Origin: Roseibacillus persicicus
GTDB lineage: Bacteria; Verrucomicrobiota; Verrucomicrobiia; Verrucomicrobiales; Akkermansiaceae
Assembly: GCF_014651675.1 (NCBI RefSeq)
Contig: NZ_BMXI01000004.1
Location: 62,001-126,000 of the forward strand
Direction of reading: 5' to 3'
DNA: 64,000 nt
The position numbers and the translations under genes are program-made. The notes beneath the pieces were generated by a model. That model was not told the DNA's origin. It did no database searches and saw only the letters and a list, made by a program, of their open reading frames with translations. Below, piece by piece: positions 1 to 64,000 of this stretch (within the stretch, counting starts at the first letter, position 1; every line of letters starts with the position of its first letter).

Positions 1-199
1 TCAGGAAGAAGCGGGCGACTTGATCGTGATTGTCCACCCGGTAGTCCTCGAGCGCTTCAAGAAAGAAGATTCCCATATCCTCGTCGACCTCGAACGGAAG
101 CACACCGGCCGCCTCATCTTCCGCACCGATTCCACTCGTCACCGCGAGCGCTACGACATTGTCGATGCGGCGACTGAAAAGAGCTACGCCTCGGGTTAA
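1..199 (+). CDS. Ribonuclease E/G-like protein, C-terminal end (partial)
   Basis: This is the last 65 codons of a gene that begins before the window; the reading frame starts at base 2 and ends with TAA at 197-199. The pattern I-V-H-P-V-V-L-E-R-F followed by E-R-K-H-T-G-R-L-I-F-R-T-D resembles the end of RNase G/E catalytic regions, where a V-H-P-x-V segment is followed by a short fold ending in a strand with a conserved D. These enzymes process rRNA and decay mRNA in the cytoplasm. No catalytic residue lies in the visible part, so the call rests on a short similarity I recognise by eye. A hairpin terminator follows 16 bases later. Confidence 0.55.
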   Translation, partial: QEEAGDLIVIVHPVVLERFKKEDSHILVDLERKHTGRLIFRTDSTRHRERYDIVDAATEKSYASG

Positions 200-214
200 G
201 CGAACTTTTAGAAT

Positions 215-256
215 GAAAAAGAGGCGCGTATCGAGAAGATGCGCGCCTCTTTTTTT
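215..256. terminator. Bidirectional rho-independent terminator
   Basis: A GC-rich stem (GAGGCGCG at 221-228 with CGCGCCTC at 242-249) is preceded by five A and followed by seven T. It therefore works on both strands, between the RNase E/G-like gene on + and the aldo/keto reductase gene on -. Confidence 0.85.
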
Positions 257-271
257 GTTGGGGGAAAGTGA

Positions 272-1393
272 TTACCAGTCCCGGCCCACGCCATGGGCAT
301 CGGCCAGCTCAAGCAACTCGTCGCGCATGGGCCACTCGTCAGGGCGCTCGCAAGGTCCCTCGTGGCGTTGGCTCGCTCCTTTGAGGGCCATGCAACCGGT
401 GTTGTCGCCAATTTTCCGGATGGTCTCAACTTCTTCTGGAGTGAAAACCACATCCTCAGGCAAGGCGGCCAAGTCGTCGATTTTGTCTTCGACAGGGCGT
501 GCATTGTCGCCGGCTTCTTGAATAAAGGTGGGCACAACGCTGGCGACTGGCTTCTGGGAAAGATTCCAAATGGCCGCGAACTGCAGCATGGAAAGACCGT
601 ATTTTTCCGCAAGCGGACGCATCTTTTCCATTTTTTCACAGCCATTCTCCACCCATCCGGCGGGACGGTAGGCGCGGTGGTCACCGGGACGGAACTCGTG
701 CCCGGGCTTCATGTCGTCATGGAAGACTCCGCCGTAATCGATTACGCGGGTGAGGATCTTGATGTCGTTCTTTTCCGCGCCTCCCAATACCTGTTGTCCC
801 GGCCAGGGTTCCAAGGGATTGAGAATGATCATGGCCCAATCCAAGACTTCGCCAAATCGTTCGAAGCAGTGGAGAAGATCGAGCGTGAAGCCGTTCGCCG
901 GTCCCGGAGCGACACCCAGGCGCTCGGCAAGCCCTTCTTCTTTCAGTCGGCGCATCCCTTCCCACACGGTATCGTTGGTATAGCCGGTCTCGTCGGGGTT
1001 GTGAAGCATCACGAGGTCGAAGTGGTTGGTTCCGCAACGCTCCAGTGACTTTTCGCAAGCCATCCGGAGATAGGACGTATACTCGCGCTCACTGTGGAGG
1101 TCGGGATGGGTGAAGCGTGGATAGCCAGAGCTCCCCTGCCGCTCCCCTTTGTAAAAGTCGTGCCCGATGGTTCCCACCAGACAATAGCTGTCGCGCGGGT
1201 AGTCGGCGAGGGCCTGACCCAGCATCTCGTCAGCCTTGCCGCCACCGTAGACATCAGCCGTGATGAAGGTGCGCATCCCTTTCTCGTAGGCATGGCGAAT
1301 CATGTTCAGGTAGCGCTCTTCGCTAACCATTTCCCCGAAGTGCATGAAGCGTCCGCCGCTCCAGTTTCCGTAGCAAGTTTTGGTCAAGTCCAT
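272..1393 (-). CDS. Aldo/keto reductase family protein
   Basis: The 373-residue protein has the (beta/alpha)8 pattern of aldo/keto reductases, which reduce carbonyl groups with NAD(P)H in the cytoplasm. The Asp and Tyr of the usual tetrad are in T-A-D-V-Y-G-G-G (D47, Y49), and the His is in M-L-H-N-P-D (H131). The usual lysine, normally in a T-K pair at the end of strand 3, is not evident: that stretch reads L-V-G-T-I-G-H-D-F-Y-K. The substrate is unknown. It may be one of the non-canonical AKRs common in marine heterotrophs. The gene stands alone and shares the terminator at 215-256. Confidence 0.85.
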   Translation of the reverse strand: MDLTKTCYGNWSGGRFMHFGEMVSEERYLNMIRHAYEKGMRTFITADVYGGGKADEMLGQALADYPRDSYCLVGTIGHDFYKGERQGSSGYPRFTHPDLHSEREYTSYLRMACEKSLERCGTNHFDLVMLHNPDETGYTNDTVWEGMRRLKEEGLAERLGVAPGPANGFTLDLLHCFERFGEVLDWAMIILNPLEPWPGQQVLGGAEKNDIKILTRVIDYGGVFHDDMKPGHEFRPGDHRAYRPAGWVENGCEKMEKMRPLAEKYGLSMLQFAAIWNLSQKPVASVVPTFIQEAGDNARPVEDKIDDLAALPEDVVFTPEEVETIRKIGDNTGCMALKGASQRHEGPCERPDEWPMRDELLELADAHGVGRDW

Positions 1394-1544
1394 CGTCCCT
1401 TTGATTTAAACTAGCCACTCAAACAGTCAACCCCTTGCAAAGAGATGGTCAGAATTCCGCAGAATTTGGCACCCAAGAAAGAGAGAGATTTGGATGTAAC
1501 CCTCGCAGGTTCGAGAGGTTATCAAGAAAGTAGAAACCTGTCCC

Positions 1545-2528
1545 ATGATGAAAATGAAACTCAAGTCCCCCTGGCTCCTCTCGCTGGCCCTCGTGATCCT
1601 ATTTTCGGTTTTCTTTGTTTGGAGTTCGACCCGGATGCAGTCCTTGGAATCCCAAGTTGCGACTCTCAAAACGGACTTGTCCCAGATGCGGGAGGGGCAA
1701 GGCGTGCTTCAGAATGAGGCCCCCGATTCCCAAGACCCCGCCCCCGACGAGAACTCGGTTGCCCTCGAATCACCCGCTGTTCCTGAGCCGGACGAAGTCC
1801 CTGAGGAAGACGTGAAGAAGCCTGAAACTCCCGAACGAGCCTTGGGCGAACTCTTCCGGGCCTTTGCGGAAAGCGACACTGCAAAGCAGCTCCAGAAGTG
1901 GGGCAACCAATCTCGCGCCGCGCGGGTCTATGAAGCTCTCATCGGTGAATTCAATCTGGAGGGTGACGAGAAGGAATATTTCCTCCAGCTCACCTCATCC
2001 TCGGTGGGCGCGCAAGAGAAGCTCTGGAGTGATCTGCTGGCCACCCAAGATTCGGCGGAGAGACAAGAGATCATCGCGCAATACGAGGCGGATTCCGAGA
2101 AGCTGAAGCTCGATATGCAGGATTTTCTGAATAACGAGGAAGACTTTCAGCGCTTCTCAGACTTTGAGGAACGTCGGCCTATATACGAGCAGATGGGTGG
2201 GATTCGCTCTAGCATGCAGAGGTCGAACCTGCCGCTTTCGTCAGTTCAGGAGACCCAACTCGTTGAGGCCATGCAACAAGCGCGCACCAGTAGTGGAATC
2301 GCCGATCGCTGGGAAGGCAATGCTGTGGTCAATCAAATCGACAACCCGGGAATGGCGGAACGCTTTCGAGCCGATTGGGACAATATGCAACAGGAACTCC
2401 TCGCGCCAGCCTCAGGGATTTTGGAGCCCGCACAGCTCGAAGTGTTTCAACGTCAACAGGCCCAGACTCGACAAGGCGTGATGACTGCTCTTCTTTTTAC
2501 CGAATCCACAATGAAGGCTACCGAGTAA
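1545..2528 (+). CDS. Membrane-anchored coiled-coil protein of unknown function
   Basis: I do not recognise a family. The 327 residues begin with a basic tip and one membrane segment (about residues 8-26, ending V-F-F-V-W-S-S), then a short predicted coiled coil (S-L-E-S-Q-V-A-T-L-K-T-D-L), then a Pro/Glu/Asp-rich linker (about 55-95), and then a mainly helical acidic domain rich in Gln and Glu. The likely topology is N-in with the bulk in the periplasm. The nearest genes (an AKR on - and DoxX on +) do not suggest a role. Confidence 0.7.
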   Translation: MMKMKLKSPWLLSLALVILFSVFFVWSSTRMQSLESQVATLKTDLSQMREGQGVLQNEAPDSQDPAPDENSVALESPAVPEPDEVPEEDVKKPETPERALGELFRAFAESDTAKQLQKWGNQSRAARVYEALIGEFNLEGDEKEYFLQLTSSSVGAQEKLWSDLLATQDSAERQEIIAQYEADSEKLKLDMQDFLNNEEDFQRFSDFEERRPIYEQMGGIRSSMQRSNLPLSSVQETQLVEAMQQARTSSGIADRWEGNAVVNQIDNPGMAERFRADWDNMQQELLAPASGILEPAQLEVFQRQQAQTRQGVMTALLFTESTMKATE

Positions 2529-2619
2529 GGATTGCCTCGTGGTCAGCGTCATGCTGACAGCGCAAATTGGAGCGTTCGTCCCTTGCCTTGAGCTAAAAAC
2601 GGGTGAGATTCTGCTCCGT

Positions 2620-3039
2620 ATGATGAGTAAAATCAGCAATCTCTCTAACGAGCAACTCGCCTATCACTCTGCACGCCTCGCGATGGGGGTGAGCCTACTT
2701 TTTCACGGAGGAGTTCGCTTGCCCAAGCTCCAGACCTTCGCCAGTGGAGTCGCCAAAGGTTACGAAGGAACGTTCATTGGAGGATTCCCTTCCCTCACCG
2801 CAGGCTATTTCATCGTATTCGCCGAGGTCGCGGTGGGACTTGGTCTTTTGATCGGCGGACAATTCACCCGCTGGGCCCTCGTTCTCGGAATCGCTCTGAT
2901 GGGTGTGCTCATGTTTGGCACAACTCTAGTTGAAGCTTGGGAAAGACTCCCCAGCCAGATTGTCCATCTGATCATCTTTTACCTGATCCTGATGAATCGC
3001 CACACCTCAGGTCCAAAGGTCGAGCCTGCGCTGAAATAA
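2620..3039 (+). CDS. DoxX family membrane protein
   Basis: About 139 residues with four hydrophobic segments. It has the DoxX-type opening R-L-A-M-G-V-S-L-L-F-H-G-G and a later A-E-V-A-V-G-L-G-L-L-I-G-G. DoxX-like proteins are small inner-membrane proteins, often linked to redox or thiol stress, but the activity of most members is unknown. I chose the M-M-S-K start at 2620. The frame stays open up to 2539, but that extra stretch is not hydrophobic and does not look conserved. The gene follows the coiled-coil gene by 91 bases on the same strand. Confidence 0.75.
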   Translation: MMSKISNLSNEQLAYHSARLAMGVSLLFHGGVRLPKLQTFASGVAKGYEGTFIGGFPSLTAGYFIVFAEVAVGLGLLIGGQFTRWALVLGIALMGVLMFGTTLVEAWERLPSQIVHLIIFYLILMNRHTSGPKVEPALK

Positions 3040-3164
3040 AACCAGGGCTTCCGCGCACAGGCTTGGAGAGCCTTGGTGTTCATGGGTCTTTTGCGAATTG
3101 TTCGCGATGCATCACTTCCTGCTGGGAATGACTGATTGTTCCGGATGCTCTGGTGAGAGCAGAA

Positions 3165-4055
3165 ATGGAAAAGACACCCAACTCCCAGTTCCAAGCCACA
3201 GCCCTTCATCAAGCGGCTGAGAATGGCGAGGGCGATGCCTGTCGCCAACTGATTGCCGACAAGCATCCTTTAAACCCTCTCAATGAGCAGGGATGGACTC
3301 CCCTTTTGCTGGCTGTCATGGCCGACAATATCGAAACTGTGGCCCTCCTGTTGGATTCGGGCTGTGCCATCGAATATCGCTATCAGCGGGAAGATACTCC
3401 AGATGAGCGGGCCAGAATCAAGGAAAGTACTGAGGCCCTATTCGATAGTCCGGAGATGCAGTCCTCCCAGAAGGAACTTCTTTCCCAGCTTCCCCCTGAA
3501 CTCGTGGATGACCCCCTGTTCAAAGAAGCTTTTTCGGGCCACCCCGAAGGCTTCGACGAAATCCATTTCGAGGTGCAGACGGAACACGCCATCGAACATG
3601 CCAGCTCCCTTGCGATGCTAAAGCTATTGATCGAACGCTATCAAGCTGACGTCAATCATGTGGGCCCGGATGGCTATTGGCCTCTCAGCACCTTTGCCGA
3701 ATCGGATGATTTGGTTGCGGTCGAATGGTTGTTGAGCAATGGAGCCGACCCCAACCTCACTTCCACGGGTGAAACCGCTATCTTCAAAGCCGTTCGAAAC
3801 GATAATCTGGAGATGGTTCAACTCTTGCATCGAAGCGGAGCCCGACTGGATGTTCAGGACGTTGATGGCTGGACGGTTCTCTGTGCTTGCCAGTCGCTTC
3901 CAGCGGCAAAATGGCTCATCGAGAACGGGGCAGATCCCAGGGTGAAGGACCAAGTCGACTTTCCCTGTTGGCATTGGGTTGAGGATCCCCCCGCCTCGCA
4001 ATTTTTGAAGGAACAAGCCCTTCGCAAAGGCCCGAGGAAGTGGAACAAGCGATAG
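3165..4055 (+). CDS. Ankyrin repeat protein
   Basis: A 296-residue protein with two groups of ankyrin repeats: A-L-H-Q-A-A-E-N-G-E and W-T-P-L-L-L-A-V-M-A-D-N near the N-terminus, then A-I-F-K-A-V-R-N-D-N-L-E-M-V-Q-L-L and W-L-I-E-N-G-A-D-P in the second half. A non-repeat acidic stretch (about residues 75-140) separates them. Ankyrin repeats bind other proteins. No signal peptide is seen, so it is probably cytoplasmic. ATG at 3165 is preceded by GGTGAGAG at a good distance; a GTG at 3153 is the alternative. It converges on the thioredoxin gene 34 bases downstream. Confidence 0.85.
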   Translation: MEKTPNSQFQATALHQAAENGEGDACRQLIADKHPLNPLNEQGWTPLLLAVMADNIETVALLLDSGCAIEYRYQREDTPDERARIKESTEALFDSPEMQSSQKELLSQLPPELVDDPLFKEAFSGHPEGFDEIHFEVQTEHAIEHASSLAMLKLLIERYQADVNHVGPDGYWPLSTFAESDDLVAVEWLLSNGADPNLTSTGETAIFKAVRNDNLEMVQLLHRSGARLDVQDVDGWTVLCACQSLPAAKWLIENGADPRVKDQVDFPCWHWVEDPPASQFLKEQALRKGPRKWNKR

Positions 4056-4089
4056 TTCGCCTGCCCCTGTTGGTCGATAAATTCCCCGA

Positions 4090-5220
4090 TTAACCTTTTT
4101 TCTCTGCTGCCGCTTTCTTTTTGGCTGCCTTGGCGTCTTCCGAGCGCTTTTTCATCGCCGTGGTCACCTTCTGACGGAACTCAGACATCGTTTGAGGAGT
4201 TCCCGTTGTGAAGCTCGCAGCGAACTCAGCCAAGAGCTCTGAAGGGATGAGGGATTTTTTCTCCAGCATTTCCTGACAAGCGGTTTGAGCCAAATCTTTT
4301 TCCCCAAGGTCCCAGTGCAAATGAGCGATCAAGGGAGCATCCATGAAGTGGTAGGACGAAGCTGATTCCAAACGGGAGAGGACTCCCCTCAAAAGGCTTT
4401 CAGGAACCTCTTCTTCTTCCGCTTCGAGAGAAAGTCCGACACTGCGAACACTATTGAGACCCTTTCGATCGTCATCCAGAGAACGCAGAATCTTCTCGGT
4501 TTCCGCCCAATCTTTTTGGGCAGTAGTGATCTCAATTTTCATCGCGGCCAGCGTTCCTGCCTCAGTCGACAATTGTGATGCTTTCTCATAGGCGGCTTCC
4601 ATTGCGGGCACGTCTTTCGCGATTCTGGCAAACTGGAAGTCCATCATGGCCGCATTTTTTTCGACCTTGTCCTTGGCCTGAATCCGGATTTCGTTGATTT
4701 CCGCATCAGCCTCTTCTCCTCCCGCAAGGAGAATGGTAACGAGCTCTTCCGTTAGTTGGCTGGGATGAGCGCTGAAGAGATATTCTCCGTTCTTCACCAC
4801 GAAGGCGTGCGGGATGCTGGTGACCTCGGCGGGCTTGAGCCAGTCTTTCGCGAACTGACCGCTTCTGCCCACATAGGCGACCGGATAGGACATGCCGTCT
4901 CCTTTTTTCTCCACGAACTTGACCGCCTTTTCCCGACCTTCCTCAAAGACATTCATTCCCACCACGGTTAATCCCTTCTCGTGATACTTGTCATGGAGCT
5001 CGTCGACATGAGGGATGGCGGCGATGCAAGGACCGCACCAAGTCGCCCAACATTCCAAAATATAGACCTCATCCTTTTCCCAGGACTTCGGAGCTTCTCC
5101 TTGGACGAAATCGGACTGGGAAAGAGCGTCGATGGTTACCGAATCCCCCGGAGCGAGGGCCCATCCTGAAGTCGTCAGTGCGCATGAAAGCAGGCCTAGT
5201 CGGAAGAAGTTTCGTGTCAT
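4090..5220 (-). CDS. TlpA-like thioredoxin-domain protein, secreted
   Basis: From ATG 5220 the protein is 376 residues. Residues 1-23 form a signal peptide ending A-L-A. A thioredoxin fold of the TlpA/ResA type follows, with W-C-G-P-C (C62, C65) and the cis-proline loop S-I-P-H-A. The rest (about 180-376) is a helical tail ending in a Lys/Ala-rich stretch. TlpA-type proteins reduce or isomerise disulfides in the periplasm. The open frame runs 93 bases further up, but that part would place the signal peptide internally, so I reject it. Compare the related protein at 61085-62152, which lacks these cysteines. Confidence 0.85.
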   Translation of the reverse strand: MTRNFFRLGLLSCALTTSGWALAPGDSVTIDALSQSDFVQGEAPKSWEKDEVYILECWATWCGPCIAAIPHVDELHDKYHEKGLTVVGMNVFEEGREKAVKFVEKKGDGMSYPVAYVGRSGQFAKDWLKPAEVTSIPHAFVVKNGEYLFSAHPSQLTEELVTILLAGGEEADAEINEIRIQAKDKVEKNAAMMDFQFARIAKDVPAMEAAYEKASQLSTEAGTLAAMKIEITTAQKDWAETEKILRSLDDDRKGLNSVRSVGLSLEAEEEEVPESLLRGVLSRLESASSYHFMDAPLIAHLHWDLGEKDLAQTACQEMLEKKSLIPSELLAEFAASFTTGTPQTMSEFRQKVTTAMKKRSEDAKAAKKKAAAEKKG

Positions 5221-5370
5221 TTCTGAGAAAACTTGGAGGTTTATCTCGAATCTGACCATGCAAAAGTGTGCCGCATCCCATTTTGGTGAATGACTAAAAC
5301 CTTCGACCCACACACCTTCAGCGACTTAGGAGTTCGTTGGGAAAACGTGTTTCCAGATTCTTTCTAGGAA

Positions 5371-5440
5371 AGACGAGAACGTCTCGAGCCGAGCAGCCGA
5401 GGGCTGAAAGCGCTCCCTGTCTGGCGGCACTCGAGACGGT
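5371..5440. repeat. Compound inverted repeat (candidate dispersed hairpin element)
   Basis: Nine bases CGTCTCGAG at 5380-5388 pair with CTCGAGACG at 5430-5438. Inside this lies a second hairpin, CAGCC-gag-GGCTG at 5394-5406. Just left of it, CGAGA-acg-TCTCG (5374-5386) could form a competing hairpin. There is no T-run, so it does not look like a simple terminator. It lies between the thioredoxin gene start and the end of the next gene, both on -. Confidence 0.5.
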
Positions 5441-5456
5441 TTGAAGGTGGAGAAGG

Positions 5457-6302
5457 CTAGCGGATTTCCATGCCGGTCTTGGCGTGAATCCACTTCTCGA
5501 GCTGGCCTTCGGCAAAGAGCGCTTTCGCTTGGAGGGTCTTTTCGCCGAGGATGGTCATCTCTTTGTAGGTGGCGATTCCGACTTGGAATTCTTCACCGTC
5601 GAAGGTCTCGTCCTCGCCAGCTTCCCAATTGGTGACTTTACTCGCGTCGAGTTCCTTAATTTTTCCGCCCTCCAGACTGGCCTTCATCGCTGCGACAATC
5701 TGGTCGGCACTCAGCGAGGTGGGTGCTTCGGGTTCTGGGGCAGGTTCGGGCTCGGGAGCGGGTTCAGGCTCAACCATGGGCGCAGGCTTCGGGGCAGGAT
5801 TGTTCGCCGCGACTTCAACCACAGGCTTGGGCGTTGGCGGAGTCGGTGCGGCCGGAGCTTTGTCGGCTTCCAGCTTGGCCATTCGCTGGTCCATGCGCTT
5901 ATGAGCGACACCCTCCACGAAATCAGTTTCCAATACCGATATCTCACCCGTGAGGTGAGTCGCGAGTGAGGACGTTACTTTCAAAACCATATCTTCCAGC
6001 TCCAGAGGCGTGACCGGGCTGCCGGCATCCAACTTGAGCGGGCTCAGGCCGTTTTTGTCGGTTAGAATCAGCTCGGAAGCCAAAGTCACTTTTTCGGGGA
6101 AATCCTTGGGGTCAACGTCTTCCAAGTCAACGACTTCAGTGATCGTTCCCATGGGTGACTTCACCTTGATTTCCTGCACTGTTTCGGAATCCGTTGCCTT
6201 GGCTGTGGTCTCACCCAAGAGGCTGGGAGCCAGTGGTCCGTACATGATCTTACCCAAGAAAAACGCGCCGATTACCATTACCCCATACAGAACAAACTTC
6301 AT
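5457..6302 (-). CDS. Membrane-anchored protein with Pro/Glu-rich linker, unknown function
   Basis: No family recognised. From ATG 6302 there are 281 residues: an N-terminal membrane segment (about 3-20), a domain of mixed strands and helices with several Val/Thr-rich strands, and a linker rich in Pro, Glu and Ala (about 145-180) made of repeated P-E-P-A-type units. A C-terminal domain of about 90 residues contains W-E-A-G-E-D and ends M-E-I-R. The linker suggests two domains held apart in the periplasm. The frame is open further upstream to 6506, but that stretch overlaps the polA start region and has no membrane signal. Confidence 0.65.
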   Translation of the reverse strand: MKFVLYGVMVIGAFFLGKIMYGPLAPSLLGETTAKATDSETVQEIKVKSPMGTITEVVDLEDVDPKDFPEKVTLASELILTDKNGLSPLKLDAGSPVTPLELEDMVLKVTSSLATHLTGEISVLETDFVEGVAHKRMDQRMAKLEADKAPAAPTPPTPKPVVEVAANNPAPKPAPMVEPEPAPEPEPAPEPEAPTSLSADQIVAAMKASLEGGKIKELDASKVTNWEAGEDETFDGEEFQVGIATYKEMTILGEKTLQAKALFAEGQLEKWIHAKTGMEIR

Positions 6303-6459
6303 AGAAACACAATTAGTTGCTCCCCATACAACGCCACAGAATGACCTTTCTTCGCAATACTTCCCGAAAAATTCCTCGTCAGCGGTTTTTCGTCCCGAAA
6401 TTCCGTCAATTTCAGAGTTCTTTCTTCTTAGTTGGGCCACCTTCGCCAATCCTTTCTCC

Positions 6460-9363
6460 ATGACTGAAGCACCCGAACCCAACCGCCTCTTCCTCCTGGA
6501 TGGCATGGCCCTCGTCTATCGAGCGCATTTCGCCCTCATTCGCAGTCCCATCATGAACTCCAAGGGGGTGAATACTTCCGCTCTCTTCGGGTTCACCAAC
6601 ACCTTGCTTTCCATCATCCAGACGGAAAAACCAACCCATCTCGCCGTCGCTTGGGACACCTCGGCGCCGACGCCCCGCCATGAAAAGTATCCGGCCTACA
6701 AGGCCAACCGCGATGAAATGCCGGAGGAACTGCGCGCGGCCATCCCGGCCTGCAAGGAACTCTGCAAAGCCTTCGCGATCCCGCTGCTGGAAATCGATGG
6801 CTACGAGGCCGACGACTTGATCGGCACCTTGGCCAAGACCGCTGACGAGCGGGGCGAGTTCCACACCTTCATGGTGACGCCGGACAAGGACTTTGCGCAG
6901 CTCATCTCCCCCACCACCACGATGTGGAAACCAGGGCGAAAGGGCTCCGACTACGAGGCCATCACCACCAAGGAGCTTCCCGAAATCTGGGGGGTCCAGG
7001 AGCCACATCAAATCATCGACCTGCTCGGATTGATGGGTGACGCCTCCGATAATATTCCCGGGGTGCCCGGCATTGGACCCAAGACGGCGGTCAAGCTAAT
7101 TGCAGAGTATGGTTCCATCGAGAATCTCCTAGAAAACACCGACAAGCTCAAAGGAAAGCAGAAGGAAAACGTGGAGAACAATCGCGAAAACGCCCTGCTC
7201 TCCAAAGACCTCGCCACCATCATTCGCGATGCTCCGCTGGATGTCAGTTTCGAGGACCTCACGCTCAGTCCTTACGACGAGGAGGCCATTCAGAGGCTCT
7301 TTGCCGAGCACGAGTTCCGCACCCTCTCCAAGCGTCTCTTCGGCAACAAGGCTCCCGCAGTCACTAGTGCGGACGAAAGCGCCTCTCTGCCCGAGCCCCC
7401 TGCCGCCCTTCGCACCATCGCGGACACCAAACCGAAGTATCAATTGGTCAATTCTCCCGCACTGGAGAAGCAACTCTTCGAGGCTCTCGAGTCAGCGGAG
7501 AGTTATTGCTTCGACTTGGAAACCACGTCCTTGGATCGCTTCGAAAGCAAGATCCTCGGCATTGCCTTTTCACTGAAAGCCGGTGAGGGATTTTACCTGC
7601 CCTACAATCGGGTTCACCATCCCCGACTGCAGGAGTTGTTCGCGAAGCCGAGCGAAAAGATTGGCCACAACCTCAAGTTCGACCTGCACATCCTCAATAG
7701 CCACGGGATTCAAGTCAGCGGACCCTTTTTCGACACCATGCTTGTGCACGCCCTGCTCTATCCCGAGCAGCGCCACACCATGGACCGCCTCGCGGAAAAT
7801 CTGCTAAACTATCAAACCATTAAGCTGGCGGATATCGTCCCGGACGAAGTCGAGCCGGAGGCCGAGGAAGAAGGCGCAGACGGCGACCTCTTTGCTTTCG
7901 CTGCCAAGAAAAAGAAAAAGGCACCCGCTTCATCTAAAAAAGGTGACCTTAACATGAAGTCCATTCCGCTGGAATCCCTCGCAGAATATGCAGCCGAAGA
8001 TGCGGACATCACCTGGCAGTTGGCGGAGCACTTGCGCCCTCTTTTGGCCAAGAACGAACTCACCGAGGTCTACGAAACCATCGAGGCTCCCCTGCTCCCT
8101 GTCTTGGTCAAGATGGAGGCAGAAGGCATCAAGCTTGATCCGGAATTGTTGGCTGAAGTCGGAGTCGATCTTGGCAACCGAATCGACAATCTTTCGCAAA
8201 GCATCACCGCAGCGGCTGGGGAAGAATTCAACCTCAATTCCCCCAAGCAACTCGGGGAGATCCTTTTCGAAAAACTCAAGCTAGTCGACAAACCTAAAAA
8301 GACCAAGACCGGCCAGTTCAAGACCGATGAACAGACGCTTTCGCTGCTGGCCATCGAACACCCCATCGCGGCGGACATCCTGCTCTATCGGCAAGCGACC
8401 AAGCTGAAGTCCACCTACGTGGATTCTCTGCCCAATGACATCGCCCCTCACGACCAGCGGATTCACACCCACCTGCATCAGCACATCGCCGCGACCGGAC
8501 GACTGGCCTCCAGCGACCCGAACTTGCAGAATATTCCCATCCGGAGCGAACTCGGGCGGGAGATTCGCAAGGCCTTCGTTCCGCGCCAAGTGTGTGGGGT
8601 GGACGTCTCGTCCACCCATCCCGGCGAAGGGAGTTCGAAAAACAATTCCCGCACCACTCCGGAGTTCACCCTCCTGGCGGCGGATTACTCACAAATTGAG
8701 CTCCGCATCATGGCGGCCCTGTCCGGCGACCCCTCGATGATTGCGGCCTTTCAAAACGACCAAGACATCCACACCGAGACTGCGGCCAAGGTCTACGGGA
8801 TTTCTAGTAGCGAGGTCACCAGCGACCATCGACGCACGGCCAAGATGGTGAACTTCGGCATCATCTATGGTATCTCAGCCTTTGGTTTGGCGCAGCGCCT
8901 TTCCATTCCTCGGGCGGAAGCAACCGAAATCATCAAGGCCTACTGGGAACAGTATCCCAAGATTCGCGACTTCATGAATGCGACCATCGAGTCCGCCAAG
9001 GAGAAGGGCTATACCGAAACCCTCAGCGGTCGCCGGCGCTACTTTCCCGACATCAAGTCGGGCAATGGCACCGTGCGGGCCAATGCCGAGCGCGCGGCAA
9101 TCAACACCCCGATCCAAGGCACTGCCGCCGATATGATCAAGCTGGCCATGATCCAAACCGCAGACTTGTTAGAAAAGGAGCAAACGCAGTCCAAGATGCT
9201 TCTGCAAGTTCACGATGAACTGCTCTTCGACCTTCACGAAAGCGAAGCCCAGACTCTACCCGACCAAATCGTGGCCACCATGGAAGGAGCTCTCACTCTG
9301 CCGAATGAAGTCCCGATTAAGGTCGAGGTCGGCACCGGACAGACTTGGTTGGAAGCGCATTAG
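6460..9363 (+). CDS. polA: DNA polymerase I
   Basis: From ATG 6460 it encodes 967 residues with all three Pol I domains. The 5' nuclease (1-300) starts F-L-L-D-G-M-A-L-V-Y-R-A-H-F. The 3'-5' exonuclease has its acidic residues intact (F-D-L-E-T-T, D352 and E354). The family A polymerase has motif A D-Y-S-Q-I-E-L-R from D742 and motif C V-H-D-E-L. It fills gaps and removes RNA primers. Two insertions are unusual: an acidic then Lys-rich stretch near residues 465-495, and about 23 extra residues (711-733) just before motif A, encoded by a DNA palindrome. The frame is open upstream to 6010, but similarity begins at 6460. It converges on the topoisomerase gene. Confidence 0.97.
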   Translation: MTEAPEPNRLFLLDGMALVYRAHFALIRSPIMNSKGVNTSALFGFTNTLLSIIQTEKPTHLAVAWDTSAPTPRHEKYPAYKANRDEMPEELRAAIPACKELCKAFAIPLLEIDGYEADDLIGTLAKTADERGEFHTFMVTPDKDFAQLISPTTTMWKPGRKGSDYEAITTKELPEIWGVQEPHQIIDLLGLMGDASDNIPGVPGIGPKTAVKLIAEYGSIENLLENTDKLKGKQKENVENNRENALLSKDLATIIRDAPLDVSFEDLTLSPYDEEAIQRLFAEHEFRTLSKRLFGNKAPAVTSADESASLPEPPAALRTIADTKPKYQLVNSPALEKQLFEALESAESYCFDLETTSLDRFESKILGIAFSLKAGEGFYLPYNRVHHPRLQELFAKPSEKIGHNLKFDLHILNSHGIQVSGPFFDTMLVHALLYPEQRHTMDRLAENLLNYQTIKLADIVPDEVEPEAEEEGADGDLFAFAAKKKKKAPASSKKGDLNMKSIPLESLAEYAAEDADITWQLAEHLRPLLAKNELTEVYETIEAPLLPVLVKMEAEGIKLDPELLAEVGVDLGNRIDNLSQSITAAAGEEFNLNSPKQLGEILFEKLKLVDKPKKTKTGQFKTDEQTLSLLAIEHPIAADILLYRQATKLKSTYVDSLPNDIAPHDQRIHTHLHQHIAATGRLASSDPNLQNIPIRSELGREIRKAFVPRQVCGVDVSSTHPGEGSSKNNSRTTPEFTLLAADYSQIELRIMAALSGDPSMIAAFQNDQDIHTETAAKVYGISSSEVTSDHRRTAKMVNFGIIYGISAFGLAQRLSIPRAEATEIIKAYWEQYPKIRDFMNATIESAKEKGYTETLSGRRRYFPDIKSGNGTVRANAERAAINTPIQGTAADMIKLAMIQTADLLEKEQTQSKMLLQVHDELLFDLHESEAQTLPDQIVATMEGALTLPNEVPIKVEVGTGQTWLEAH
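8591..8660 (+). repeat. In-frame palindromic insert within polA
   Basis: A perfect inverted repeat, GGGTGGACG at 8597-8605, loop TCT, and CGTCCACCC at 8609-8617, is followed by about 40 bases of extra coding sequence. It encodes residues 711-733, which most Pol I proteins lack at this point. The reading frame is kept. Confidence 0.6.
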
Positions 9364-9370
9364 GGATTGG

Positions 9371-9397
9371 TTCAAGGACAGGAATGTCCTTGCTCCG

Positions 9398-9400
<3 letters not shown>
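9371..9400. repeat. Single REP-like palindrome between polA and parE
   Basis: AAGGACA at 9374-9380 and TGTCCTT at 9385-9391 form a 7-bp stem with loop GGAA, followed by GCTCCGTTA. Read on the - strand this is CGGAGCA followed by the palindrome, the same layout as the elements in the array at 40414-41248. The last three bases on + (TTA) give the stop codon of parE. There is no T-run. Confidence 0.75.
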
Positions 9401-11302
<1,902 letters not shown>

Positions 11303-11388
11303 ATTTCGACACCCTCACCCTCAGTGTGACAAATTTGTAACGCGATTTCACCCTCCACTCTTCCCCTTGCTGAGCCTATAGAAGCCGC

Positions 11389-12078
11389 GTGGCAGAAAAT
11401 TCCGGTAAAATCCTGGTAGTTGAAGACGAGTGCGATGTGGCAGACCTGATCGCTTTTAATCTAGAGCGTTCTGGCTATGAAGTGTTGATCGCCAACGATG
11501 GGCTGGTCGGTCAGGACCTGGCCCTGCGGGAACGACCCGACTTGATCATTCTGGACCTGATGTTGCCGGGGAAGGATGGCTATTCCGTCTTCAAAGAGCT
11601 GCGCCGCGATAACCGCACCGCCCACACTCCGGTCCTGATGCTTACTGCGCGAGCGCAGACGGAAGACCGCATCAAGGGCTTTGAGGCGGGCGCCGATGAC
11701 TATTTGACCAAACCTTTTTCCCCAAAGGAACTCGTTCTGCGCGTCAATGCCATTATGCGCCGAACAGAGGCCTCTCCTGGCGCGGTGGAAGTCACGGTCG
11801 GCCCTTTCCGGCTCGATAAAAACAGCATGAGTTTCTATCTGGTAGGCGAAAAAGTCGACCTCACTTCGACCGAGTTCAAGCTCCTCCTCTTTCTCGTGGA
11901 GCGCCCCGACAGTCCTCAGGATCGCAATGACTTGCTGCGCAATGTGTGGGGTTATTCCGACGAAGTCCATAGCCGCACCCTCGACACACACATGAAGCGC
12001 CTTCGCAGCAAATTGGGAGATTACGCCAATCTTGTGGAAACCGTGCGCGGTATCGGCTACCGTCTCAACGTCTCCTAG
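11389..12078 (+). CDS. OmpR/PhoB-family response regulator
   Basis: 229 residues. The receiver domain (5-120) has the acidic pair E-D, phosphoacceptor D56 in I-I-L-D-L-M-L-P-G, and the Lys in D-D-Y-L-T-K-P-F. The C-terminal winged helix has L-T-S-T-E-F-K-L-L and ends R-G-I-G-Y-R-L. It should bind DNA when phosphorylated by the kinase encoded next. The layout is close to PhoB, but phoU and pst genes are not in view, so phosphate control is only an inference. GTG at 11389 is the start that keeps the receiver complete. Its stop codon directly abuts the ATG of the kinase gene. Confidence 0.92.
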   Translation: MAENSGKILVVEDECDVADLIAFNLERSGYEVLIANDGLVGQDLALRERPDLIILDLMLPGKDGYSVFKELRRDNRTAHTPVLMLTARAQTEDRIKGFEAGADDYLTKPFSPKELVLRVNAIMRRTEASPGAVEVTVGPFRLDKNSMSFYLVGEKVDLTSTEFKLLLFLVERPDSPQDRNDLLRNVWGYSDEVHSRTLDTHMKRLRSKLGDYANLVETVRGIGYRLNVS

Positions 12079-13371
12079 ATGTCCTACCTTCCCACTATTC
12101 TTGCGGCTCTCATTGCGGGAGCGTTCGCCTATCTCTGGTTCCAAGAGCGCAAGAAGGCCCGGAAGGCTGAGGCTCGGATCGGGAAGTCGTTGCGCCAGCA
12201 GAAGAAGCGTCTGCGCAAGGAGCAAGACCGCTTGCTCAATGCCCTCAGCGATGCCTTTTTTTTGATCGGTCCGGATGGGGTCATTCTTTTTGCCAACGAG
12301 ACCACCACTGAACTCGTTGCCGGCAGGAGAGTCGCGGGGCGGAATTACCGGGAGGTCTTTCTCGACGAAAGGCTCAACCGGCCTATCGAAGATTCTTTGA
12401 CCAGTGGTCGCGGGGTGGTGCATCAGGTGGTGCTTCCGCAGCAGGCTTCCCCCCGTGGGATCGTGGAAAAGAGAGGAGAAACCGCCTGGGTGGTCGACGT
12501 CGCACCACTCAATCGAAATGCCAAAAAGACCATCACCCGGGTAGTCATTCGCGACATCACGACGGAGCATTTGGTCGAACAGGTGCGGAAGGACTTTGTC
12601 GCCAATGCATCCCACGAGCTTCGGACCCCCCTTTCCATCATCAACGGCTATCTGGAGAATCTGGTCGAGGGCGACATCGACAATCAAGCGATGCTGAAGC
12701 GGGCGCTGACCGTGATGCAAAAGCACGGCGAACGCATCGCTCGAATCGTGGAGGACATGCTTGTGATCTCCCGCTTGGAATCAGGAGAAGCGGCCGCGCT
12801 CAATGTCTCGCCCTTCCTCTTCACCGAATGTGTGGAAGAGGTCCTCGACCGACTTGAGCCGCTCATTCAACAGCAGAAGACGAAAATACGTTTCAAAATC
12901 GAGGACGAGAGTCTGGCGCTAATCGGCGACCGCTTTTATTGGACCCAAGTCTTTTTCAATCTGGTTGAGAACGCCCTCAAACAGAATCCTCGCAGACCTC
13001 TGACCCTGGAAATTGGAGCTCGATTCAATGGAGAAGACGAGGTGACGCTCTGGGTTGCCGACAACGGGGTTGGGATTCCCGGGGTCGACCTGCCTTTCAT
13101 CTTCCGTCGATTCTATCGGGTGGAAAAGCATCATAGCCAAGACTCTATCAAAGGAACGGGACTGGGGCTCTCTATCGTCAAGCGGGCGGTGGAAGCTCAT
13201 GGCGGCACCATCGATGTGACCTCCGTGCCTGGGCAGCGCACCGCCTTTTCCATTCACCTTCCCAAAGAGGCTTTGGCGACGGAAGAGCAGCTCTTACTTG
13301 CTGCTGCGGGCGACGGCGACGGGCAGGCCCTTGTAGCCGACCGCGAAAACGAGGAGGGAGAACACGCATAG
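12079..13371 (+). CDS. PhoR-like sensor histidine kinase (PAS, HisKA, HATPase)
   Basis: 430 residues: one N-terminal membrane segment (about 4-21), a basic helical linker, a PAS domain (about 55-160), HisKA with H179 in S-H-E-L-R-T-P-L, and an ATPase domain with N-L-V-E-N-A-L, D-N-G-V-G-I-P and G-T-G-L-G-L-S. It has no periplasmic loop, so, as in PhoR, it would sense from the cytoplasmic side or through a partner. The kinase fold ends near S-I-H-L-P. The last 33 residues or so are an extra acidic tail whose DNA overlaps the end of the MFS gene on the other strand (78 bases). Confidence 0.92.
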   Translation: MSYLPTILAALIAGAFAYLWFQERKKARKAEARIGKSLRQQKKRLRKEQDRLLNALSDAFFLIGPDGVILFANETTTELVAGRRVAGRNYREVFLDERLNRPIEDSLTSGRGVVHQVVLPQQASPRGIVEKRGETAWVVDVAPLNRNAKKTITRVVIRDITTEHLVEQVRKDFVANASHELRTPLSIINGYLENLVEGDIDNQAMLKRALTVMQKHGERIARIVEDMLVISRLESGEAAALNVSPFLFTECVEEVLDRLEPLIQQQKTKIRFKIEDESLALIGDRFYWTQVFFNLVENALKQNPRRPLTLEIGARFNGEDEVTLWVADNGVGIPGVDLPFIFRRFYRVEKHHSQDSIKGTGLGLSIVKRAVEAHGGTIDVTSVPGQRTAFSIHLPKEALATEEQLLLAAAGDGDGQALVADRENEEGEHA

Positions 13372-14526
13372 CCCGACCAGAACTGCCCAGAAGCCCATCC
13401 ATCCCGGACCGTCACCTTCCACGCACCAACGGTAGAGCCAGCCGGAGAAGAACACTCCTACGATGGTTGCCACCCCGCCAGTCGAGACTGTCATCAAGGC
13501 CTGAGCCTGACTCCTGACCTCACGCGGCACCCGCCGGTCGACGAACAAGCGGCCGGACTCAAAGAACAAGGTCCAGCAGAAGCCGTGCATGAAGATGCCG
13601 ATGGCCACCCATACCACTTGACCCCAACCGGGCAGTGCGCCTTCGCTGAGCACTCCACCAAAGTAAAAGGCATAGCGAAGCAGCCCCGCGCCCAATGCCA
13701 GAAGAAAGATCCACTTCACCCGCAGACGTCGAAAGACCCATCCCATCAAGAGCATGGAAATGATCTCGGAAGTTTGGCCCAGGGACAGCATCATGGCGAC
13801 ATTCTCCACCTCCAGATACTTCAAGAACTTGGGGGTGTAGACATAGTAGGCGGCCAGCGGAATGGAGAAGAGAAAGGCGGTTAGGAAATAGACCGCAGTG
13901 TCCCGATCCTTTAAAATACTAAAGGCTTTCAGTCCCAAACTTTCCGCAAGGGTCTTTCCTTGGATTCCTGACGGAGGAGTAGCTGGCAAGGTTAGGCTGA
14001 ACCCCGCCGCAATGACGCCGATGCAGGAGGCGACGATCCCAGTCATGGGGGATTCGTCGAGAGCAAACCAGCTGATCCCCCACCCCGCCATCATCCAGCC
14101 AATCGTGCCCCACACCCGGACTCCTCCAAATTGGCGTTCAGGTTCGGTCAAATGCGTCAAGGTGATCGACATCAGGAGAGACCAGGCGGGCGCACCCAGC
14201 AGGGCCTTGGCCACGAGGAAAAAGAGAAACCAAGCTTGCGAATTCCCCTGCCCCAGAAACCAGAAGGCTGAGGCGGTGCAGATTGCATTGGCGGTCATCA
14301 CCGCGGCCAGCACCTTCTCGGCATTGACGCGCTGGTCGGCGACGGCAGCCAGTAGGAGTGGCGAGACTACGGCCCCCAGAGAAGGGATGACAAAGACCCA
14401 GTCCGTTAGATTCGACCAGCCTCTCGCTTCCAGCACGATGGAGAGCACCGGAGTCCAACAGCCTGGCATCGCTGCGAGGAGAAAGAAAACCAGCGAAAGA
14501 CGCAGTTGAGTTGACCGTTCCGACAC
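13294..14526 (-). CDS. MFS transporter, nucleoside:H+ symporter-like
   Basis: 410 residues with about twelve hydrophobic segments. The overall pattern, with V-R-V-W-G-T-I-G-W and F-F-E-S-G-R-L-F-V-D-R-R, is that of the NupG/XapB-like or LacY-like branch of the major facilitator family, which imports nucleosides or sugars with protons. The substrate cannot be read from the sequence. The last 25 codons, including part of the final membrane helix, overlap the kinase gene tail on + (13294-13371). Confidence 0.8.
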   Translation of the reverse strand: MSERSTQLRLSLVFFLLAAMPGCWTPVLSIVLEARGWSNLTDWVFVIPSLGAVVSPLLLAAVADQRVNAEKVLAAVMTANAICTASAFWFLGQGNSQAWFLFFLVAKALLGAPAWSLLMSITLTHLTEPERQFGGVRVWGTIGWMMAGWGISWFALDESPMTGIVASCIGVIAAGFSLTLPATPPSGIQGKTLAESLGLKAFSILKDRDTAVYFLTAFLFSIPLAAYYVYTPKFLKYLEVENVAMMLSLGQTSEIISMLLMGWVFRRLRVKWIFLLALGAGLLRYAFYFGGVLSEGALPGWGQVVWVAIGIFMHGFCWTLFFESGRLFVDRRVPREVRSQAQALMTVSTGGVATIVGVFFSGWLYRWCVEGDGPGWMGFWAVLVGLCVFSLLVFAVGYKGLPVAVARSSK

Positions 14527-14579
14527 TGGCGGAAAGCTAGGGAGCCAGCCTCGTCTGTCGATACTGAATCAGTGCTGTC

Positions 14580-16952
14580 CTAACGAAATTTCACCGGCAG
14601 AGATTTTTCCAAATGAGCGAGAAGTGCTTGGTGAGCTGCGTCGACTTCCTTGGTCTTCAAAGTTTTGTCATCCGCCCGATAGAGGAAGGTGTAGGCCACG
14701 GATTTCTTGTCGGCGGCAATCTTTTCTCCCGAGGGGTCGCTGAACAAGCTGACGCAGCGACTGGAAACCAACAGAGGCTCCTTGAATTTGGCCAAAGCAG
14801 ATTCCACTTCCGAGGCGGCCAAGTCGAGAGGCAGTTCCATCGCAACATCGCGGCTGGAACCCGGGAACTGCGGCAGGTCTGTCACGGGAGCTCCACTGCT
14901 GACGATTTTGGCGAGCTTGGCCATATCCAGCTCCGCAATGTGAGTTTCCAGCGGGAGGTCCAGTTCGCGGCAGCGAGCAGGCGCCAGGCGTCCCACCACT
15001 CCGATATTGGCGTCTCCGAGATGCACGGTGGCAGTCAGGAGGTAGCCTCCCAAGTCCTTGGCCTTGAAAGTGAGTGGCAGATTGGGCGCCAGCGACTGCA
15101 AGGTCGCCTTCAGATCATAGATGTCGCTGCTCGCCGGGTGAGTGTTTGCCCACGAGGGCGGGTTCTGTTGACCGGTCTGCAAAATAGCGAGAACGGGGAA
15201 TTCGTTATCTTTCTTTTTACCGCCGCCGAAGTGGCGAAAGCAGGTGCCAGCTTCGAACAAGCGAATCGCCTTTGCACCCTGCCGCGCATTGTTCGCCGCC
15301 GAGGCCACCAGGCCGGGCGCGAGCGATGGGCGCATTATCGAATGGTCCTCCGAAAGCGGCAAGGCAACCCGAATGAAGTCAGCATCTTGAAGAGGCTTGA
15401 GCGGAAGCAGATCGGGAATCTGGGATTCGGCGATGAGCTTAATGGTCTGGCACTCATAGAACCCGAGGGCCCCGAGGTGCTTTTTGAGCGAGAGCTCGGC
15501 ATCGTAGAATTTGTCGCTCGCCGAGCGGGGAACGGCATGGGCAAGAGTCGAAACCGGAATGCGGTCGAAGCCGATTACGCGCACGACTTCTTCTATCAGA
15601 TCAATGGGTCGGGTCAGGTCGGGACGGTTGGAAGGAATGGACCATGAGCCATCGCCACAGTCACTCAAGCCCAGCCGGGTCAGACAATCGGTGGCCTCTT
15701 CCATGGTGATACTCCCCGCGCTCACCTGATTGAGCTGTTCTTCCGAAAAGGTCACCTTCGGAAAGTCCGCTGGAATTTGCCCTGCCACCTCAATGGGTTC
15801 GGCCTTTCCTCCCGCGAGCTCCAGAATCAGTTCAATCGCGCGCGCTGCGGCGGGAAGAACCATGCCCGGATCGGCTTGGCGCTCGAAGCGGTAGGACGAG
15901 TCCGAAGTGAGAATCAATCGGCGGGAGGTGCGGCGAATCTCGGATGGAGTGAACCAGGCGGATTCGAGAATCAGGTCTGTGGTCGTTTCGGTCACACCCG
16001 AGTCCAGACCACCCATTACCCCGGCCAGCGCAAGTGCGGCTCCGCTTTCGTCGGAAATCACGCAGTCCTCGGAGAGCAGGGTGTAATCCTCTTCGTCGAG
16101 GGCCTTGAAGACCTCGCCGCCGGGAGAATTCCGAACCAGCAGGTTGCCGGTGACCTTGGCCGCATCAAAGGCATGCAGTGGTTGGCCGAGGTCGTGGAGA
16201 ATGTAGTTGGTGATGTCGACCACGTTGTTGATGGGACGCAGACCAATCGCTTCCAGCTTGGACTTCAGCCAGGCAGGAGACTCCCCCACCTTGACCCCAC
16301 TGATGCGAGTGGAGGTGTAGTAGGGGCAGGTTCCGCTTGAGAGAACGACCGGAGACGAAGTGGTCTCGAAGGCAGGGGTCGCCAAGTCCTTCAGCTCCCG
16401 CTTGGAAAGTACCGACAGCTCGCGAGCGACTCCGCGGTGGGAAAGAGAGTCGGGCCGGTTAGGCGTCACTTCCAATTCGAAAACGGTATCCGAGGGATAG
16501 AGATCCTGGAGTTTGGTGCCGATCACTGAATCGGCAGGGAGTATCATCAGACCGTCTTCCTCATCTGGCATTCCGATCTCGGAAGCGCCGCAGAGCATTC
16601 CCAAGGACGCCACCCCGCGCAGTTTGCCTTCCTTGATGACGAATCCCCCACCCAGGTCTGCTCCGGGCAAGGCGCAAGGAACCTTGTCGCCCACAGAGTA
16701 ATTCTTTGCCCCACAGACAATCTGCCTCAACTCAGGTTCCCCGGCATCCACCATGCAGACCTTCAATTTGTCCGCGTCGGGGTGTTGCTGGGCCTCTTTA
16801 ATCTGAGCAACGACGATGAGCTCTGAAGGAATCCCCTTTGACTCGATGCCCTCCACCTCGATGCCCGAAAAGGTCAGCAAATCGGAAATCTCCGCAGTCG
16901 AAAGTTCCGCAAGGTCGATATGATCGTTGAGCCAGGAAAGAGAGGTATTCAT
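14580..16952 (-). CDS. pheT: Phenylalanyl-tRNA synthetase beta subunit
   Basis: 790 residues, the usual length for bacterial PheT. Visible parts in order: the N-terminal S-W-L-N-D-H-I-D start, the tRNA-binding (EMAP-like) domain (about 40-150, with V-C-G-A-K-N), the B3/B4 editing region with E-V-T-P-N-R-P-D-S-L, the B5 domain, the catalytic-like core with F-E-A-G, and the anticodon-binding ferredoxin-like domain at the end (F-P-G-S-S-R-D-V-A). It charges tRNA-Phe together with the alpha subunit, PheS, which is not in this window. Confidence 0.97.
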   Translation of the reverse strand: MNTSLSWLNDHIDLAELSTAEISDLLTFSGIEVEGIESKGIPSELIVVAQIKEAQQHPDADKLKVCMVDAGEPELRQIVCGAKNYSVGDKVPCALPGADLGGGFVIKEGKLRGVASLGMLCGASEIGMPDEEDGLMILPADSVIGTKLQDLYPSDTVFELEVTPNRPDSLSHRGVARELSVLSKRELKDLATPAFETTSSPVVLSSGTCPYYTSTRISGVKVGESPAWLKSKLEAIGLRPINNVVDITNYILHDLGQPLHAFDAAKVTGNLLVRNSPGGEVFKALDEEDYTLLSEDCVISDESGAALALAGVMGGLDSGVTETTTDLILESAWFTPSEIRRTSRRLILTSDSSYRFERQADPGMVLPAAARAIELILELAGGKAEPIEVAGQIPADFPKVTFSEEQLNQVSAGSITMEEATDCLTRLGLSDCGDGSWSIPSNRPDLTRPIDLIEEVVRVIGFDRIPVSTLAHAVPRSASDKFYDAELSLKKHLGALGFYECQTIKLIAESQIPDLLPLKPLQDADFIRVALPLSEDHSIMRPSLAPGLVASAANNARQGAKAIRLFEAGTCFRHFGGGKKKDNEFPVLAILQTGQQNPPSWANTHPASSDIYDLKATLQSLAPNLPLTFKAKDLGGYLLTATVHLGDANIGVVGRLAPARCRELDLPLETHIAELDMAKLAKIVSSGAPVTDLPQFPGSSRDVAMELPLDLAASEVESALAKFKEPLLVSSRCVSLFSDPSGEKIAADKKSVAYTFLYRADDKTLKTKEVDAAHQALLAHLEKSLPVKFR

Positions 16953-17107
16953 CAGTCGGGGGCTGAGGTTCCAGATTCCGCCGACTCACGCAAGGTTTTT
17001 AAGAGTCTGGCAAGCATCCCCGAGCCGGACAGAGCGTGACTCCTTCGTCAAATAGAAGCGAAATAGTGCGCAAAAAGAAGTCGGCCTTCGACATAACCTC
17101 TTACCAA

Positions 17108-18931
17108 ATGAGAAAATTCCTTCTGCTGTTCCTGTGCGTCAGTTCGTTGGCACCGGCCCTCGCGAGCCAACCCAATATCCTGTGGATCGTCACGGACGAC
17201 CATCGCGCGGATTCGATTCGCGCCTTCAATCGGGCTGAATCCCAGCGCGACCATTCTGCTCTCGGATTTGTCAGCTCTCCGGCTGCGGACCAATTGGCCA
17301 AGGAAGGGGTTCTCTTTACCCGCGCCTATTGCAACTCGCCGGGCTGTGCTCCCAGCCGGACCTCGATGCATTACGGAATGTATCCCCATCGCTCGGGTCA
17401 CTTTGGCTTCGAGAATTCCCATCGGGCCCTTCCTGTCTCTCAAAAAACTTTGCCCGAGCTCATGCAGGACCTCGGCTACACCACCGCGCACTTCGGCAAA
17501 GACGGTCTCAGGATTTTTAACTATGATCCCCAAAAGTTGCAGAAAGCCTCCCTCTACGACTTTTCGATTTCTCAGAAAGAGCTCTATCAGCACGATCGCA
17601 CTGATTGGTCCAAGCGGGGCGTCTGGGCTGATGGAAAGAATCAGGGTGACGAGTTCTTTTGGAACCTTCCCGGCAAGCCCGCTCGCTATCTCTTGCCGAA
17701 AGATGGCCAAGCCAGCGAAGAAGTTTTGAGTGAAAAGCGCCGCGTGGAAAAGGAGCTGGACCTTCTTTACTCCTATGAGCGCGCAAATCCCAATCTGGTC
17801 GTGGGAGGAGTCAGCCCGTGTGCCACCGCAAATACACAGGATGGGCAAATTTCATCGGCCTTCCGCTCCTATCTCGCCCATGCCGACGAAAAATACCAAG
17901 CCCCCTGGAAGCAAAAACTGCAAGGCCCTCCAAGCGACAAGCCTCTCTTTGCCGCGCTCTGCCACCACTTTCCCCACACTCCCGTTCTTCCCTCCGGGGA
18001 GTTCCGCAAGAAGTTCGCCGATCAGGTCTATGAGATTCCTGACTTCACCAAAGATGAACTCGAAACGCTTCCGCCCCAGCTCGTCAATTGGTTCGAGAAA
18101 ACAAATTTCGCGGACATGAAGGCGGAGGACAAACAGCAGGCTATTCGCGACTACTTCGCGTTCTGTGCGATGGGCGATCATCTCATCGGCCTGTCGGTGG
18201 CAAACTTCAAGGAGTTTAGCAGAAAGCAGGGACGTGATTATCTCATTCTCTACGTCATTGGTGACCATGGCTGGCACTTGGGCGAACAAGGCGGAGAGTC
18301 TAAATTCGCACCTTACGATACCTCTAACCATTGCGCGGTGATCGCGGTGTCCTCGGACAAGGAGACTTGGCCTGCCGGTCAAGTGTCCGATAGCTTTGTG
18401 GAATTCGTAGACCTGGCCCCTACCCTCCTGCGCGCTGGGGGGGCGGAGTTGGGTGACCCTGCCTACCAGCATCTCGACGGTCTTCCTATGGACGAGATTC
18501 TCACCAGCAAGGTCTCTCGCGATTATGTGATTGGCGAGATGAACCATGTCATTGGGCCCCGGTGCTACCTGCGTTCCAAAGATTTTGGCTTCTCCATGCG
18601 GCACCGCGAAAAGAACGGAAAACCCGGGGAGAAATGGGGGCAGCCTCCGGGCCACGATATCCAGTGGGGACTCACTGCCCCTATTGAATCGGTTGAGCTC
18701 GCGCTCTTCGACCTCCGAAACGACCCGATGGAACAAAACAATGTGGCGGACGATCCCGCCTACCGGAAGCTCGCCGAGTGGTTTCGGGAAAAGCTCGGTC
18801 GCATCGTTCTGGGCGACAATCGCCTGGAAGCGGATTGGAGCCAGAAGGAGTCTTTCCAAATCACCAATTTCGCTGCGGGTGCGCACGACCATAAGCTTGA
18901 AATTCCTGCCGGTTTGATTCCAGCCCTCTAA
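17108..18931 (+). CDS. Sulfatase, secreted (type I, Cys-type)
   Basis: From ATG 17108 the protein has 607 residues: a signal peptide (1-19, ending A-L-A-S) and the alkaline-phosphatase-like fold of S1 sulfatases. The site that is oxidised to formylglycine is C80 in C-A-P-S-R. Metal-binding residues are seen in V-T-D-D-H and later in I-G-D-H-G-W-H-L-G-E. It resembles the iduronate-sulfatase-like branch, so a sulfated polysaccharide is the likely substrate. The frame opens 72 bases further up, but that stretch would bury the signal peptide. The next sulfatase gene starts 25 bases downstream, so the two are probably one operon. Confidence 0.93.
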   Translation: MRKFLLLFLCVSSLAPALASQPNILWIVTDDHRADSIRAFNRAESQRDHSALGFVSSPAADQLAKEGVLFTRAYCNSPGCAPSRTSMHYGMYPHRSGHFGFENSHRALPVSQKTLPELMQDLGYTTAHFGKDGLRIFNYDPQKLQKASLYDFSISQKELYQHDRTDWSKRGVWADGKNQGDEFFWNLPGKPARYLLPKDGQASEEVLSEKRRVEKELDLLYSYERANPNLVVGGVSPCATANTQDGQISSAFRSYLAHADEKYQAPWKQKLQGPPSDKPLFAALCHHFPHTPVLPSGEFRKKFADQVYEIPDFTKDELETLPPQLVNWFEKTNFADMKAEDKQQAIRDYFAFCAMGDHLIGLSVANFKEFSRKQGRDYLILYVIGDHGWHLGEQGGESKFAPYDTSNHCAVIAVSSDKETWPAGQVSDSFVEFVDLAPTLLRAGGAELGDPAYQHLDGLPMDEILTSKVSRDYVIGEMNHVIGPRCYLRSKDFGFSMRHREKNGKPGEKWGQPPGHDIQWGLTAPIESVELALFDLRNDPMEQNNVADDPAYRKLAEWFREKLGRIVLGDNRLEADWSQKESFQITNFAAGAHDHKLEIPAGLIPAL

Positions 18932-18956
18932 CAGAACTTACATTTTAAACTCAATT

Positions 18957-20522
18957 ATGAAGCCTCCAATCATTCTTTCCTCTCTCGCCTTGTTCGCGCA
19001 GTCTCTCGGCGCGCTTGAGAAGCCAAACATCATCCTCGTATTTGCCGATGACATCAGCGCTCGCGAGCTTCCTCTCTACGGCTCATCGTCCTGGAGCCCT
19101 CCTGCCGGCGGCGACACCAACGACCCCGCCTACCGCGCCCACACCCCTGTTCTGGAGCAAATGGCCGAGGAAGGTTGCTGGATCGAGACCGCTTGGGCAG
19201 CCACCGTCTGCTCCCCCAGTCGAGCCATGATGATGACTGGGCGCTATGCTCATCTCCACAAGTGGTGGCACAACAAGGACGTCGGACTCGCCCCCGAACC
19301 CAATCCTAAAAAGCAAAAGTGGAACCTCTGCGATAGCTCCCCCATTCAGCTCGGACACGTGGCGCAAAAGGCAGGCTACGCGACCTACTGGGCGGGCAAG
19401 ACCCAGATGCCCGGCGACCTTCGCCGTTATGGATATGACGAAGGTTGCCTCACGCCGGGCAATCTCTCTGATACCGACAATCCCTTCACCGACTTCAAGC
19501 ATTTCTACAAGAAGGTCGATGGCAAGCGCGTCCTCTTCGATGTCGACACTGGCAAGGAGGTGGACACCTACCAGCAGCATGGATGGTATTGGTATCCCCA
19601 TGTCCGTCTCATGAATGCGAAGGGCAAGAGCGGCTTTCAGTGGTGGCCCAATACCGAAGAATCGATTGCCGAATTCGGCCTGGGCACATACGGGCCTGAT
19701 GTCGAACTAGACTTTGTCTTCGACTATATGGACCGTCAGAAGGAGGCGGGAAAACCCTTTTTCATCTACCATTGTTCACACCTCGGACACGATGCCTGGG
19801 ACTGGCTTAACCCGGCTTCTTCATCCAAATGGCCTGGCACTCCCGTCATCAAATGGACGGGCAAGGGGTATGAGCGCACCACGCCCCACATCACCGGTGA
19901 TCAAGGGAAGTATGAGACCCATGGCACTGTGACGGAGCCCGGGATTCACCATCACGTCAACTACCTCGATTACCAGATCTGGCTCTATCAAAAAAAAATC
20001 GAGGAAATGGGCATAGCCGACAACACCGTCCTCATTTTTTGTGCCGACAATGGAACCAGCGGCTATGGAAAGTCGAGTAGTGATCGTCAAAAAGGCACCC
20101 ACGTTCCCCTTATCATTCATGCGCCTGGACTCACTAAGCGAGGCAAGCAGGATATTCTCGTCAATCTCTCCGATTTTCTCCCTACTATTGCGGAACTCAC
20201 CGGCTATCAGCTTCCGGCAGATTATGAAATCAATGGAGAGAGCCTAGTGCCTTTTCTCTTCTCCGACAAAACCGACCATCGGGATTGGATCTACGCTTAT
20301 CAGAAGAGTGAAACCTTGATTCGGGGTCGTAAGGTGATGAAAGATGGTCGTGGAAAGTGGTGGGACGTTGAGAACACCCCCGCAGACCTGATTTCTTTTC
20401 CTCAAATCAAGGATTGGAAAGCTCTCTCGCCCGAACATCGCGCTGAACGTAAAAAGCTCACTGGAATCATTCCTCGATTCGATCTTCATGCCACCCAGCA
20501 TGATGCGCCAGCGAATAAGTGA
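18957..20522 (+). CDS. Sulfatase, secreted (type I, Cys-type)
   Basis: 521 residues. Signal peptide 1-19 (ends L-G-A-L). Sulfatase core with P-N-I-I-L-V-F-A-D-D, the formylglycine site C85 in C-S-P-S-R, and F-C-A-D-N-G-T as the second metal-binding stretch. A Trp/Tyr-rich insert (about 185-235) separates these and may shape the substrate pocket. It is the second gene of a pair with the sulfatase just upstream. The two differ enough in sequence to act on different sulfate esters of one polymer. Confidence 0.93.
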   Translation: MKPPIILSSLALFAQSLGALEKPNIILVFADDISARELPLYGSSSWSPPAGGDTNDPAYRAHTPVLEQMAEEGCWIETAWAATVCSPSRAMMMTGRYAHLHKWWHNKDVGLAPEPNPKKQKWNLCDSSPIQLGHVAQKAGYATYWAGKTQMPGDLRRYGYDEGCLTPGNLSDTDNPFTDFKHFYKKVDGKRVLFDVDTGKEVDTYQQHGWYWYPHVRLMNAKGKSGFQWWPNTEESIAEFGLGTYGPDVELDFVFDYMDRQKEAGKPFFIYHCSHLGHDAWDWLNPASSSKWPGTPVIKWTGKGYERTTPHITGDQGKYETHGTVTEPGIHHHVNYLDYQIWLYQKKIEEMGIADNTVLIFCADNGTSGYGKSSSDRQKGTHVPLIIHAPGLTKRGKQDILVNLSDFLPTIAELTGYQLPADYEINGESLVPFLFSDKTDHRDWIYAYQKSETLIRGRKVMKDGRGKWWDVENTPADLISFPQIKDWKALSPEHRAERKKLTGIIPRFDLHATQHDAPANK

Positions 20523-20564
20523 CTGAATGCCAGAGATCTTTTCTATCGCTGTAAACTGATTGCA

Positions 20565-20598
20565 TAAAAAAGCCGGCTCCTCTGACGAGAAGCCGGCC
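20565..20598 (-). terminator. Rho-independent terminator of katG
   Basis: On the - strand a stem of GCCGGCTTCTC and GAGGAGCCGGC (one T-G mismatch) with a GTCA loop is followed by six T. It lies 26 bases beyond the katG stop codon. Confidence 0.85.
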
Positions 20599-20623
20599 AT
20601 CAGTAGCAAATATTGAGGAGGCG

Positions 20624-22882
<2,259 letters not shown>

Positions 22883-22927
22883 TTAGTTTTAGGATTTCTG
22901 TTTAGAGTTGAGTTCTGGAAATGAGAA

Positions 22928-23356
22928 TCATGAGTTCACCGCTCGGCTATTTTGGCAGCTAGGACAGATGCCCCAGTAGATGACTTCGGCTTCATCGATC
23001 TCGAAGCCCCAGTCCTGCGAGGCGGTTAGACAGGGAGTGTGGCCGACCGCGCAGTCGACATCGACGGTGACTCCGCACTTGCGGCAGATAAGGTGATGGT
23101 GGTTGTCCCCCACCCGATCTTCGAAACGAGCAGGCGAACCCGAGGGCTGGATCCGCCGAATCAGCCCCTTTTCTGAAAGAAGCCCCAGGGAATCATAGAC
23201 GGCTTGTCGCGAGACGGTTCCGATCTCGTCCCGAACCGCCTTGGAAATGGAGTCAGCCGTTCCGTGAGGCTCTCCAGCCACGGCTTTCAATACGGCAAGA
23301 CGCTGGGCTGTTACTGCCAGGCCGTGGTCTCGGAGAAGTTGAACGGAGTCGGTCAC
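22928..23356 (-). CDS. furA: Fur-family repressor, FurA-like
   Basis: 142 residues with the Fur winged helix ([10 protein letters not shown]) and the dimer and metal domain: [12 protein letters not shown] and the second Cys pair C-P-S-C. The stretches [15 protein letters not shown] and [11 protein letters not shown] match what I recall of mycobacterial FurA closely. In mycobacteria furA lies just before katG and represses it. The same order and spacing here support a peroxide-responsive repressor of katG and of itself. Confidence 0.9.
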
Positions 23357-23387
23357 GCGGAAAGATTTGCTCGAGTTCTGGACTGAG

Positions 23388-23412
23388 TCAAGAATTTGAT
23401 TGATTCTAGTTT
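23388..23412. promoter_or_regulatory. Candidate FurA operator upstream of furA
   Basis: An AT-rich stretch 32-56 bases before the furA start contains AGAAT at 23391-23395 and ATTCT at 23403-23407 as an inverted pair, in a region otherwise richer in G+C. Fur-family boxes are AT-rich inverted repeats, but the match to any fixed consensus is weak. Confidence 0.25.
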
Positions 23413-23498
23413 TCGGTCTCGATTTTCTTTGGGAGAGAAAGGAGAGGGTTCCCCCGCCTTGACCCGGTCATGACCTACGGGCAAAGAGCCCTCGCAAT

Positions 23499-24389
23499 AT
23501 GTCTTGGCTCTTTCTCACTGTTTGCTCTTCCGCTCTTCTTGGTCTCTATGACTTCTTCAAGAAGCTTGCGGTTCGGGGAAATGCGGTGCTACCTGTTCTA
23601 TTTGGTGGCATTTGTGCGGGCGGACTCGCGTGGCTGCCGTTTGTTGTCTGGTCGGCGCTTTCGCCGGAGAGCCTTCCGCACCCGAGTCTGCATGTCACCG
23701 CCATCTCTGCTCAAGAGCATGGACTGCTATTGATTAAGTCGCTCATCGTGGTGGCCTCCTGGATATTTGGATACATCGGCTTGAAAGAATTGCCGCTCTC
23801 CATAGCGACTCCGATCCGAGCCACCAGCCCAGTCTGGACCATCGCCTTTGCGTTGCTGATTTTTTCGGAAAGTCCCTCCATGAGACAATGGAGCGGAGTC
23901 GCGGTGATTCTCGCTTCCTTCTTCCTTTTTTCCTTCGCGGGGAGAAAAGAAGGAATTCACTTTCATCGTAGCAAGGCGGTCTACCTCATCATCGCCGCTA
24001 CTCTTCTGGGGGCGAGTTCATCTCTCTTCGACAAATACCTGCTGCAATCAGTGGGTCTCAATCCCACTGAAGTTCAGGCCTGGTTCTCCCTCTATTCGGT
24101 CCTCGCGATGCTCCCGGCTCTCTGGTGGTGGCGCAGTCGAACTGACCGTCAGGTCTTTCAATTCCGGTGGTCCATCCCCGCCATCGGTCTCACCTTGCTA
24201 GCTGCCGACTGGCTATACTTCACCGCTATTGCCGCTCCCGATGCTCTCATCTCCATCATTGCGCCCGTCCGTCGTGCCGCCACCGTGGTATCCTTCACGC
24301 TGGGTATTCTCCTCCTGAAGGAGCCCTTCCGGGTAAGCAAGGGATTGGCAGTGTTGGGGATTTTGGTCGGCGTCTTTCTCTTGGCCTGA
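23499..24389 (+). CDS. EamA/DMT-family permease
   Basis: 296 residues with about ten hydrophobic segments in two similar halves, the EamA layout. The first half ends near S-G-V-A-V-I-L-A-S-F-F-L-F, and the second repeats the pattern at G-L-A-V-L-G-I-L-V-G-V-F-L-L. DMT permeases export or import small metabolites; the substrate is not evident. It is divergent from furA and converges on a sulfatase gene 40 bases downstream. Confidence 0.85.
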   Translation: MSWLFLTVCSSALLGLYDFFKKLAVRGNAVLPVLFGGICAGGLAWLPFVVWSALSPESLPHPSLHVTAISAQEHGLLLIKSLIVVASWIFGYIGLKELPLSIATPIRATSPVWTIAFALLIFSESPSMRQWSGVAVILASFFLFSFAGRKEGIHFHRSKAVYLIIAATLLGASSSLFDKYLLQSVGLNPTEVQAWFSLYSVLAMLPALWWWRSRTDRQVFQFRWSIPAIGLTLLAADWLYFTAIAAPDALISIIAPVRRAATVVSFTLGILLLKEPFRVSKGLAVLGILVGVFLLA

Positions 24390-24429
24390 GACTGAGGCGC
24401 GGCTCTCTGGGCTTGCGGAATTGAAGAAG

Positions 24430-25896
24430 TCAGTGGTTTTGCTTCGGTGCGACAAATCGTGTTTTCAGCTGCGTTGGACGCGGTTCAGCGGGTTCGTAAA
24501 AGCGCATGTTTTTCCCTACCCGATTGTGGTCTCCGATATCGTTGCGGGCCTGTTCGGCCAGTTCTAACAGTCTCGCCACCACCTCAGGATTCGCGGCGGC
24601 AACATTCTTGGTTTCACTGGGATCATCGATCAGGTGATAGAGGACGGGTTCAGGAAAACCAATGTCGTCCCGGGGATGGATGTGTGCGCTCTTGCGGTGC
24701 CTGCCCAGCCATTCCGGATGTTGGGGACGAGGAAGGTGGAGCTTCCAGGGACCTTGGCGAACGGCCTGGAGATGAGACAGCAGGTAGTAGTAGTAGGCCT
24801 TGTTCGGGTTGGCTTCTGCGAACTTTCCCTCGAACAAGGGGGTAATATCCTCCCCGTCAATCACTCGATCGGAAGGCACTTTTCCGCCAGCCAGTTTGGC
24901 GAAGGTAGGCATCAGGTCCATAGTGGTTGCTATCGCTTCGCAGCTCCGCCCGGCGGGAACACGTCCAGGAGCCCACAGGATGGCTGGCACTCTGACTCCC
25001 CCTTCCCAAGTGGAAACCTTTCCACTGCGAAACAGTCCCGCGGAACCGCCGCGGTCTTTCACGAGTGAGCCATCGGCGTAGTTTTTGTTTTTGTTCAACC
25101 AAGGTCCGTTGTCGCTGGTGAAGAGAAGGTAGGTATTCTCTTGGAGTTCGAGTTCCTTGAGGGTTGCGACAATGCGCCCCACACTGGCATCGATTTCTCG
25201 GATGACGTCCCCATAAAGCCCTCTCTCGGACTGACCCCGAAATTCCTCCGACGCCGCCAATCGGGTGTGAGGCATGGTGTGAGGGACATAGAGAAAAAAT
25301 GGCTTTTCCGCAGCCGCACTACGCTGGATGAAACCGACGGCCTCCTCGGTGTAGCGCTGGGTCAAGGTGTCCATCGGGGCCTTCCGCTCAACGAGTTCTT
25401 CGTCTCGATAGAGATCAACGTAGCTGTCGTTGCTAGTCGGAGTTCCAAAGAAAAAATCGAAGCCCTGATGGGGAGGCATCAGCTCGGGATTGAAGTGTGT
25501 CTGGGAGTGGCCCGCCAAATCCCATTTGCCGATGCACCCGGTCGTATAGCCCACTTCTTTGAGGACCTCGGCCACCGTGACTTCCCGCTCGTGGAGAATC
25601 GGGTGAATGTTTTTGAAGTTGTCCCGCTCGGCCACCCTCATGGGATAGCAACCCGTCATCACCGCTGCCCGGGAGGGACCGCAGATCGGTTGAGCATAAA
25701 AGCTCGTGAACTTGATCCCCTCTGCCGCCAATTGGTCGAGATGAGGGGTTTTGATCTTCTTTGAACCGAAGCAGCCGACATCCTCGTATCCTTGGTCGTC
25801 GGTAAAGATAAGAATCAGATTGGGCTGTCCCGCGCCTTTGGCAAAACAGCAAAACGAGGTGACTAAAATAGGGATGAGTTTGAGGGCTGAAGTCAT
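24430..25896 (-). CDS. Sulfatase, secreted (arylsulfatase-like, Cys-type)
   Basis: 488 residues. A signal peptide (about 1-22) is followed by the S1 sulfatase fold: P-N-L-I-L-I-F-T-D-D-Q-G, the formylglycine site C72 in C-G-P-S-R-A-A-V-M-T-G, and T-S-D-N-G-P-W for metal binding. Cys16 and Cys17 in the signal region (F-C-C-F-A-K) could be read as a weak lipobox, but a plain signal peptide fits as well. It lies near another sulfatase on the same strand, with a 427-base gap between them. Confidence 0.92.
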   Translation of the reverse strand: MTSALKLIPILVTSFCCFAKGAGQPNLILIFTDDQGYEDVGCFGSKKIKTPHLDQLAAEGIKFTSFYAQPICGPSRAAVMTGCYPMRVAERDNFKNIHPILHEREVTVAEVLKEVGYTTGCIGKWDLAGHSQTHFNPELMPPHQGFDFFFGTPTSNDSYVDLYRDEELVERKAPMDTLTQRYTEEAVGFIQRSAAAEKPFFLYVPHTMPHTRLAASEEFRGQSERGLYGDVIREIDASVGRIVATLKELELQENTYLLFTSDNGPWLNKNKNYADGSLVKDRGGSAGLFRSGKVSTWEGGVRVPAILWAPGRVPAGRSCEAIATTMDLMPTFAKLAGGKVPSDRVIDGEDITPLFEGKFAEANPNKAYYYYLLSHLQAVRQGPWKLHLPRPQHPEWLGRHRKSAHIHPRDDIGFPEPVLYHLIDDPSETKNVAAANPEVVARLLELAEQARNDIGDHNRVGKNMRFYEPAEPRPTQLKTRFVAPKQNH

Positions 25897-26323
25897 GTCT
25901 GTGGACCGGGATGTAAGATTCTCCAGTGATTGAATCTCTTACCGAACAGTGACAGATGTTCTTGCTGCCGGCAAAGGCCCACTATTTCAGTTCAGAAGTG
26001 GAAACTCGCTCATTGAAGAATGAAACCCAGTCGCGCCAGTCTTGTTTCTGCGAGTGGGGATATCCAAAACATGTTGAGCAACAGTGGTTAGACCTGGGTT
26101 GGCTTAGGTCGTTCGGTTCCTCGTTGAAGGAACAGCTTGCTGACTCCTCAGCTCGGACGAAGGGGGTTCTGAATATGCGATTGTGGACTGAAATTTTCAA
26201 TTTGAGTCCTTGGAGAACTCTGTGAATCGCCATTTTTCTGACCCAAAAATGGGGAGCACTTCTGCTCCCCCGGGATTCATCAGAGGAGGCGGGTTTTGCC
26301 GCACCCCTCAACTCTTGCGAATT
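25897..26323. other. Intergenic stretch of 427 bases
   Basis: I see no convincing gene. Open frames exist on both strands (about 89 codons at 25956-26225 on +, 109 codons at 25982-26311 on -), but neither has a recognisable motif or a good start. A hairpin GTTCCT/AGGAAC lies near 26120, and a clear terminator of the downstream sulfatase gene lies at 26245-26270. The rest could hold the 5' leader of the sulfatase gene at 25896 or a decayed gene. Confidence 0.5.
26245..26270 (-). terminator. Rho-independent terminator after sulfatase gene
   Basis: GGGGAGCA at 26251-26258 and TGCTCCCC at 26263-26270 form an 8-bp stem with a four-base loop. On - it is followed by A-T-T-T-T-T-G. Confidence 0.75.
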
Positions 26324-27724
26324 TTACTTCTTCTTCGGTACGTGCTTCGGATTGGGCGTCATCATCTGGGCATCCACCGACTTGCGCCAATCCTGCATCT
26401 TCTTGAGAAGTCGTTGCGCCAGCTCGGGCTTTTCCTCCGCCAAGTTCTTACTTTCGCTCGGGTCGTTGGCGAGGTCGAAGAGCTCCAAGGCTCCGTCTTC
26501 AAAGAACTCAATCAGCTTCCAATCCCCTTCGCGAACCGCGCCGTAGGGCTTGGTGCGGTGGTAGTGCGGATAGTGCCAATAGAGCGTGTCCCGGTCGAGG
26601 TCCTCCACTTCGCCTTTCAGCAAGGGAGTGAGATTGAGTCCATCGCAATGTTCGTCGGGACGGGCTGGCAGTCCGGCCATTTTCAACAAGGTTGGGTAGA
26701 AGTCGGTTCCAATCACAGGAACGTCGCTGGAGCTACCCGCTTGAATTTCGCCAGGCCACCGCACCACGAAGGGCTCGCGCACTCCGCCCTCATGGGAAAA
26801 GGCCTTGTAGTCCCGCAGGCCTCCACTGGTCTCGGGATAGTCTCCGCCATTGTCGCCTGTTAGAATGACCACGGTATTGTCGGCGATCCCGAGTTCTTCC
26901 AATTTGGCCATGAGACGCCCCACGCTATTATCGAGGCTTTCCACCATGCCGGCCCGCTTGGGATTGAGCAGTTCATTCTTCTTGTTGTCGAAGCCCTTGG
27001 CCTTTTCCTGATACTTTTTCACCAACTCCGGGGGAGCCATGATGGGGCCGTGCAGAGTGTAGTAGGAGAAGTAGAGGAGGAAGGGATTCTCCGCTTTGCT
27101 CTGCTCGTCGAGGTAGTCCAAGGCCGCATCGGTGAGCTTGTCGGTCAGGTAATCCCCTTTCTCGCCATCATCGAGGTTGGGCATGCCAAAGGGGGAAAAA
27201 TACTTGCCGGGACCCTTGGGCTGTCCCCACTCGCGACCTCCCACGTTCAGGTCGAAACCATGGTCGGTGGGATAGTGTTCTTCAAAGTCTTCCGCATCAA
27301 TGGGCATCAAGTGCCACTTGCCAAAGAACCCGGTGCTATAGCCGCCCTCCTTCAAGGCTTCGGGCAAGACCACCCGTTCATGGTCGATGCGCATATTCCA
27401 ATCCGGAACCGCCAGCGGAGCACGCGGACGGACATGTCCTTTGATCCAATCCGTGAGATGAATCCGCGCCGGATAACATCCTGTTAGAATAGCTGCCCGA
27501 CTTGGAGAGCAGACCGTGCAAGCCGCGTAGGCATTGCTGAAAATCATCCCCTGGTCCGCCAGCTTGTCGATATTGGGAGTCTCATAGAATTCCGCCCCAT
27601 AGCAGCCAAAGTCCCCCCACCCGAGGTCATCGACGAGAAGAAAGACAAAGTTGGGACGGTCCTCCGCCGCTGCCGGCAAACCAGCAAGGAGGAGAGAGAA
27701 GAGAAGAAGCGGAATCGTTTTCAT
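26324..27724 (-). CDS. Sulfatase, secreted (type I, Cys-type)
   Basis: 466 residues. Signal peptide 1-20 (ends P-A-A-A). Sulfatase core with P-N-F-V-F-L-L-V-D-D-L-G-W-G-D, formylglycine site C72 in C-S-P-S-R-A-A-I-L-T-G, and L-T-G-D-N-G-G-D for metal binding. The C-terminal subdomain ends with the usual L-F-D-L-A-N-D-P-S-E motif. It resembles N-acetylgalactosamine-6-sulfatase-like enzymes in motif layout. It lies downstream of the beta-helix gene on the same strand (206-base gap). Confidence 0.93.
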   Translation of the reverse strand: MKTIPLLLFSLLLAGLPAAAEDRPNFVFLLVDDLGWGDFGCYGAEFYETPNIDKLADQGMIFSNAYAACTVCSPSRAAILTGCYPARIHLTDWIKGHVRPRAPLAVPDWNMRIDHERVVLPEALKEGGYSTGFFGKWHLMPIDAEDFEEHYPTDHGFDLNVGGREWGQPKGPGKYFSPFGMPNLDDGEKGDYLTDKLTDAALDYLDEQSKAENPFLLYFSYYTLHGPIMAPPELVKKYQEKAKGFDNKKNELLNPKRAGMVESLDNSVGRLMAKLEELGIADNTVVILTGDNGGDYPETSGGLRDYKAFSHEGGVREPFVVRWPGEIQAGSSSDVPVIGTDFYPTLLKMAGLPARPDEHCDGLNLTPLLKGEVEDLDRDTLYWHYPHYHRTKPYGAVREGDWKLIEFFEDGALELFDLANDPSESKNLAEEKPELAQRLLKKMQDWRKSVDAQMMTPNPKHVPKKK

Positions 27725-27930
27725 TGGTAGGAAGAAACCGGAATACGTGCTGAATCACCCAAGGCTGTCACAAGACTCAGCGGTAATGCAGCCCAGGAAT
27801 TCTCGATGAAAAAGCCGACAAAGAAAATCCAAACTGTGTATTTCGGTCTAAAAGCAGTTCCCGTGCTAACCCCCTCAAGGGTTCTCTCTCAACGGTTGTC
27901 GCCATCCGCTTGGAAAGCTTTCCGCGATCC

Positions 27931-29295
27931 CTACTCCTCGAATTCATCAAAAGGCGCCGAGTCCTCGGGCGTGAGTGGACGATAGAAATTCCCAGCGCAG
28001 TTGCCCGTTTGCGCCACCGCATTTCCTCCTTTGCCAAAGGTGACGATGTTGTCCGTAATCACCGAGTTCACCACGTTGTGCAGCTTCATCACCGTCTGGG
28101 TCTGGACGGTATCAACGACATTGTTAGAGAATATCAGGTTGGAAGAATTCTCGATATTGATGAAAGAACGACCGTTGGGCTTCTCGTCCACAGTGCGGGT
28201 CTTGGCACGCGAATCCACTTCCTGTTTGATACTGTTGCCCGTCATCACCAGGTTTCGCGACGAACCGACGTGACAGAAGGCGCCAAAGGCTGCCGCCCCA
28301 GTGGAGAGTTTCCAATTGAACAAGGTGTTGTTATTGATCGTGGTCTGCTGGGCATCCTTGAGAACAAAGCATTTGCTCACGTAGGCAAAGCCATTGCCGT
28401 TCAGACTCGAGGAAACCGCTGCACCCAAGGTCACCCCGGTCTCCAGATCGGCGAAGCAGTTGTTCTTGATCATGCAGATGGGGTTGTGACCTTGCATCCG
28501 GATGCCGTAGACCATCTGCGCGAACCAACTGTCCGTGATGTAGCAGACGTCACAATACTCCGTCTCGATTCCGACATAGAGATCAGTGAAAACGCAGCTG
28601 TTGACCCGCAGCATCTCGTTCTTTCCGGGCCCCTTGGGAAAGAAGAGCGCGCGCTGCCCCTCTTTCTCGACATCCTGATAGCGACCCTCCGCTGGATACC
28701 AGTGTAGGCCTCGGAAATTGGGTTCGTCACCCCGAAAGCGGCTATACCCCTTCGCGGTGTCGACATCGGTATTGTTGTGCCCCACGAAGGTCATCCCCTC
28801 GACCTCAACCTTGCAGTTTTGATAAGGCCAAGGGCTGTCTCCCGCAGGAAAGGACTGGGAGTGGCTTGCCCGATTGAAAGTGATGCAATGGGGACCGGTG
28901 TTCTCGCCAAAGAGGAAGATGGTCCCGCTTTTTAAGTTCATCCCGAAAATATCGAGCCCTCCGTGGGCCGTTCCCTTGAGCTTCAGGCACACCAACTCAA
29001 CCGCAATCGGAGCATCGATGAAATAGACTCCCGGGTGAAAAGTGAAATCCGCCGACACATCCTCAAGAGCCGCCGTGCGTTCGAAAATCTCCTGAAGTGC
29101 CGCCGAGACATCACGCTTTCCGGTGTTATCCAAGTGATAGTCGAATTGCCCTTGATCCGTCTTCACCTCCACCGTCTTAAAGCGCTCCTCCGTCACGGCA
29201 AGCTCCTCCAAAGGCTGAAGCGGCTTCCCTGCCAAGAACGAAGTCATCATTGCCAGAAGGGTCAACACGGTGAGCGTTGTAGTTTTCTCTCTCAT
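27931..29295 (-). CDS. Secreted right-handed beta-helix protein
   Basis: From ATG 29295 the protein has 454 residues: a signal peptide (about 1-22), then repeating short strands with Asn ladders (S-S-N-L-I-F-S-N-N-V-V-D, N-S-V-I-T-D-N-I-V), the mark of a right-handed parallel beta-helix. This fold occurs in polysaccharide lyases and glycosidases, and also in surface proteins without enzyme activity. An acidic tail ends D-E-F-E-E. The sulfatase neighbours suggest polysaccharide binding or cleavage, but I see no catalytic signature that fixes a family. Confidence 0.75.
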   Translation of the reverse strand: MREKTTTLTVLTLLAMMTSFLAGKPLQPLEELAVTEERFKTVEVKTDQGQFDYHLDNTGKRDVSAALQEIFERTAALEDVSADFTFHPGVYFIDAPIAVELVCLKLKGTAHGGLDIFGMNLKSGTIFLFGENTGPHCITFNRASHSQSFPAGDSPWPYQNCKVEVEGMTFVGHNNTDVDTAKGYSRFRGDEPNFRGLHWYPAEGRYQDVEKEGQRALFFPKGPGKNEMLRVNSCVFTDLYVGIETEYCDVCYITDSWFAQMVYGIRMQGHNPICMIKNNCFADLETGVTLGAAVSSSLNGNGFAYVSKCFVLKDAQQTTINNNTLFNWKLSTGAAAFGAFCHVGSSRNLVMTGNSIKQEVDSRAKTRTVDEKPNGRSFINIENSSNLIFSNNVVDTVQTQTVMKLHNVVNSVITDNIVTFGKGGNAVAQTGNCAGNFYRPLTPEDSAPFDEFEE

Positions 29296-29416
29296 GACTC
29301 CTTCACTACCCAGCCCCCACCCAATTGGCCATCCTCGGTTCAAAAACTGCCTTTCTCCTTCCCTGTCCTCTCGGAGACTTTCGCGCGAGCGCGTCCGACC
29401 AAAGACATCCAGACAC

Positions 29417-29447
29417 GAAAAAGCCCCGGCAAAACTGCCGGGGCCTT
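29417..29447 (-). terminator. Rho-independent terminator of the tmRNA gene
   Basis: GCCCCGGC and GCCGGGGC (29422-29443) form an 8-bp GC stem with a six-base loop, followed on - by five T. It lies 10 bases past the tmRNA 3' end. Confidence 0.88.
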
Positions 29448-29456
29448 TCCGTAACC

Positions 29457-29816
29457 TGGTGGAGGCGAGGGGAGTCGAACCCCTGTCCTAGATGCCTTTC
29501 TTGAAAGCGTCTACATGTGTAGCCAGACGTTTTCTAGTTTAAGGAACCCGAGCCTCATCTGGCGCGTTCTAGGTTCCCGATTATCCTGTTAGTTCTCGCC
29601 GCTTTGCCCGGATACCCGGCGCTGCAGCCAGTCTGCTAAGTAGTCGCCCCGCACCCTAACAGACATCAGGATTGGGACGTTGCCGTCAATTAAGCAGCAA
29701 GTGCGAGCTCGTTAGAGTCTGCAATTATGTTTTTGGACGGCTTTTTAAGAGGCCAACCGACCAACCTCTACATGCAGCCATCGATTCCAGCATCCAGTCG
29801 AAGCCGGGACGCCCCC
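29457..29816 (-). ncRNA. ssrA: tmRNA (SsrA RNA)
   Basis: The 360-nt RNA rescues stalled ribosomes. Its ends pair as an acceptor stem: 5' GGGGGCG (29816-29810) with CGCCTCC, followed by an encoded ACCA (29460-29457). The T-arm reads GGGG-TTCGACT-CCCC. The tag frame, near 29720-29687 on -, ends in GCT-GCT-TAA; the likely peptide is A-D-S-N-E-L-A-L-A-A, with resume codon GCA after ATAATT. A weak promoter pair may lie at 29857-29862 (TTGAAT) and 29832-29837 (TCTTAT), overlapping the end of the upstream hydrolase gene. This would need 5' trimming. Confidence 0.96.
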
Positions 29817-29854
29817 TCTCAGGTTACGGAGATAAGATGCAGCGGGAATGCAAT

Positions 29855-30982
29855 TTATTCAAGTGAATCTTCGAAAACCGCGCGCACCAATCCGAGGCCG
29901 CGCTCACCGGGAAAGAGTCCCAGCTCCATCTGGTTCATGACGTAGGCAAAAGAGATCCCAGTCTGCGGGTCGCAAAAGGCGTGGCTGCCCCCTGCCCCGG
30001 GATGACCGAAGGCCTCGAGATTGGGGCCGAACAACTGGCGCGACTTTTTCCCCTCGTGCACCGGATCGAACATCGTGCCCGCGCCGAAAGAAGTCTCCAG
30101 CTGCAAAACCTGGTCCGGTCCCTGCACCAGACGACTGGCCAGAAGGTCACGGATCTCCGCCGGGAAAATTTCCTGCTCAGTCTGCCCCAGAACAGCTTGG
30201 TAAAAGTGCGCCAAGGCCTTCGCCGACCCCACCCCTCCGAAGGCGGGAAAGCCTCCGGCCCAGGCCGCGGGATCGTTCATCTCGCTGGCGGACTGATAGC
30301 CTTTGAGCGAGCCGAATGCGCGACGGGCCAAGGAGCCTTCGGTCTGCATCGCGGTATAGAATGCCTTCTCCTCTTTGCGCACGATGTATCGCCCGGGATA
30401 GAGCTTGGCGACGCGCGGAAACTCGCTTTCCGGCAGTCCGATCCAAAAATCCAGCCCCAAGGGTTCGGCCACCCACTCGCGCCAGCATTCGCCCAAACGC
30501 TTTTGCAAAAGCCGCTCGCAGAGTTCGTCTAACAGAAAGCCAATCGAACGGGCGTGATAGCCATGTTCGCTGGCAGGTTCCCAGAACGGCTCGGCCTCTT
30601 CCAGCGCCGTCACGACAGCCGCCCGATTCGCGACCTCGACCACACCATTGACCCCGGGCAATCCGGCCTGATGGGAAAGAAGCTCCAGAAAGGTCAAATC
30701 CCCCACTCCGAGTTCAGGCCAGACTCGTTCGACGAAGTCATCCGGAGTCAGCCCGGCATGCTTGAGCGCCAAGAGAAAGGTCGCTGCTGCCGGCCCCTTG
30801 GACACGGAGTAGACGGGAGCGAGGGTTTCGTCGGTCCAAGCCCGCTCCTGCTCGCGCTCGCACCATCCACTGGAAAGGGTCGCCACCTCGCGGCCGTTTT
30901 GCCAAACCGAGACCGAAGCTCCAATCTCGTCCCGCTCGGCAAAGTTCTCCGCGAAGACTGCTCGCAACCGTTCCAAATTCAT
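29855..30982 (-). CDS. Serine hydrolase of the beta-lactamase (class C-like) family
   Basis: 375 residues without a signal peptide. The S-x-x-K motif is S-V-S-K (S59, K62), a Y-H-A stretch at the place of the Y-x-N motif, and H-P-G-A-G-G near the C-terminus as the third motif. This set is that of EstB-like esterases and beta-lactamase-related proteins rather than true beta-lactamases, which are exported. The likely role is hydrolysis of an ester or amide in the cytoplasm. The tmRNA gene starts 38 bases downstream on the same strand. Confidence 0.85.
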   Translation of the reverse strand: MNLERLRAVFAENFAERDEIGASVSVWQNGREVATLSSGWCEREQERAWTDETLAPVYSVSKGPAAATFLLALKHAGLTPDDFVERVWPELGVGDLTFLELLSHQAGLPGVNGVVEVANRAAVVTALEEAEPFWEPASEHGYHARSIGFLLDELCERLLQKRLGECWREWVAEPLGLDFWIGLPESEFPRVAKLYPGRYIVRKEEKAFYTAMQTEGSLARRAFGSLKGYQSASEMNDPAAWAGGFPAFGGVGSAKALAHFYQAVLGQTEQEIFPAEIRDLLASRLVQGPDQVLQLETSFGAGTMFDPVHEGKKSRQLFGPNLEAFGHPGAGGSHAFCDPQTGISFAYVMNQMELGLFPGERGLGLVRAVFEDSLE

Positions 30983-31109
30983 GGCGCTGCCTTACTGGCT
31001 GAGGCGGCAAAGAACAAAGGCAAAAGTGGAGCGAGAACCTGCCGATTCCAAAACCACCCCCTTTTTTGCAATCGACCGTTCCGACCGAGCTGACAGGATT
31101 CGGTCGGTT

Positions 31110-32615
31110 ATGAAGATATTCGCTTGGATTTCGGGAATCTTGCTTTCGCTCTTGATTGTTCTCGCCGCTCTCTATTTTGGGAAAAGCGTGTCAGGAACAA
31201 CCCGTTCAGGCGGTCCTGCCTTTGGAAACTACTCGCCCCTCGCCACCGTCGAGTTTGATGATTTTTCCCAGCTTCAGATTCTTAAGATGGAAGTGGGGCG
31301 ATTAGTGGACGGGAATCCAACTCCGCCGAAAACGGGGCTGTTTTCAGTGCAATCGAGCGGCTCATCGACGTCTTCGTATTCCAACCGTTTTCAAATCGAA
31401 ACGAAGGAAATCAATGGCGAAATTGCAGCCCGAATCTATGCCAACTCCCATGCTCCCTCCGGCCTTTTTCTTCTCGTCAAAGCACCCTTTCTGAAAGGGG
31501 CGCTCAAAAAGTCTTTTTACAATGGTCAGCTTGCCGATCACGCCTTCGGCAAAAGCGGTGTTTTCAATGTCGAGTTCATCAAAAGCCCGTCCACCGAGAT
31601 GCAGAGCGGCCGCCTCGATATCCCACCCATGTGCCTCCAGTTGGCGGACGGCAAAGGAGGGTGGCACACGTCTATCGGCCCGATTCAGGAAGACAAGGCC
31701 TTGGATGACCTCGCGGTGGTGGCTTTTCCGGTGTGGCCCGTGAGTGAAAAGACCCTGGAGTTCCGAGCCATCATTCCCGGAGAACAGCCGGAGACCTTTA
31801 CCCTGCCCAACCCTTTCCATCGAATTGCGGTTGGAACCACTGCACCCAAAAGTCTTCCGCAAACTCACCGCGAAAAAGATTTCGCGCTCACTCTTCGCTC
31901 CGCAACCATTCATTCCCTCCCTGAACTCGGAGAAGTGGTCACCATCGACTACGAGTTTGAGAGTCATCTCCCTCAGACCGGCCTCCGTTTTCCAGCCCGA
32001 GAAGCGGTCTTTACGGAATATCCCACCCTCCGCAACCAGCTGGGACAATGGACTCCTGTAGGCCACTTTGAAATCGCTGCCGGGGATTACGAGGGAGGCT
32101 TCTTGATCAGCGCCGACAGCCGGGATTTCGAGGTGGCCTTTTCCATCGAACGAAGCACGGCTTATCCGCGCGCGCTCGGTGATGTCATCGTTTTGGGCAA
32201 GGCAAAGGTGGAGGCGGATGGAACCACGATCACGATGCTCTCGTCGGAAAAGCATTTGGGGCTGAAGCGTCTTACCCTCTCTCCCAGCGGAAAAGCCTAC
32301 CACAGCGCCACGACCCAGATTGATGCTGAATTTGAATGGAAAAGTAAAAAGGCCCGGGCGTTCGCTATCGGAAGCCTGCAGTATGATAATGCGGCGCTCT
32401 ATCTTTTCTTTGCTTCGGAGACCTTCTCGCGAGGACAAGTCAACTTGGGCTCAGGGGGAAGCGGCTGGCGAGGTGAGACCTCAACCATGGAACTCCATCA
32501 ACCTTGGTACGGTGAGCTTAAGGCTGGCGACACTCTCACGATTGGAATGGCCCGGGTTCTGCCAGTGCAAGAAGTGAGGTTTGGTTTCGACCGCAGCCAA
32601 TTGGGGTCGCGCTGA
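31110..32615 (+). CDS. Membrane-anchored protein of unknown function
   Basis: No family recognised. From ATG 31110 there are 501 residues: one N-terminal membrane segment (about 4-22, I-S-G-I-L-L-S-L-L-I-V-L-A-A-L-Y-F) and then a long extracytoplasmic part rich in beta strands, with Gly and Ser turns and few Cys. A stretch G-S-G-G-S-G-W-R-G lies near the end. It might be a surface or periplasmic beta-sandwich protein. The frame is open up to 30981, but this overlaps the divergent hydrolase gene start and lacks a membrane segment. The creB gene follows after 89 bases. Confidence 0.65.
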   Translation: MKIFAWISGILLSLLIVLAALYFGKSVSGTTRSGGPAFGNYSPLATVEFDDFSQLQILKMEVGRLVDGNPTPPKTGLFSVQSSGSSTSSYSNRFQIETKEINGEIAARIYANSHAPSGLFLLVKAPFLKGALKKSFYNGQLADHAFGKSGVFNVEFIKSPSTEMQSGRLDIPPMCLQLADGKGGWHTSIGPIQEDKALDDLAVVAFPVWPVSEKTLEFRAIIPGEQPETFTLPNPFHRIAVGTTAPKSLPQTHREKDFALTLRSATIHSLPELGEVVTIDYEFESHLPQTGLRFPAREAVFTEYPTLRNQLGQWTPVGHFEIAAGDYEGGFLISADSRDFEVAFSIERSTAYPRALGDVIVLGKAKVEADGTTITMLSSEKHLGLKRLTLSPSGKAYHSATTQIDAEFEWKSKKARAFAIGSLQYDNAALYLFFASETFSRGQVNLGSGGSGWRGETSTMELHQPWYGELKAGDTLTIGMARVLPVQEVRFGFDRSQLGSR

Positions 32616-32704
32616 TTTGCGCGGCAGTGGTAGCAGCGGGTTGAAAACTTTGTTGGCCGAGTTCGGAGTTGGAGAAGGAAGGACAATTCGCCACACTGCA
32701 GCCC

Positions 32705-33382
32705 ATGCCCACCGTCCTGCTCATCGAAGACGAACCTGCCATTGCCGATACCGTGCTCTATGCGCTGCGGACGGAGGGGTTCGCCGTTCATCACGCTTCG
32801 ACGGGTCAGGCGGGGTTGAGTTGGTTGCAGGGCAATCCCTGTGACTTTCTGGTCCTGGATATTGGGCTGCCGGATATTTTGGGCTTTGACGTTTGTCGTC
32901 AGGTGCGGACTTTTTCGCAAATTCCCGTGCTCTTTTTGACCGCGCGGGATTCAGAAATCGATCAGGTGTTGGGGCTGGAACTGGGAGCGGATGATTACGT
33001 CACCAAGCCCTTCTCTCCCCGCGCGGTGGTGGCGCGGGTTCGTGCGATCTTGCGACGGTCGAATTCTGCCGAAGAAGAAAAGACCGCCATCGGACAGTTC
33101 CTTCATCATGACGAATCCTCCATGGCCATCTTGTGCCTAGGGCAACCGCTGAACCTAACCGCCCACGAGTATAAGCTGCTCGCTCTGTTGATGAAGCAAC
33201 CTGGCCGCACCTTCACCCGCGATCAGATTCTAATGCAGGCTTGGGAAGATCCGGGCTCGGCCATGGACCGCACCATCGACGCTCACATCAAGACCCTGCG
33301 AGCCAAAATCCGCCTGGCCGCCCCCGAGCACGACGACCCGATTCAAACTCGCCGCGGCTTGGGCTACTGTCTGGTTCTCTAA
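32705..33382 (+). CDS. creB: Response regulator CreB-like
   Basis: 225 residues. Receiver domain with D52 in V-L-D-I-G-L-P-D-I and the Lys in D-D-Y-V-T-K-P-F-S-P-R. The winged helix has L-T-A-H-E-Y-K-L-L and ends R-G-L-G-Y. The run A-D-T-V-L-Y-A-L-R-T-E-G-F-A-V and the stretch H-I-K-T-L-R-A-K resemble E. coli CreB, as I recall it. In enterobacteria CreBC responds to carbon source and cell-wall stress; whether this holds here is unknown. ATG 32705 begins the receiver fold. The CreC-like kinase gene lies 1.3 kb further on, with two genes between. Confidence 0.85.
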   Translation: MPTVLLIEDEPAIADTVLYALRTEGFAVHHASTGQAGLSWLQGNPCDFLVLDIGLPDILGFDVCRQVRTFSQIPVLFLTARDSEIDQVLGLELGADDYVTKPFSPRAVVARVRAILRRSNSAEEEKTAIGQFLHHDESSMAILCLGQPLNLTAHEYKLLALLMKQPGRTFTRDQILMQAWEDPGSAMDRTIDAHIKTLRAKIRLAAPEHDDPIQTRRGLGYCLVL

Positions 33383-33397
33383 CAGAGTGTCCGAGTC

Positions 33398-34033
33398 CTA
33401 GCTGGCCAGAGCCTCCATCAACTCCTCCAGAATTTCAGAAGCGTCTTCCCGGAGTTTCTCGCGCTCTCTATCGTCCAGCTTTTGATCGGATTTTGCTTTT
33501 TGCTCCAAGGCGACGAGAGCCGACTGCTTTCGTTCGATGGTCGCGCGCTTTCCTTTGCTCAATTTGTCAGTGAGGATACCGAACCACATGAGCTCCTGAG
33601 CATTGATCTGTTCGCGGTTGATGTCCAAGGTTGCAGTGGCTGCATTCATCTCACCGTCGGCTGCTTCCAAGGTCTCGAGGCGCAAGCTTTCGAGCTCCTT
33701 GGTCATCGAGGCTGCTCCCTGTTTGCCTGCCTGAATCACTGCGGTGATATACTGCTGACCCAAATTTGAAAACTCCTCCTCGGTGAGCCTTTCCTCGTGA
33801 ACCGCTGAAACAAGGTAGGTATAGAAGTCCAGCGGCTCTCCCTCCCGACTCTCCGATATCTTGAGCAAACCCGATTCGAGCACGCTCAACTTCCAAGCAT
33901 CGAACTCGGCTTTGACCGATTGAAATTCTCGCTGGGCAAGGCCCCGGTCTCCTACCCGGCTTTTTCTTTGGGCGTGTGCCAAGGAGGAGCCGAACAAGGC
34001 TAAGGACGTAAGAATAATCATTTGTCTTTTCAT
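33398..34033 (-). CDS. Secreted helical protein of unknown function
   Basis: 211 residues: a signal peptide (1-21, ending A-H-A-Q), then almost wholly helical, charged sequence with coiled-coil tendency, ending in many Glu and Lys residues (L-R-E-D-A-S-E-I-L-E-E-L). No Cys pairs or enzyme motif. It lies on the opposite strand, between the CreB-like and CreC-like genes; its stop codon lies 15 bases from the end of creB. Confidence 0.65.
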   Translation of the reverse strand: MKRQMIILTSLALFGSSLAHAQRKSRVGDRGLAQREFQSVKAEFDAWKLSVLESGLLKISESREGEPLDFYTYLVSAVHEERLTEEEFSNLGQQYITAVIQAGKQGAASMTKELESLRLETLEAADGEMNAATATLDINREQINAQELMWFGILTDKLSKGKRATIERKQSALVALEQKAKSDQKLDDREREKLREDASEILEELMEALAS

Positions 34034-34233
34034 CTCGAAGAAAGGAACCCTTCAAGTTGCCGGAAGTTGCAAAAGCCCTTCTCCCTTCATGCAATGCGCA
34101 TGGTTTCGGTCAGCTTCCCACGGTATGTGGGCTGCGTTCTTTGTTGGCGTAATTTGCTGGTTGTGAGGTTATTGAGTGTTTTTAGGTGAATGGTTTTTGC
34201 GGTTGGTTCACGGATTGCAATTCTTTCGCCGAC

Positions 34234-34497
34234 ATGAATACCCAAACCACTACCCCAACTACCAACAGCTTCAGTATTGCTTCCATCATTGCGATTGTTT
34301 CGGCCATCGCCAGCTTCATGACCGGAGCAATTTTAGGTCTTTTGTTTGCCGGAATCGCGATCATTGCCGGTCTCTTTGGAATCGCCATGGCCTTGTCCCC
34401 GAACAGACGCGGTGGAGTCGTGAGTCTCTTTTCAATCCTCGCCGGTCTGGTGGGTGTCGTTGCCGCTCTCATTAAGGCGGTGATGTATCTCACCTAA
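34234..34497 (+). CDS. Small membrane protein, 87 residues
   Basis: A polar start rich in Thr and Asn is followed by three hydrophobic segments (about 15-35, 37-55 and 65-84) with Gly and Ala turns and one short basic loop, S-P-N-R-R-G-G. ATG 34234 is chosen since the upstream in-frame codons are polar and Cys-rich with no signal. No family recognised; the layout is like small DUF-type inner-membrane proteins. A strong terminator follows. Confidence 0.6.
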   Translation: MNTQTTTPTTNSFSIASIIAIVSAIASFMTGAILGLLFAGIAIIAGLFGIAMALSPNRRGGVVSLFSILAGLVGVVAALIKAVMYLT

Positions 34498-34561
34498 TGA
34501 TCTTTCTCATGGCTGCGCTTTTCGATCTGAATTCTCAATCTATTGCGGGCTGAATTCCTGA

Positions 34562-34619
34562 TAGAACCCCTCGGTCTCACCTCCTCCTTCGGGAGGGCGA
34601 GACGGCGGGGTTCTTTTTT
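34562..34619 (+). terminator. Rho-independent terminator, long stem
   Basis: AGAACCCC at 34562-34569 pairs with GGGGTTCT at 34607-34614; inside, GTCTC pairs with GAGAC and CCTCC with a GGAGG-like run. Six T follow. It ends the small membrane protein transcript and lies before creC. Confidence 0.88.
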
Positions 34620-34693
34620 CTGCGTTTATGCGAAAAGGCTCGATATAGCGCCCAGTTTTCGCAGCCTAGGGAAGGAACTGTTTCGTCCCTTTC

Positions 34694-36133
34694 ATGCGCC
34701 TCACTCGACTCACCCTTCTTTTGATAGCCGGCATTCTGGCTTTGGGGTTTTATCGGCTTTGCGATTACCTTTTGGATGATCTCGAGTTTCAGACTTTTCA
34801 AGCTACGGAAGAGTCCATGGTGGACGCCGCTCATCTCTTCGCCGCGGCGGCGGAGGCTCACCTCGTCGAAGGTCGTCTGGGAAGCGAGACGCTGGAGGCC
34901 TTTGAGAGAACTTTTTCCAATGCCCGGGAACGCGAATTCGAGGCACAGATTTTCGTTAAAAAGAAGACTGGGGTTTCCCTTGATTGCTATCTAACGGATC
35001 AGGACGGAATTGTCATTTTTGACTCCCGCCACGAAAGGACGGGACAAGATCTCTCCGTGTTCAACGACGTTTACCAAACCAAACTTGGAGAATATGGGGC
35101 TCGTTCCAGTCGCATTGACGAAGGCGATGCTTCCACTTCCGTAATGTATGTTGGAGCTCCGATTCGGCACGATGGTGAAATCGTGGGAGTAGCCACTGCT
35201 TATAAGGCGCAGAAAGAGCTTCTTCCCTTTGTTTATAAAAGACGGGGTCAAATTTTGAGGCCCGCGATTGCGATCGCGCTGGCGATCCTATTTCTGATCT
35301 GGTCCGTGCTCTTCTGGCTTTATCGCCCCATCGGCAGGCTGGCTGAGTATGCTCGCCGGATTACGGCTGGGGAGCGGCCGGCCTACCCCCCGCTGGGAAA
35401 GGGCCAGGAAGTGAATGCGCTGGGAAAAGCTCTCCGCGATATGCGCGAAACTTTGGAGGGCCGTTCCTATGTGGAGAACTACACCCAGACGCTCACACAC
35501 GAGCTGAAGTCTCCCCTCGCCGCCATCCGGGGTTCGGCAGAACTGCTGGATGAAGAAATGCCTCTGGCCGCGCGTCACCGCTTCCTGAAGAACATCCGGA
35601 CTGAGGTCGACCGCTCGGAACGGTTGATCAATCGCTTGCTGCATCTCTCGGCCTTGGAAGGAAAAACCGAATTGCAGAAACGGGAACCCATTGTGGTGAA
35701 TACATTGATGGAGGACTCGGTGCGACTCCTTAAAACCCAAGCTGATTTGCGCAACGTGACGGTCCGGGTCGAGCACCCCCCGCAACCGGTGATATTCTCC
35801 GGCGACTTCTATATCATTCGAGCGGCACTGGAAAATCTGCTGCAAAACGCCATCGACTTTAGTCCCGAAGGTTCGGTCATCACCGTCACTCTCGCGCTGG
35901 ATGAAGAGATGCTGACCCTGACGGTTATAGACGAGGGGCCCGGACTTCCCGAATATGCCATTGAGCGCGCCTTTGATCGCTTTTACTCCCATCGTCCCGA
36001 AGATTGCGCTTCCAAGGGCTCGGGATTGGGCCTCACATTCGTGCGCGAAGCAGCCCAGCTTCACGGAGGCAGCGCGCGGATTGCGAATCATCCTGAGGGC
36101 GGTGCAGTCGCCACCATTCAGATACCTTTGTAG
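34694..36133 (+). CDS. creC: Sensor histidine kinase CreC-like
   Basis: 479 residues: membrane segments at about 5-22 and 188-210, a periplasmic sensor domain between them, a HAMP-like linker, HisKA with H269 in L-T-H-E-L-K-S-P-L-A-A-I, and an ATPase domain with N-L-L-Q-N-A-I-D-F, D-E-G-P-G-L-P and G-S-G-L-G-L-T. In the sensor, G-E-Y-G-A-R-S-S and S-V-M-Y-V-G-A-P-I are close to what I recall of E. coli CreC, so I take it as the partner of the CreB-like regulator at 32705. The end of the gene is 21 bases from a small membrane protein gene; I see no CreD-like gene. Confidence 0.88.
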   Translation: MRLTRLTLLLIAGILALGFYRLCDYLLDDLEFQTFQATEESMVDAAHLFAAAAEAHLVEGRLGSETLEAFERTFSNAREREFEAQIFVKKKTGVSLDCYLTDQDGIVIFDSRHERTGQDLSVFNDVYQTKLGEYGARSSRIDEGDASTSVMYVGAPIRHDGEIVGVATAYKAQKELLPFVYKRRGQILRPAIAIALAILFLIWSVLFWLYRPIGRLAEYARRITAGERPAYPPLGKGQEVNALGKALRDMRETLEGRSYVENYTQTLTHELKSPLAAIRGSAELLDEEMPLAARHRFLKNIRTEVDRSERLINRLLHLSALEGKTELQKREPIVVNTLMEDSVRLLKTQADLRNVTVRVEHPPQPVIFSGDFYIIRAALENLLQNAIDFSPEGSVITVTLALDEEMLTLTVIDEGPGLPEYAIERAFDRFYSHRPEDCASKGSGLGLTFVREAAQLHGGSARIANHPEGGAVATIQIPL

Positions 36134-36154
36134 GCTCGGTCAGTTGAAATCGTT

Positions 36155-36676
36155 ATGAAGCTCAGTCACATCCTTATCATATTCCTCCGCGTTTTTGCCA
36201 TCAACTGGCTTCTCGTCGGCTTTTTCCGACTTTTCGTGAGCATTCCAATGCTGACCAGCAACTGGCTGTCCGCTTTCTATCTTGCCGGTCCCGGGGTCTA
36301 TTTTTTAGCCGCCTTGCTTGCTTGGATCTTCGCGGTAAAGATTGCCAAGGTCTTGATTGGGAGAGCGGATTGCGATGTCCAGATGGCGAAAGAAATCACC
36401 CCGGCCATGCTTTTTTCCACTGCTTTTCTCGGGATTGGGCTCTATTTCTTTCTGACCTACCTTGGAGGAAGCCTCAATTGGCTCCATTATCTTGCAATTA
36501 CTCAGGCCGGGCATGACCTCATGACCACTGCGGTAGATGAAGACTCTAACTTCTATTCTCTCACCAGCAGCTTGATTCCTTGTCTGGCAGGTTTGGCTCT
36601 GGCTGCTTGCTCTCCGAAGTTGGGACGCAAACTGGCGCGGGCCACCGAGAGCCAGCTTTCCACTCCTTCCGAATAA
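36155..36676 (+). CDS. Membrane protein of unknown function, 173 residues
   Basis: Four hydrophobic segments (about 5-30, 42-65, 82-105 and 137-155) with a polar C-terminus. No family recognised. It follows the CreC-like gene by 21 bases on the same strand and may be cotranscribed, in the place where CreD is found in enterobacteria, but it is far too short (173 versus about 450 residues) and does not look like CreD. Confidence 0.65.
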   Translation: MKLSHILIIFLRVFAINWLLVGFFRLFVSIPMLTSNWLSAFYLAGPGVYFLAALLAWIFAVKIAKVLIGRADCDVQMAKEITPAMLFSTAFLGIGLYFFLTYLGGSLNWLHYLAITQAGHDLMTTAVDEDSNFYSLTSSLIPCLAGLALAACSPKLGRKLARATESQLSTPSE

Positions 36677-36721
36677 GCGCTTTGACTGGTAAAGCCCCCC
36701 GGGAACTGAGTAAACTCAGGT

Positions 36722-37150
36722 ATGAATTCGAAGCCGGGACCACCACCGCTGCATGAGCAGCCTCCGCCGGGACTCCCCAACCAGGTGATTCCCCACTCCG
36801 GAAACCACCAGGCTCCCTACATGCCGAATGAGGATGAGCGCACGACCGCGATGCTGATTCACCTTCTCATGATCGTCACCGGATTCATCGGTCCGCTTAT
36901 TCTTTGGCTGGTGAGAAAAGATTCTTCTGCCTTCATCAACCATCACGGCAAGGAGGCTCTCAACAATGCCATCACAACGATTATCGTGGGAATCGCCATG
37001 TTGGCGGTTGTTTTTGCCACCCTCGGGCTTGGCGTGATCATTTACCTTCCATGGACACTGATGGTCTTGATTTTCGAGATAATCGCCTGTGTAGAAGCTC
37101 ATAAGGGGAACTGGCACCGCATCCCGCTGATTATTCGCCTAATCCAGTAG
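36722..37150 (+). CDS. DUF4870 domain membrane protein
   Basis: 142 residues: a Pro-rich, His-containing start (1-38), then three membrane segments with the DUF4870 signature, L-I-H-L-L-M-I-V-T-G-F-I-G-P-L-I-L-W and F-I-N-H-H-G-K-E-A-L-N. These small proteins are related to the Tic20/HOTT group and have no known biochemical role. It sits just before secA on the same strand. Confidence 0.85.
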   Translation: MNSKPGPPPLHEQPPPGLPNQVIPHSGNHQAPYMPNEDERTTAMLIHLLMIVTGFIGPLILWLVRKDSSAFINHHGKEALNNAITTIIVGIAMLAVVFATLGLGVIIYLPWTLMVLIFEIIACVEAHKGNWHRIPLIIRLIQ

Positions 37151-37235
37151 TTTGTAGGATAGGGCAGAAGCCTCCCTTGCAACCTACGTCAGGCAGGTGT
37201 ATGAGTCCGCCCTTCAAGCTCAGCGCAACAATCTC

Positions 37236-40200
37236 ATGCTCAAGTGGACTCTCCAAAAAATCGTCGGGACTAAAAATCAACGTGAAGTCAAACGGCTTCG
37301 CCCTATCGCAGCCCGTATCAATGAGATCGAAGAGGCTCTCCAGCAGGAACCGGAGTCCATTTTGATCGAAAAAACCCGTTCTTGGCAGGAAAAGCTTCAT
37401 CGTTTTCTCCCTCTCCACACCCCTACCAAGCGCACGATTGAGCAGCTTGCCGCTGAAGATTTGGCCGAGCTGACCGCATTTGTTTCTGGGCGCATCGAGT
37501 CCCTTCGCCCGGAGTTCCCCAATTTACCAAAAGTCAGCGCCTCCCCGGCTTCAATTGAGGAGGCCAAGGAGGCCTTTCGGGCGATTGAGGACCAATTCCC
37601 CAAGTTGCGAGAGAAGTATCTCGAAGAGATTCTCCCCGAAGCCTACGCCGTAGTTAAAAATGGTGCGCGCCGGATGTGTGGATCGACGATCAACGTGGCC
37701 GACCAGGAGATGCTCTGGGAGATGGTCCACTTCGACGTTCAACTCATTGGAGGTGTCGGACTGCACCGCGGAATCATCGCCGAGATGCAGACTGGTGAAG
37801 GTAAGACCCTGGTAGCGACCCTGCCCGTCTATCTCAACGCTCTGACCGGAATGGGCGTGCACGTCATTACCGTGAATGATTACCTCGCCAAGCGGGACTC
37901 GGAGTGGATGGGATCCCTCTATCGTTATCTGGGTCTGTCCGTCGGCTGTATCCAGAACCAGCAGTCCCCGCAGGAACGCCGCGAGCACTACGCATGTGAT
38001 ATCACCTACGGAACCAATGCCGAATTTGGCTTCGACTACCTGCGTGACAATGGCATGGCGACTTCGACCAACCAGCAGGTCCAGCGTGGCCATTATTTTG
38101 CCATTATCGATGAGGTCGACTCCATTCTGATCGATGAGGCGCGAACTCCTCTCATCATCTCCGGACCTTCCACCGTTGCGACTTCTACCGAGAAGTATGT
38201 TCAATACAAAGGGATGATTGAGCAGCTGGTGAAGAAGCAGAACACCCTCTGCGCCGAGCTGGCGGCCACCGCCCAAAAGCAGCTCGACGACAATGAGCCT
38301 GACGAAGCCGGGCGCACCCTTTTCAAACTGAAGTTGGCCCAGCCTCGCAACCGCCAGTTTATGCGCTTCATGGAAGACCCTGATATTCGGCGAATTGTCG
38401 AGAAGGCCGAGTTGGCGATGTATCAGGACACCCAGAAGAAGGACCTCTTCGCAGCCAAGGAGGAACTTTACTACACCATCGACGAAAAAGGTCACGATAC
38501 CGATCTAATGGAAATGGGGCGTGAGTTTCTCTCCCCCGGTGACCCCGAATCCTTTGTTCTCCCTGATATCGCGACCGCTTACGCCGAGATCGATGCCATG
38601 CTTGACCTAAGCGACGAGCAAAGGGCCGAAATGAAAGAGAAGGTCACCGTCAAGCTCGATGAGCAGGGCGAAAAGATGCACGTCATCACCCAGCTTCTGA
38701 AGGCCTACTGCATCTATGAAAAGGATGTCGAGTATGTGGTTCAGAACAACAAGGTCGTCATCGTGGATGAGAACACCGGACGGGAAATGCCCGGCCGCCG
38801 TTGGTCTGACGGACTGCACCAGGCTGTTGAAGCCAAAGAGAATTGCGAAATCGAGGCCGAGACCCAGACATACGCGACAATCACCATTCAAAACTACTTC
38901 CGCCTCTACACCAAGCTGGCCGGCATGACTGGAACAGCTGAGACCGAGGCTGCGGAATTCAAGGATATCTACAACCTCGATGTTCTTCCAATTCCGACCA
39001 ATCGTCCTAACCAGCGCGAGGACTTAAATGATCAGGTCTTCAAAACCCGTCGCGAAAAATACAACGCGGTTATCACCAAAATTCAGGAAGCGCACGACAA
39101 GGGGCAACCTGTCCTTTGCGGAACGGCTTCGGTGGAATCCTCCGAGACCCTTTCCCGCATGCTGAAGCGGGCCAAGATTCCCCACAAAGTGTTGAATGCA
39201 AAGTTCCACCGTCAAGAAGCTGAAATCGTACAAGCCGCCGGTCAGCGAGGTGCGGTCACCGTCGCTACCAACATGGCAGGTCGGGGAACGGACATCAAAC
39301 TGGGCGAAGGAATTGCCGAGGTGGGAGGACTCTTCGTCATTGGCACCGAACGTCACGAATCACGTCGAATCGATCGTCAGTTGCGCGGTCGTTGTTCCCG
39401 TCAAGGCGACCCCGGGATGTCGCAGTTCTACATCTCTTTCGAGGACGACCTCATGCGCAATTTTGCCGCCGCCGACCGCATGACGAGCATGATGGAACGC
39501 TTCGGGATGGAGGAAGGCGAGGCCCTGGAGCACAAGTGGCTCAATCGCTCGGTAGAGACCGCGCAGAAGCGTGTGGAGCAGCACCGCTATCGCCAACGGA
39601 AATACGTTCTCGATTTCGATGACGTGATGAACAATCAGCGTGAAGTCGTTTACGGATATCGCAACGAAGTACTTTCCACCGAAGATCCCCGTGAACTTCT
39701 TTACGAAGTGATCGAGAAGGTCATTCCCGACAAAGTCGATTTTTATATGAATCAGCGTGACGAGGGAGCTTCCGATATCCTTGAGCTGATCGGCTGGGCC
39801 AACACAACCTTTCCTCTCCGTCTCCAAAAAGAAGAGGTTAAGTTTGAGGACAAGAGCGCGGATGATATCTCCCAATTCCTCTTGGAGAAAGTCAAGCAAG
39901 CCTACGAGCTGAAGGTCGAACATGAGCATCCCATCATGCTGGACGACTTGGAACGGCAGATCATTTTGGTCGCCATCGACCGTCAGTGGCAACAGCACCT
40001 TTACAACATGGACTCCCTGCGCGACGGCATCAGCCTGCGTGCTCAGGGACAGAAAGACCCGCTGGTCGAGTATAAGAACGAGGCCTACAAGCTCTTCGAA
40101 GAATTGATGAGCAATATCGAAGAAGAGGCCCTTGGCAATCTGTTCCGCTCCTACACGAATCTGGAAGCTTACGAGAAGTTCTTACATGAACTTCCGATGC

Positions 40201-40409
40201 AGATGGGTGGAACTCCTCCGACCCAAGGTCAGGTTGCTCAGAGCAATATGTCGGTCACTACGAACATCCCCGAGGACATCAAACCCGACAAGCCCGAGCT
40301 GAAGCTGAACCTACCCAAGCGCCGTCCTACCGTCAAAGTGGGACGGAACGACAATTGCCCCTGCGGCTCAGGCAAGAAGTTCAAATCCTGCTGCGGCCAA
40401 GAGGAATAA
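37236..40409 (+). CDS. secA: Preprotein translocase ATPase SecA
   Basis: 1057 residues from ATG 37236. NBD1 has Walker A Q-T-G-E-G-K-T and I-D-E-V-D-S-I-L-I-D-E-A-R-T-P-L. NBD2 has A-T-N-M-A-G-R-G-T-D-I. The C-terminus carries the zinc-binding motif C-P-C-G-S-G-K-K-F-K-S-C-C, which contacts SecB or ribosomes. SecA drives protein export through SecYEG. It is longer than E. coli SecA (901), with extra residues in the cross-linking and helical regions. A GTG at 37197 would add 13 residues; the conserved M-L-K-W-T-L-Q-K start favours 37236. The tandem repeat array begins just after the stop codon. Confidence 0.97.
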   Translation: MLKWTLQKIVGTKNQREVKRLRPIAARINEIEEALQQEPESILIEKTRSWQEKLHRFLPLHTPTKRTIEQLAAEDLAELTAFVSGRIESLRPEFPNLPKVSASPASIEEAKEAFRAIEDQFPKLREKYLEEILPEAYAVVKNGARRMCGSTINVADQEMLWEMVHFDVQLIGGVGLHRGIIAEMQTGEGKTLVATLPVYLNALTGMGVHVITVNDYLAKRDSEWMGSLYRYLGLSVGCIQNQQSPQERREHYACDITYGTNAEFGFDYLRDNGMATSTNQQVQRGHYFAIIDEVDSILIDEARTPLIISGPSTVATSTEKYVQYKGMIEQLVKKQNTLCAELAATAQKQLDDNEPDEAGRTLFKLKLAQPRNRQFMRFMEDPDIRRIVEKAELAMYQDTQKKDLFAAKEELYYTIDEKGHDTDLMEMGREFLSPGDPESFVLPDIATAYAEIDAMLDLSDEQRAEMKEKVTVKLDEQGEKMHVITQLLKAYCIYEKDVEYVVQNNKVVIVDENTGREMPGRRWSDGLHQAVEAKENCEIEAETQTYATITIQNYFRLYTKLAGMTGTAETEAAEFKDIYNLDVLPIPTNRPNQREDLNDQVFKTRREKYNAVITKIQEAHDKGQPVLCGTASVESSETLSRMLKRAKIPHKVLNAKFHRQEAEIVQAAGQRGAVTVATNMAGRGTDIKLGEGIAEVGGLFVIGTERHESRRIDRQLRGRCSRQGDPGMSQFYISFEDDLMRNFAAADRMTSMMERFGMEEGEALEHKWLNRSVETAQKRVEQHRYRQRKYVLDFDDVMNNQREVVYGYRNEVLSTEDPRELLYEVIEKVIPDKVDFYMNQRDEGASDILELIGWANTTFPLRLQKEEVKFEDKSADDISQFLLEKVKQAYELKVEHEHPIMLDDLERQIILVAIDRQWQQHLYNMDSLRDGISLRAQGQKDPLVEYKNEAYKLFEELMSNIEEEALGNLFRSYTNLEAYEKFLHELPMQMGGTPPTQGQVAQSNMSVTTNIPEDIKPDKPELKLNLPKRRPTVKVGRNDNCPCGSGKKFKSCCGQEE

Positions 40410-40413
40410 TTTC

Positions 40414-41248
40414 CCGGAGCATGGACATTCTTGTCCATGAACAGAGCTTCCGGTTGCCAGAGTTCTCGTGGGGACGGATTCGGTATGGACGGTTCGTCCC
40501 AAGGACAGAAATGTCCTTGCTCCGTTGGTAGGGCTGTTTTGATGAAACAGCCGCGAATGTTTCGGGAAGGTCTCCAGGCCTTCGGCCATCGTCCGCGAAA
40601 GAGCCTTTCGAAAAACGCTGAACTCTCGTGGTCCCTCTATCAAAGGGATCCTACCGGAGCATGGACATTCCTGTCCATGAACAGAGCCTCAGGTTGGCAG
40701 AGCTTTCGTGAGAACGACTTCGGTTCAGATGAACCGTCCCAAGGACAGAAATGTCCTTGCTCCGTTGGTAGGGCTGTTTTGATAAAACAGCCGCGAATGT
40801 TTCGGGAAGGTCTCCAAGCCTTCGGCCATCGTCCGCGAAAGAGCCTTTCGAAAAACGCTGAACTCTCGTGGTCCCTCTATCAAAGGGCCCCTACCGGAGC
40901 ATGGACATTCTTGTCCATGAACAGAGCTTCCGGTTGCCAGAGTTCTCGTGGGGACGGATTCGGTATGGACGGTTCGTCCCAAGGACAGAAATGTCCTTGC
41001 TCCGTTGGTAGGGCTGTTTTGATCAAACAGCCGCGAATGTTTGGGGAAGGTCTCCAGGCCTTCGGCCATCGTCCGCGAGGGAGCCTTTCGAAGAACGGTG
41101 AACTCTCTCGGTCCCTTCATCAAAGGGCCCCTACCGGAGCATGGATATTCCTGTCCATGAACAGAGCCTCCGGTTGTCAGAGCTTTCGTGAGGACGGATT
41201 CGGTTCAGACGAACCGTCCCAAGGACAGGAATACCCCTGCTCTATTTT
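40414..41248. repeat. Tandem array of 240-bp units with opposed REP-like palindromes
   Basis: Units start at 40414, 40654, 40894 and 41134; the last is cut after about 115 bases. Each unit holds CATGGACA/TGTCCATG (stem 8; 40420-40439 in unit 1) preceded by CGGAGC; AAGGACA/TGTCCTT (40501-40518), which on - is also preceded by CGGAGC; a small hairpin just before it; and GGCTGTTT/AAACAGCC (40532-40552). The first two are one element in opposite directions. Units 1 and 3 share variants in the left part that units 2 and 4 lack (A-B-A-B). Since 240 is a multiple of three, long open frames appear on both strands; I do not take them as genes. The array fills the gap between the converging secA and sixA genes. 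Confidence 0.93.
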
Positions 41249-41731
41249 CTAAATTAGGACTTTTGGAGGCACGAGCATCTTCAATACAACTCCGTGGCGG
41301 GTCGGGGGCGCCATACTGAAATGCACGAGCGCGGCTTTCTTGACCTCGCAATAACCAGTCTCCGCACCTAAAAGCCACGATACCATTCCCGAGAATGTAG
41401 GTTCGTGTCCGACGAGAACGACACGCGTGATCTCATCAGGCAAGGCGCCCAGTTCTGCCATCACATTTGCTGGCCGGAGATCGAAGTCCAACCAATCTTG
41501 GACCACTGGCTCCCCTTCCGCGCCAGAGGCAGTCACCACCCCCTCGGCTGTTTCAAGCGCACGGACGCGAGGGCTCGTGAAGACGAGATCAGGAATCAGG
41601 TCCATTTTCTTGAGCAACTTGCCAACTGCACGAGATTGCTTCCACCCCTTGTCTGTTAGACTTCGGTCGTGATCTTTTTCTCCGGGGGTTACCTCGTGAG
41701 CCTTTCCGTGTCTAACCAGAATGACTTCCAT
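41249..41731 (-). CDS. sixA: Phosphohistidine phosphatase SixA
   Basis: 160 residues with the histidine phosphatase R-H-G motif (V-R-H-G-K, H8), the S-P-R-V-R-A-L-E-T-A helix, and the second His in V-G-H-E-P-T. Short family members of this size are SixA-like and remove phosphate from phosphohistidine in kinase or phosphotransfer proteins. Its ATG overlaps the fabG stop codon (T-G-A-T-G), so translation is probably coupled. Its stop lies at the edge of the repeat array. Confidence 0.88.
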   Translation of the reverse strand: MEVILVRHGKAHEVTPGEKDHDRSLTDKGWKQSRAVGKLLKKMDLIPDLVFTSPRVRALETAEGVVTASGAEGEPVVQDWLDFDLRPANVMAELGALPDEITRVVLVGHEPTFSGMVSWLLGAETGYCEVKKAALVHFSMAPPTRHGVVLKMLVPPKVLI

Positions 41732-42477
41732 CACATCGTCATTCCACCATCGGTAGCAATCACCTGACCGGTGATGTATCGGGCCTCGGGGCTTGCCAGG
41801 AAAAGAGCCAAAGCAGTAACGTCACCGACATTTCCAAGTTCCTTGAGCGGAATCTTACCCAGAATTGCATCGATGATCTTCTCGTCGAGAGCATCGGTCA
41901 TATCAGTGGCGATGAAGCCGGGAGCAATCGCATTGCAGGTCACCTTTTTGCCTGCCAGTTCGCGGGCAACGGACTTGGTGAAGCCGATGAGACCAGCCTT
42001 GCTTGCGGCATAGTTCGCTTGTCCGGCATTTCCTATCAATCCAATCACGGAGCTTACGTTGATGATACGGCCATTTCCGGACTTCATCAATGGGCGCTGA
42101 AAGGCTTTGGTCATACTGAAGGCTCCCTTCAGGTTTGTATCGAGAACCACGTCCCAGTCCTCCTCCTTCATCCGCATGAGGAGACCATCTCTCGTGACCC
42201 CTGCATTGTTGATCAAGATGTCGACTTTTCCGAAGTCAGCGATAACGGTTTTTGCCATTTCTTCAACCGCAGCGCCGTCGGAAACGTCGACCGCATAGGC
42301 GCGGGAAACGCCGGGATACTCCGCATTGATCGCGTTGACGGCGGCCCCGCAGCTGCTTTCGTTTCTGGAAATGACTGCGACTTTAGCCCCCTCGGCTGCG
42401 AATGATTTTGCCATCTCCAAGCCGATTCCCCGTCCCGCACCGCTGACTACTACCACTTGATCTTGAAATTTTGCCAT
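41731..42477 (-). CDS. fabG: 3-oxoacyl-[acyl-carrier-protein] reductase
   Basis: 248 residues from ATG 42477. A short-chain dehydrogenase with G-A-G-R-G-I-G for NADPH binding, N-N-A-G, the catalytic Ser (N-V-S-S) and Y-A-A-S-K. The stretch T-R-D-G-L-L-M-R-M and the end G-Q-V-I-A-T-D-G-G-M are typical of FabG, which carries out the first reduction in fatty acid elongation. The open frame reaches 42810, but it crosses the divergent TPM-domain gene start. There are no other fab genes nearby; sixA follows with overlapping codons. Confidence 0.93.
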   Translation of the reverse strand: MAKFQDQVVVVSGAGRGIGLEMAKSFAAEGAKVAVISRNESSCGAAVNAINAEYPGVSRAYAVDVSDGAAVEEMAKTVIADFGKVDILINNAGVTRDGLLMRMKEEDWDVVLDTNLKGAFSMTKAFQRPLMKSGNGRIINVSSVIGLIGNAGQANYAASKAGLIGFTKSVARELAGKKVTCNAIAPGFIATDMTDALDEKIIDAILGKIPLKELGNVGDVTALALFLASPEARYITGQVIATDGGMTM

Positions 42478-42596
42478 CGCGGGATTGCACCCGAGACAAG
42501 CCCGTCTGCCAACTCCAAAGTCAGGAGCGAACAAAGTGGGCGACAGATCCGGGACTCGCCAAAGTGGGAGACTATTCCTAAGCTCGCATCTCGCCC

Positions 42597-43193
42597 ATGT
42601 TGTCTTGTCCCTATTGCCAGAAGCCTGTGACCGAAGACGCGCTCTCTTGCCAATCGTGTAGTCTGACGATTGAGGGCGCAGCTTCCCTGCTTGGGCCGGT
42701 GCCTTTGCTGAATCGCGGCCTGACCGACACCACCGAGACTCTTTCCGGTCGGGAACGCCGGGCCTTGGAAGGTGCCATGACTCGGTTCGAGAAGATTCAT
42801 CCGGCTTCACGCCTGAACATTGTGGTGCGTTCGTTCGAGCCCGAATACAATCTCGCGACCCATCTATTTTGGCTTTTCAACACCGCGGGATTGTCTCCGA
42901 GCGAGTCTCAGCAGGAAAAGAATCAGGATATCCTGATTGGCGTCGATCCCCACCAGCAACGTGTCGCGCTGATGGTGGGCTACGGACTGGAGCCTTTTCT
43001 GAAAAAGGAGGAGATCGTCGAGCTGCTGGAGACCGCCCGCCCACTGTTGGGGCAAGGGAAACTGGCCGAAGCCCTGCAGGTCGTCATCCGTGGGCTTCAT
43101 CCCCTACTCCAGCAAGCCTCGATTCAAGCCCACAAAGCGCTGGGCCTGAGTGGGATGGCCTCAGTTGCGGCCTCCCCGGGAACAAGCTTTTAA
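42597..43193 (+). CDS. Zinc-ribbon plus TPM-domain protein
   Basis: 198 residues. The start has two Cys pairs (C-P-Y-C and C-Q-S-C), a zinc ribbon. From about residue 45 follows a domain of the TPM (TLP18.3/Psb32/MOLO-1) type, with I-L-I-G-V-D-P-H-Q-Q-R-V-A-L-M-V-G-Y-G-L-E. TPM domains occur in phosphatase-like or complex-assembly proteins. There is no membrane segment, unlike many TPM proteins. It converges on trpD with a 6-base gap. Confidence 0.75.
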   Translation: MLSCPYCQKPVTEDALSCQSCSLTIEGAASLLGPVPLLNRGLTDTTETLSGRERRALEGAMTRFEKIHPASRLNIVVRSFEPEYNLATHLFWLFNTAGLSPSESQQEKNQDILIGVDPHQQRVALMVGYGLEPFLKKEEIVELLETARPLLGQGKLAEALQVVIRGLHPLLQQASIQAHKALGLSGMASVAASPGTSF

Positions 43194-43199
43194 GTCTCG

Positions 43200-44234
43200 T
43201 TATCCGCGCATCGCCTCCAAGCGATCCATCGCTTCGCCACTGGCAATCAGCCCTCTCGCGATTTCGATTCCATCTCCCAGATCATCGGCCAAGCCGACAC
43301 AAGCCAAGCCGGCCCCGGCGTTCAAGAGCACCATGTCCCGGCGGGGGCCTTTCTCTTCTCCGCCTAGAATATTGATCAGGATCTGGGCATTCTCTTTTGC
43401 GTCTCCGCCAACCAGATCCTCCAAGCTTGCCACTTCGAGTCCAAAGTCTGCAGGTGAGACTTCTTCGTCTTCGTGGTCTTGCAGGGAACCACTTTTGCAA
43501 ATTCGCGTTGGTCCCATCAGGCTGACCTCGTCAACACCCCGGCCATCTGCGGTTGTGCCATGAACGGCCCACACCGATTCGCGCTCCAAGCGCTGCAGGA
43601 TTTCGGCAAAGGTCGGAGCCATCCCGCGCTGGGTCACACCCACGAGTTGGCATTGTGGTCGGCAAGGATTGAGCAAGGGACCAAGCAAGTTGAACAAAGT
43701 CTTCACTCCTTCCTGGGCCAATTGCGCTCGCACTGGAGCCACTGCCTTGAAGGCTGGATGGTATTTGCGTGCATAGAGAAAGCCAACTCCAGCACGACGA
43801 ACCGTCTGGCGAAATTCCTCGGGGCCCTGCTCGATATCCACCCCCAAGGCCTCGAGGACATCCGCGCCGCCGCTCTTCGAGGTGACTCCACGGTTGCCAT
43901 GCTTGACCACCACCCCGCCACCTGCCGCTATCACGAACATGCTGGTGGTCGAAACGTTGAAGAGATTGAGTCCGTCCCCACCCGTGCCACAGACATCAAT
44001 CGTCGGGCCATCCAGTTCCTCGGGGGGCAATTCCACCGGAATGGAGCGCTCCAAGAAGGCTTCCACAAATGCCGCAATCTCCGCCGGAGTCTCTCCCTTT
44101 GCCGCCAGGGCTTTCAAGAAATGAGCCTTCTTCTCATCATCCGCCCCTTCGTCCAAAAGAAAGTCCACCGATGCCTCCACATGCCTCTCATCCAAGTCCT
44201 GCCCCTTCTCTACCTCTGAAATCAGTGTGTCCAT
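43200..44234 (-). CDS. trpD: Anthranilate phosphoribosyltransferase
   Basis: 344 residues from ATG 44234. G-T-G-G-D-G-L-N-L-F-N-V-S-T is the PRPP-binding loop, K-H-G-N-R-G-V-T-S-K-S-G-G-A-D-V-L-E-A-L is the second conserved block, and L-F-N-L-L-G-P-L-L-N-P the third. It transfers phosphoribose to anthranilate in tryptophan synthesis. No other trp gene is in view. The N-terminal helical domain begins at M-D-T-L-I-S; an earlier in-frame ATG at 44276 adds 14 unlikely residues. Confidence 0.95.
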   Translation of the reverse strand: MDTLISEVEKGQDLDERHVEASVDFLLDEGADDEKKAHFLKALAAKGETPAEIAAFVEAFLERSIPVELPPEELDGPTIDVCGTGGDGLNLFNVSTTSMFVIAAGGGVVVKHGNRGVTSKSGGADVLEALGVDIEQGPEEFRQTVRRAGVGFLYARKYHPAFKAVAPVRAQLAQEGVKTLFNLLGPLLNPCRPQCQLVGVTQRGMAPTFAEILQRLERESVWAVHGTTADGRGVDEVSLMGPTRICKSGSLQDHEDEEVSPADFGLEVASLEDLVGGDAKENAQILINILGGEEKGPRRDMVLLNAGAGLACVGLADDLGDGIEIARGLIASGEAMDRLEAMRG

Positions 44235-44317
44235 GTGGTCGACCCTATCAGACCTTTGACCCCGTGCTCCAAACATTTCTTGCGACTTCTTTCGGAAGAT
44301 TCTACTAAGCGGGTCAC

Positions 44318-45487
44318 ATGGGCGGCATTATCATCAAACCCCGGTCTCGAATCTTTCAGGGACACGATTGGATCTACGCATCGGAAATTCAAAAGACCTT
44401 CGGCGAACCCGAACCCGGCGACGTGATTACCCTGAAGGACTTCAAGGATCGTCCCATGGGCGCGGCCATCTACAACCCGGCGTCCCAGATCGTCGCTCGT
44501 CGCATCTCCCACCGGGCGCAAAAAATTGATGCCGATTTTTTGGTTCGTCGACTTGAGCGGGCACGCAAGGTTCGCGAGGGCATCGGCATTGATGAAAGCG
44601 TCTGCCGTCTGATTTGGTCGGAGTCCGACGGTCTTCCGGGAGTGATTTTGGATCGCTTTGACGACGTCTTTGTTTTGCAGACCACTACCTTGGCTTTTGA
44701 CTTGAGAAAGGACCTTCTCGTGGAAGCGATTGAAAAGGTCTTTGCGCCTCGCTCCATCATTCTCCGCAACGACACCCCCATGCGAACAGCAGAAGGGCTC
44801 GAGTCCGAAACCGCTATTTTGCTGGGTGATGACCCCGGTCCATTTGAGGTGATTGTCAACGGCATCAAATTTGAACTCGATTTGGCCAATGCTCAGAAGA
44901 CGGGTTTGTATCTCGATATCACCAACGCCTATCCAGCTGTGGCTCGCTTCGCAAAAGGGGCCAAGGTTCTGGATATGTTCTGCAATCAGGGTGGCTTCGG
45001 TCTCGCCTGCGCCCAAGCTGGCGCGGAGTCTGTCACTGCGGTCGACATCTCGGAGAAAGCGACCGAGGCGGCAGCCCGCAATGCCGAGTTGAATGGTCTA
45101 ACCCTCAATCTCGAGACCGCGAACGCCTTCGATAACCTGCGCCATCGCGAGAAGAAGGGTGAGAAGTATGACCTTATCATCCTCGATCCCCCCTCTTTCA
45201 CCCGCAACAAAAAGACCGTCAATGCTGCGATGAAGGGCTACAAGGAGATTCACCTTCGCGCCATCCGACTGTTAAACACCGGCGGTCGGCTTGCCACCTT
45301 CTGCTGTTCGCACCACGCCACCCGCGAGCTCTTTCTGGACTCCGTGCGCTCTGCCGCCAACGACGCCAAGAAGACTCTGCGTCTCGTGGAATCCCATTCG
45401 CAGCGAGCGGATCACCCGGTCTTGGCCCACCTTCCGGAGACGGAGTATCTCAAGGGCTTCACCTTTGAGCTCGTGGCGAGCTTCTAG
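44318..45487 (+). CDS. rlmI: Class I rRNA methyltransferase, RlmI-like
   Basis: 389 residues: a PUA-like RNA-binding domain (1-75; G-H-D-W-I-Y-A-S-E-I), a short central domain, and a SAM-binding fold from about 195 with V-L-D-M-F-C-N-Q-G-G-F-G-L and the catalytic L-D-P-P-S-F-T. This layout is that of RlmI, which makes m5C in 23S rRNA, but related enzymes differ in target. The RlmI motif Q-K-T-G-x-x-L-D is present. The position of the substrate base is not provable from sequence. Confidence 0.82.
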   Translation: MGGIIIKPRSRIFQGHDWIYASEIQKTFGEPEPGDVITLKDFKDRPMGAAIYNPASQIVARRISHRAQKIDADFLVRRLERARKVREGIGIDESVCRLIWSESDGLPGVILDRFDDVFVLQTTTLAFDLRKDLLVEAIEKVFAPRSIILRNDTPMRTAEGLESETAILLGDDPGPFEVIVNGIKFELDLANAQKTGLYLDITNAYPAVARFAKGAKVLDMFCNQGGFGLACAQAGAESVTAVDISEKATEAAARNAELNGLTLNLETANAFDNLRHREKKGEKYDLIILDPPSFTRNKKTVNAAMKGYKEIHLRAIRLLNTGGRLATFCCSHHATRELFLDSVRSAANDAKKTLRLVESHSQRADHPVLAHLPETEYLKGFTFELVASF

Positions 45488-45537
45488 ACAATGATAAGCG
45501 AGAGGCAGCCCGCTCGCAACTTTGCTGTCCGTCCCAG

Positions 45538-46698
45538 ATGATGCGTTCTCCAGCTCAAGAATTGGCCCAGCTCCAGGAGCAAAACCTGCTTCGCTCGCTA
45601 GCTCAGATCGAGGGAGGCGAGGTTCCGTGGGTGACGGTTGGGGAGCGGAGGCTGCTTAATTTTTCCTCCAACGACTATCTGGGGCTATCTCAACACCCCG
45701 CCCTCAAGTCCGCCGCCATCGAAGCCACTCGCGAGCACGGGACAGGGGCAACCGCATCGCGATTGGTCTGTGGCACTTTCCGCTATCATCGCGAGTTGGA
45801 GCAGCGCATTGCTGTTCTCAAGGAGACTGATGACGCCAGGTTATTTGCCAACGGTTACAGCACCGCTTTGGGCACGATTACGGCCTTGGTTTCCAAAGGA
45901 GACACCGTAATCCTCGACAAGCTTTGTCACGCCTCTCTCATTGATGCCGCACGACTTTCCGGAGCAACGATCCGCGTCTTTCCCCACAATCAGACTGAGA
46001 GACTGGCTGCCATCTTAAGAAATACACGGGAGAAGTCAGGGTCAACTACGAGAATTCTAGTAGTCACCGAGTCCGTCTTCTCAATGGATGGCGATACCTG
46101 TCCCTTGGCGGAGATTGTCGCATTGAAGAATCAATATGAAGCGCTTCTCCTTCTCGATGAAGCCCACGCTTTGGGAGTCCTCGGCCCTCGCGGACTGGGG
46201 TTGGCTGAAGAACTGGGTTTGCAAAAACAGGTCGACTTTCAGATGGGAACGCTTGGAAAGGCAGCTGGTTCCGCGGGAGGTTATCTCGCCGCAAGTCAGG
46301 ACTGGATTGACCTTTTGACCAACAAGGCTCGTTCCTTCATCTACTCCACGGCTCCGCCTCCGGCTCAAGTGGCAGCGTCTCAGGCGGGTCTCGACTTGAT
46401 CTGTTCTTCTCACGGTCAGAAACTTCGAGAGGACTTGAGAAATCGTATCGCGCTGCTGACTTCAGAGGCTGGTCTCGCTGGAAAATTGCCTGCCACTCCC
46501 ATCATTCCTCACATCTTAGGCGATAATGAATTGGCTCTTTCGGTTTCCCATCGCCTTCGTGGGCAGGGATTGCTTGTGCCAGCGATTCGCTTTCCGACCG
46601 TGCCTCGAAACACGGCCCGCTTGAGAATCACCCTTAGCGCGGCCCATTCGGCCGAAGAGATTTCTTCGCTGGCAGCGGCTTTGAAGGCTTTTAGCTAG
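45538..46698 (+). CDS. bioF: 8-amino-7-oxononanoate synthase
   Basis: 386 residues of the alpha-oxoamine synthase family. The PLP lysine is K241 in M-G-T-L-G-K-A-A-G-S-A-G-G-Y. The Asp and His that contact PLP lie in L-L-D-E-A-H-A-L-G-V-L-G. It joins pimeloyl thioester and alanine in biotin synthesis. The family also includes glycine C-acetyltransferase, so the reaction is inferred; no other bio gene is near. ATG at 45538 or 45541 would serve. Confidence 0.85.
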   Translation: MMRSPAQELAQLQEQNLLRSLAQIEGGEVPWVTVGERRLLNFSSNDYLGLSQHPALKSAAIEATREHGTGATASRLVCGTFRYHRELEQRIAVLKETDDARLFANGYSTALGTITALVSKGDTVILDKLCHASLIDAARLSGATIRVFPHNQTERLAAILRNTREKSGSTTRILVVTESVFSMDGDTCPLAEIVALKNQYEALLLLDEAHALGVLGPRGLGLAEELGLQKQVDFQMGTLGKAAGSAGGYLAASQDWIDLLTNKARSFIYSTAPPPAQVAASQAGLDLICSSHGQKLREDLRNRIALLTSEAGLAGKLPATPIIPHILGDNELALSVSHRLRGQGLLVPAIRFPTVPRNTARLRITLSAAHSAEEISSLAAALKAFS

Positions 46699-46727
46699 CG
46701 GATTGCAAAATCCGACAGCAATTCTCA

Positions 46728-47771
46728 TTGCGAAAAGATGATAAGAGCGGATTCTGGGACATCGTGAAGAACGTCGTCGACATCAATCCGGGTTCAGCTT
46801 CTGAGCTCTTAAGCAAAATTGCCCGCTTCGGGTTTATTCCCGTGGCCATTATTCTCTTAGGGATTATCGCCATCTTTTCATCCATTTATACGGTCCCAGC
46901 CAACTCCAATGCGGTGATTCTCCGGTTCGGAAAATTCCATGGAATTGTGGACCGGGGTCTTCATTTCAAGCTGCCCTTTGGTATCGATCAGACCTACGTC
47001 GTACCCGTTCGGCGCCAGCTCAAGATGGAATTCGGATTTGGAACCGCGGGAGCAACCAATGAGTATCAGTTCGCTCCCCGCGCGATTCAAGAGGAGGAAA
47101 TGTCGATGATCACGGGCGACCGTAATGCTGCTCTGGTCGAGTGGGTGGTGCAGTATCGCATCGACGATGCGCGGGAATACCTTTTCAAAGTTCGCAACCC
47201 CGAGATGACGCTCCGGGATGCATCCGAGTCTGTAATGCGCGAGGTGGTGGGTGACCGCACGGTGGACGAAGTCATCACGATCGGTCGCCAAGGAATCGAG
47301 ATCGAGGCCTTGGAGAAATTACAGGCTTTGGCCGACGCCTACGGCCTCGGCTTTGGCATCAACCAGGTTCAACTGAAAAACATCAACCCTCCCCGCGCAG
47401 TCCAAGCGTCCTTTAACGAAGTGAACGAGGCTCAGCAGGAACGGGATCAGATGGTGAATATTGCCAAGGGCGAGTATAACAAAAAGGTCCCACGCACCAG
47501 TGGTGTCGCCGACCAAAAGATCGCGGAAGCGGAAGGTCAGGCCACCCAGCGAATCAATGAGGCCACCGGTGACGCCGAGCGCTTTCTCGCCCTCTTCGAA
47601 GCCTATCAACGAGCCCCCGACGTAACGCGGGAGCGCCTCTATCTGGAGCGGATGCAAGAAGTATTGCCCGGCATTAAGAGCAAAATCATCATGGACGGCG
47701 ATGCCTCCAACTCCCCTCTCCCCCTCCTTCATCTCAATGGTGAAAGCACTCAACTGAAAGCACGCCAGTAA
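46728..47771 (+). CDS. hflK: HflK-like SPFH-domain membrane protein
   Basis: 347 residues: an N-terminal membrane segment (about 36-55), then a band-7 (SPFH) domain with F-G-K-F-H-G-I-V-D-R-G-L-H-F-K-L-P-F and D-R-N-A-A-L-V-E-W-V-V-Q-Y-R, and a coiled-coil tail (A-E-A-E-G-Q-A). HflK and HflC together form a cage that controls the FtsH protease. The start is not certain: a TTG at 46728 fits, or the GTG at 46764. hflC follows one base after the stop codon. Confidence 0.88.
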   Translation: MRKDDKSGFWDIVKNVVDINPGSASELLSKIARFGFIPVAIILLGIIAIFSSIYTVPANSNAVILRFGKFHGIVDRGLHFKLPFGIDQTYVVPVRRQLKMEFGFGTAGATNEYQFAPRAIQEEEMSMITGDRNAALVEWVVQYRIDDAREYLFKVRNPEMTLRDASESVMREVVGDRTVDEVITIGRQGIEIEALEKLQALADAYGLGFGINQVQLKNINPPRAVQASFNEVNEAQQERDQMVNIAKGEYNKKVPRTSGVADQKIAEAEGQATQRINEATGDAERFLALFEAYQRAPDVTRERLYLERMQEVLPGIKSKIIMDGDASNSPLPLLHLNGESTQLKARQ

Positions 47772-47772
47772 T

Positions 47773-48876
47773 ATGAAAAAAGGAATCTACGCCCTCGCCG
47801 GCCTCATTATTGTTCTCGTTCTCCTGGTCGTCACCGGCTCCATCTTTACGGTCCGTGAAGATAGTCAGGTCATTCTTACCCAATTCGGCAAACCTGTGGG
47901 CAATCCCATCGTGGAGCCCGGATTGAAATTCAAACTCCCTTTCATCCAAGTTGCCAATCAAATGGAGAAGCGGGTCCTCGAATGGGATGGTCAAAGCACC
48001 CAGATGCCAACCCGCGACAAACTTTATATCAAGGTCGACACCTTTGCCCGTTGGGAGATTGAGGACCCTCTGGAGTTCTTTGAGAAACTGCGTGATCCAC
48101 GCACGGCCCTCTCTCGCCTCGACGATATTCTTGGAAGTGAGACCCGCAACATGGTCGCCAAGCACGACCTGATTGAGATTATTCGCACAACCAAAGACCG
48201 TCAGCCCCAGCAACCCGAAGACATCGGCGAAATCTTGGGCGAGCAAGGAAGCTTGGAGCCCATTCGAATTGGCCGTAGTGCCATTGAAAAAGAGGTCCAT
48301 GCGGCAGCGAAAGGAAAGTTGGAAGACTTTGGCATCAGACTCTTGGATGTTCGCTTCAAGCGCATCAATTACACCCGTGAGGTAGAGTCCCGAATCTTTG
48401 AACGTATGATATCCGAACGGCAGCAAATCGCAGAACGCTTCCGCTCGGAAGGAGCTGGTGAGGCCGCTCGGATTAAGGGAAATATGGAAAAGGAGGTGAA
48501 GACCATCGAGTCCGAGGCCTATAAAAAGGTGCAAGCCGAGTTGGGGCGGGCGGATGCGGAATCCACCCGCATCTATGCCGAAGCCTATGGCGGCACCAAA
48601 GAGAGAGAAGAGTTCTACCGATTCACCAAGACCCTGGAAGCGTATCAGGACATCCTTGGGGCTGACACCTCCCTCATTCTCACAACTGACAGCGACCTCT
48701 TTCGCATGTTGAAAGGGCACCAGCGTCAGGAGCGCGAACCCGCCGTGCAGCCTGCTGGGGAAGCTCCTGCGGTCCAGCCTCAAGTCGAACCCGCAGCCCA
48801 GCCCGAACCAGCGCTAGAAGCCGTTCCCGATGCCGAGGAGCTTCAGCTTCCCACCGCAAGCGAATTCACAAACTAA
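47773..48876 (+). CDS. hflC: HflC-like SPFH-domain membrane protein
   Basis: 367 residues: a membrane segment (about 5-23), an SPFH domain with V-R-E-D-S-Q-V-I-L-T-Q-F-G-K-P, and a long coiled coil (about 215-290) with R-S-E-G-A-G-E-A-A-R-I-K-G. Unlike E. coli HflC it has an extra tail (about 320-367) rich in Pro, Ala, Gln and Glu with repeated V-Q-P and A-Q-P units. It is the likely partner of the HflK-like protein just upstream. Confidence 0.88.
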   Translation: MKKGIYALAGLIIVLVLLVVTGSIFTVREDSQVILTQFGKPVGNPIVEPGLKFKLPFIQVANQMEKRVLEWDGQSTQMPTRDKLYIKVDTFARWEIEDPLEFFEKLRDPRTALSRLDDILGSETRNMVAKHDLIEIIRTTKDRQPQQPEDIGEILGEQGSLEPIRIGRSAIEKEVHAAAKGKLEDFGIRLLDVRFKRINYTREVESRIFERMISERQQIAERFRSEGAGEAARIKGNMEKEVKTIESEAYKKVQAELGRADAESTRIYAEAYGGTKEREEFYRFTKTLEAYQDILGADTSLILTTDSDLFRMLKGHQRQEREPAVQPAGEAPAVQPQVEPAAQPEPALEAVPDAEELQLPTASEFTN

Positions 48877-48879
48877 CAA

Positions 48880-49227
48880 ATGACTGTTCTTAAAACAAAA
48901 TACACTCTCTGGGCTGCTGATTGGCAGCGTGCGGTCGCATTCTATCGCGATCTTTTCAACGGCATCGTCACCATGGAGTCAGAAGTCTGGTCCGAGGTTC
49001 AAGTTGCGAACGGGATCATTGGGATTCATGGCGGCGGCGAGGGCAAGCGGACTTGGACTGGGCTGTCCTTTCAGGTTGAAGACCTTCGTTCAGCAATTGA
49101 AGAACTCAAGGCGCACGGAGGTGCCCTTGCCAGCGAACCTCACGACACCCCCGAAGACCCGCTGCACCTGGCTATGTGTATCGATCCTGATGGCAACGAG
49201 TTTATGATGACTCAGCCCCGCAAGTGA
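48880..49227 (+). CDS. VOC/glyoxalase-family protein
   Basis: 115 residues, one vicinal-oxygen-chelate fold: W-Q-R-A-V-A-F-Y-R-D-L-F near the start, S-F-Q-V-E-D-L-R-S-A-I-E-E-L, and C-I-D-P-D-G-N-E-F at the end. The reaction is not known; small members of this group are often metal-dependent lyases or binding proteins. It follows hflC by 3 bases on the same strand and overlaps the convergent lipoyl-domain gene by 16 bases. Confidence 0.8.
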   Translation: MTVLKTKYTLWAADWQRAVAFYRDLFNGIVTMESEVWSEVQVANGIIGIHGGGEGKRTWTGLSFQVEDLRSAIEELKAHGGALASEPHDTPEDPLHLAMCIDPDGNEFMMTQPRK

Positions 49228-49607
49228 TCTGATTTCGCCAGCTTTTCCTGTAGGCATTTCCGCAGAAACTCTTCCCGGCTTGTTGACTCTCGAACCGAAT
49301 CGAGAGCCTCGATTTCTGCGGTCGTGAGTTCAAGTGTGACTTGGCAGCGCTCGTCTTCTCCCTCCACTTCGTCAGTTGTGAGATAGCCTATCGAGCTCCC
49401 AACCTCGACCAGTTCGCCTTCCCGAATGATATGATGAAGAATCCCTTCCTGATAACACTCTAAGTCCGTGACGACCTTTCTGGTTTCGAGGGTAGCGAGG
49501 GATTCACCGATTCTTACCGCAGTCCCATCCTTCACATGCCACTGCACGAGCTTAGCCTTCTTGGAATTTTCGCCAAAAAAGGGAACAACGATTTCGGCGC
49601 GTGGCAT
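49212..49607 (-). CDS. Lipoyl-like domain fused to a ribbon-helix-helix-like segment
   Basis: 131 residues. Residues 1-80 look like a lipoyl/biotinyl carrier domain: E-I-V-V-P-F-F-G, H-V-K-D-G-T-A-V-R-I-G-E-S-L-A-T-L-E-T-R-K, with K44 at the usual modification site, and E-G-I-L-H-H-I-I-R-E-G-E. After an acidic linker, residues 88-126 read strand V-T-L-E-L, helix T-T-A-E-I-E-A-L, turn, and helix S-R-E-E-F-L-R-K-C-L, which resembles CopG/MetJ-like ribbon-helix-helix proteins. I do not know this pairing from any described protein. It is the last gene of the Pqi operon, 27 bases after pqiC, and its end overlaps the VOC gene on +. Confidence 0.7.
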   Translation of the reverse strand: MPRAEIVVPFFGENSKKAKLVQWHVKDGTAVRIGESLATLETRKVVTDLECYQEGILHHIIREGELVEVGSSIGYLTTDEVEGEDERCQVTLELTTAEIEALDSVRESTSREEFLRKCLQEKLAKSDHLRG

Positions 49608-49634
49608 CGTTCGGGGTTTGGCATTGGGATGCTT

Positions 49635-50222
49635 TTAGAGTGACTGGGCAATCGCGGCTGCCAGCTTGTCCACCAGGCGACTCTGCGAAGCAGCCAATTC
49701 CTCGAATCCATCGTTGAGAAGATCATCTGTCACCGTGGTGTTGCGGTTCATGACCAGGTTCCCCTCGGGCAATCGATAGGCTCGCCAATTGGCTTCCAGA
49801 ACCGTTTCTCCATCAGGTGTGCCTTGGAAGCGAATGACGTCGATGGTCACTTGATAGTTCAACTCACTCTCCCGCTGCCAAGGGTAAATCTTCACATTGG
49901 CGGTGCCCACCCGACGTCCCAAGTTGGTTGCCAGCACGCGGGCAAAGTCATCTTCCAAATCACCCGCCCAGAGGTGTTCATCGGAAAACTCCAAGCGATT
50001 GGGTGAACTCTGGAAAATCAAGTTGGGCCGCTCGGTTAAGAAGGGTGCCAGGTTGACGGGGCCTACTCCAATACCAATCCCACTGCGAGTGGGTGCGGGG
50101 CCCGCAGCAGTGAGGACATAATAGGAGCGTCCAGGTCCCTTCGAAAGAAAAGAGCAGGAAGAAAGCAGGACCAGTCCAACGAGAACAAGCCCGCGGGTAG
50201 CAAAAGAAAAAGGAGAGATCAT
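49635..50222 (-). CDS. pqiC: PqiC-like outer-membrane lipoprotein (MCE system)
   Basis: 195 residues with a lipobox (L-L-S-S-C, C23) and an auxiliary-lipoprotein fold of the PqiC/LptE-like group: S-Y-Y-V-L-T, then G-V-G-P-V-N-L-A-P-F-L. In E. coli PqiC anchors the PqiB tube to the outer membrane. Its start overlaps the pqiB stop by four bases (A-T-G-A), so translation is coupled. Confidence 0.87.
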   Translation of the reverse strand: MISPFSFATRGLVLVGLVLLSSCSFLSKGPGRSYYVLTAAGPAPTRSGIGIGVGPVNLAPFLTERPNLIFQSSPNRLEFSDEHLWAGDLEDDFARVLATNLGRRVGTANVKIYPWQRESELNYQVTIDVIRFQGTPDGETVLEANWRAYRLPEGNLVMNRNTTVTDDLLNDGFEELAASQSRLVDKLAAAIAQSL

Positions 50223-51940
50223 TGTCGTTTGGCGCGCGGAATTTTATCGGAGGATGTCGGCTTCCCGAAAAGAAGTGAATTCGGCTTATCGCTGATCGTT
50301 TCGGTGAGCCGCTCGATTGAACGAGTGGCAGAGCGCAGCTCGTCGAGAGTCCGCCGCATGTCTCCGTAGAAGGCACCCTCCGCCGAGAGAGGCTTGAGAG
50401 TGCTGTTGATTTGAGCGAGCGTAGTCCGCACGTCGTCGGGGATCGCTTTGGTCGATTCGGCTTCGAGGATACGATTCAGCGCGGTCAGGCTGGCTTTCAT
50501 CTCAGCCATGGTAGCCTGGCTTTCCGCAATGACCGGGCCGGTGCTCTCCAACTTTTCGTTCATGATATGGAGGGTGTTCTGCGCGGCCAAAGTAGTGGCT
50601 TCGAGCTGCGTCACGAGACTTTCAATCGGCACTCCGTTGAGCTTGTCAACGACTGCCGTCACCCGCTCTTCGAGCTGACCCAAGCCGGTTTCGACTGTTG
50701 GAAGGACCAAATAGTTGTCGAGAACCTCCATTCCCACGAACTGCTCCTCGGGGTAGTAGTCCATGTCAACGTAGCGCTGTCCGGTCAGCAGGTTTGCCGA
50801 TTTGAGGCTGGCCCGGAGGCCTTTTTTCAATGCGTCCTCAATGCCTCCACCCCCTTCGTCGAGGAGTTCGGGCGGGAAGTGTTTCTCCAGCAGTCGCTTG
50901 TTGAGCTGAATCAGCACGGGGGTCTGGGACTCGGTCGAGTCGTTGACCAGAGTATAGGAAATTTCGCTCACTCGCCCTACCTTGAGGCCCCGGAATTCGA
51001 CCGGCGCACCCTCACTGAGCCCTCGAACAGATTGCTCGAATAGCAAAAGAAACTCTCCTTCGGACTCGAAACTGCTGGCGAGGGCTTCCTTTTCATCACC
51101 AAAGAGACGATAGACAAAACCGTCGGTCACCTCTTCTCCTACGGTCTCCCCCTCGATGACACCAAAGCCGACTCGTCCTTTGAGAAGAGATTCCAGAGAA
51201 GGGAGTTCAATGTCCACTCCTTCGGGGCCGACCCGCAATTGGAGCCCGCTGGCCCCCCAAAAGATGGTGTTGGTCCCGACCAAATCCCGATAGCGATCTT
51301 CGATGAAGATACCGAAGCGAACCTCTTCGCGCCGAGGGTCGAAGTTCCGGCTCTCCACCTTGCCGACCAAGTTGTTTTTAAAGAATACTCCGCTGCCCAC
51401 ATCAACGGTGCCCGCATCCTCGGTCACGAGTTCCAGTCGGAGACCCGGGACGGAATTGGGAGTGGGAGGCGGATTCTCCAAGCCTTCGAAGCGTCGTTTG
51501 CCCGGGTCCCCGATTCCCGGGTCGAGCTCGATATAAGCACCACTGAAAACAGTGCCCAAACCGGAAACGCTTCCGCCGCTAATGCGAGCCTTCACCACCC
51601 AGAACTGGGAATCCTCCCGCAGCAGATGGAGATACTGCGGCTTAATGCGCAGCCCCAGTTTCACCTCCAGCTTCTCGGTCAGACTGATGCTTTCCAAATC
51701 TCCAATTTTGACCGCACGGCATCGCACTTCGGTCTTGCCCACCGAGAGTCCTTCCGCGCTTGGTAAATCAACCTGAACCAGTTCGCCAAAGTCGTCGAAG
51801 TGCCTTTTCACCAACCAAAGGCCAAGGACCAGTGCCAATAATGGCAAAGCCCAAAACCAGCTGATGCGCCGGACAGGAGTGATGCGTGGCTCATCGGATG
51901 GAGCAGCATCTTGGATTGGGGTCTGTTTTGATTTGGCCAT
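50219..51940 (-). CDS. pqiB: PqiB-like MCE protein with three MlaD domains
   Basis: 573 residues: one N-terminal membrane segment (about 28-43, W-F-W-A-L-P-L-L-A-L-V), then three MCE/MlaD domains (for example E-G-L-S-V-G-K-T-E-V-R-C-R-A-V-K-I-G, then G-V-F-F-K-N-N-L-V-G-K-V-E, then G-A-P-V-E-F-R-G-L-K-V-G-R-V), and a long coiled-coil tail with L-I-Q-L-N-K-R. PqiB forms a tube across the periplasm for lipid transport. The layout matches E. coli PqiB. Confidence 0.94.
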   Translation of the reverse strand: MAKSKQTPIQDAAPSDEPRITPVRRISWFWALPLLALVLGLWLVKRHFDDFGELVQVDLPSAEGLSVGKTEVRCRAVKIGDLESISLTEKLEVKLGLRIKPQYLHLLREDSQFWVVKARISGGSVSGLGTVFSGAYIELDPGIGDPGKRRFEGLENPPPTPNSVPGLRLELVTEDAGTVDVGSGVFFKNNLVGKVESRNFDPRREEVRFGIFIEDRYRDLVGTNTIFWGASGLQLRVGPEGVDIELPSLESLLKGRVGFGVIEGETVGEEVTDGFVYRLFGDEKEALASSFESEGEFLLLFEQSVRGLSEGAPVEFRGLKVGRVSEISYTLVNDSTESQTPVLIQLNKRLLEKHFPPELLDEGGGGIEDALKKGLRASLKSANLLTGQRYVDMDYYPEEQFVGMEVLDNYLVLPTVETGLGQLEERVTAVVDKLNGVPIESLVTQLEATTLAAQNTLHIMNEKLESTGPVIAESQATMAEMKASLTALNRILEAESTKAIPDDVRTTLAQINSTLKPLSAEGAFYGDMRRTLDELRSATRSIERLTETISDKPNSLLFGKPTSSDKIPRAKRQ

Positions 51941-51944
51941 TAAT

Positions 51945-52565
51945 CTAGTGTTTCTTTTCTTCCCGAATCCGGTCCCAGATCAGTTTGGGATCAAAGGCAT
52001 GGGCTGCAAACATGGTCAAGATTACCATGATTGCAAATGCGACTGCGGCAGGCCCAGCTTCGATGCTCATCATCCCACCAAATTTGACCAGACCAACGAG
52101 AATGGCCACTACAAAGACGTCCACCATGGACCACCGGCCCACCAGTTCGGTCAGAAAGTAGATCCGATTTGCATTTTTGGGATCGACCGTCAACTTCCCG
52201 GCCGCTGCAGCGCAGAGAATGCCAAGGGCGACAAGTTTCAGCCCTGGAATCATCACGCTGGCGATGAAAATCGTGATTGCAACCGGGTAGGCGTGCATGT
52301 CCCAGAAGGTCGCGACCCCCATCAGGATGGTCGATGGTTCAGCTGCCCCCAATTGGGTGACAATCATGATGGGCATGACATTAGCGGGCACATAAGCAAT
52401 CAAAGATGCGATTGAGAGCGCGATACAGCGCTGCAGGCTGTCGGGCTTGCGCAGGTGAACGGGGGCTCCGCAACGCTCACAGTGGTGCAGTTCCGCGGAT
52501 TGCACGCGACTGCAAGTGTGGCAACTCGCGAGATTCTTCGACATCGCAGTAGGGAGCGAGCTCAT
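51945..52565 (-). CDS. pqiA: PqiA-like protein, second half
   Basis: 206 residues from ATG 52565. A zinc-ribbon-like start (C-H-T-C, C-E-R-C-G) is followed by four membrane segments of the PqiA domain, with I-A-Y-V-P-A-N-V-M-P-I-M and L-V-G-R-W-S-M-V-D-V-F-V-V. In E. coli two such units make one PqiA; here each is its own gene. Its ATG overlaps the stop codon of the upstream PqiA gene (A-T-G-A). pqiB follows after 4 bases. Confidence 0.88.
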   Translation of the reverse strand: MSSLPTAMSKNLASCHTCSRVQSAELHHCERCGAPVHLRKPDSLQRCIALSIASLIAYVPANVMPIMIVTQLGAAEPSTILMGVATFWDMHAYPVAITIFIASVMIPGLKLVALGILCAAAAGKLTVDPKNANRIYFLTELVGRWSMVDVFVVAILVGLVKFGGMMSIEAGPAAVAFAIMVILTMFAAHAFDPKLIWDRIREEKKH

Positions 52566-53227
52566 GCGGGCTTCTCCCTTCCACCTTCGCGTGCGGCTTC
52601 CAATCGGTCCCAGAACTCCACCCGATCCACACTGGACAAGGCCCCCGCCAACATTACAACCAAGAGGGAAAAGGCCCAGAAGCCCACCCCCAGACTGACT
52701 TCCGCCAGCTTTACGAGCTTTAGCAAACTCACAATCGTTCCCAAGAAAAAGACCTCTACCATGGCCCAGGTTTGTAAAAAGGTGGCCGCCCGAAAGGCCA
52801 TCACTCCACCCGGCCAATAGCGCTGGAACAAGAGAGGAAAGCACACATAGATGAGGCAGGCGATGAGCAGAAGTGGCAGGATAATGATGAATAGCGCGGT
52901 CGCTATCGCTACCATCTCGCTGCCCTCCATCCACAACTGTTCGGTGGCATCCCAGACCGTCATGGTGCTTTTGAGCCCGTTGTTATCAAGGCTTAGAAAA
53001 GGAAAAATCATGATCAGCCCCATCAGGAAAAGAGCGGCAGAAGAGAAGGAGATCGTCCTTTGCAAACTGTGGGGCCTGTTTTCGTAGAGCTCACCTCCGC
53101 AGGTCTGGCAATGGGCTGAATCCCCCTCGCTCAAGGGGATGATTCGCTGCAAGGTGTCGCAGTAGCCGCAGGCGGTATGCGACGCCGCACTCTTTGCCCG
53201 AGGCCAACCCTTGCTTGCTTCTCGCAT
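52562..53227 (-). CDS. pqiA: PqiA-like protein, first half
   Basis: 221 residues. A zinc ribbon with C-G-Y-C and C-Q-T-C, then four membrane segments of the PqiA domain (F-S-S-A-A-L-F-L-M-G-L-I-M-I-F-P-F and W-A-M-V-E-V-F-F-L-G-T-I-V). It is the first gene of the operon. With the next gene it equals one E. coli PqiA (about 417 residues), split by a stop and restart. Confidence 0.88.
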   Translation of the reverse strand: MREASKGWPRAKSAASHTACGYCDTLQRIIPLSEGDSAHCQTCGGELYENRPHSLQRTISFSSAALFLMGLIMIFPFLSLDNNGLKSTMTVWDATEQLWMEGSEMVAIATALFIIILPLLLIACLIYVCFPLLFQRYWPGGVMAFRAATFLQTWAMVEVFFLGTIVSLLKLVKLAEVSLGVGFWAFSLLVVMLAGALSSVDRVEFWDRLEAAREGGREKPA

Positions 53228-53313
53228 CGTTTAAAAGATTAGGCCAGAACGGCTGAATTGGAAATTCAATGTTTGACCACCTCCCGGGGAGCCCGGCGAT
53301 GGTCCTTCCTTGC

Positions 53314-54510
53314 TCAGTGAGGCCTCTCCTGACGCCCGTCGACAATTCCACTGAGCTCATTCCGATGCACCCAGACACTCTGAACGAGACCTAGAAGAAA
53401 CATACAGATCAGCACAAAGGTTCCCGAGTAACTGATCAATGGCAGCGGAATACCGGTAATTGGCATCAGGAGCACGCACATGCCTACACTTTCGAAAATG
53501 TGGGCAAAGAACATTGCAACCACCCCTGCGGACACGACTTGGCCAAGAAAGTCCCGACTGTAGAAGGCCACGAAAAGCATCTGAATCAGCAAGAGTGCAA
53601 ACGAAGTCAGCATTAGCAAAGAGCCGCGGAATCCCTGCTCCTCGGCAATCACCGCAAAGATGTAGTCGTTGTGCGCGGTCGTCCATGGGATGTAGCGCTT
53701 GTCGTGGATGGAACCTCGTTCGGCCTTGGCCTTGTAGCCCATTCCCTTCCATCCGGCCTGACCGACGGCCAGTGAGACGTAGTAGGAGGCATAGGTTTCG
53801 GCAGACTTCTCGACTTTCCCCTCTTTTAAGAATTCGAGGTATTGGTCAATCCGCCCGGTCGCCCGGTCCGATACTTCGGGAAGAACGAGATAGTAAATGA
53901 TGGGGAGCAATCCAACCCCTGTCAGCATCAGAGCGCTCAGGTAGCGAAACGGCACCCCGCCCACCAGGAGGGTGACAAATGCGACCGGAAGAAAGACGAT
54001 GGCTGACCCCATATCGCCATTTTTGATCACCATTAAAAACGGAACTCCACAAATTAGCCCCACCAGAGCCAGTTTGACGATTGGTTCGGCAAAGAAGCGA
54101 TGGAGGCGGGGCAGCCGGTCGAAGGCAGTCCCCATCAAAATAATCCCTGCTGCCAACACGAAGGTGGTGGGCTGAAAGCTGAAAGGAATGCCTGGAATCA
54201 TCAGCTGGTGAACTGCTGGTTCGGGAGCCTCCCAAATGCCAGCCATGAGCATCCCTTGCAAGCCGACACCCCCCAAATACATCGGAATCGCCAGCCACTT
54301 GACCCATCGATAGTCGATGAGAGCGGTGCAAAAGTAGACCGCACTCCCCAGCAGGATGAACATTTTCTGATTGTTCGCGAACCGCTCCCCGCCCCCAGGG
54401 AGGTGACGCGCCGCGCTATCGATCGAAAAGACCCCGAAGACGAGGAGACCGAACATCACGATCACCAGCACCCAGTTGAGGCCGAGAATTTTTCGAAGGA
54501 GTGGAGTCAC
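53314..54510 (-). CDS. rodA: Rod shape-determining peptidoglycan glycosyltransferase RodA
   Basis: 398 residues with about ten membrane segments of the SEDS family. The N-terminal G-L-L-V-F-G-V-F-S-I-D-S-A-A, K-N-G-D-M-G-S-A-I-V-F, and later N-D-Y-I-F-A-V-I-A-E-E-Q-G and P-L-I-S-Y-S-G-T-F are the family signatures. SEDS proteins polymerise glycan strands with a class B PBP, which is not in the window. RodA rather than FtsW is favoured by sequence length and by the M-P-I-T-G-I-P-L-P-L loop. It is a single gene here. Confidence 0.93.
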   Translation of the reverse strand: MTPLLRKILGLNWVLVIVMFGLLVFGVFSIDSAARHLPGGGERFANNQKMFILLGSAVYFCTALIDYRWVKWLAIPMYLGGVGLQGMLMAGIWEAPEPAVHQLMIPGIPFSFQPTTFVLAAGIILMGTAFDRLPRLHRFFAEPIVKLALVGLICGVPFLMVIKNGDMGSAIVFLPVAFVTLLVGGVPFRYLSALMLTGVGLLPIIYYLVLPEVSDRATGRIDQYLEFLKEGKVEKSAETYASYYVSLAVGQAGWKGMGYKAKAERGSIHDKRYIPWTTAHNDYIFAVIAEEQGFRGSLLMLTSFALLLIQMLFVAFYSRDFLGQVVSAGVVAMFFAHIFESVGMCVLLMPITGIPLPLISYSGTFVLICMFLLGLVQSVWVHRNELSGIVDGRQERPH

Positions 54511-54644
54511 AGGAGAAAGAAAAAGTGACCCCGCGCCTCGAGCGGCGCAAGGCTTGGCCGTGGCTGTAGCGACAATTCCTTCCTATCACCAATCTTCGTT
54601 TAAGCGGTCGTTTTCGTGATTGGCCGCCTTTCGCGGGTAAAAAG

Positions 54645-55691
54645 TTAGAACCACTTGGCCCAGACTTCCGATCCCCTGCCGCTTGCCTCCAGCTGTTGGC
54701 GGCGACTATCAGGCAGGAGATTCATCTCTTTCTTCTCATACCCTCTGGCAGCAAAGAATTTGGCAGCGCGATTGGTGAGAGCGAAGAGACCGTTCATCCC
54801 CGCATCCTTCCCCTTTTGTTCCGCAGCCTCGACCAGTTGGGCCCCGTAGGCTCGTCCTTCATGACTTTCTTTAACATAGAGGCAGGCCAACTCCCCCATC
54901 TCGTGTTGGGGATAGCCGTGAACCGCGACACATCCCACCACGTTGTCATCCACGGTCAGGAGGAGAAAATCCCCCAGTCGGCTGACAACTTGCTCGTAGG
55001 TCCGGGGCACCAAATGAGAGGCCCGCACAGATCGCCCCATCATCGCCAACAGTTCAGGAATATCCTCCTCTCGCAAGGGCCTGATCTCCCGATAGCTATC
55101 GGCGTGAACCATGGTGCCGACACCCTCGTTGGAAAAAATCTCAGCGGTGAGCGCTCCCTGTAAGTGCCCGTCGAGGAGGTGAATCCGCGGAACGCCGGTG
55201 CGACAAATCTCTGCGGCCATCACGAGTAATTCGTGCTCTTCGCCGGGGCGAATCGAAGCCTCCGCAACACTCGGGCGTTTTCCGATATTGGGAAATTCGT
55301 TCAACAGGACCATTAACTTGGCGGCCGAGAGGTCCTTGGCCAATTGTCCGACTCCTGTTGCCAGCACCCGGCTTCCGCGACCGTCGACCATAGCGGCCTG
55401 ACCACGCTTCAGGAGGGCACGGCATTCGTCCGAACAGCCCTCTTCTCCCAGAATCCGTCCGACTGGCTCAGCTCGGAATTCCGACTCCACCGCCCAATTG
55501 ACCAAGTCGGACAGGTCTCCACCGACAACGATGACCACGAGATGGACTCCGATCCGCTGCAGAGAAATCAGATCGAGCAAAGTCTCGGCAACTGCCGACT
55601 CTGGCAAGAGCCCCTCGTCGAAAACCACCACGAAGGTCTTTCCGGCGAAGAGTGGGACATATTGCAGAACCTCGCGAACGTCGCTTCTCAT
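54645..55691 (-). CDS. argA: N-acetylglutamate synthase (ArgA-like)
   Basis: 348 residues. An amino acid kinase-like domain (1-195), degenerate at the start (G-K-T-F-V-V-V-F-D-E-G), then a GNAT domain (about 200-330) with E-L-A-C-L-Y-V, G-A-Q-L-V-E-A-A-E and A-L-T-N-R-A-A-K-F-F-A-A-R-G-Y-E. The end N-L-L-P-D-S-R-R-Q matches E. coli ArgA, which makes N-acetylglutamate in arginine synthesis. It is about 95 residues shorter than E. coli ArgA, the loss lying in the kinase domain, so inhibition by arginine may differ. Confidence 0.87.
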   Translation of the reverse strand: MRSDVREVLQYVPLFAGKTFVVVFDEGLLPESAVAETLLDLISLQRIGVHLVVIVVGGDLSDLVNWAVESEFRAEPVGRILGEEGCSDECRALLKRGQAAMVDGRGSRVLATGVGQLAKDLSAAKLMVLLNEFPNIGKRPSVAEASIRPGEEHELLVMAAEICRTGVPRIHLLDGHLQGALTAEIFSNEGVGTMVHADSYREIRPLREEDIPELLAMMGRSVRASHLVPRTYEQVVSRLGDFLLLTVDDNVVGCVAVHGYPQHEMGELACLYVKESHEGRAYGAQLVEAAEQKGKDAGMNGLFALTNRAAKFFAARGYEKKEMNLLPDSRRQQLEASGRGSEVWAKWF

Positions 55692-55705
55692 GACTCTGCT
55701 TTCCG

Positions 55706-56188
55706 CTAGAAAGGCCGCCCCGGACCTTCTTCCGAGAGCGCTTTGCGGAGCTCATTCTGGAAGGCGACGAGGTCATCCCGAGTGGGTTGATAGCCAGCGG
55801 TATCGGGGTCCAGTGAAGGACGGCCCATTTCATCAATCATCCAGCGTCCCCGCTCGCCATCGCTAAAGTTCACGCCGCCGGAAACCATGGCTCCCGGCAC
55901 CGCAATGTTATCGACCGTGATCGATACCTCGCCTGGTCCTCCGCCAAGTGCTTCTGGCGCGACCGCACTGTCATCCGCCTGCTCAGCGGGTTCGTCGGGC
56001 TCGGGCTCTTCCTGGCTCTGAATCTCCAAACCCAGGTCGAGAACGACGAAGCGCATGTCCATGTAGGTCACGTTGAGGGAAAACTCCTCCTTCATCTTGC
56101 GCTGCAAGTCCGCCAGTTGCTCGCCCTCGGCGGTCCATTGGCGCAGCTTCTTGATTTGCTCTTCGCTTAAGTCTTTCGATTGAAACAT
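55706..56188 (-). CDS. Conserved-looking protein of unknown function, 160 residues
   Basis: No family recognised. Residues 1-55 are helical (L-S-E-E-Q-I-K-K-L-R-Q-W), with a spacing like a short helix-turn-helix; residues 56-90 are an acidic Pro/Ala-rich linker; 90-135 form strands with D-N-I-A-V-P-G-A-M-V-S-G-G-V; the end is a Glu-rich helix. It precedes argA on the same strand (14-base gap), so the two may be cotranscribed. Confidence 0.65.
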   Translation of the reverse strand: MFQSKDLSEEQIKKLRQWTAEGEQLADLQRKMKEEFSLNVTYMDMRFVVLDLGLEIQSQEEPEPDEPAEQADDSAVAPEALGGGPGEVSITVDNIAVPGAMVSGGVNFSDGERGRWMIDEMGRPSLDPDTAGYQPTRDDLVAFQNELRKALSEEGPGRPF

Positions 56189-56257
56189 CTGACTCTGTGT
56201 AAGCTTGGTGGCCCTCCGGACTCAACAACTGATTCGGAATAATTGTCGAGCTAGCCC

Positions 56258-57922
56258 TCACTTCCGGCTCTTGCGCGACTGCAATTCTGCCTCACGACGA
56301 GCTTTGTATTCGTGGGAAATCTCAATCGCCTTTTTGCGGTCGGCCTCGTCATAATCCCAGAACTCCTGAACCACTGCTTCGCATTTCGGGTGAATGCTTC
56401 CGTCATCGCCGACAGTCTCGCGTAGTTTGGCAAAGTCCTTTTTCAACTGATCCCGCACAGTGGCATAGGCGGGGTCATCATAGACATTGTTGAGCTCGGC
56501 AGGATCGTTCTCCAGATCGTAGAGTTCCCATGCCGGAGGGGTCGCATAACCGCCATCATAGTTGACTCCGTAGAAGTAGACCAACTTGTGGGTCTTGGTT
56601 CGGATGGCCATTTCGCCCGGGTTGTCGTGGTGGGCCATGTGCATCCAGTAGCGGTAGTAGGCCGCTTGCCTCCAGTCGGCAGGTTCCTCGCCAGTTTCAC
56701 AGATCTTACGAAAGGAATTTCCTTGCACGCTTTCGGGGATTTCAGCTCCCGCGTAGTCGAGCATAAGGGCTGGAAAATCGACGTTTTCAATCAGAGCGTC
56801 ACTGCGCTGGCCTGCGGGAATAGACTTGGGATACCGGATGATCAGCGGCATCCGCATGGAGGGATCATAGGCCCAGCGCTTGTCCTGATAATCGTTCTCA
56901 CCCAGCCAAAAACCCTGGTCCCCAGTGTAGATAATGAGGGTGTTGTCGTAGATGCCCTCGGCCTTCAAATAGGCAAATAGTCGCTCGAGATTGTCGTCCA
57001 CACCCTTGACGCAGCGGAGATATTTCTTGAGGTAAGTTTGGTAGGCCAGCTTGGTGTTCCGAACTTCGCTTTCTTTTTGGAAGTCGTAGTCAGCGGGAAA
57101 TTCCTCCGGATATAGACGGCTCAAGTCGTCCGCATAGGAGCGCCGGGGGTTCCGGCTGCCAATGGAAGTGCCAATATGGGGCATGAGTTCATCCTGATAT
57201 CCCCGGGTCGCAATGGATCCGAAGGTGTCGGGCACGTCGTAGAGAGTCGGGGGCTCGGGAATCTCCACGTCGGCCAAATAGTCCTGATAGCACTCCGCGT
57301 TGTCGAACATGTCATGGGGAGCCTTGTATTGATGACAAACGAAGAACGGCTTTGACGGGTCGCGCTTTTCCTTGAACCAAGCGAGAGTGGAATCCGTGAT
57401 GGCGTCGGAGGAGTGTTCCCCTTCGTGAGTGATTAGATTTTTTCCGAAAGGCTTGTCCCCTTGAACCCGAAATTCAGGGTCATGGTATTTCCCCTGCCCG
57501 GGCAGGACCTTGTAGTAATCGAAGTTGGGCTCCACTTTCAGATGCCACTTGCCAATCATAGCGGTCTGGTAGCCTGCTCCCTTCATCTGGATCGGAAGCA
57601 TCTGATTTGGCGGTTCAATTCGCCCCAAGAGATCGGTCACGCCGTTGACGTGCGGATACTGCCCCGTGATGATACAAGCTCGGCTCGGGGTGCAAATCGC
57701 GTTGGTGCAGAACGCATTATCGAAAGTGATGCCTTCAGCAGCGAGACGATCGATGGTAGGGGTTGGATTGAGTTCCTTCAGCAAAGTCGCGTAGGCCCCC
57801 ACCGCTTGGGTGGTGTGATCATCGGACATGATGAAAAGAATGTTAGGGCGCTGTTCCTCTGCTGTGGCAGGCAATATCAAAGATGCCGCTCCCAGTAGGA
57901 GCGGGGCAAAACGGGTCATCAT
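56258..57922 (-). CDS. Sulfatase, secreted (type I, Cys-type)
   Basis: 554 residues. Signal peptide 1-21 (ends A-T-A). Sulfatase core with P-N-I-L-F-I-M-S-D-D-H, formylglycine site C77 in C-T-P-S-R-A-C-I-I-T-G, and Y-T-G-D-Q-G-F-W-L-G-E-N for metal binding. Its length and Y-T-G-D-Q-G signature place it with S1 enzymes of the choline/iduronate-like type, but the substrate is unknown. The gene ends in a basic, Arg/Lys-rich tail. It lies next to the secretion genes gspF and gspE but is not obviously in their operon. Confidence 0.93.
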   Translation of the reverse strand: MMTRFAPLLLGAASLILPATAEEQRPNILFIMSDDHTTQAVGAYATLLKELNPTPTIDRLAAEGITFDNAFCTNAICTPSRACIITGQYPHVNGVTDLLGRIEPPNQMLPIQMKGAGYQTAMIGKWHLKVEPNFDYYKVLPGQGKYHDPEFRVQGDKPFGKNLITHEGEHSSDAITDSTLAWFKEKRDPSKPFFVCHQYKAPHDMFDNAECYQDYLADVEIPEPPTLYDVPDTFGSIATRGYQDELMPHIGTSIGSRNPRRSYADDLSRLYPEEFPADYDFQKESEVRNTKLAYQTYLKKYLRCVKGVDDNLERLFAYLKAEGIYDNTLIIYTGDQGFWLGENDYQDKRWAYDPSMRMPLIIRYPKSIPAGQRSDALIENVDFPALMLDYAGAEIPESVQGNSFRKICETGEEPADWRQAAYYRYWMHMAHHDNPGEMAIRTKTHKLVYFYGVNYDGGYATPPAWELYDLENDPAELNNVYDDPAYATVRDQLKKDFAKLRETVGDDGSIHPKCEAVVQEFWDYDEADRKKAIEISHEYKARREAELQSRKSRK

Positions 57923-57930
57923 ACCCTAGG

Positions 57931-59256
57931 TTATGCCCCCCCGAGGTTGTTAATTGTCTGAAAAATGGCAGAAATCATGGCATAAGCCATCGTTCCAACC
58001 AAGGATGCCATCAGCAAAAGCACTGCCGGCATGACCATGGCCATCACCTTTTGCAGCGCTCCATCCAACTCCTTGTCGTAGCGTTCCGCCGCTCGACGAA
58101 GCGCGAGGTCAATTTTCCCCGTTTGCTCACCTACCGCGACCATATCGATGAGCAGAGGAGGGAAAATCTGAGAACGAATCATGGTCGACGAAAGCGATCG
58201 TCCGTCCCCTACCATCTCAATCATTTCATCCATACTGCTCCGCAAATGAATGTTCTGCGCCGCATCCCGGGTGAGCTCCAAGGAGCGCAAAAGCGGCAGG
58301 CCATTGCCTACCAAGTTCGCCATCGTTTCCAAAAACTGAACGTAAAATCGTCCCCGAATCACATTGCCGTAGAGAGGGAGCTTCAATTTGATACGATCCC
58401 AAGCGGGCTTGTTTCGTTCGGCATCCTTCCAAGCCTTGAAGAAGATCGCACCAGCGAGAACGATCAAGAGAATGACAATCCACCAGGCGCGGAGAAAGTC
58501 GCTGGCCCCAATCATGACCCTGACCCCAATCGGCATTTCTGAACCGGGAGTCCCTTTCAGGAGGCCGGTCAGTTGCGGGATGAGCTTGGTGACGAAGATG
58601 ATCGAAACCCCGATTCCGGAAAGAATCAAGAAAGCAGGATAAATCAGCGCCAGCGTGATGCGGCCCCGGAGCTCTTGAATGGTCTTCAGATAGTGAGCCT
58701 GTCGACGCAGAATGGTATCGAGAGCTCCACTGGCCTCTCCGGCTGCCGCAAGCGAACAATACAAAGGACCAAAGCTCGGGCTTACTCGCTTCAGAGCTTG
58801 GGAGAAACTCGTTCCGTCCCGCACCAGATTCCGAATCCGCTGGGAAATTTCCTTGATGTTGCCCTCTTCCTCACGTGCTTCCATTGCGCGCAAGGCCGGC
58901 TCCAATTGGAGTCCGGCAGCCAGCATGTCACTCAATTCCTCCGTAAAGTAGACTACCTCTTTGGACTTCATCTTGAGAGGTCCCTCGGGCACCTCTTTTG
59001 TGTCCTTATCCTTGGCTTTGACCTTGGGCGATGCCTTGACGAGTCCTTCCGGCTTGGCCTTCACCTGGGGTGCGCGCCGGGCGGCGGTCTTATCAGTTTT
59101 GGCAGGCTTGGCGACCACCTTGGCCTCCGCGACCTTGACGGGCTGGAGACCTTTTTTGTCCAGCTGTCGAAGAGCTTCGCCACGGTCGCCCGCCGTTAAT
59201 TCTCCGGTCACAACCGCTCCGCCTGCCCCGAGGGCTTTGTAATTGAAGACTGCCAT
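57931..59256 (-). CDS. gspF: Type II secretion/pilus assembly inner-membrane protein GspF/PilC
   Basis: 441 residues. The N-terminal GspF piece (F-N-Y-K-A-L-G) is followed by an unusual Lys/Ala/Pro-rich linker (about 45-95), then two GspF domains, each with F-S-Q-A-L and a membrane segment pair, ending with the P-A-V-L-L-L-M-A-S-L-V-G-T segment. GspF anchors the motor ATPase in type II secretion or type IV pilus systems. It follows gspE by 20 bases. Confidence 0.93.
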   Translation of the reverse strand: MAVFNYKALGAGGAVVTGELTAGDRGEALRQLDKKGLQPVKVAEAKVVAKPAKTDKTAARRAPQVKAKPEGLVKASPKVKAKDKDTKEVPEGPLKMKSKEVVYFTEELSDMLAAGLQLEPALRAMEAREEEGNIKEISQRIRNLVRDGTSFSQALKRVSPSFGPLYCSLAAAGEASGALDTILRRQAHYLKTIQELRGRITLALIYPAFLILSGIGVSIIFVTKLIPQLTGLLKGTPGSEMPIGVRVMIGASDFLRAWWIVILLIVLAGAIFFKAWKDAERNKPAWDRIKLKLPLYGNVIRGRFYVQFLETMANLVGNGLPLLRSLELTRDAAQNIHLRSSMDEMIEMVGDGRSLSSTMIRSQIFPPLLIDMVAVGEQTGKIDLALRRAAERYDKELDGALQKVMAMVMPAVLLLMASLVGTMAYAMISAIFQTINNLGGA

Positions 59257-59276
59257 TAGCTTTTTTCAGGAAAAAA

Positions 59277-60980
59277 TTATTCTCCGCCCAAGTCGACCGC
59301 AGTCGCGGAAACCACTTCCTCAACCGTAGTCATTCCCGTCATGACCTTATACCAGCCATAATCGCGCATCGGCACGTAGCCATCTTTGACGGCCTGCTCC
59401 TTCAGCACGTTTCCATTTGCGCCCTTGATGATCAGGTCCTGCATCGGTTCGGTGAGGGTGGCCACTTCGTAAATCGCGAGACGTCCCGAGAAGCCGGTGT
59501 TGCGGCACTTGTCGCAGCCCACTGGCTCGTAGGCCTGTCCCTCGAGATGTGGAATCTTCAAACGGCGTCGCTGGTCATCCGAGATTTCGACCGGGGTCTT
59601 GCAATGCTGGCAAAGCTTGCGCACCAGACGTTGGGCCAAGAAGGCTCGCACCGCCGCACTGACCAGAAAGGGTTCCACCCCCATGTCGACCAGACGACTG
59701 ATTCCTCCCAGTGAGTCGTTGGTGTGCAAGGTGCTGAATACAAGGTGACCGGTGAGGGAGGCCCGAATGGCAATCTCCGCAGTCTCCAAATCCCGAATCT
59801 CACCAATCATGACGATGTTGGGGTCAGCCCGTAGAATCGAGCGAAGGCCACTTGCGAAGGTGAGGCCGATCTCGGATTTGACCGCAATCTGCATCACCCC
59901 ATCCAGCTTGTTCTCCACCGGGTCTTCCACCGTTACGATACGGGTGTCGGACTTGTTGAGTTCGCTCAGGAAGGAATAGAGACTGGTGGACTTACCCGAA
60001 CCGGTCGGCCCGGTAATCAAAATAATGCCGTTGGAAAGGTCGAGAAGCTGGCGAATGCGATCGAGGACGAAGGGTTCCATCCCGAGCTTGGCCACGTTGA
60101 ATTTCTCCTGGTTGAGAAGACGAAGGCTGACGCTCTCCCCCTCCACCGTCGGAACGGTGGCAACCCGGACATCGATGGACTGCCCTTCCAGGGAAAGGTT
60201 GATCCGGCCATCCTGCGGAAGACGCTTCTCGGCAATATCCAGCCGCGACATGATCTTAAGTCGCGCAATCACCGAGCTTTGCAAAGTCTTGATCTGATCG
60301 GGAACCGCTACATCGATGAGACGTCCGTCGACGCGGTAGCGAATCCGGAGATTATTCGACAAAGGTTCAACGTGGACATCAGTCGCACCTTGGTCGAGGG
60401 CTTCGCGGAGAATTTGGTTCACGAATTTGACCACGCTGGCCTCGGTGTCATCATCGTCGATGACATTGGTCTCGTCTTGGACCTCGAGATTCTCGAGGTC
60501 CATATCGCGCCCTTCCAGAATCTGTTCAAAGGTGTCAGCTCCCACCCCGTAGAGTCGACGCAAGCCATCATAGACCCGGCGACGAGAAGCCATCTTCCAG
60601 ATGATTGGGATTTCAATCGCCTGCACCGCCGCTTGTTTGGCGAGGAGATTGAAGGGATCGTAAGTGGCCATCACGAGGCTTTCGTCCCCGTCTTCGCCAA
60701 TCACTTCCACTGGCAACACCTGATGCCCCAAGGCCACCCGTGGGCCACACACGTCGCGAAGGTCGATGGGTGACTCGGGCGCGGGTATTTCCGCCAGCCA
60801 TTCCATCCCGAGGTTGTCAGCCAGACGCTGCATGTAAGGTTCCTCGTCGACTGCACCCGTATCGAGGACATCGTCGATCTGGGATCGCTGACGCTGTTTC
60901 GCTGCTCCCAGAACCTCTTCGACCGCAGCCAAATCCTCACATCCGGTCTCGCGGGCCGGTTCCAACAACAAATTGATCAT
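59277..60980 (-). CDS. gspE: Type II secretion/pilus ATPase GspE/PilB
   Basis: 567 residues from ATG 60980. N-terminal MshEN-like domain (E-E-P-Y-M-Q-R-L-A-D-N-L), then Walker A G-P-T-G-S-G-K-S-T, Asp box and Walker B (I-G-E-I-R-D-L-E-T-A), the His box T-L-H-T-N-D, and a four-Cys zinc site (C-Q-H-C ... C-D-K-C). It powers pseudopilus or pilus growth. The next gene on the strand is gspF, so the pair forms the core motor. A start at 61010 adds 10 residues and is less likely. Confidence 0.95.
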   Translation of the reverse strand: MINLLLEPARETGCEDLAAVEEVLGAAKQRQRSQIDDVLDTGAVDEEPYMQRLADNLGMEWLAEIPAPESPIDLRDVCGPRVALGHQVLPVEVIGEDGDESLVMATYDPFNLLAKQAAVQAIEIPIIWKMASRRRVYDGLRRLYGVGADTFEQILEGRDMDLENLEVQDETNVIDDDDTEASVVKFVNQILREALDQGATDVHVEPLSNNLRIRYRVDGRLIDVAVPDQIKTLQSSVIARLKIMSRLDIAEKRLPQDGRINLSLEGQSIDVRVATVPTVEGESVSLRLLNQEKFNVAKLGMEPFVLDRIRQLLDLSNGIILITGPTGSGKSTSLYSFLSELNKSDTRIVTVEDPVENKLDGVMQIAVKSEIGLTFASGLRSILRADPNIVMIGEIRDLETAEIAIRASLTGHLVFSTLHTNDSLGGISRLVDMGVEPFLVSAAVRAFLAQRLVRKLCQHCKTPVEISDDQRRRLKIPHLEGQAYEPVGCDKCRNTGFSGRLAIYEVATLTEPMQDLIIKGANGNVLKEQAVKDGYVPMRDYGWYKVMTGMTTVEEVVSATAVDLGGE

Positions 60981-61084
60981 CGCAATCTTACAGAGAACAG
61001 AACGCCGCAAAGAGCTCCAGCTGTCACCCTTTTTTCGAGTTATCTCGCGGAAATCTGACTTTATCCAAAGCTAGAAAGTGCTCC

Positions 61085-62152
61085 CTACTTCACCAATGCT
61101 TCGGCAGTCAGCTCGGCGAAGGGTCCGGGGACCCCGCGATACTGCACTTTTCCCGCTCCATCCAGCACCCAGCAAGCGGGATAATCGGTGACCTGATAGA
61201 GGTTCGCAATCTTCCCATTGGCGTCCAACCAGTTCTTCCAAGTGACCGAGCCACTCTTCACCATTTCGCGCAGGGCGGGACGACTTTCACTGGCTACTCC
61301 GAGAACAGCCACCCCCTTGGGCCCCAACCGGTCTTCGAGTTTGCGAAGGAAGGCCATGGTTTCCTCGGAGGCCTGCATGCGGGTGTGCCAGAAGACAATG
61401 ATGACCGGCTTGCCGCGATAGTCGCTGAGACGCATGGCTTGCTCGGAGACATTCCAGCCCAAGATGTCTGGAGCCTCCATCCCCTTGTCGAGTTTGGAAA
61501 TGGAGAAGAGAAATTCTTCCGCCATTTTGCCGACGGTCGTGTTTCCGACCTCCACATCAGCCGCTTCGATGATCGCTTTGCGAATCCAATCAATGCGCTG
61601 GGCCTTGAACTGCGCAAAGCCTCCTCCGTCGCCGAGCTCTCTCGAGAGGAGAGCCAAGGCCATCGCCGCCTGACCCTGGACTTTCTTGTCAGGATGATTG
61701 GCTTCTACCTTTTCGAGAAACTTTCGGGTAGCCGGACCAGAGTCGGCAACCAGTGCCAAACACAGTGGGCCAACCTTGGGGCTGGCAAAGTGAAAGCGGT
61801 CTGCCGAATCGCGCACCACCGACAGTGGGGTCTTGGTCGAATTCTCCGACACGGGCTTAACAGAAAATGCCGGAGCCAGTTGCAGCAGCTTGGGGGCGTA
61901 GTCCAAGAACCAGGGTTGGTTCCAAGCTCCATCCAGTTGGCGTAGAAGCCTGAGCCCGAAGGCGTCGGGGTCGGGAATCACTTTCCAAAGTTCCCGCCGG
62001 GCTGCGATGTCAGGGGCGGCGTTGATCTTGGTGACCCAAGCATTCACCTCGGCCTCGTATTGATCGATTACCTTTTTTGCGCCGGCCTCGTCAGCATGGA
62101 GACTTGGCAGGCAAAGAACGGAGAGAAGAATGGTGAAGATAAAGTGTTTCAT
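61085..62152 (-). CDS. Redoxin-fold protein lacking the active-site cysteines, secreted
   Basis: 355 residues: a signal peptide (1-20), a helical N-terminal part (25-220), and then an AhpC/TlpA-like thioredoxin fold (225-345) with A-P-D-I-L-G-W-N and P-V-I-I-V-F-W. At the place of W-C-x-x-C it reads F-W-H-T-R-M-Q-A (256-261), so the redox pair is absent. The fold is likely used for binding, not catalysis. Compare the intact version at 4090-5220. It precedes gspE by 104 bases. Confidence 0.75.
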   Translation of the reverse strand: MKHFIFTILLSVLCLPSLHADEAGAKKVIDQYEAEVNAWVTKINAAPDIAARRELWKVIPDPDAFGLRLLRQLDGAWNQPWFLDYAPKLLQLAPAFSVKPVSENSTKTPLSVVRDSADRFHFASPKVGPLCLALVADSGPATRKFLEKVEANHPDKKVQGQAAMALALLSRELGDGGGFAQFKAQRIDWIRKAIIEAADVEVGNTTVGKMAEEFLFSISKLDKGMEAPDILGWNVSEQAMRLSDYRGKPVIIVFWHTRMQASEETMAFLRKLEDRLGPKGVAVLGVASESRPALREMVKSGSVTWKNWLDANGKIANLYQVTDYPACWVLDGAGKVQYRGVPGPFAELTAEALVK

Positions 62153-62176
62153 TTTGAAAGGGGTAAGCGAGACCGC

Positions 62177-62764
62177 TCATTTCTTTTTCTTAAGGAGCTT
62201 CCGGAGTTCTGGCCATTGCTCCTGGCTCACGATGTAACCAATGCAATTGGGTGAGCCACATCGACAAGGGTGATCCTCGTAGCACTCCAAGTCAAAGCCG
62301 TAATCGAAGCTTAGTTCTTCGCCGGCTTCGATGTCGCGCAAAGCATAGATCACGATTCGATCTTCGTCTTCGCCCTCCTCGGTATAGGCTACGCAATTCG
62401 GGTCGCAGGAATGGTTGATGAGGCGGGCGGTGTTCCACTCCACGCTTCCATCCAAGTCCCAGTCGTCATTGAGCGTAAAGATATAGACCGCGGCATCGCC
62501 ATCGGTTTCCGCCTTGGCCATCTGGACCCAAGCCCGGCGCTCGCTCTCTTCCTTGTCAATGGGTTCACCAACATACTCAATAATCTCGGTGTCCTCGGGG
62601 ATGTCGCAAGCTGCGTAAACGCCGCGTCCATGAATCTCCGATCCCCGCACTTCGACCCATTCGCTCTCTCCACGTTTTTTGAGCTCCTCCACTCTCTTCA
62701 AGGCGGCGCGAGCCTTTTCGTAGGACTTGAATTTACGGCTCTTCTTTTTTTCGGATTTCGACAT
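62177..62764 (-). CDS. SET-domain protein
   Basis: 195 residues: a Lys-rich start (1-32), the SET core with G-R-G-V-Y-A, R-L-I-N-H-S-C-D-P-N-C and E-E-L-S-F-D-Y-G-F, and the post-SET Cys cluster C-R-C-G-S-P-N-C. In eukaryotes such domains methylate lysine in histones and other proteins. Bacterial copies are known in some Verrucomicrobiota and Chlamydiota, with ribosomal or chromatin-like proteins as targets in a few cases. The Lys-rich ends may aid binding to DNA or RNA. Confidence 0.9.
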   Translation of the reverse strand: MSKSEKKKSRKFKSYEKARAALKRVEELKKRGESEWVEVRGSEIHGRGVYAACDIPEDTEIIEYVGEPIDKEESERRAWVQMAKAETDGDAAVYIFTLNDDWDLDGSVEWNTARLINHSCDPNCVAYTEEGEDEDRIVIYALRDIEAGEELSFDYGFDLECYEDHPCRCGSPNCIGYIVSQEQWPELRKLLKKKK

Positions 62765-62857
62765 GACGAAGGGTGAACGGGGACAAGATCAACAATTCAG
62801 GATCAAGCGCGAGCCTTAAGCATGTTCGCAAAAGGCTTGGGAGGAAAATTCGTCGGG

Positions 62858-63478
62858 CTACTTGACCCGGCGAGCACCCTTTTCGGGCACGGCAAACTCT
62901 TCGATATCGGCAGGAAGCGTTGGAAAGAGCGCGCGCAATTCCTGCATATTGAGGGTTGAGCCATTGAGGAAGGACCAGCTGGAGCCTTCGGTCTTTTTCC
63001 GGATGGCGACCTGGTAGTCCTTGATCTCCATCCGCTCGACCAATCCGGTTGCCGGATCGATGCGGCGAACCAGGCGGGTGGTCGGAACGAAGACCAACCA
63101 CTCGCGGAATTCAGGGATGTCAAAACCATGGAGGGCGGGCTCGGCCACAAACTTGGTGATGGTGATTCCCGATGCCGCGAGATCGTCCACCATCTTCTTC
63201 ATTGTTGCTGCCATTTCCTCGTTGCCGCCGAGCTTCTTGGCGGCCCGGTGGCGATAGCGGGGATAGAGCTTGTCGACTACTCCCATGAAGTCCCCCTTCA
63301 AGGTCAAATCTCCGACTTGCTGCACCTCCTTGACTGCGTCGGCGAGGACATCCGCAGGGACAGCCTGACGAACGATCGCACGTTCCAAAACCTCCGCATC
63401 TTCGACCACCCCGGCTTGGCCTAGGCCTGAATTTGCAACCGCGAAACTAATCGTTAGAGAAAGAAAAAAAGTGCGCAC
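62858..63478 (-). CDS. Secreted protein of unknown function
   Basis: 206 residues if it starts at the GTG at 63478, which begins a signal peptide (F-F-L-S-L-T-I-S-F-A-V-A, cleavage after G-L-G-Q-A). The open frame goes up to 63640, but that part is basic and Cys-containing without a signal, and it overlaps the parB start on +. The mature part is mixed alpha/beta, with L-Y-P-R-Y-R-H-R and W-L-V-F-V-P-T-T. No family recognised; the late Trp-containing strands suggest a binding fold. Confidence 0.6.
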   Translation of the reverse strand: MRTFFLSLTISFAVANSGLGQAGVVEDAEVLERAIVRQAVPADVLADAVKEVQQVGDLTLKGDFMGVVDKLYPRYRHRAAKKLGGNEEMAATMKKMVDDLAASGITITKFVAEPALHGFDIPEFREWLVFVPTTRLVRRIDPATGLVERMEIKDYQVAIRKKTEGSSWSFLNGSTLNMQELRALFPTLPADIEEFAVPEKGARRVK

Positions 63479-63633
63479 CACTGATGTTTGCACTGCGGAC
63501 CTTCTCGGGTCAAGCCAGCTTGTCGCGCATTGAACCTCCTCCTTTGAGCGCTTGGCTAAGAAGTTGGCCTTTCGAGCAATTTTAAAAACTTTCGGCTTTG
63601 CCAAAGCCCCGCCATTTGTCACTAAGCTTGCCG

Positions 63634-64000
63634 ATGGCAAAACAAGCTTTGGGTAAGGGTCTCGGTGCCCTCATTAACAATTCCGGTAGCAAGGCTCCTT
63701 CCAAGGTGTCACCGGATTCCAATGCCATGCCTTCGGACGCTACCGCATCCGTTCGGGAGGTTCCCCTCTCCCAGGTTCGCCCTTCCCCCCTGCAGCCCCG
63801 GACTCACTTCGTCGAAGGCGAATTGGACGAGTTGGTCGAGTCCATCAAGCATCACGGAGTCATCCAGCCTCTCATCGTCCGGCCGGTTGATGGAGAGTTG
63901 GAACTGATTGCTGGTGAGCGCCGCTGGCGTGCATCCAAGAAGATTGGTCTGAAGACCGTCCCCATTATCGAGCGGGAGGCTACCGACCGGGAAGTGCTGG
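63634..64000 (+). CDS. parB: Chromosome partitioning protein ParB (N-terminal part)
   Basis: 122 codons to the window edge. The start, G-K-G-L-G-A-L-I, is the box that stimulates the ParA ATPase. A Pro/Ser-rich linker follows, then the ParB/Sulfiredoxin-like fold with S-P-L-Q-P-R, V-I-Q-P-L-I-V-R-P and A-G-E-R-R-W-R-A, the CTP-binding motif. It spreads from parS sites to segregate the origin region. It is divergent from the secreted protein gene; parA is probably beyond the edge or elsewhere. Confidence 0.96.
   Translation, partial: MAKQALGKGLGALINNSGSKAPSKVSPDSNAMPSDATASVREVPLSQVRPSPLQPRTHFVEGELDELVESIKHHGVIQPLIVRPVDGELELIAGERRWRASKKIGLKTVPIIEREATDREVL

Follow-up and report, generated by a model that had tools for sequence, protein, structure and literature searches.

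The 240-bp tandem array of the window (the whole 64-kb stretch of DNA analyzed here) is a strict alternation of two different REPIN-type elements, A and B. In all likelihood it is a hybrid BIME, that is, a tandem compound unit of two non-autonomous REPIN families, A with a GGAG head and B with a GTAG head. The copies multiplied in place after the compound had arrived, and their A and B parts were later shuffled between copies.

Structure and history of the array

TRF delimits the array at 40414-41232, with a period of 240, 3.4 copies, 89% matches, 0% indels and a score of 1323, in agreement with the three and a half units of 240 bases counted in the initial annotation; a 45-bp row is its only other row in the window. 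The gap between the secA and sixA stop codons is almost wholly occupied by the array, which leaves four bases on the secA side and six bases between the last decayed A arm and the convergent sixA-like frame. The left neighbor is a 1070-aa ORF which, from its CPCGSG...CC tail, we take to be secA. The features, in window coordinates, are as follows.

37197..40409, + strand: secA, ORF of 1070 aa with the C-terminal CPCGSG...CC motif, left neighbor
40415..40524, no strand: A-REPIN 1, opposed palindromes 40416-40436 (+) and 40503-40523 (-), motif scan
40525..40655, + strand: B element 1, 131 bp, GTAG-headed REPIN, covariance model R1, 130.1 bits
40655..40764, no strand: A-REPIN 2, palindromes 40656-40676 (+) and 40743-40763 (-), motif scan
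40765..40895, + strand: B element 2, covariance model R1, 129.1 bits
40895..41004, no strand: A-REPIN 3, palindromes 40896-40916 (+) and 40983-41003 (-), motif scan
41005..41135, + strand: B element 3, covariance model R1, 129.1 bits
41135..41242, no strand: A-REPIN 4, left palindrome 41136-41156 (1 mismatch), right arm decayed, to 41242; inverted arms 41137-41159 and 41220-41242
41249..41734, - strand: sixA-like gene, ORF of 161 aa, convergent right neighbor

Each unit carries an opposed pair of CGGAGCA-headed GGACA/TGTCC palindromes and then, in its second half, a GGCTGTTT/AAACAGCC hairpin, as had been described from the start. What the earlier description missed is that this second half is an opposed pair of GTAG-headed palindromes. 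It had also placed a hairpin of varying sequence just before the second element; the sequence does differ between units, but the folding signal is modest (an equally good fold is reached by 53 of 200 shuffles for unit 1, 12 for unit 2 and 8 for unit 4). For unit 1 as a whole, on either strand, 0 of 200 shuffles fold as well, and the same holds, in single-stranded DNA, for each of its two A palindromes and for its left B hairpin. Rfam gave no match over the array at E up to 1, and a known Rfam family was rejected; CRISPR and integron attC readings were set aside on the general features of these systems.

In their A parts, units 1 and 3 agree at all 117 positions, units 2 and 4 at 89.7% over 107 bp, and the other unit pairs at 84-86%. 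The B parts are closest between units 1 and 2 (96.7%), with 91.1% between units 2 and 3 and 90.2% between units 1 and 3. The alternation of unit types proposed earlier (1 and 3 versus 2 and 4) thus applies to the A parts only, and the single 480-bp doubling that it had suggested is not supported, since it would have kept A and B together. Judged from the sequences, this patchwork is compatible with exchange between copies.

Element A is a dispersed REPIN with a GGAG head

Element A is the opposed pair of CGGAGCA plus GGACA/TGTCC palindromes. The genome search for this motif that had been proposed at the outset gave 76 exact matches to GGAGCA-N0-2-GGACA-N2-8-TGTCC against 0 for the reversed control pattern, so that the unit is not unique to the site; many further copies exist genome-wide. 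A behaves as a REPIN in that its opposed REPs surround a spacer, are dispersed, and flank a RAYT-type gene, the Y1 gene at C2:128911-129543 (C1, C2 and so on are contigs of this genome, G000; other G numbers are relatives). It lacks the GTAG head of the GTAG superfamily: its head is GGAGCA, and the base before GGAG is C or T in the copies looked at. The REP- or BIME-like identity first suggested is borne out by the further copies, the opposed pairs, a mostly extragenic location and Y1/RAYT-type genes flanked by the same repeat class.

Element B is a 131-bp REPIN with a GTAG head

With the array as query, BLAST found 72 matches in the genome, many of the shorter ones consisting only of the 131 bp between A pairs. 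A profile search of the stretches around these matches yielded 56 near-full copies of B at 23 places, and model R1, run on the whole genome, recovered all 56 of them and added C1:610593 as well as a weak place, C14:99818. At its start, B has CGGTAGGG, a hairpin and CCGCGA; its end repeats this plan as the reverse complement. GTAG lies at the hairpin foot at both ends and, because the ends mirror each other, B is itself an opposed pair. The paired GGTAGGG and CCTACC columns are conserved in most of the 56 copies.

B is a GTAG-type REPIN that folds as opposed hairpins with compensatory changes. In a structure of 30 pairs, pairs are intact in 95.2% of the cells of the 56 aligned copies, and both partners have changed in 8 pairs, compared with 3.5 in shuffles (none of 500 attains this number), the structures having been drawn by hand on the same sequences, which favors them over slid versions. 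A 38-pair structure is 90.6% intact, with 11 both-side changes against 7.4 in shuffles. Less clear are these both-side changes (13 of 500 shuffles) and the further pair types, which 89 of 500 shuffles equal for the 30-pair structure and 74 of 500 for the 38-pair structure. RNAalifold, run on the B copies, gave a poor consensus.

On the aligned strand, G-U changes exceed A-C changes, at 71 versus 20 cells in the 30-pair structure (15 versus 4 pairs by hand count) and 111 versus 58 cells in the 38-pair one; although cells depend on one another, the excess is a hint that the fold of one strand of B is maintained. The B strand agrees with the GC-skew strand at 15 of 23 places (p 0.21), so that a GC-skew bias was rejected and a strand-bound mechanism is unsupported. 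One fixed direction relative to neighboring genes was also rejected, as B points both ways in tandem gene pairs. A viral origin of the B head was rejected on 0 exact matches of one pattern in viral contigs.

Arrays across the genome

The 23 places of B comprise 15 tandem arrays of two to five near-full copies, read from a 92-contig draft in which copy number may be wrong, and eight single copies. The fixed tandem form is therefore not confined to the secA-sixA site, and hybrid or tandem BIMEs are also in print. The partner of B is A in nine of the 15 arrays and a dispersed element, C, in the other six (one unit of C gives 56 genome matches). Measured from model R1 starts, the spacings are 240, 253, 240, 268-271, 269, 269, 254-269, 256 and 241 bp in the B+A arrays, and 346, 302, 333, 390-391, 389 and 387-388 bp in the B+C arrays. 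Spacing is thus near-constant within an array and differs among arrays (periods of 240 to 391 bp). The array between secA and sixA is a tandem alternating mosaic of opposed REPs, as in BIMEs.

Within arrays, B copies are 89.3% identical (59 pairs) versus 78.8% between arrays (1481 pairs); the corresponding values are 93.4% (18 pairs) versus 70.8% (192 pairs) for the A parts, and 91.2% (8 pairs) versus 61.3% (58 pairs) for the C parts. Copies are so much closer to their array-mates than to other arrays that the arrays must have grown in place. Each array also has its own period and spacer sequence, which places this multiplication after the arrival of the compound. Among the 21 A segments between B copies in the nine A+B arrays, the left joint is CCTACCGGAGC in 14, the remaining ones being one to three changes away, and the right joint is GCTCC followed by RNYG in all 21. 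With near-identical joints in nine arrays, the compound is most likely older than the local growth. A lone B lies between A elements at two places, C1:262960 and C3:176679.

At C1:610.6-611.4 kb (L168:2139-2925), a B-like array has a period of 259, 3.0 copies and GTGGACGTCTCGTCCAC repeats inside the unit; the same GTGGACGTCTCGTCCAC palindrome is found on both sides of the transposase embedded in MetH (see below). We consider, tentatively and with some doubt, that B could be a general seed of local tandem amplification, multiplying itself, wherever it inserts, together with its neighbor, be it A, C or the GGACGTCTCGTCC repeat of C1:610 kb. If so, one genome displays the series from a single unit to a five-copy array, with several partners.

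TRF (period of at least 100, score of at least 100) found five rows in 1.264 Mb, made up of the window and 60 stretches of 20 kb picked around B places, some overlapping and with the arrays themselves left out, hence not a random sample. One row is the window array and two are C3 arrays of GTAG REPINs. The other two fall within an open frame at C1:338-348 kb (L178:10318-19999) of at least 3227 codons, which reaches the end of the stretch and contains 348-bp (116-codon) tandem repeats in 6.1 and 5.0 copies; from its sequence, it probably encodes a giant repeat protein.

Transposase genes and their repeats

PF01797 (Y1_Tnp) has 14 matches in the genome. The Y1 gene on C2 is bordered by A-REPINs in tandem, two to one side of it and three to the other, whose interior is organized like that of the A of the window. 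Its product scores 52.6 bits against NF047646 (cut-off 80), passes Pfam Y1_Tnp (26.4, cut-off 23) and has MPNHVHLL; as it fails the former model and passes the latter, we term the gene RAYT-like only. The check for RAYT genes recommended in the initial annotation thus led to a Y1 gene amid A-REPINs, albeit one below the curated RAYT cut-off.

The gene at C3:150054-150494, absent from the 14 PF01797 matches, just passes NF047646 (81 bits, cut-off 80) and is under the Pfam Y1_Tnp cut-off (16.9 bits, cut-off 23). Tandem arrays of a further REPIN with a GTAG head, period 181, stand on both sides of it (region C3:149706-151155). The relative G015 has a gene passing NF047646 (85.3 bits) with small arrays of GTAG repeats on either side. 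Inverted pairs starting with GGAGCG, with differing palindromes, accompany Y1 genes at C10:100 kb (L032), C20:80 kb (L034) and C11:209 kb (L035); the C20 gene, the only one of the three scored, reaches 102.9 bits against NF047646. These sequences suggest that GGAG may be a head used by this group, and the GGAGCG starts might form a head class close to the GT[AG]GGAGC found in Pseudomonas REPs, as given in the compared part of PMC3686654.

A transposase with B on both sides was not found among ten of the 14 Y1 loci and the genome places of model R1. The sole B match in these ten loci is a chance match with one mismatch, in L032, and no R1 place lies beside the other four Y1 genes or C3:150 kb, in a search that may miss 2.5% of the genome. 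The B nearest to a transposase is about 1.2 kb from the A-flanked C2 gene. On the same contig, at C2:122.9 kb (L062:3926-4372), an IS200-type transposase of 148 aa sits inside 43-nt GGTAG-headed inverted repeats; these were rejected as a family, with 2 genome matches at up to 3 mismatches (control 0).

RAYT-type domains embedded in enzymes

Pfam places RAYT-type domains in frame within three proteins of this genome: LeuRS, MetH and an HsdR-like protein (C9:34000-41000, L165; C12:144600-148200, L166; C10:207600-211300, L167). The LeuRS gene with the insertion is the only strong match to the LeuRS editing domain, covering 144 of 185 positions and broken at the insertion; the other match is short and lies in a 900-codon frame. 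In G003, of the same genus, the LeuRS-transposase-LeuRS order recurs, with 60% identity across the full 340 residues of the search. Among 20 genomes, our own included, the insertion is present in our own and in G003 and missing from 17, where the two LeuRS flanks are close together; G006 gave no clear match. By our own reading of the translations, MetH of G002 carries a RAYT domain at the matching place.

Further hosts in relatives are deaminase-like (G001 and G039), glycosyltransferase-like (G042 and G038), IspG-like (G010) and restriction-methylation-like (G036) proteins; for these loci (L242-L244, L246-L249, L252), host names and matching sites come from reading the sequences. Several of the insertions thus seem to occupy corresponding sites in two genomes. 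The embedded domains look like long-kept, gene-embedded transposases. No paper on RAYT domains inside enzymes was found in the literature searched, and they are possibly more interesting than the array.

Distribution among relatives

By model R1, under stricter filters, 6 of 57 relatives have B-like elements; A cores were seen in two of the 57, G008 and G014. G014, which belongs to another genus, has GTAG REPIN arrays in three stretches, with periods of 215, 249 and 237, and by eye the DNA between the REPINs looks unrelated between arrays. BLAST against 58 genomes scored at most eight candidates per genome and is weak evidence for absence of B. Homologues of B, mostly of 76-98 bp, occupy 7 stretches of the genome collection, which come from an Opitutales, an Opitutaceae and a Kiritimatiellia MAG, and the Kiritimatiellia MAG contig JAMLJG010000031.1 (L116) has head-to-tail GTAG REPs at a spacing of about 72 bp.

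The sixA-like protein has relatives in 26 of the 35 genomes searched, our own included. The SecA tail motif, sought in two spellings, was not found in the flanks of about 1.5 kb at the sixA loci of 17 relatives (L086-L102), and none of the 17 showed an empty secA-sixA site. With the SecA tail absent near sixA, the site does not look conserved.

How the arrays may have arisen

We infer a mechanism based on RAYT-type enzymes. Insertion of one REPIN at the other would have brought A beside B. RAYT-type HUH nucleases, by nicking folded single-stranded REP heads, could then have spread the compound, and the same nicking might start local tandem growth, either by rolling-circle copying, a model proposed in the compared part of PMC2817692, or by hairpin slippage. 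Amplification of the arrays would thus be RAYT-driven.

Alternatively, the arrays may have grown by unequal crossing-over or slippage alone, the transposase having no part in amplification, a scenario to which we give somewhat less than an even chance. The sequences themselves reveal only in-place growth and patchy sharing between copies. However, both transposase genes seen with their own REPINs sit between tandem arrays of them and, in the compared part of PMC2817692, a third of RAYT genes lie beside BIMEs and captured rayt 3' ends are described. In the literature compared, the origin of tandem BIMEs is a model and not an observation. In the present genome, a single REPIN occurs with several partners, at 15 places in tandem and at eight as one copy; this, the two transposase genes between arrays of their own REPINs and the differing periods make rolling-circle copying and slippage separable by experiment.

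Gene setting and a possible role

A different view is that the arrays are kept as bidirectional terminators or 3'-end stabilizers between convergent genes, their mobile origin being secondary. B lies between convergent genes at 13 of its 23 places (tandem 9, divergent 1), whereas 16 of the other 109 neighboring pairs in the same stretches are convergent (Fisher 6e-5), or 10 of 65 when the comparison is limited to pairs separated by over 60 bp (Fisher 2.7e-4), with gene calls around the arrays made by our own codon-usage script and some neighbors low-scoring. The nearly filled secA-sixA gap also fits a role of this kind, as does the excess of G-U over A-C changes, which a folded form of one strand would give, with the caveat of the dependence among cells. 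Terminator-like sites are few and weak, however: 3 versus 1.1 +/- 0.9 expected, all of them one weak site repeated per unit. Moreover, the secA-sixA neighborhood is not seen at the 17 relatives' loci, B occurs in both directions in tandem gene pairs, and, according to the compared part of PMC3733652, REPs are mostly downstream of genes in general, so that the bias needs no special role. We therefore regard this view as rather unlikely; most likely, the location between convergent genes is tolerated or mildly useful at the 3' end, and not specific to secA and sixA.

An assembly artefact, with tandem copies created or miscounted by the assembler, could be invoked for a draft of 92 contigs in which units 1 and 3 share an identical A part of 117 bp. 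Yet the array is within a 324-kb contig, its units mutually differ by 5-16%, each of 15 arrays has a period and a partner element of its own, and similar arrays exist in another genome, G014, all of which makes an artefact very improbable. Least credible of all is a repeat protein, for which 240 bp would be 80 codons of the 273-aa frame open across the array (40431-41252, + strand): the coding reading was rejected because the period is not a multiple of three in all arrays (241, 253, 254, 256, 269 and 389 bp elsewhere), and in addition the variation preserves hairpin base pairs and the frame starts inside a REP.

Comparison with known systems

The hybrid BIME that we favor has several known counterparts, compared here with parts of the respective texts. 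Among them are the Stenotrophomonas hybrid BIMEs (Nunvar 2010, PMC2817692), which contain REPs of two RAYTs and for which module-wise tandem growth and a rolling-circle model are presented. As here, modules of opposed REPs are in tandem with locus-specific inter-REP segments, some mix the REPs of two RAYTs, and a rayt gene may lie beside the BIME. Our arrays differ by a nearly identical two-family junction in nine of them, by B as a conserved 131-bp element and by the GGAG head of A. E. coli BIME-2, as described in the same source, shares the several tandem units of opposed REPs and the rayt gene flanked on both sides, but its sequences are different.

In P. fluorescens SBW25 (Bertels and Rainey 2011, PMC3116915), the GI-GIII tandem arrays alternate two REP classes strictly and at fixed spacing, and tandem REPINs with flanking sequence and RAYT-linked clusters also occur. 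The SBW25 arrays are opposite on the two sides of the genome, whereas orientation here fails to track GC skew, and in our case both partners are opposed pairs.

B resembles the GTAG superfamily (Di Nocera 2013, PMC3733652) in its GTAG head, opposed (HH) dimers and tandem clusters with flanks; clusters are said there to contain dimers that are repeated in tandem along with the DNA beside them, and Opitutus terrae, of the Verrucomicrobia, as rich in GTAG REPs. B is longer than the common dimers, and the GGAG head of A has 0 occurrences in the compared text.

A role of the GTAG head in cutting is described in PMC8266576, and GT[AG]G heads are given for most groups in PMC6006769, with atypical ones, such as CnGA, in others. 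The RAYT substrates compared in these texts are GT[AG]G-headed, whereas A is GGAG-headed with C or T before. Pseudomonas REPs that start with GT[AG]GGAGC (Nunvar 2013, PMC3686654) share with A the GGAGC just before the stem, so that A has a precedent for its GGAGC and departs only in lacking the GT in front, C or T standing in its place. An A-type head, GGAG without preceding GT, is here beside GTAG-headed elements in one array.

This A/B compound array was not found in the literature searched, most subscription journals being outside its coverage. Hybrid BIMEs and tandem REPINs with flanking DNA have nevertheless already been described, and the present array is a further example, in the Verrucomicrobiota.
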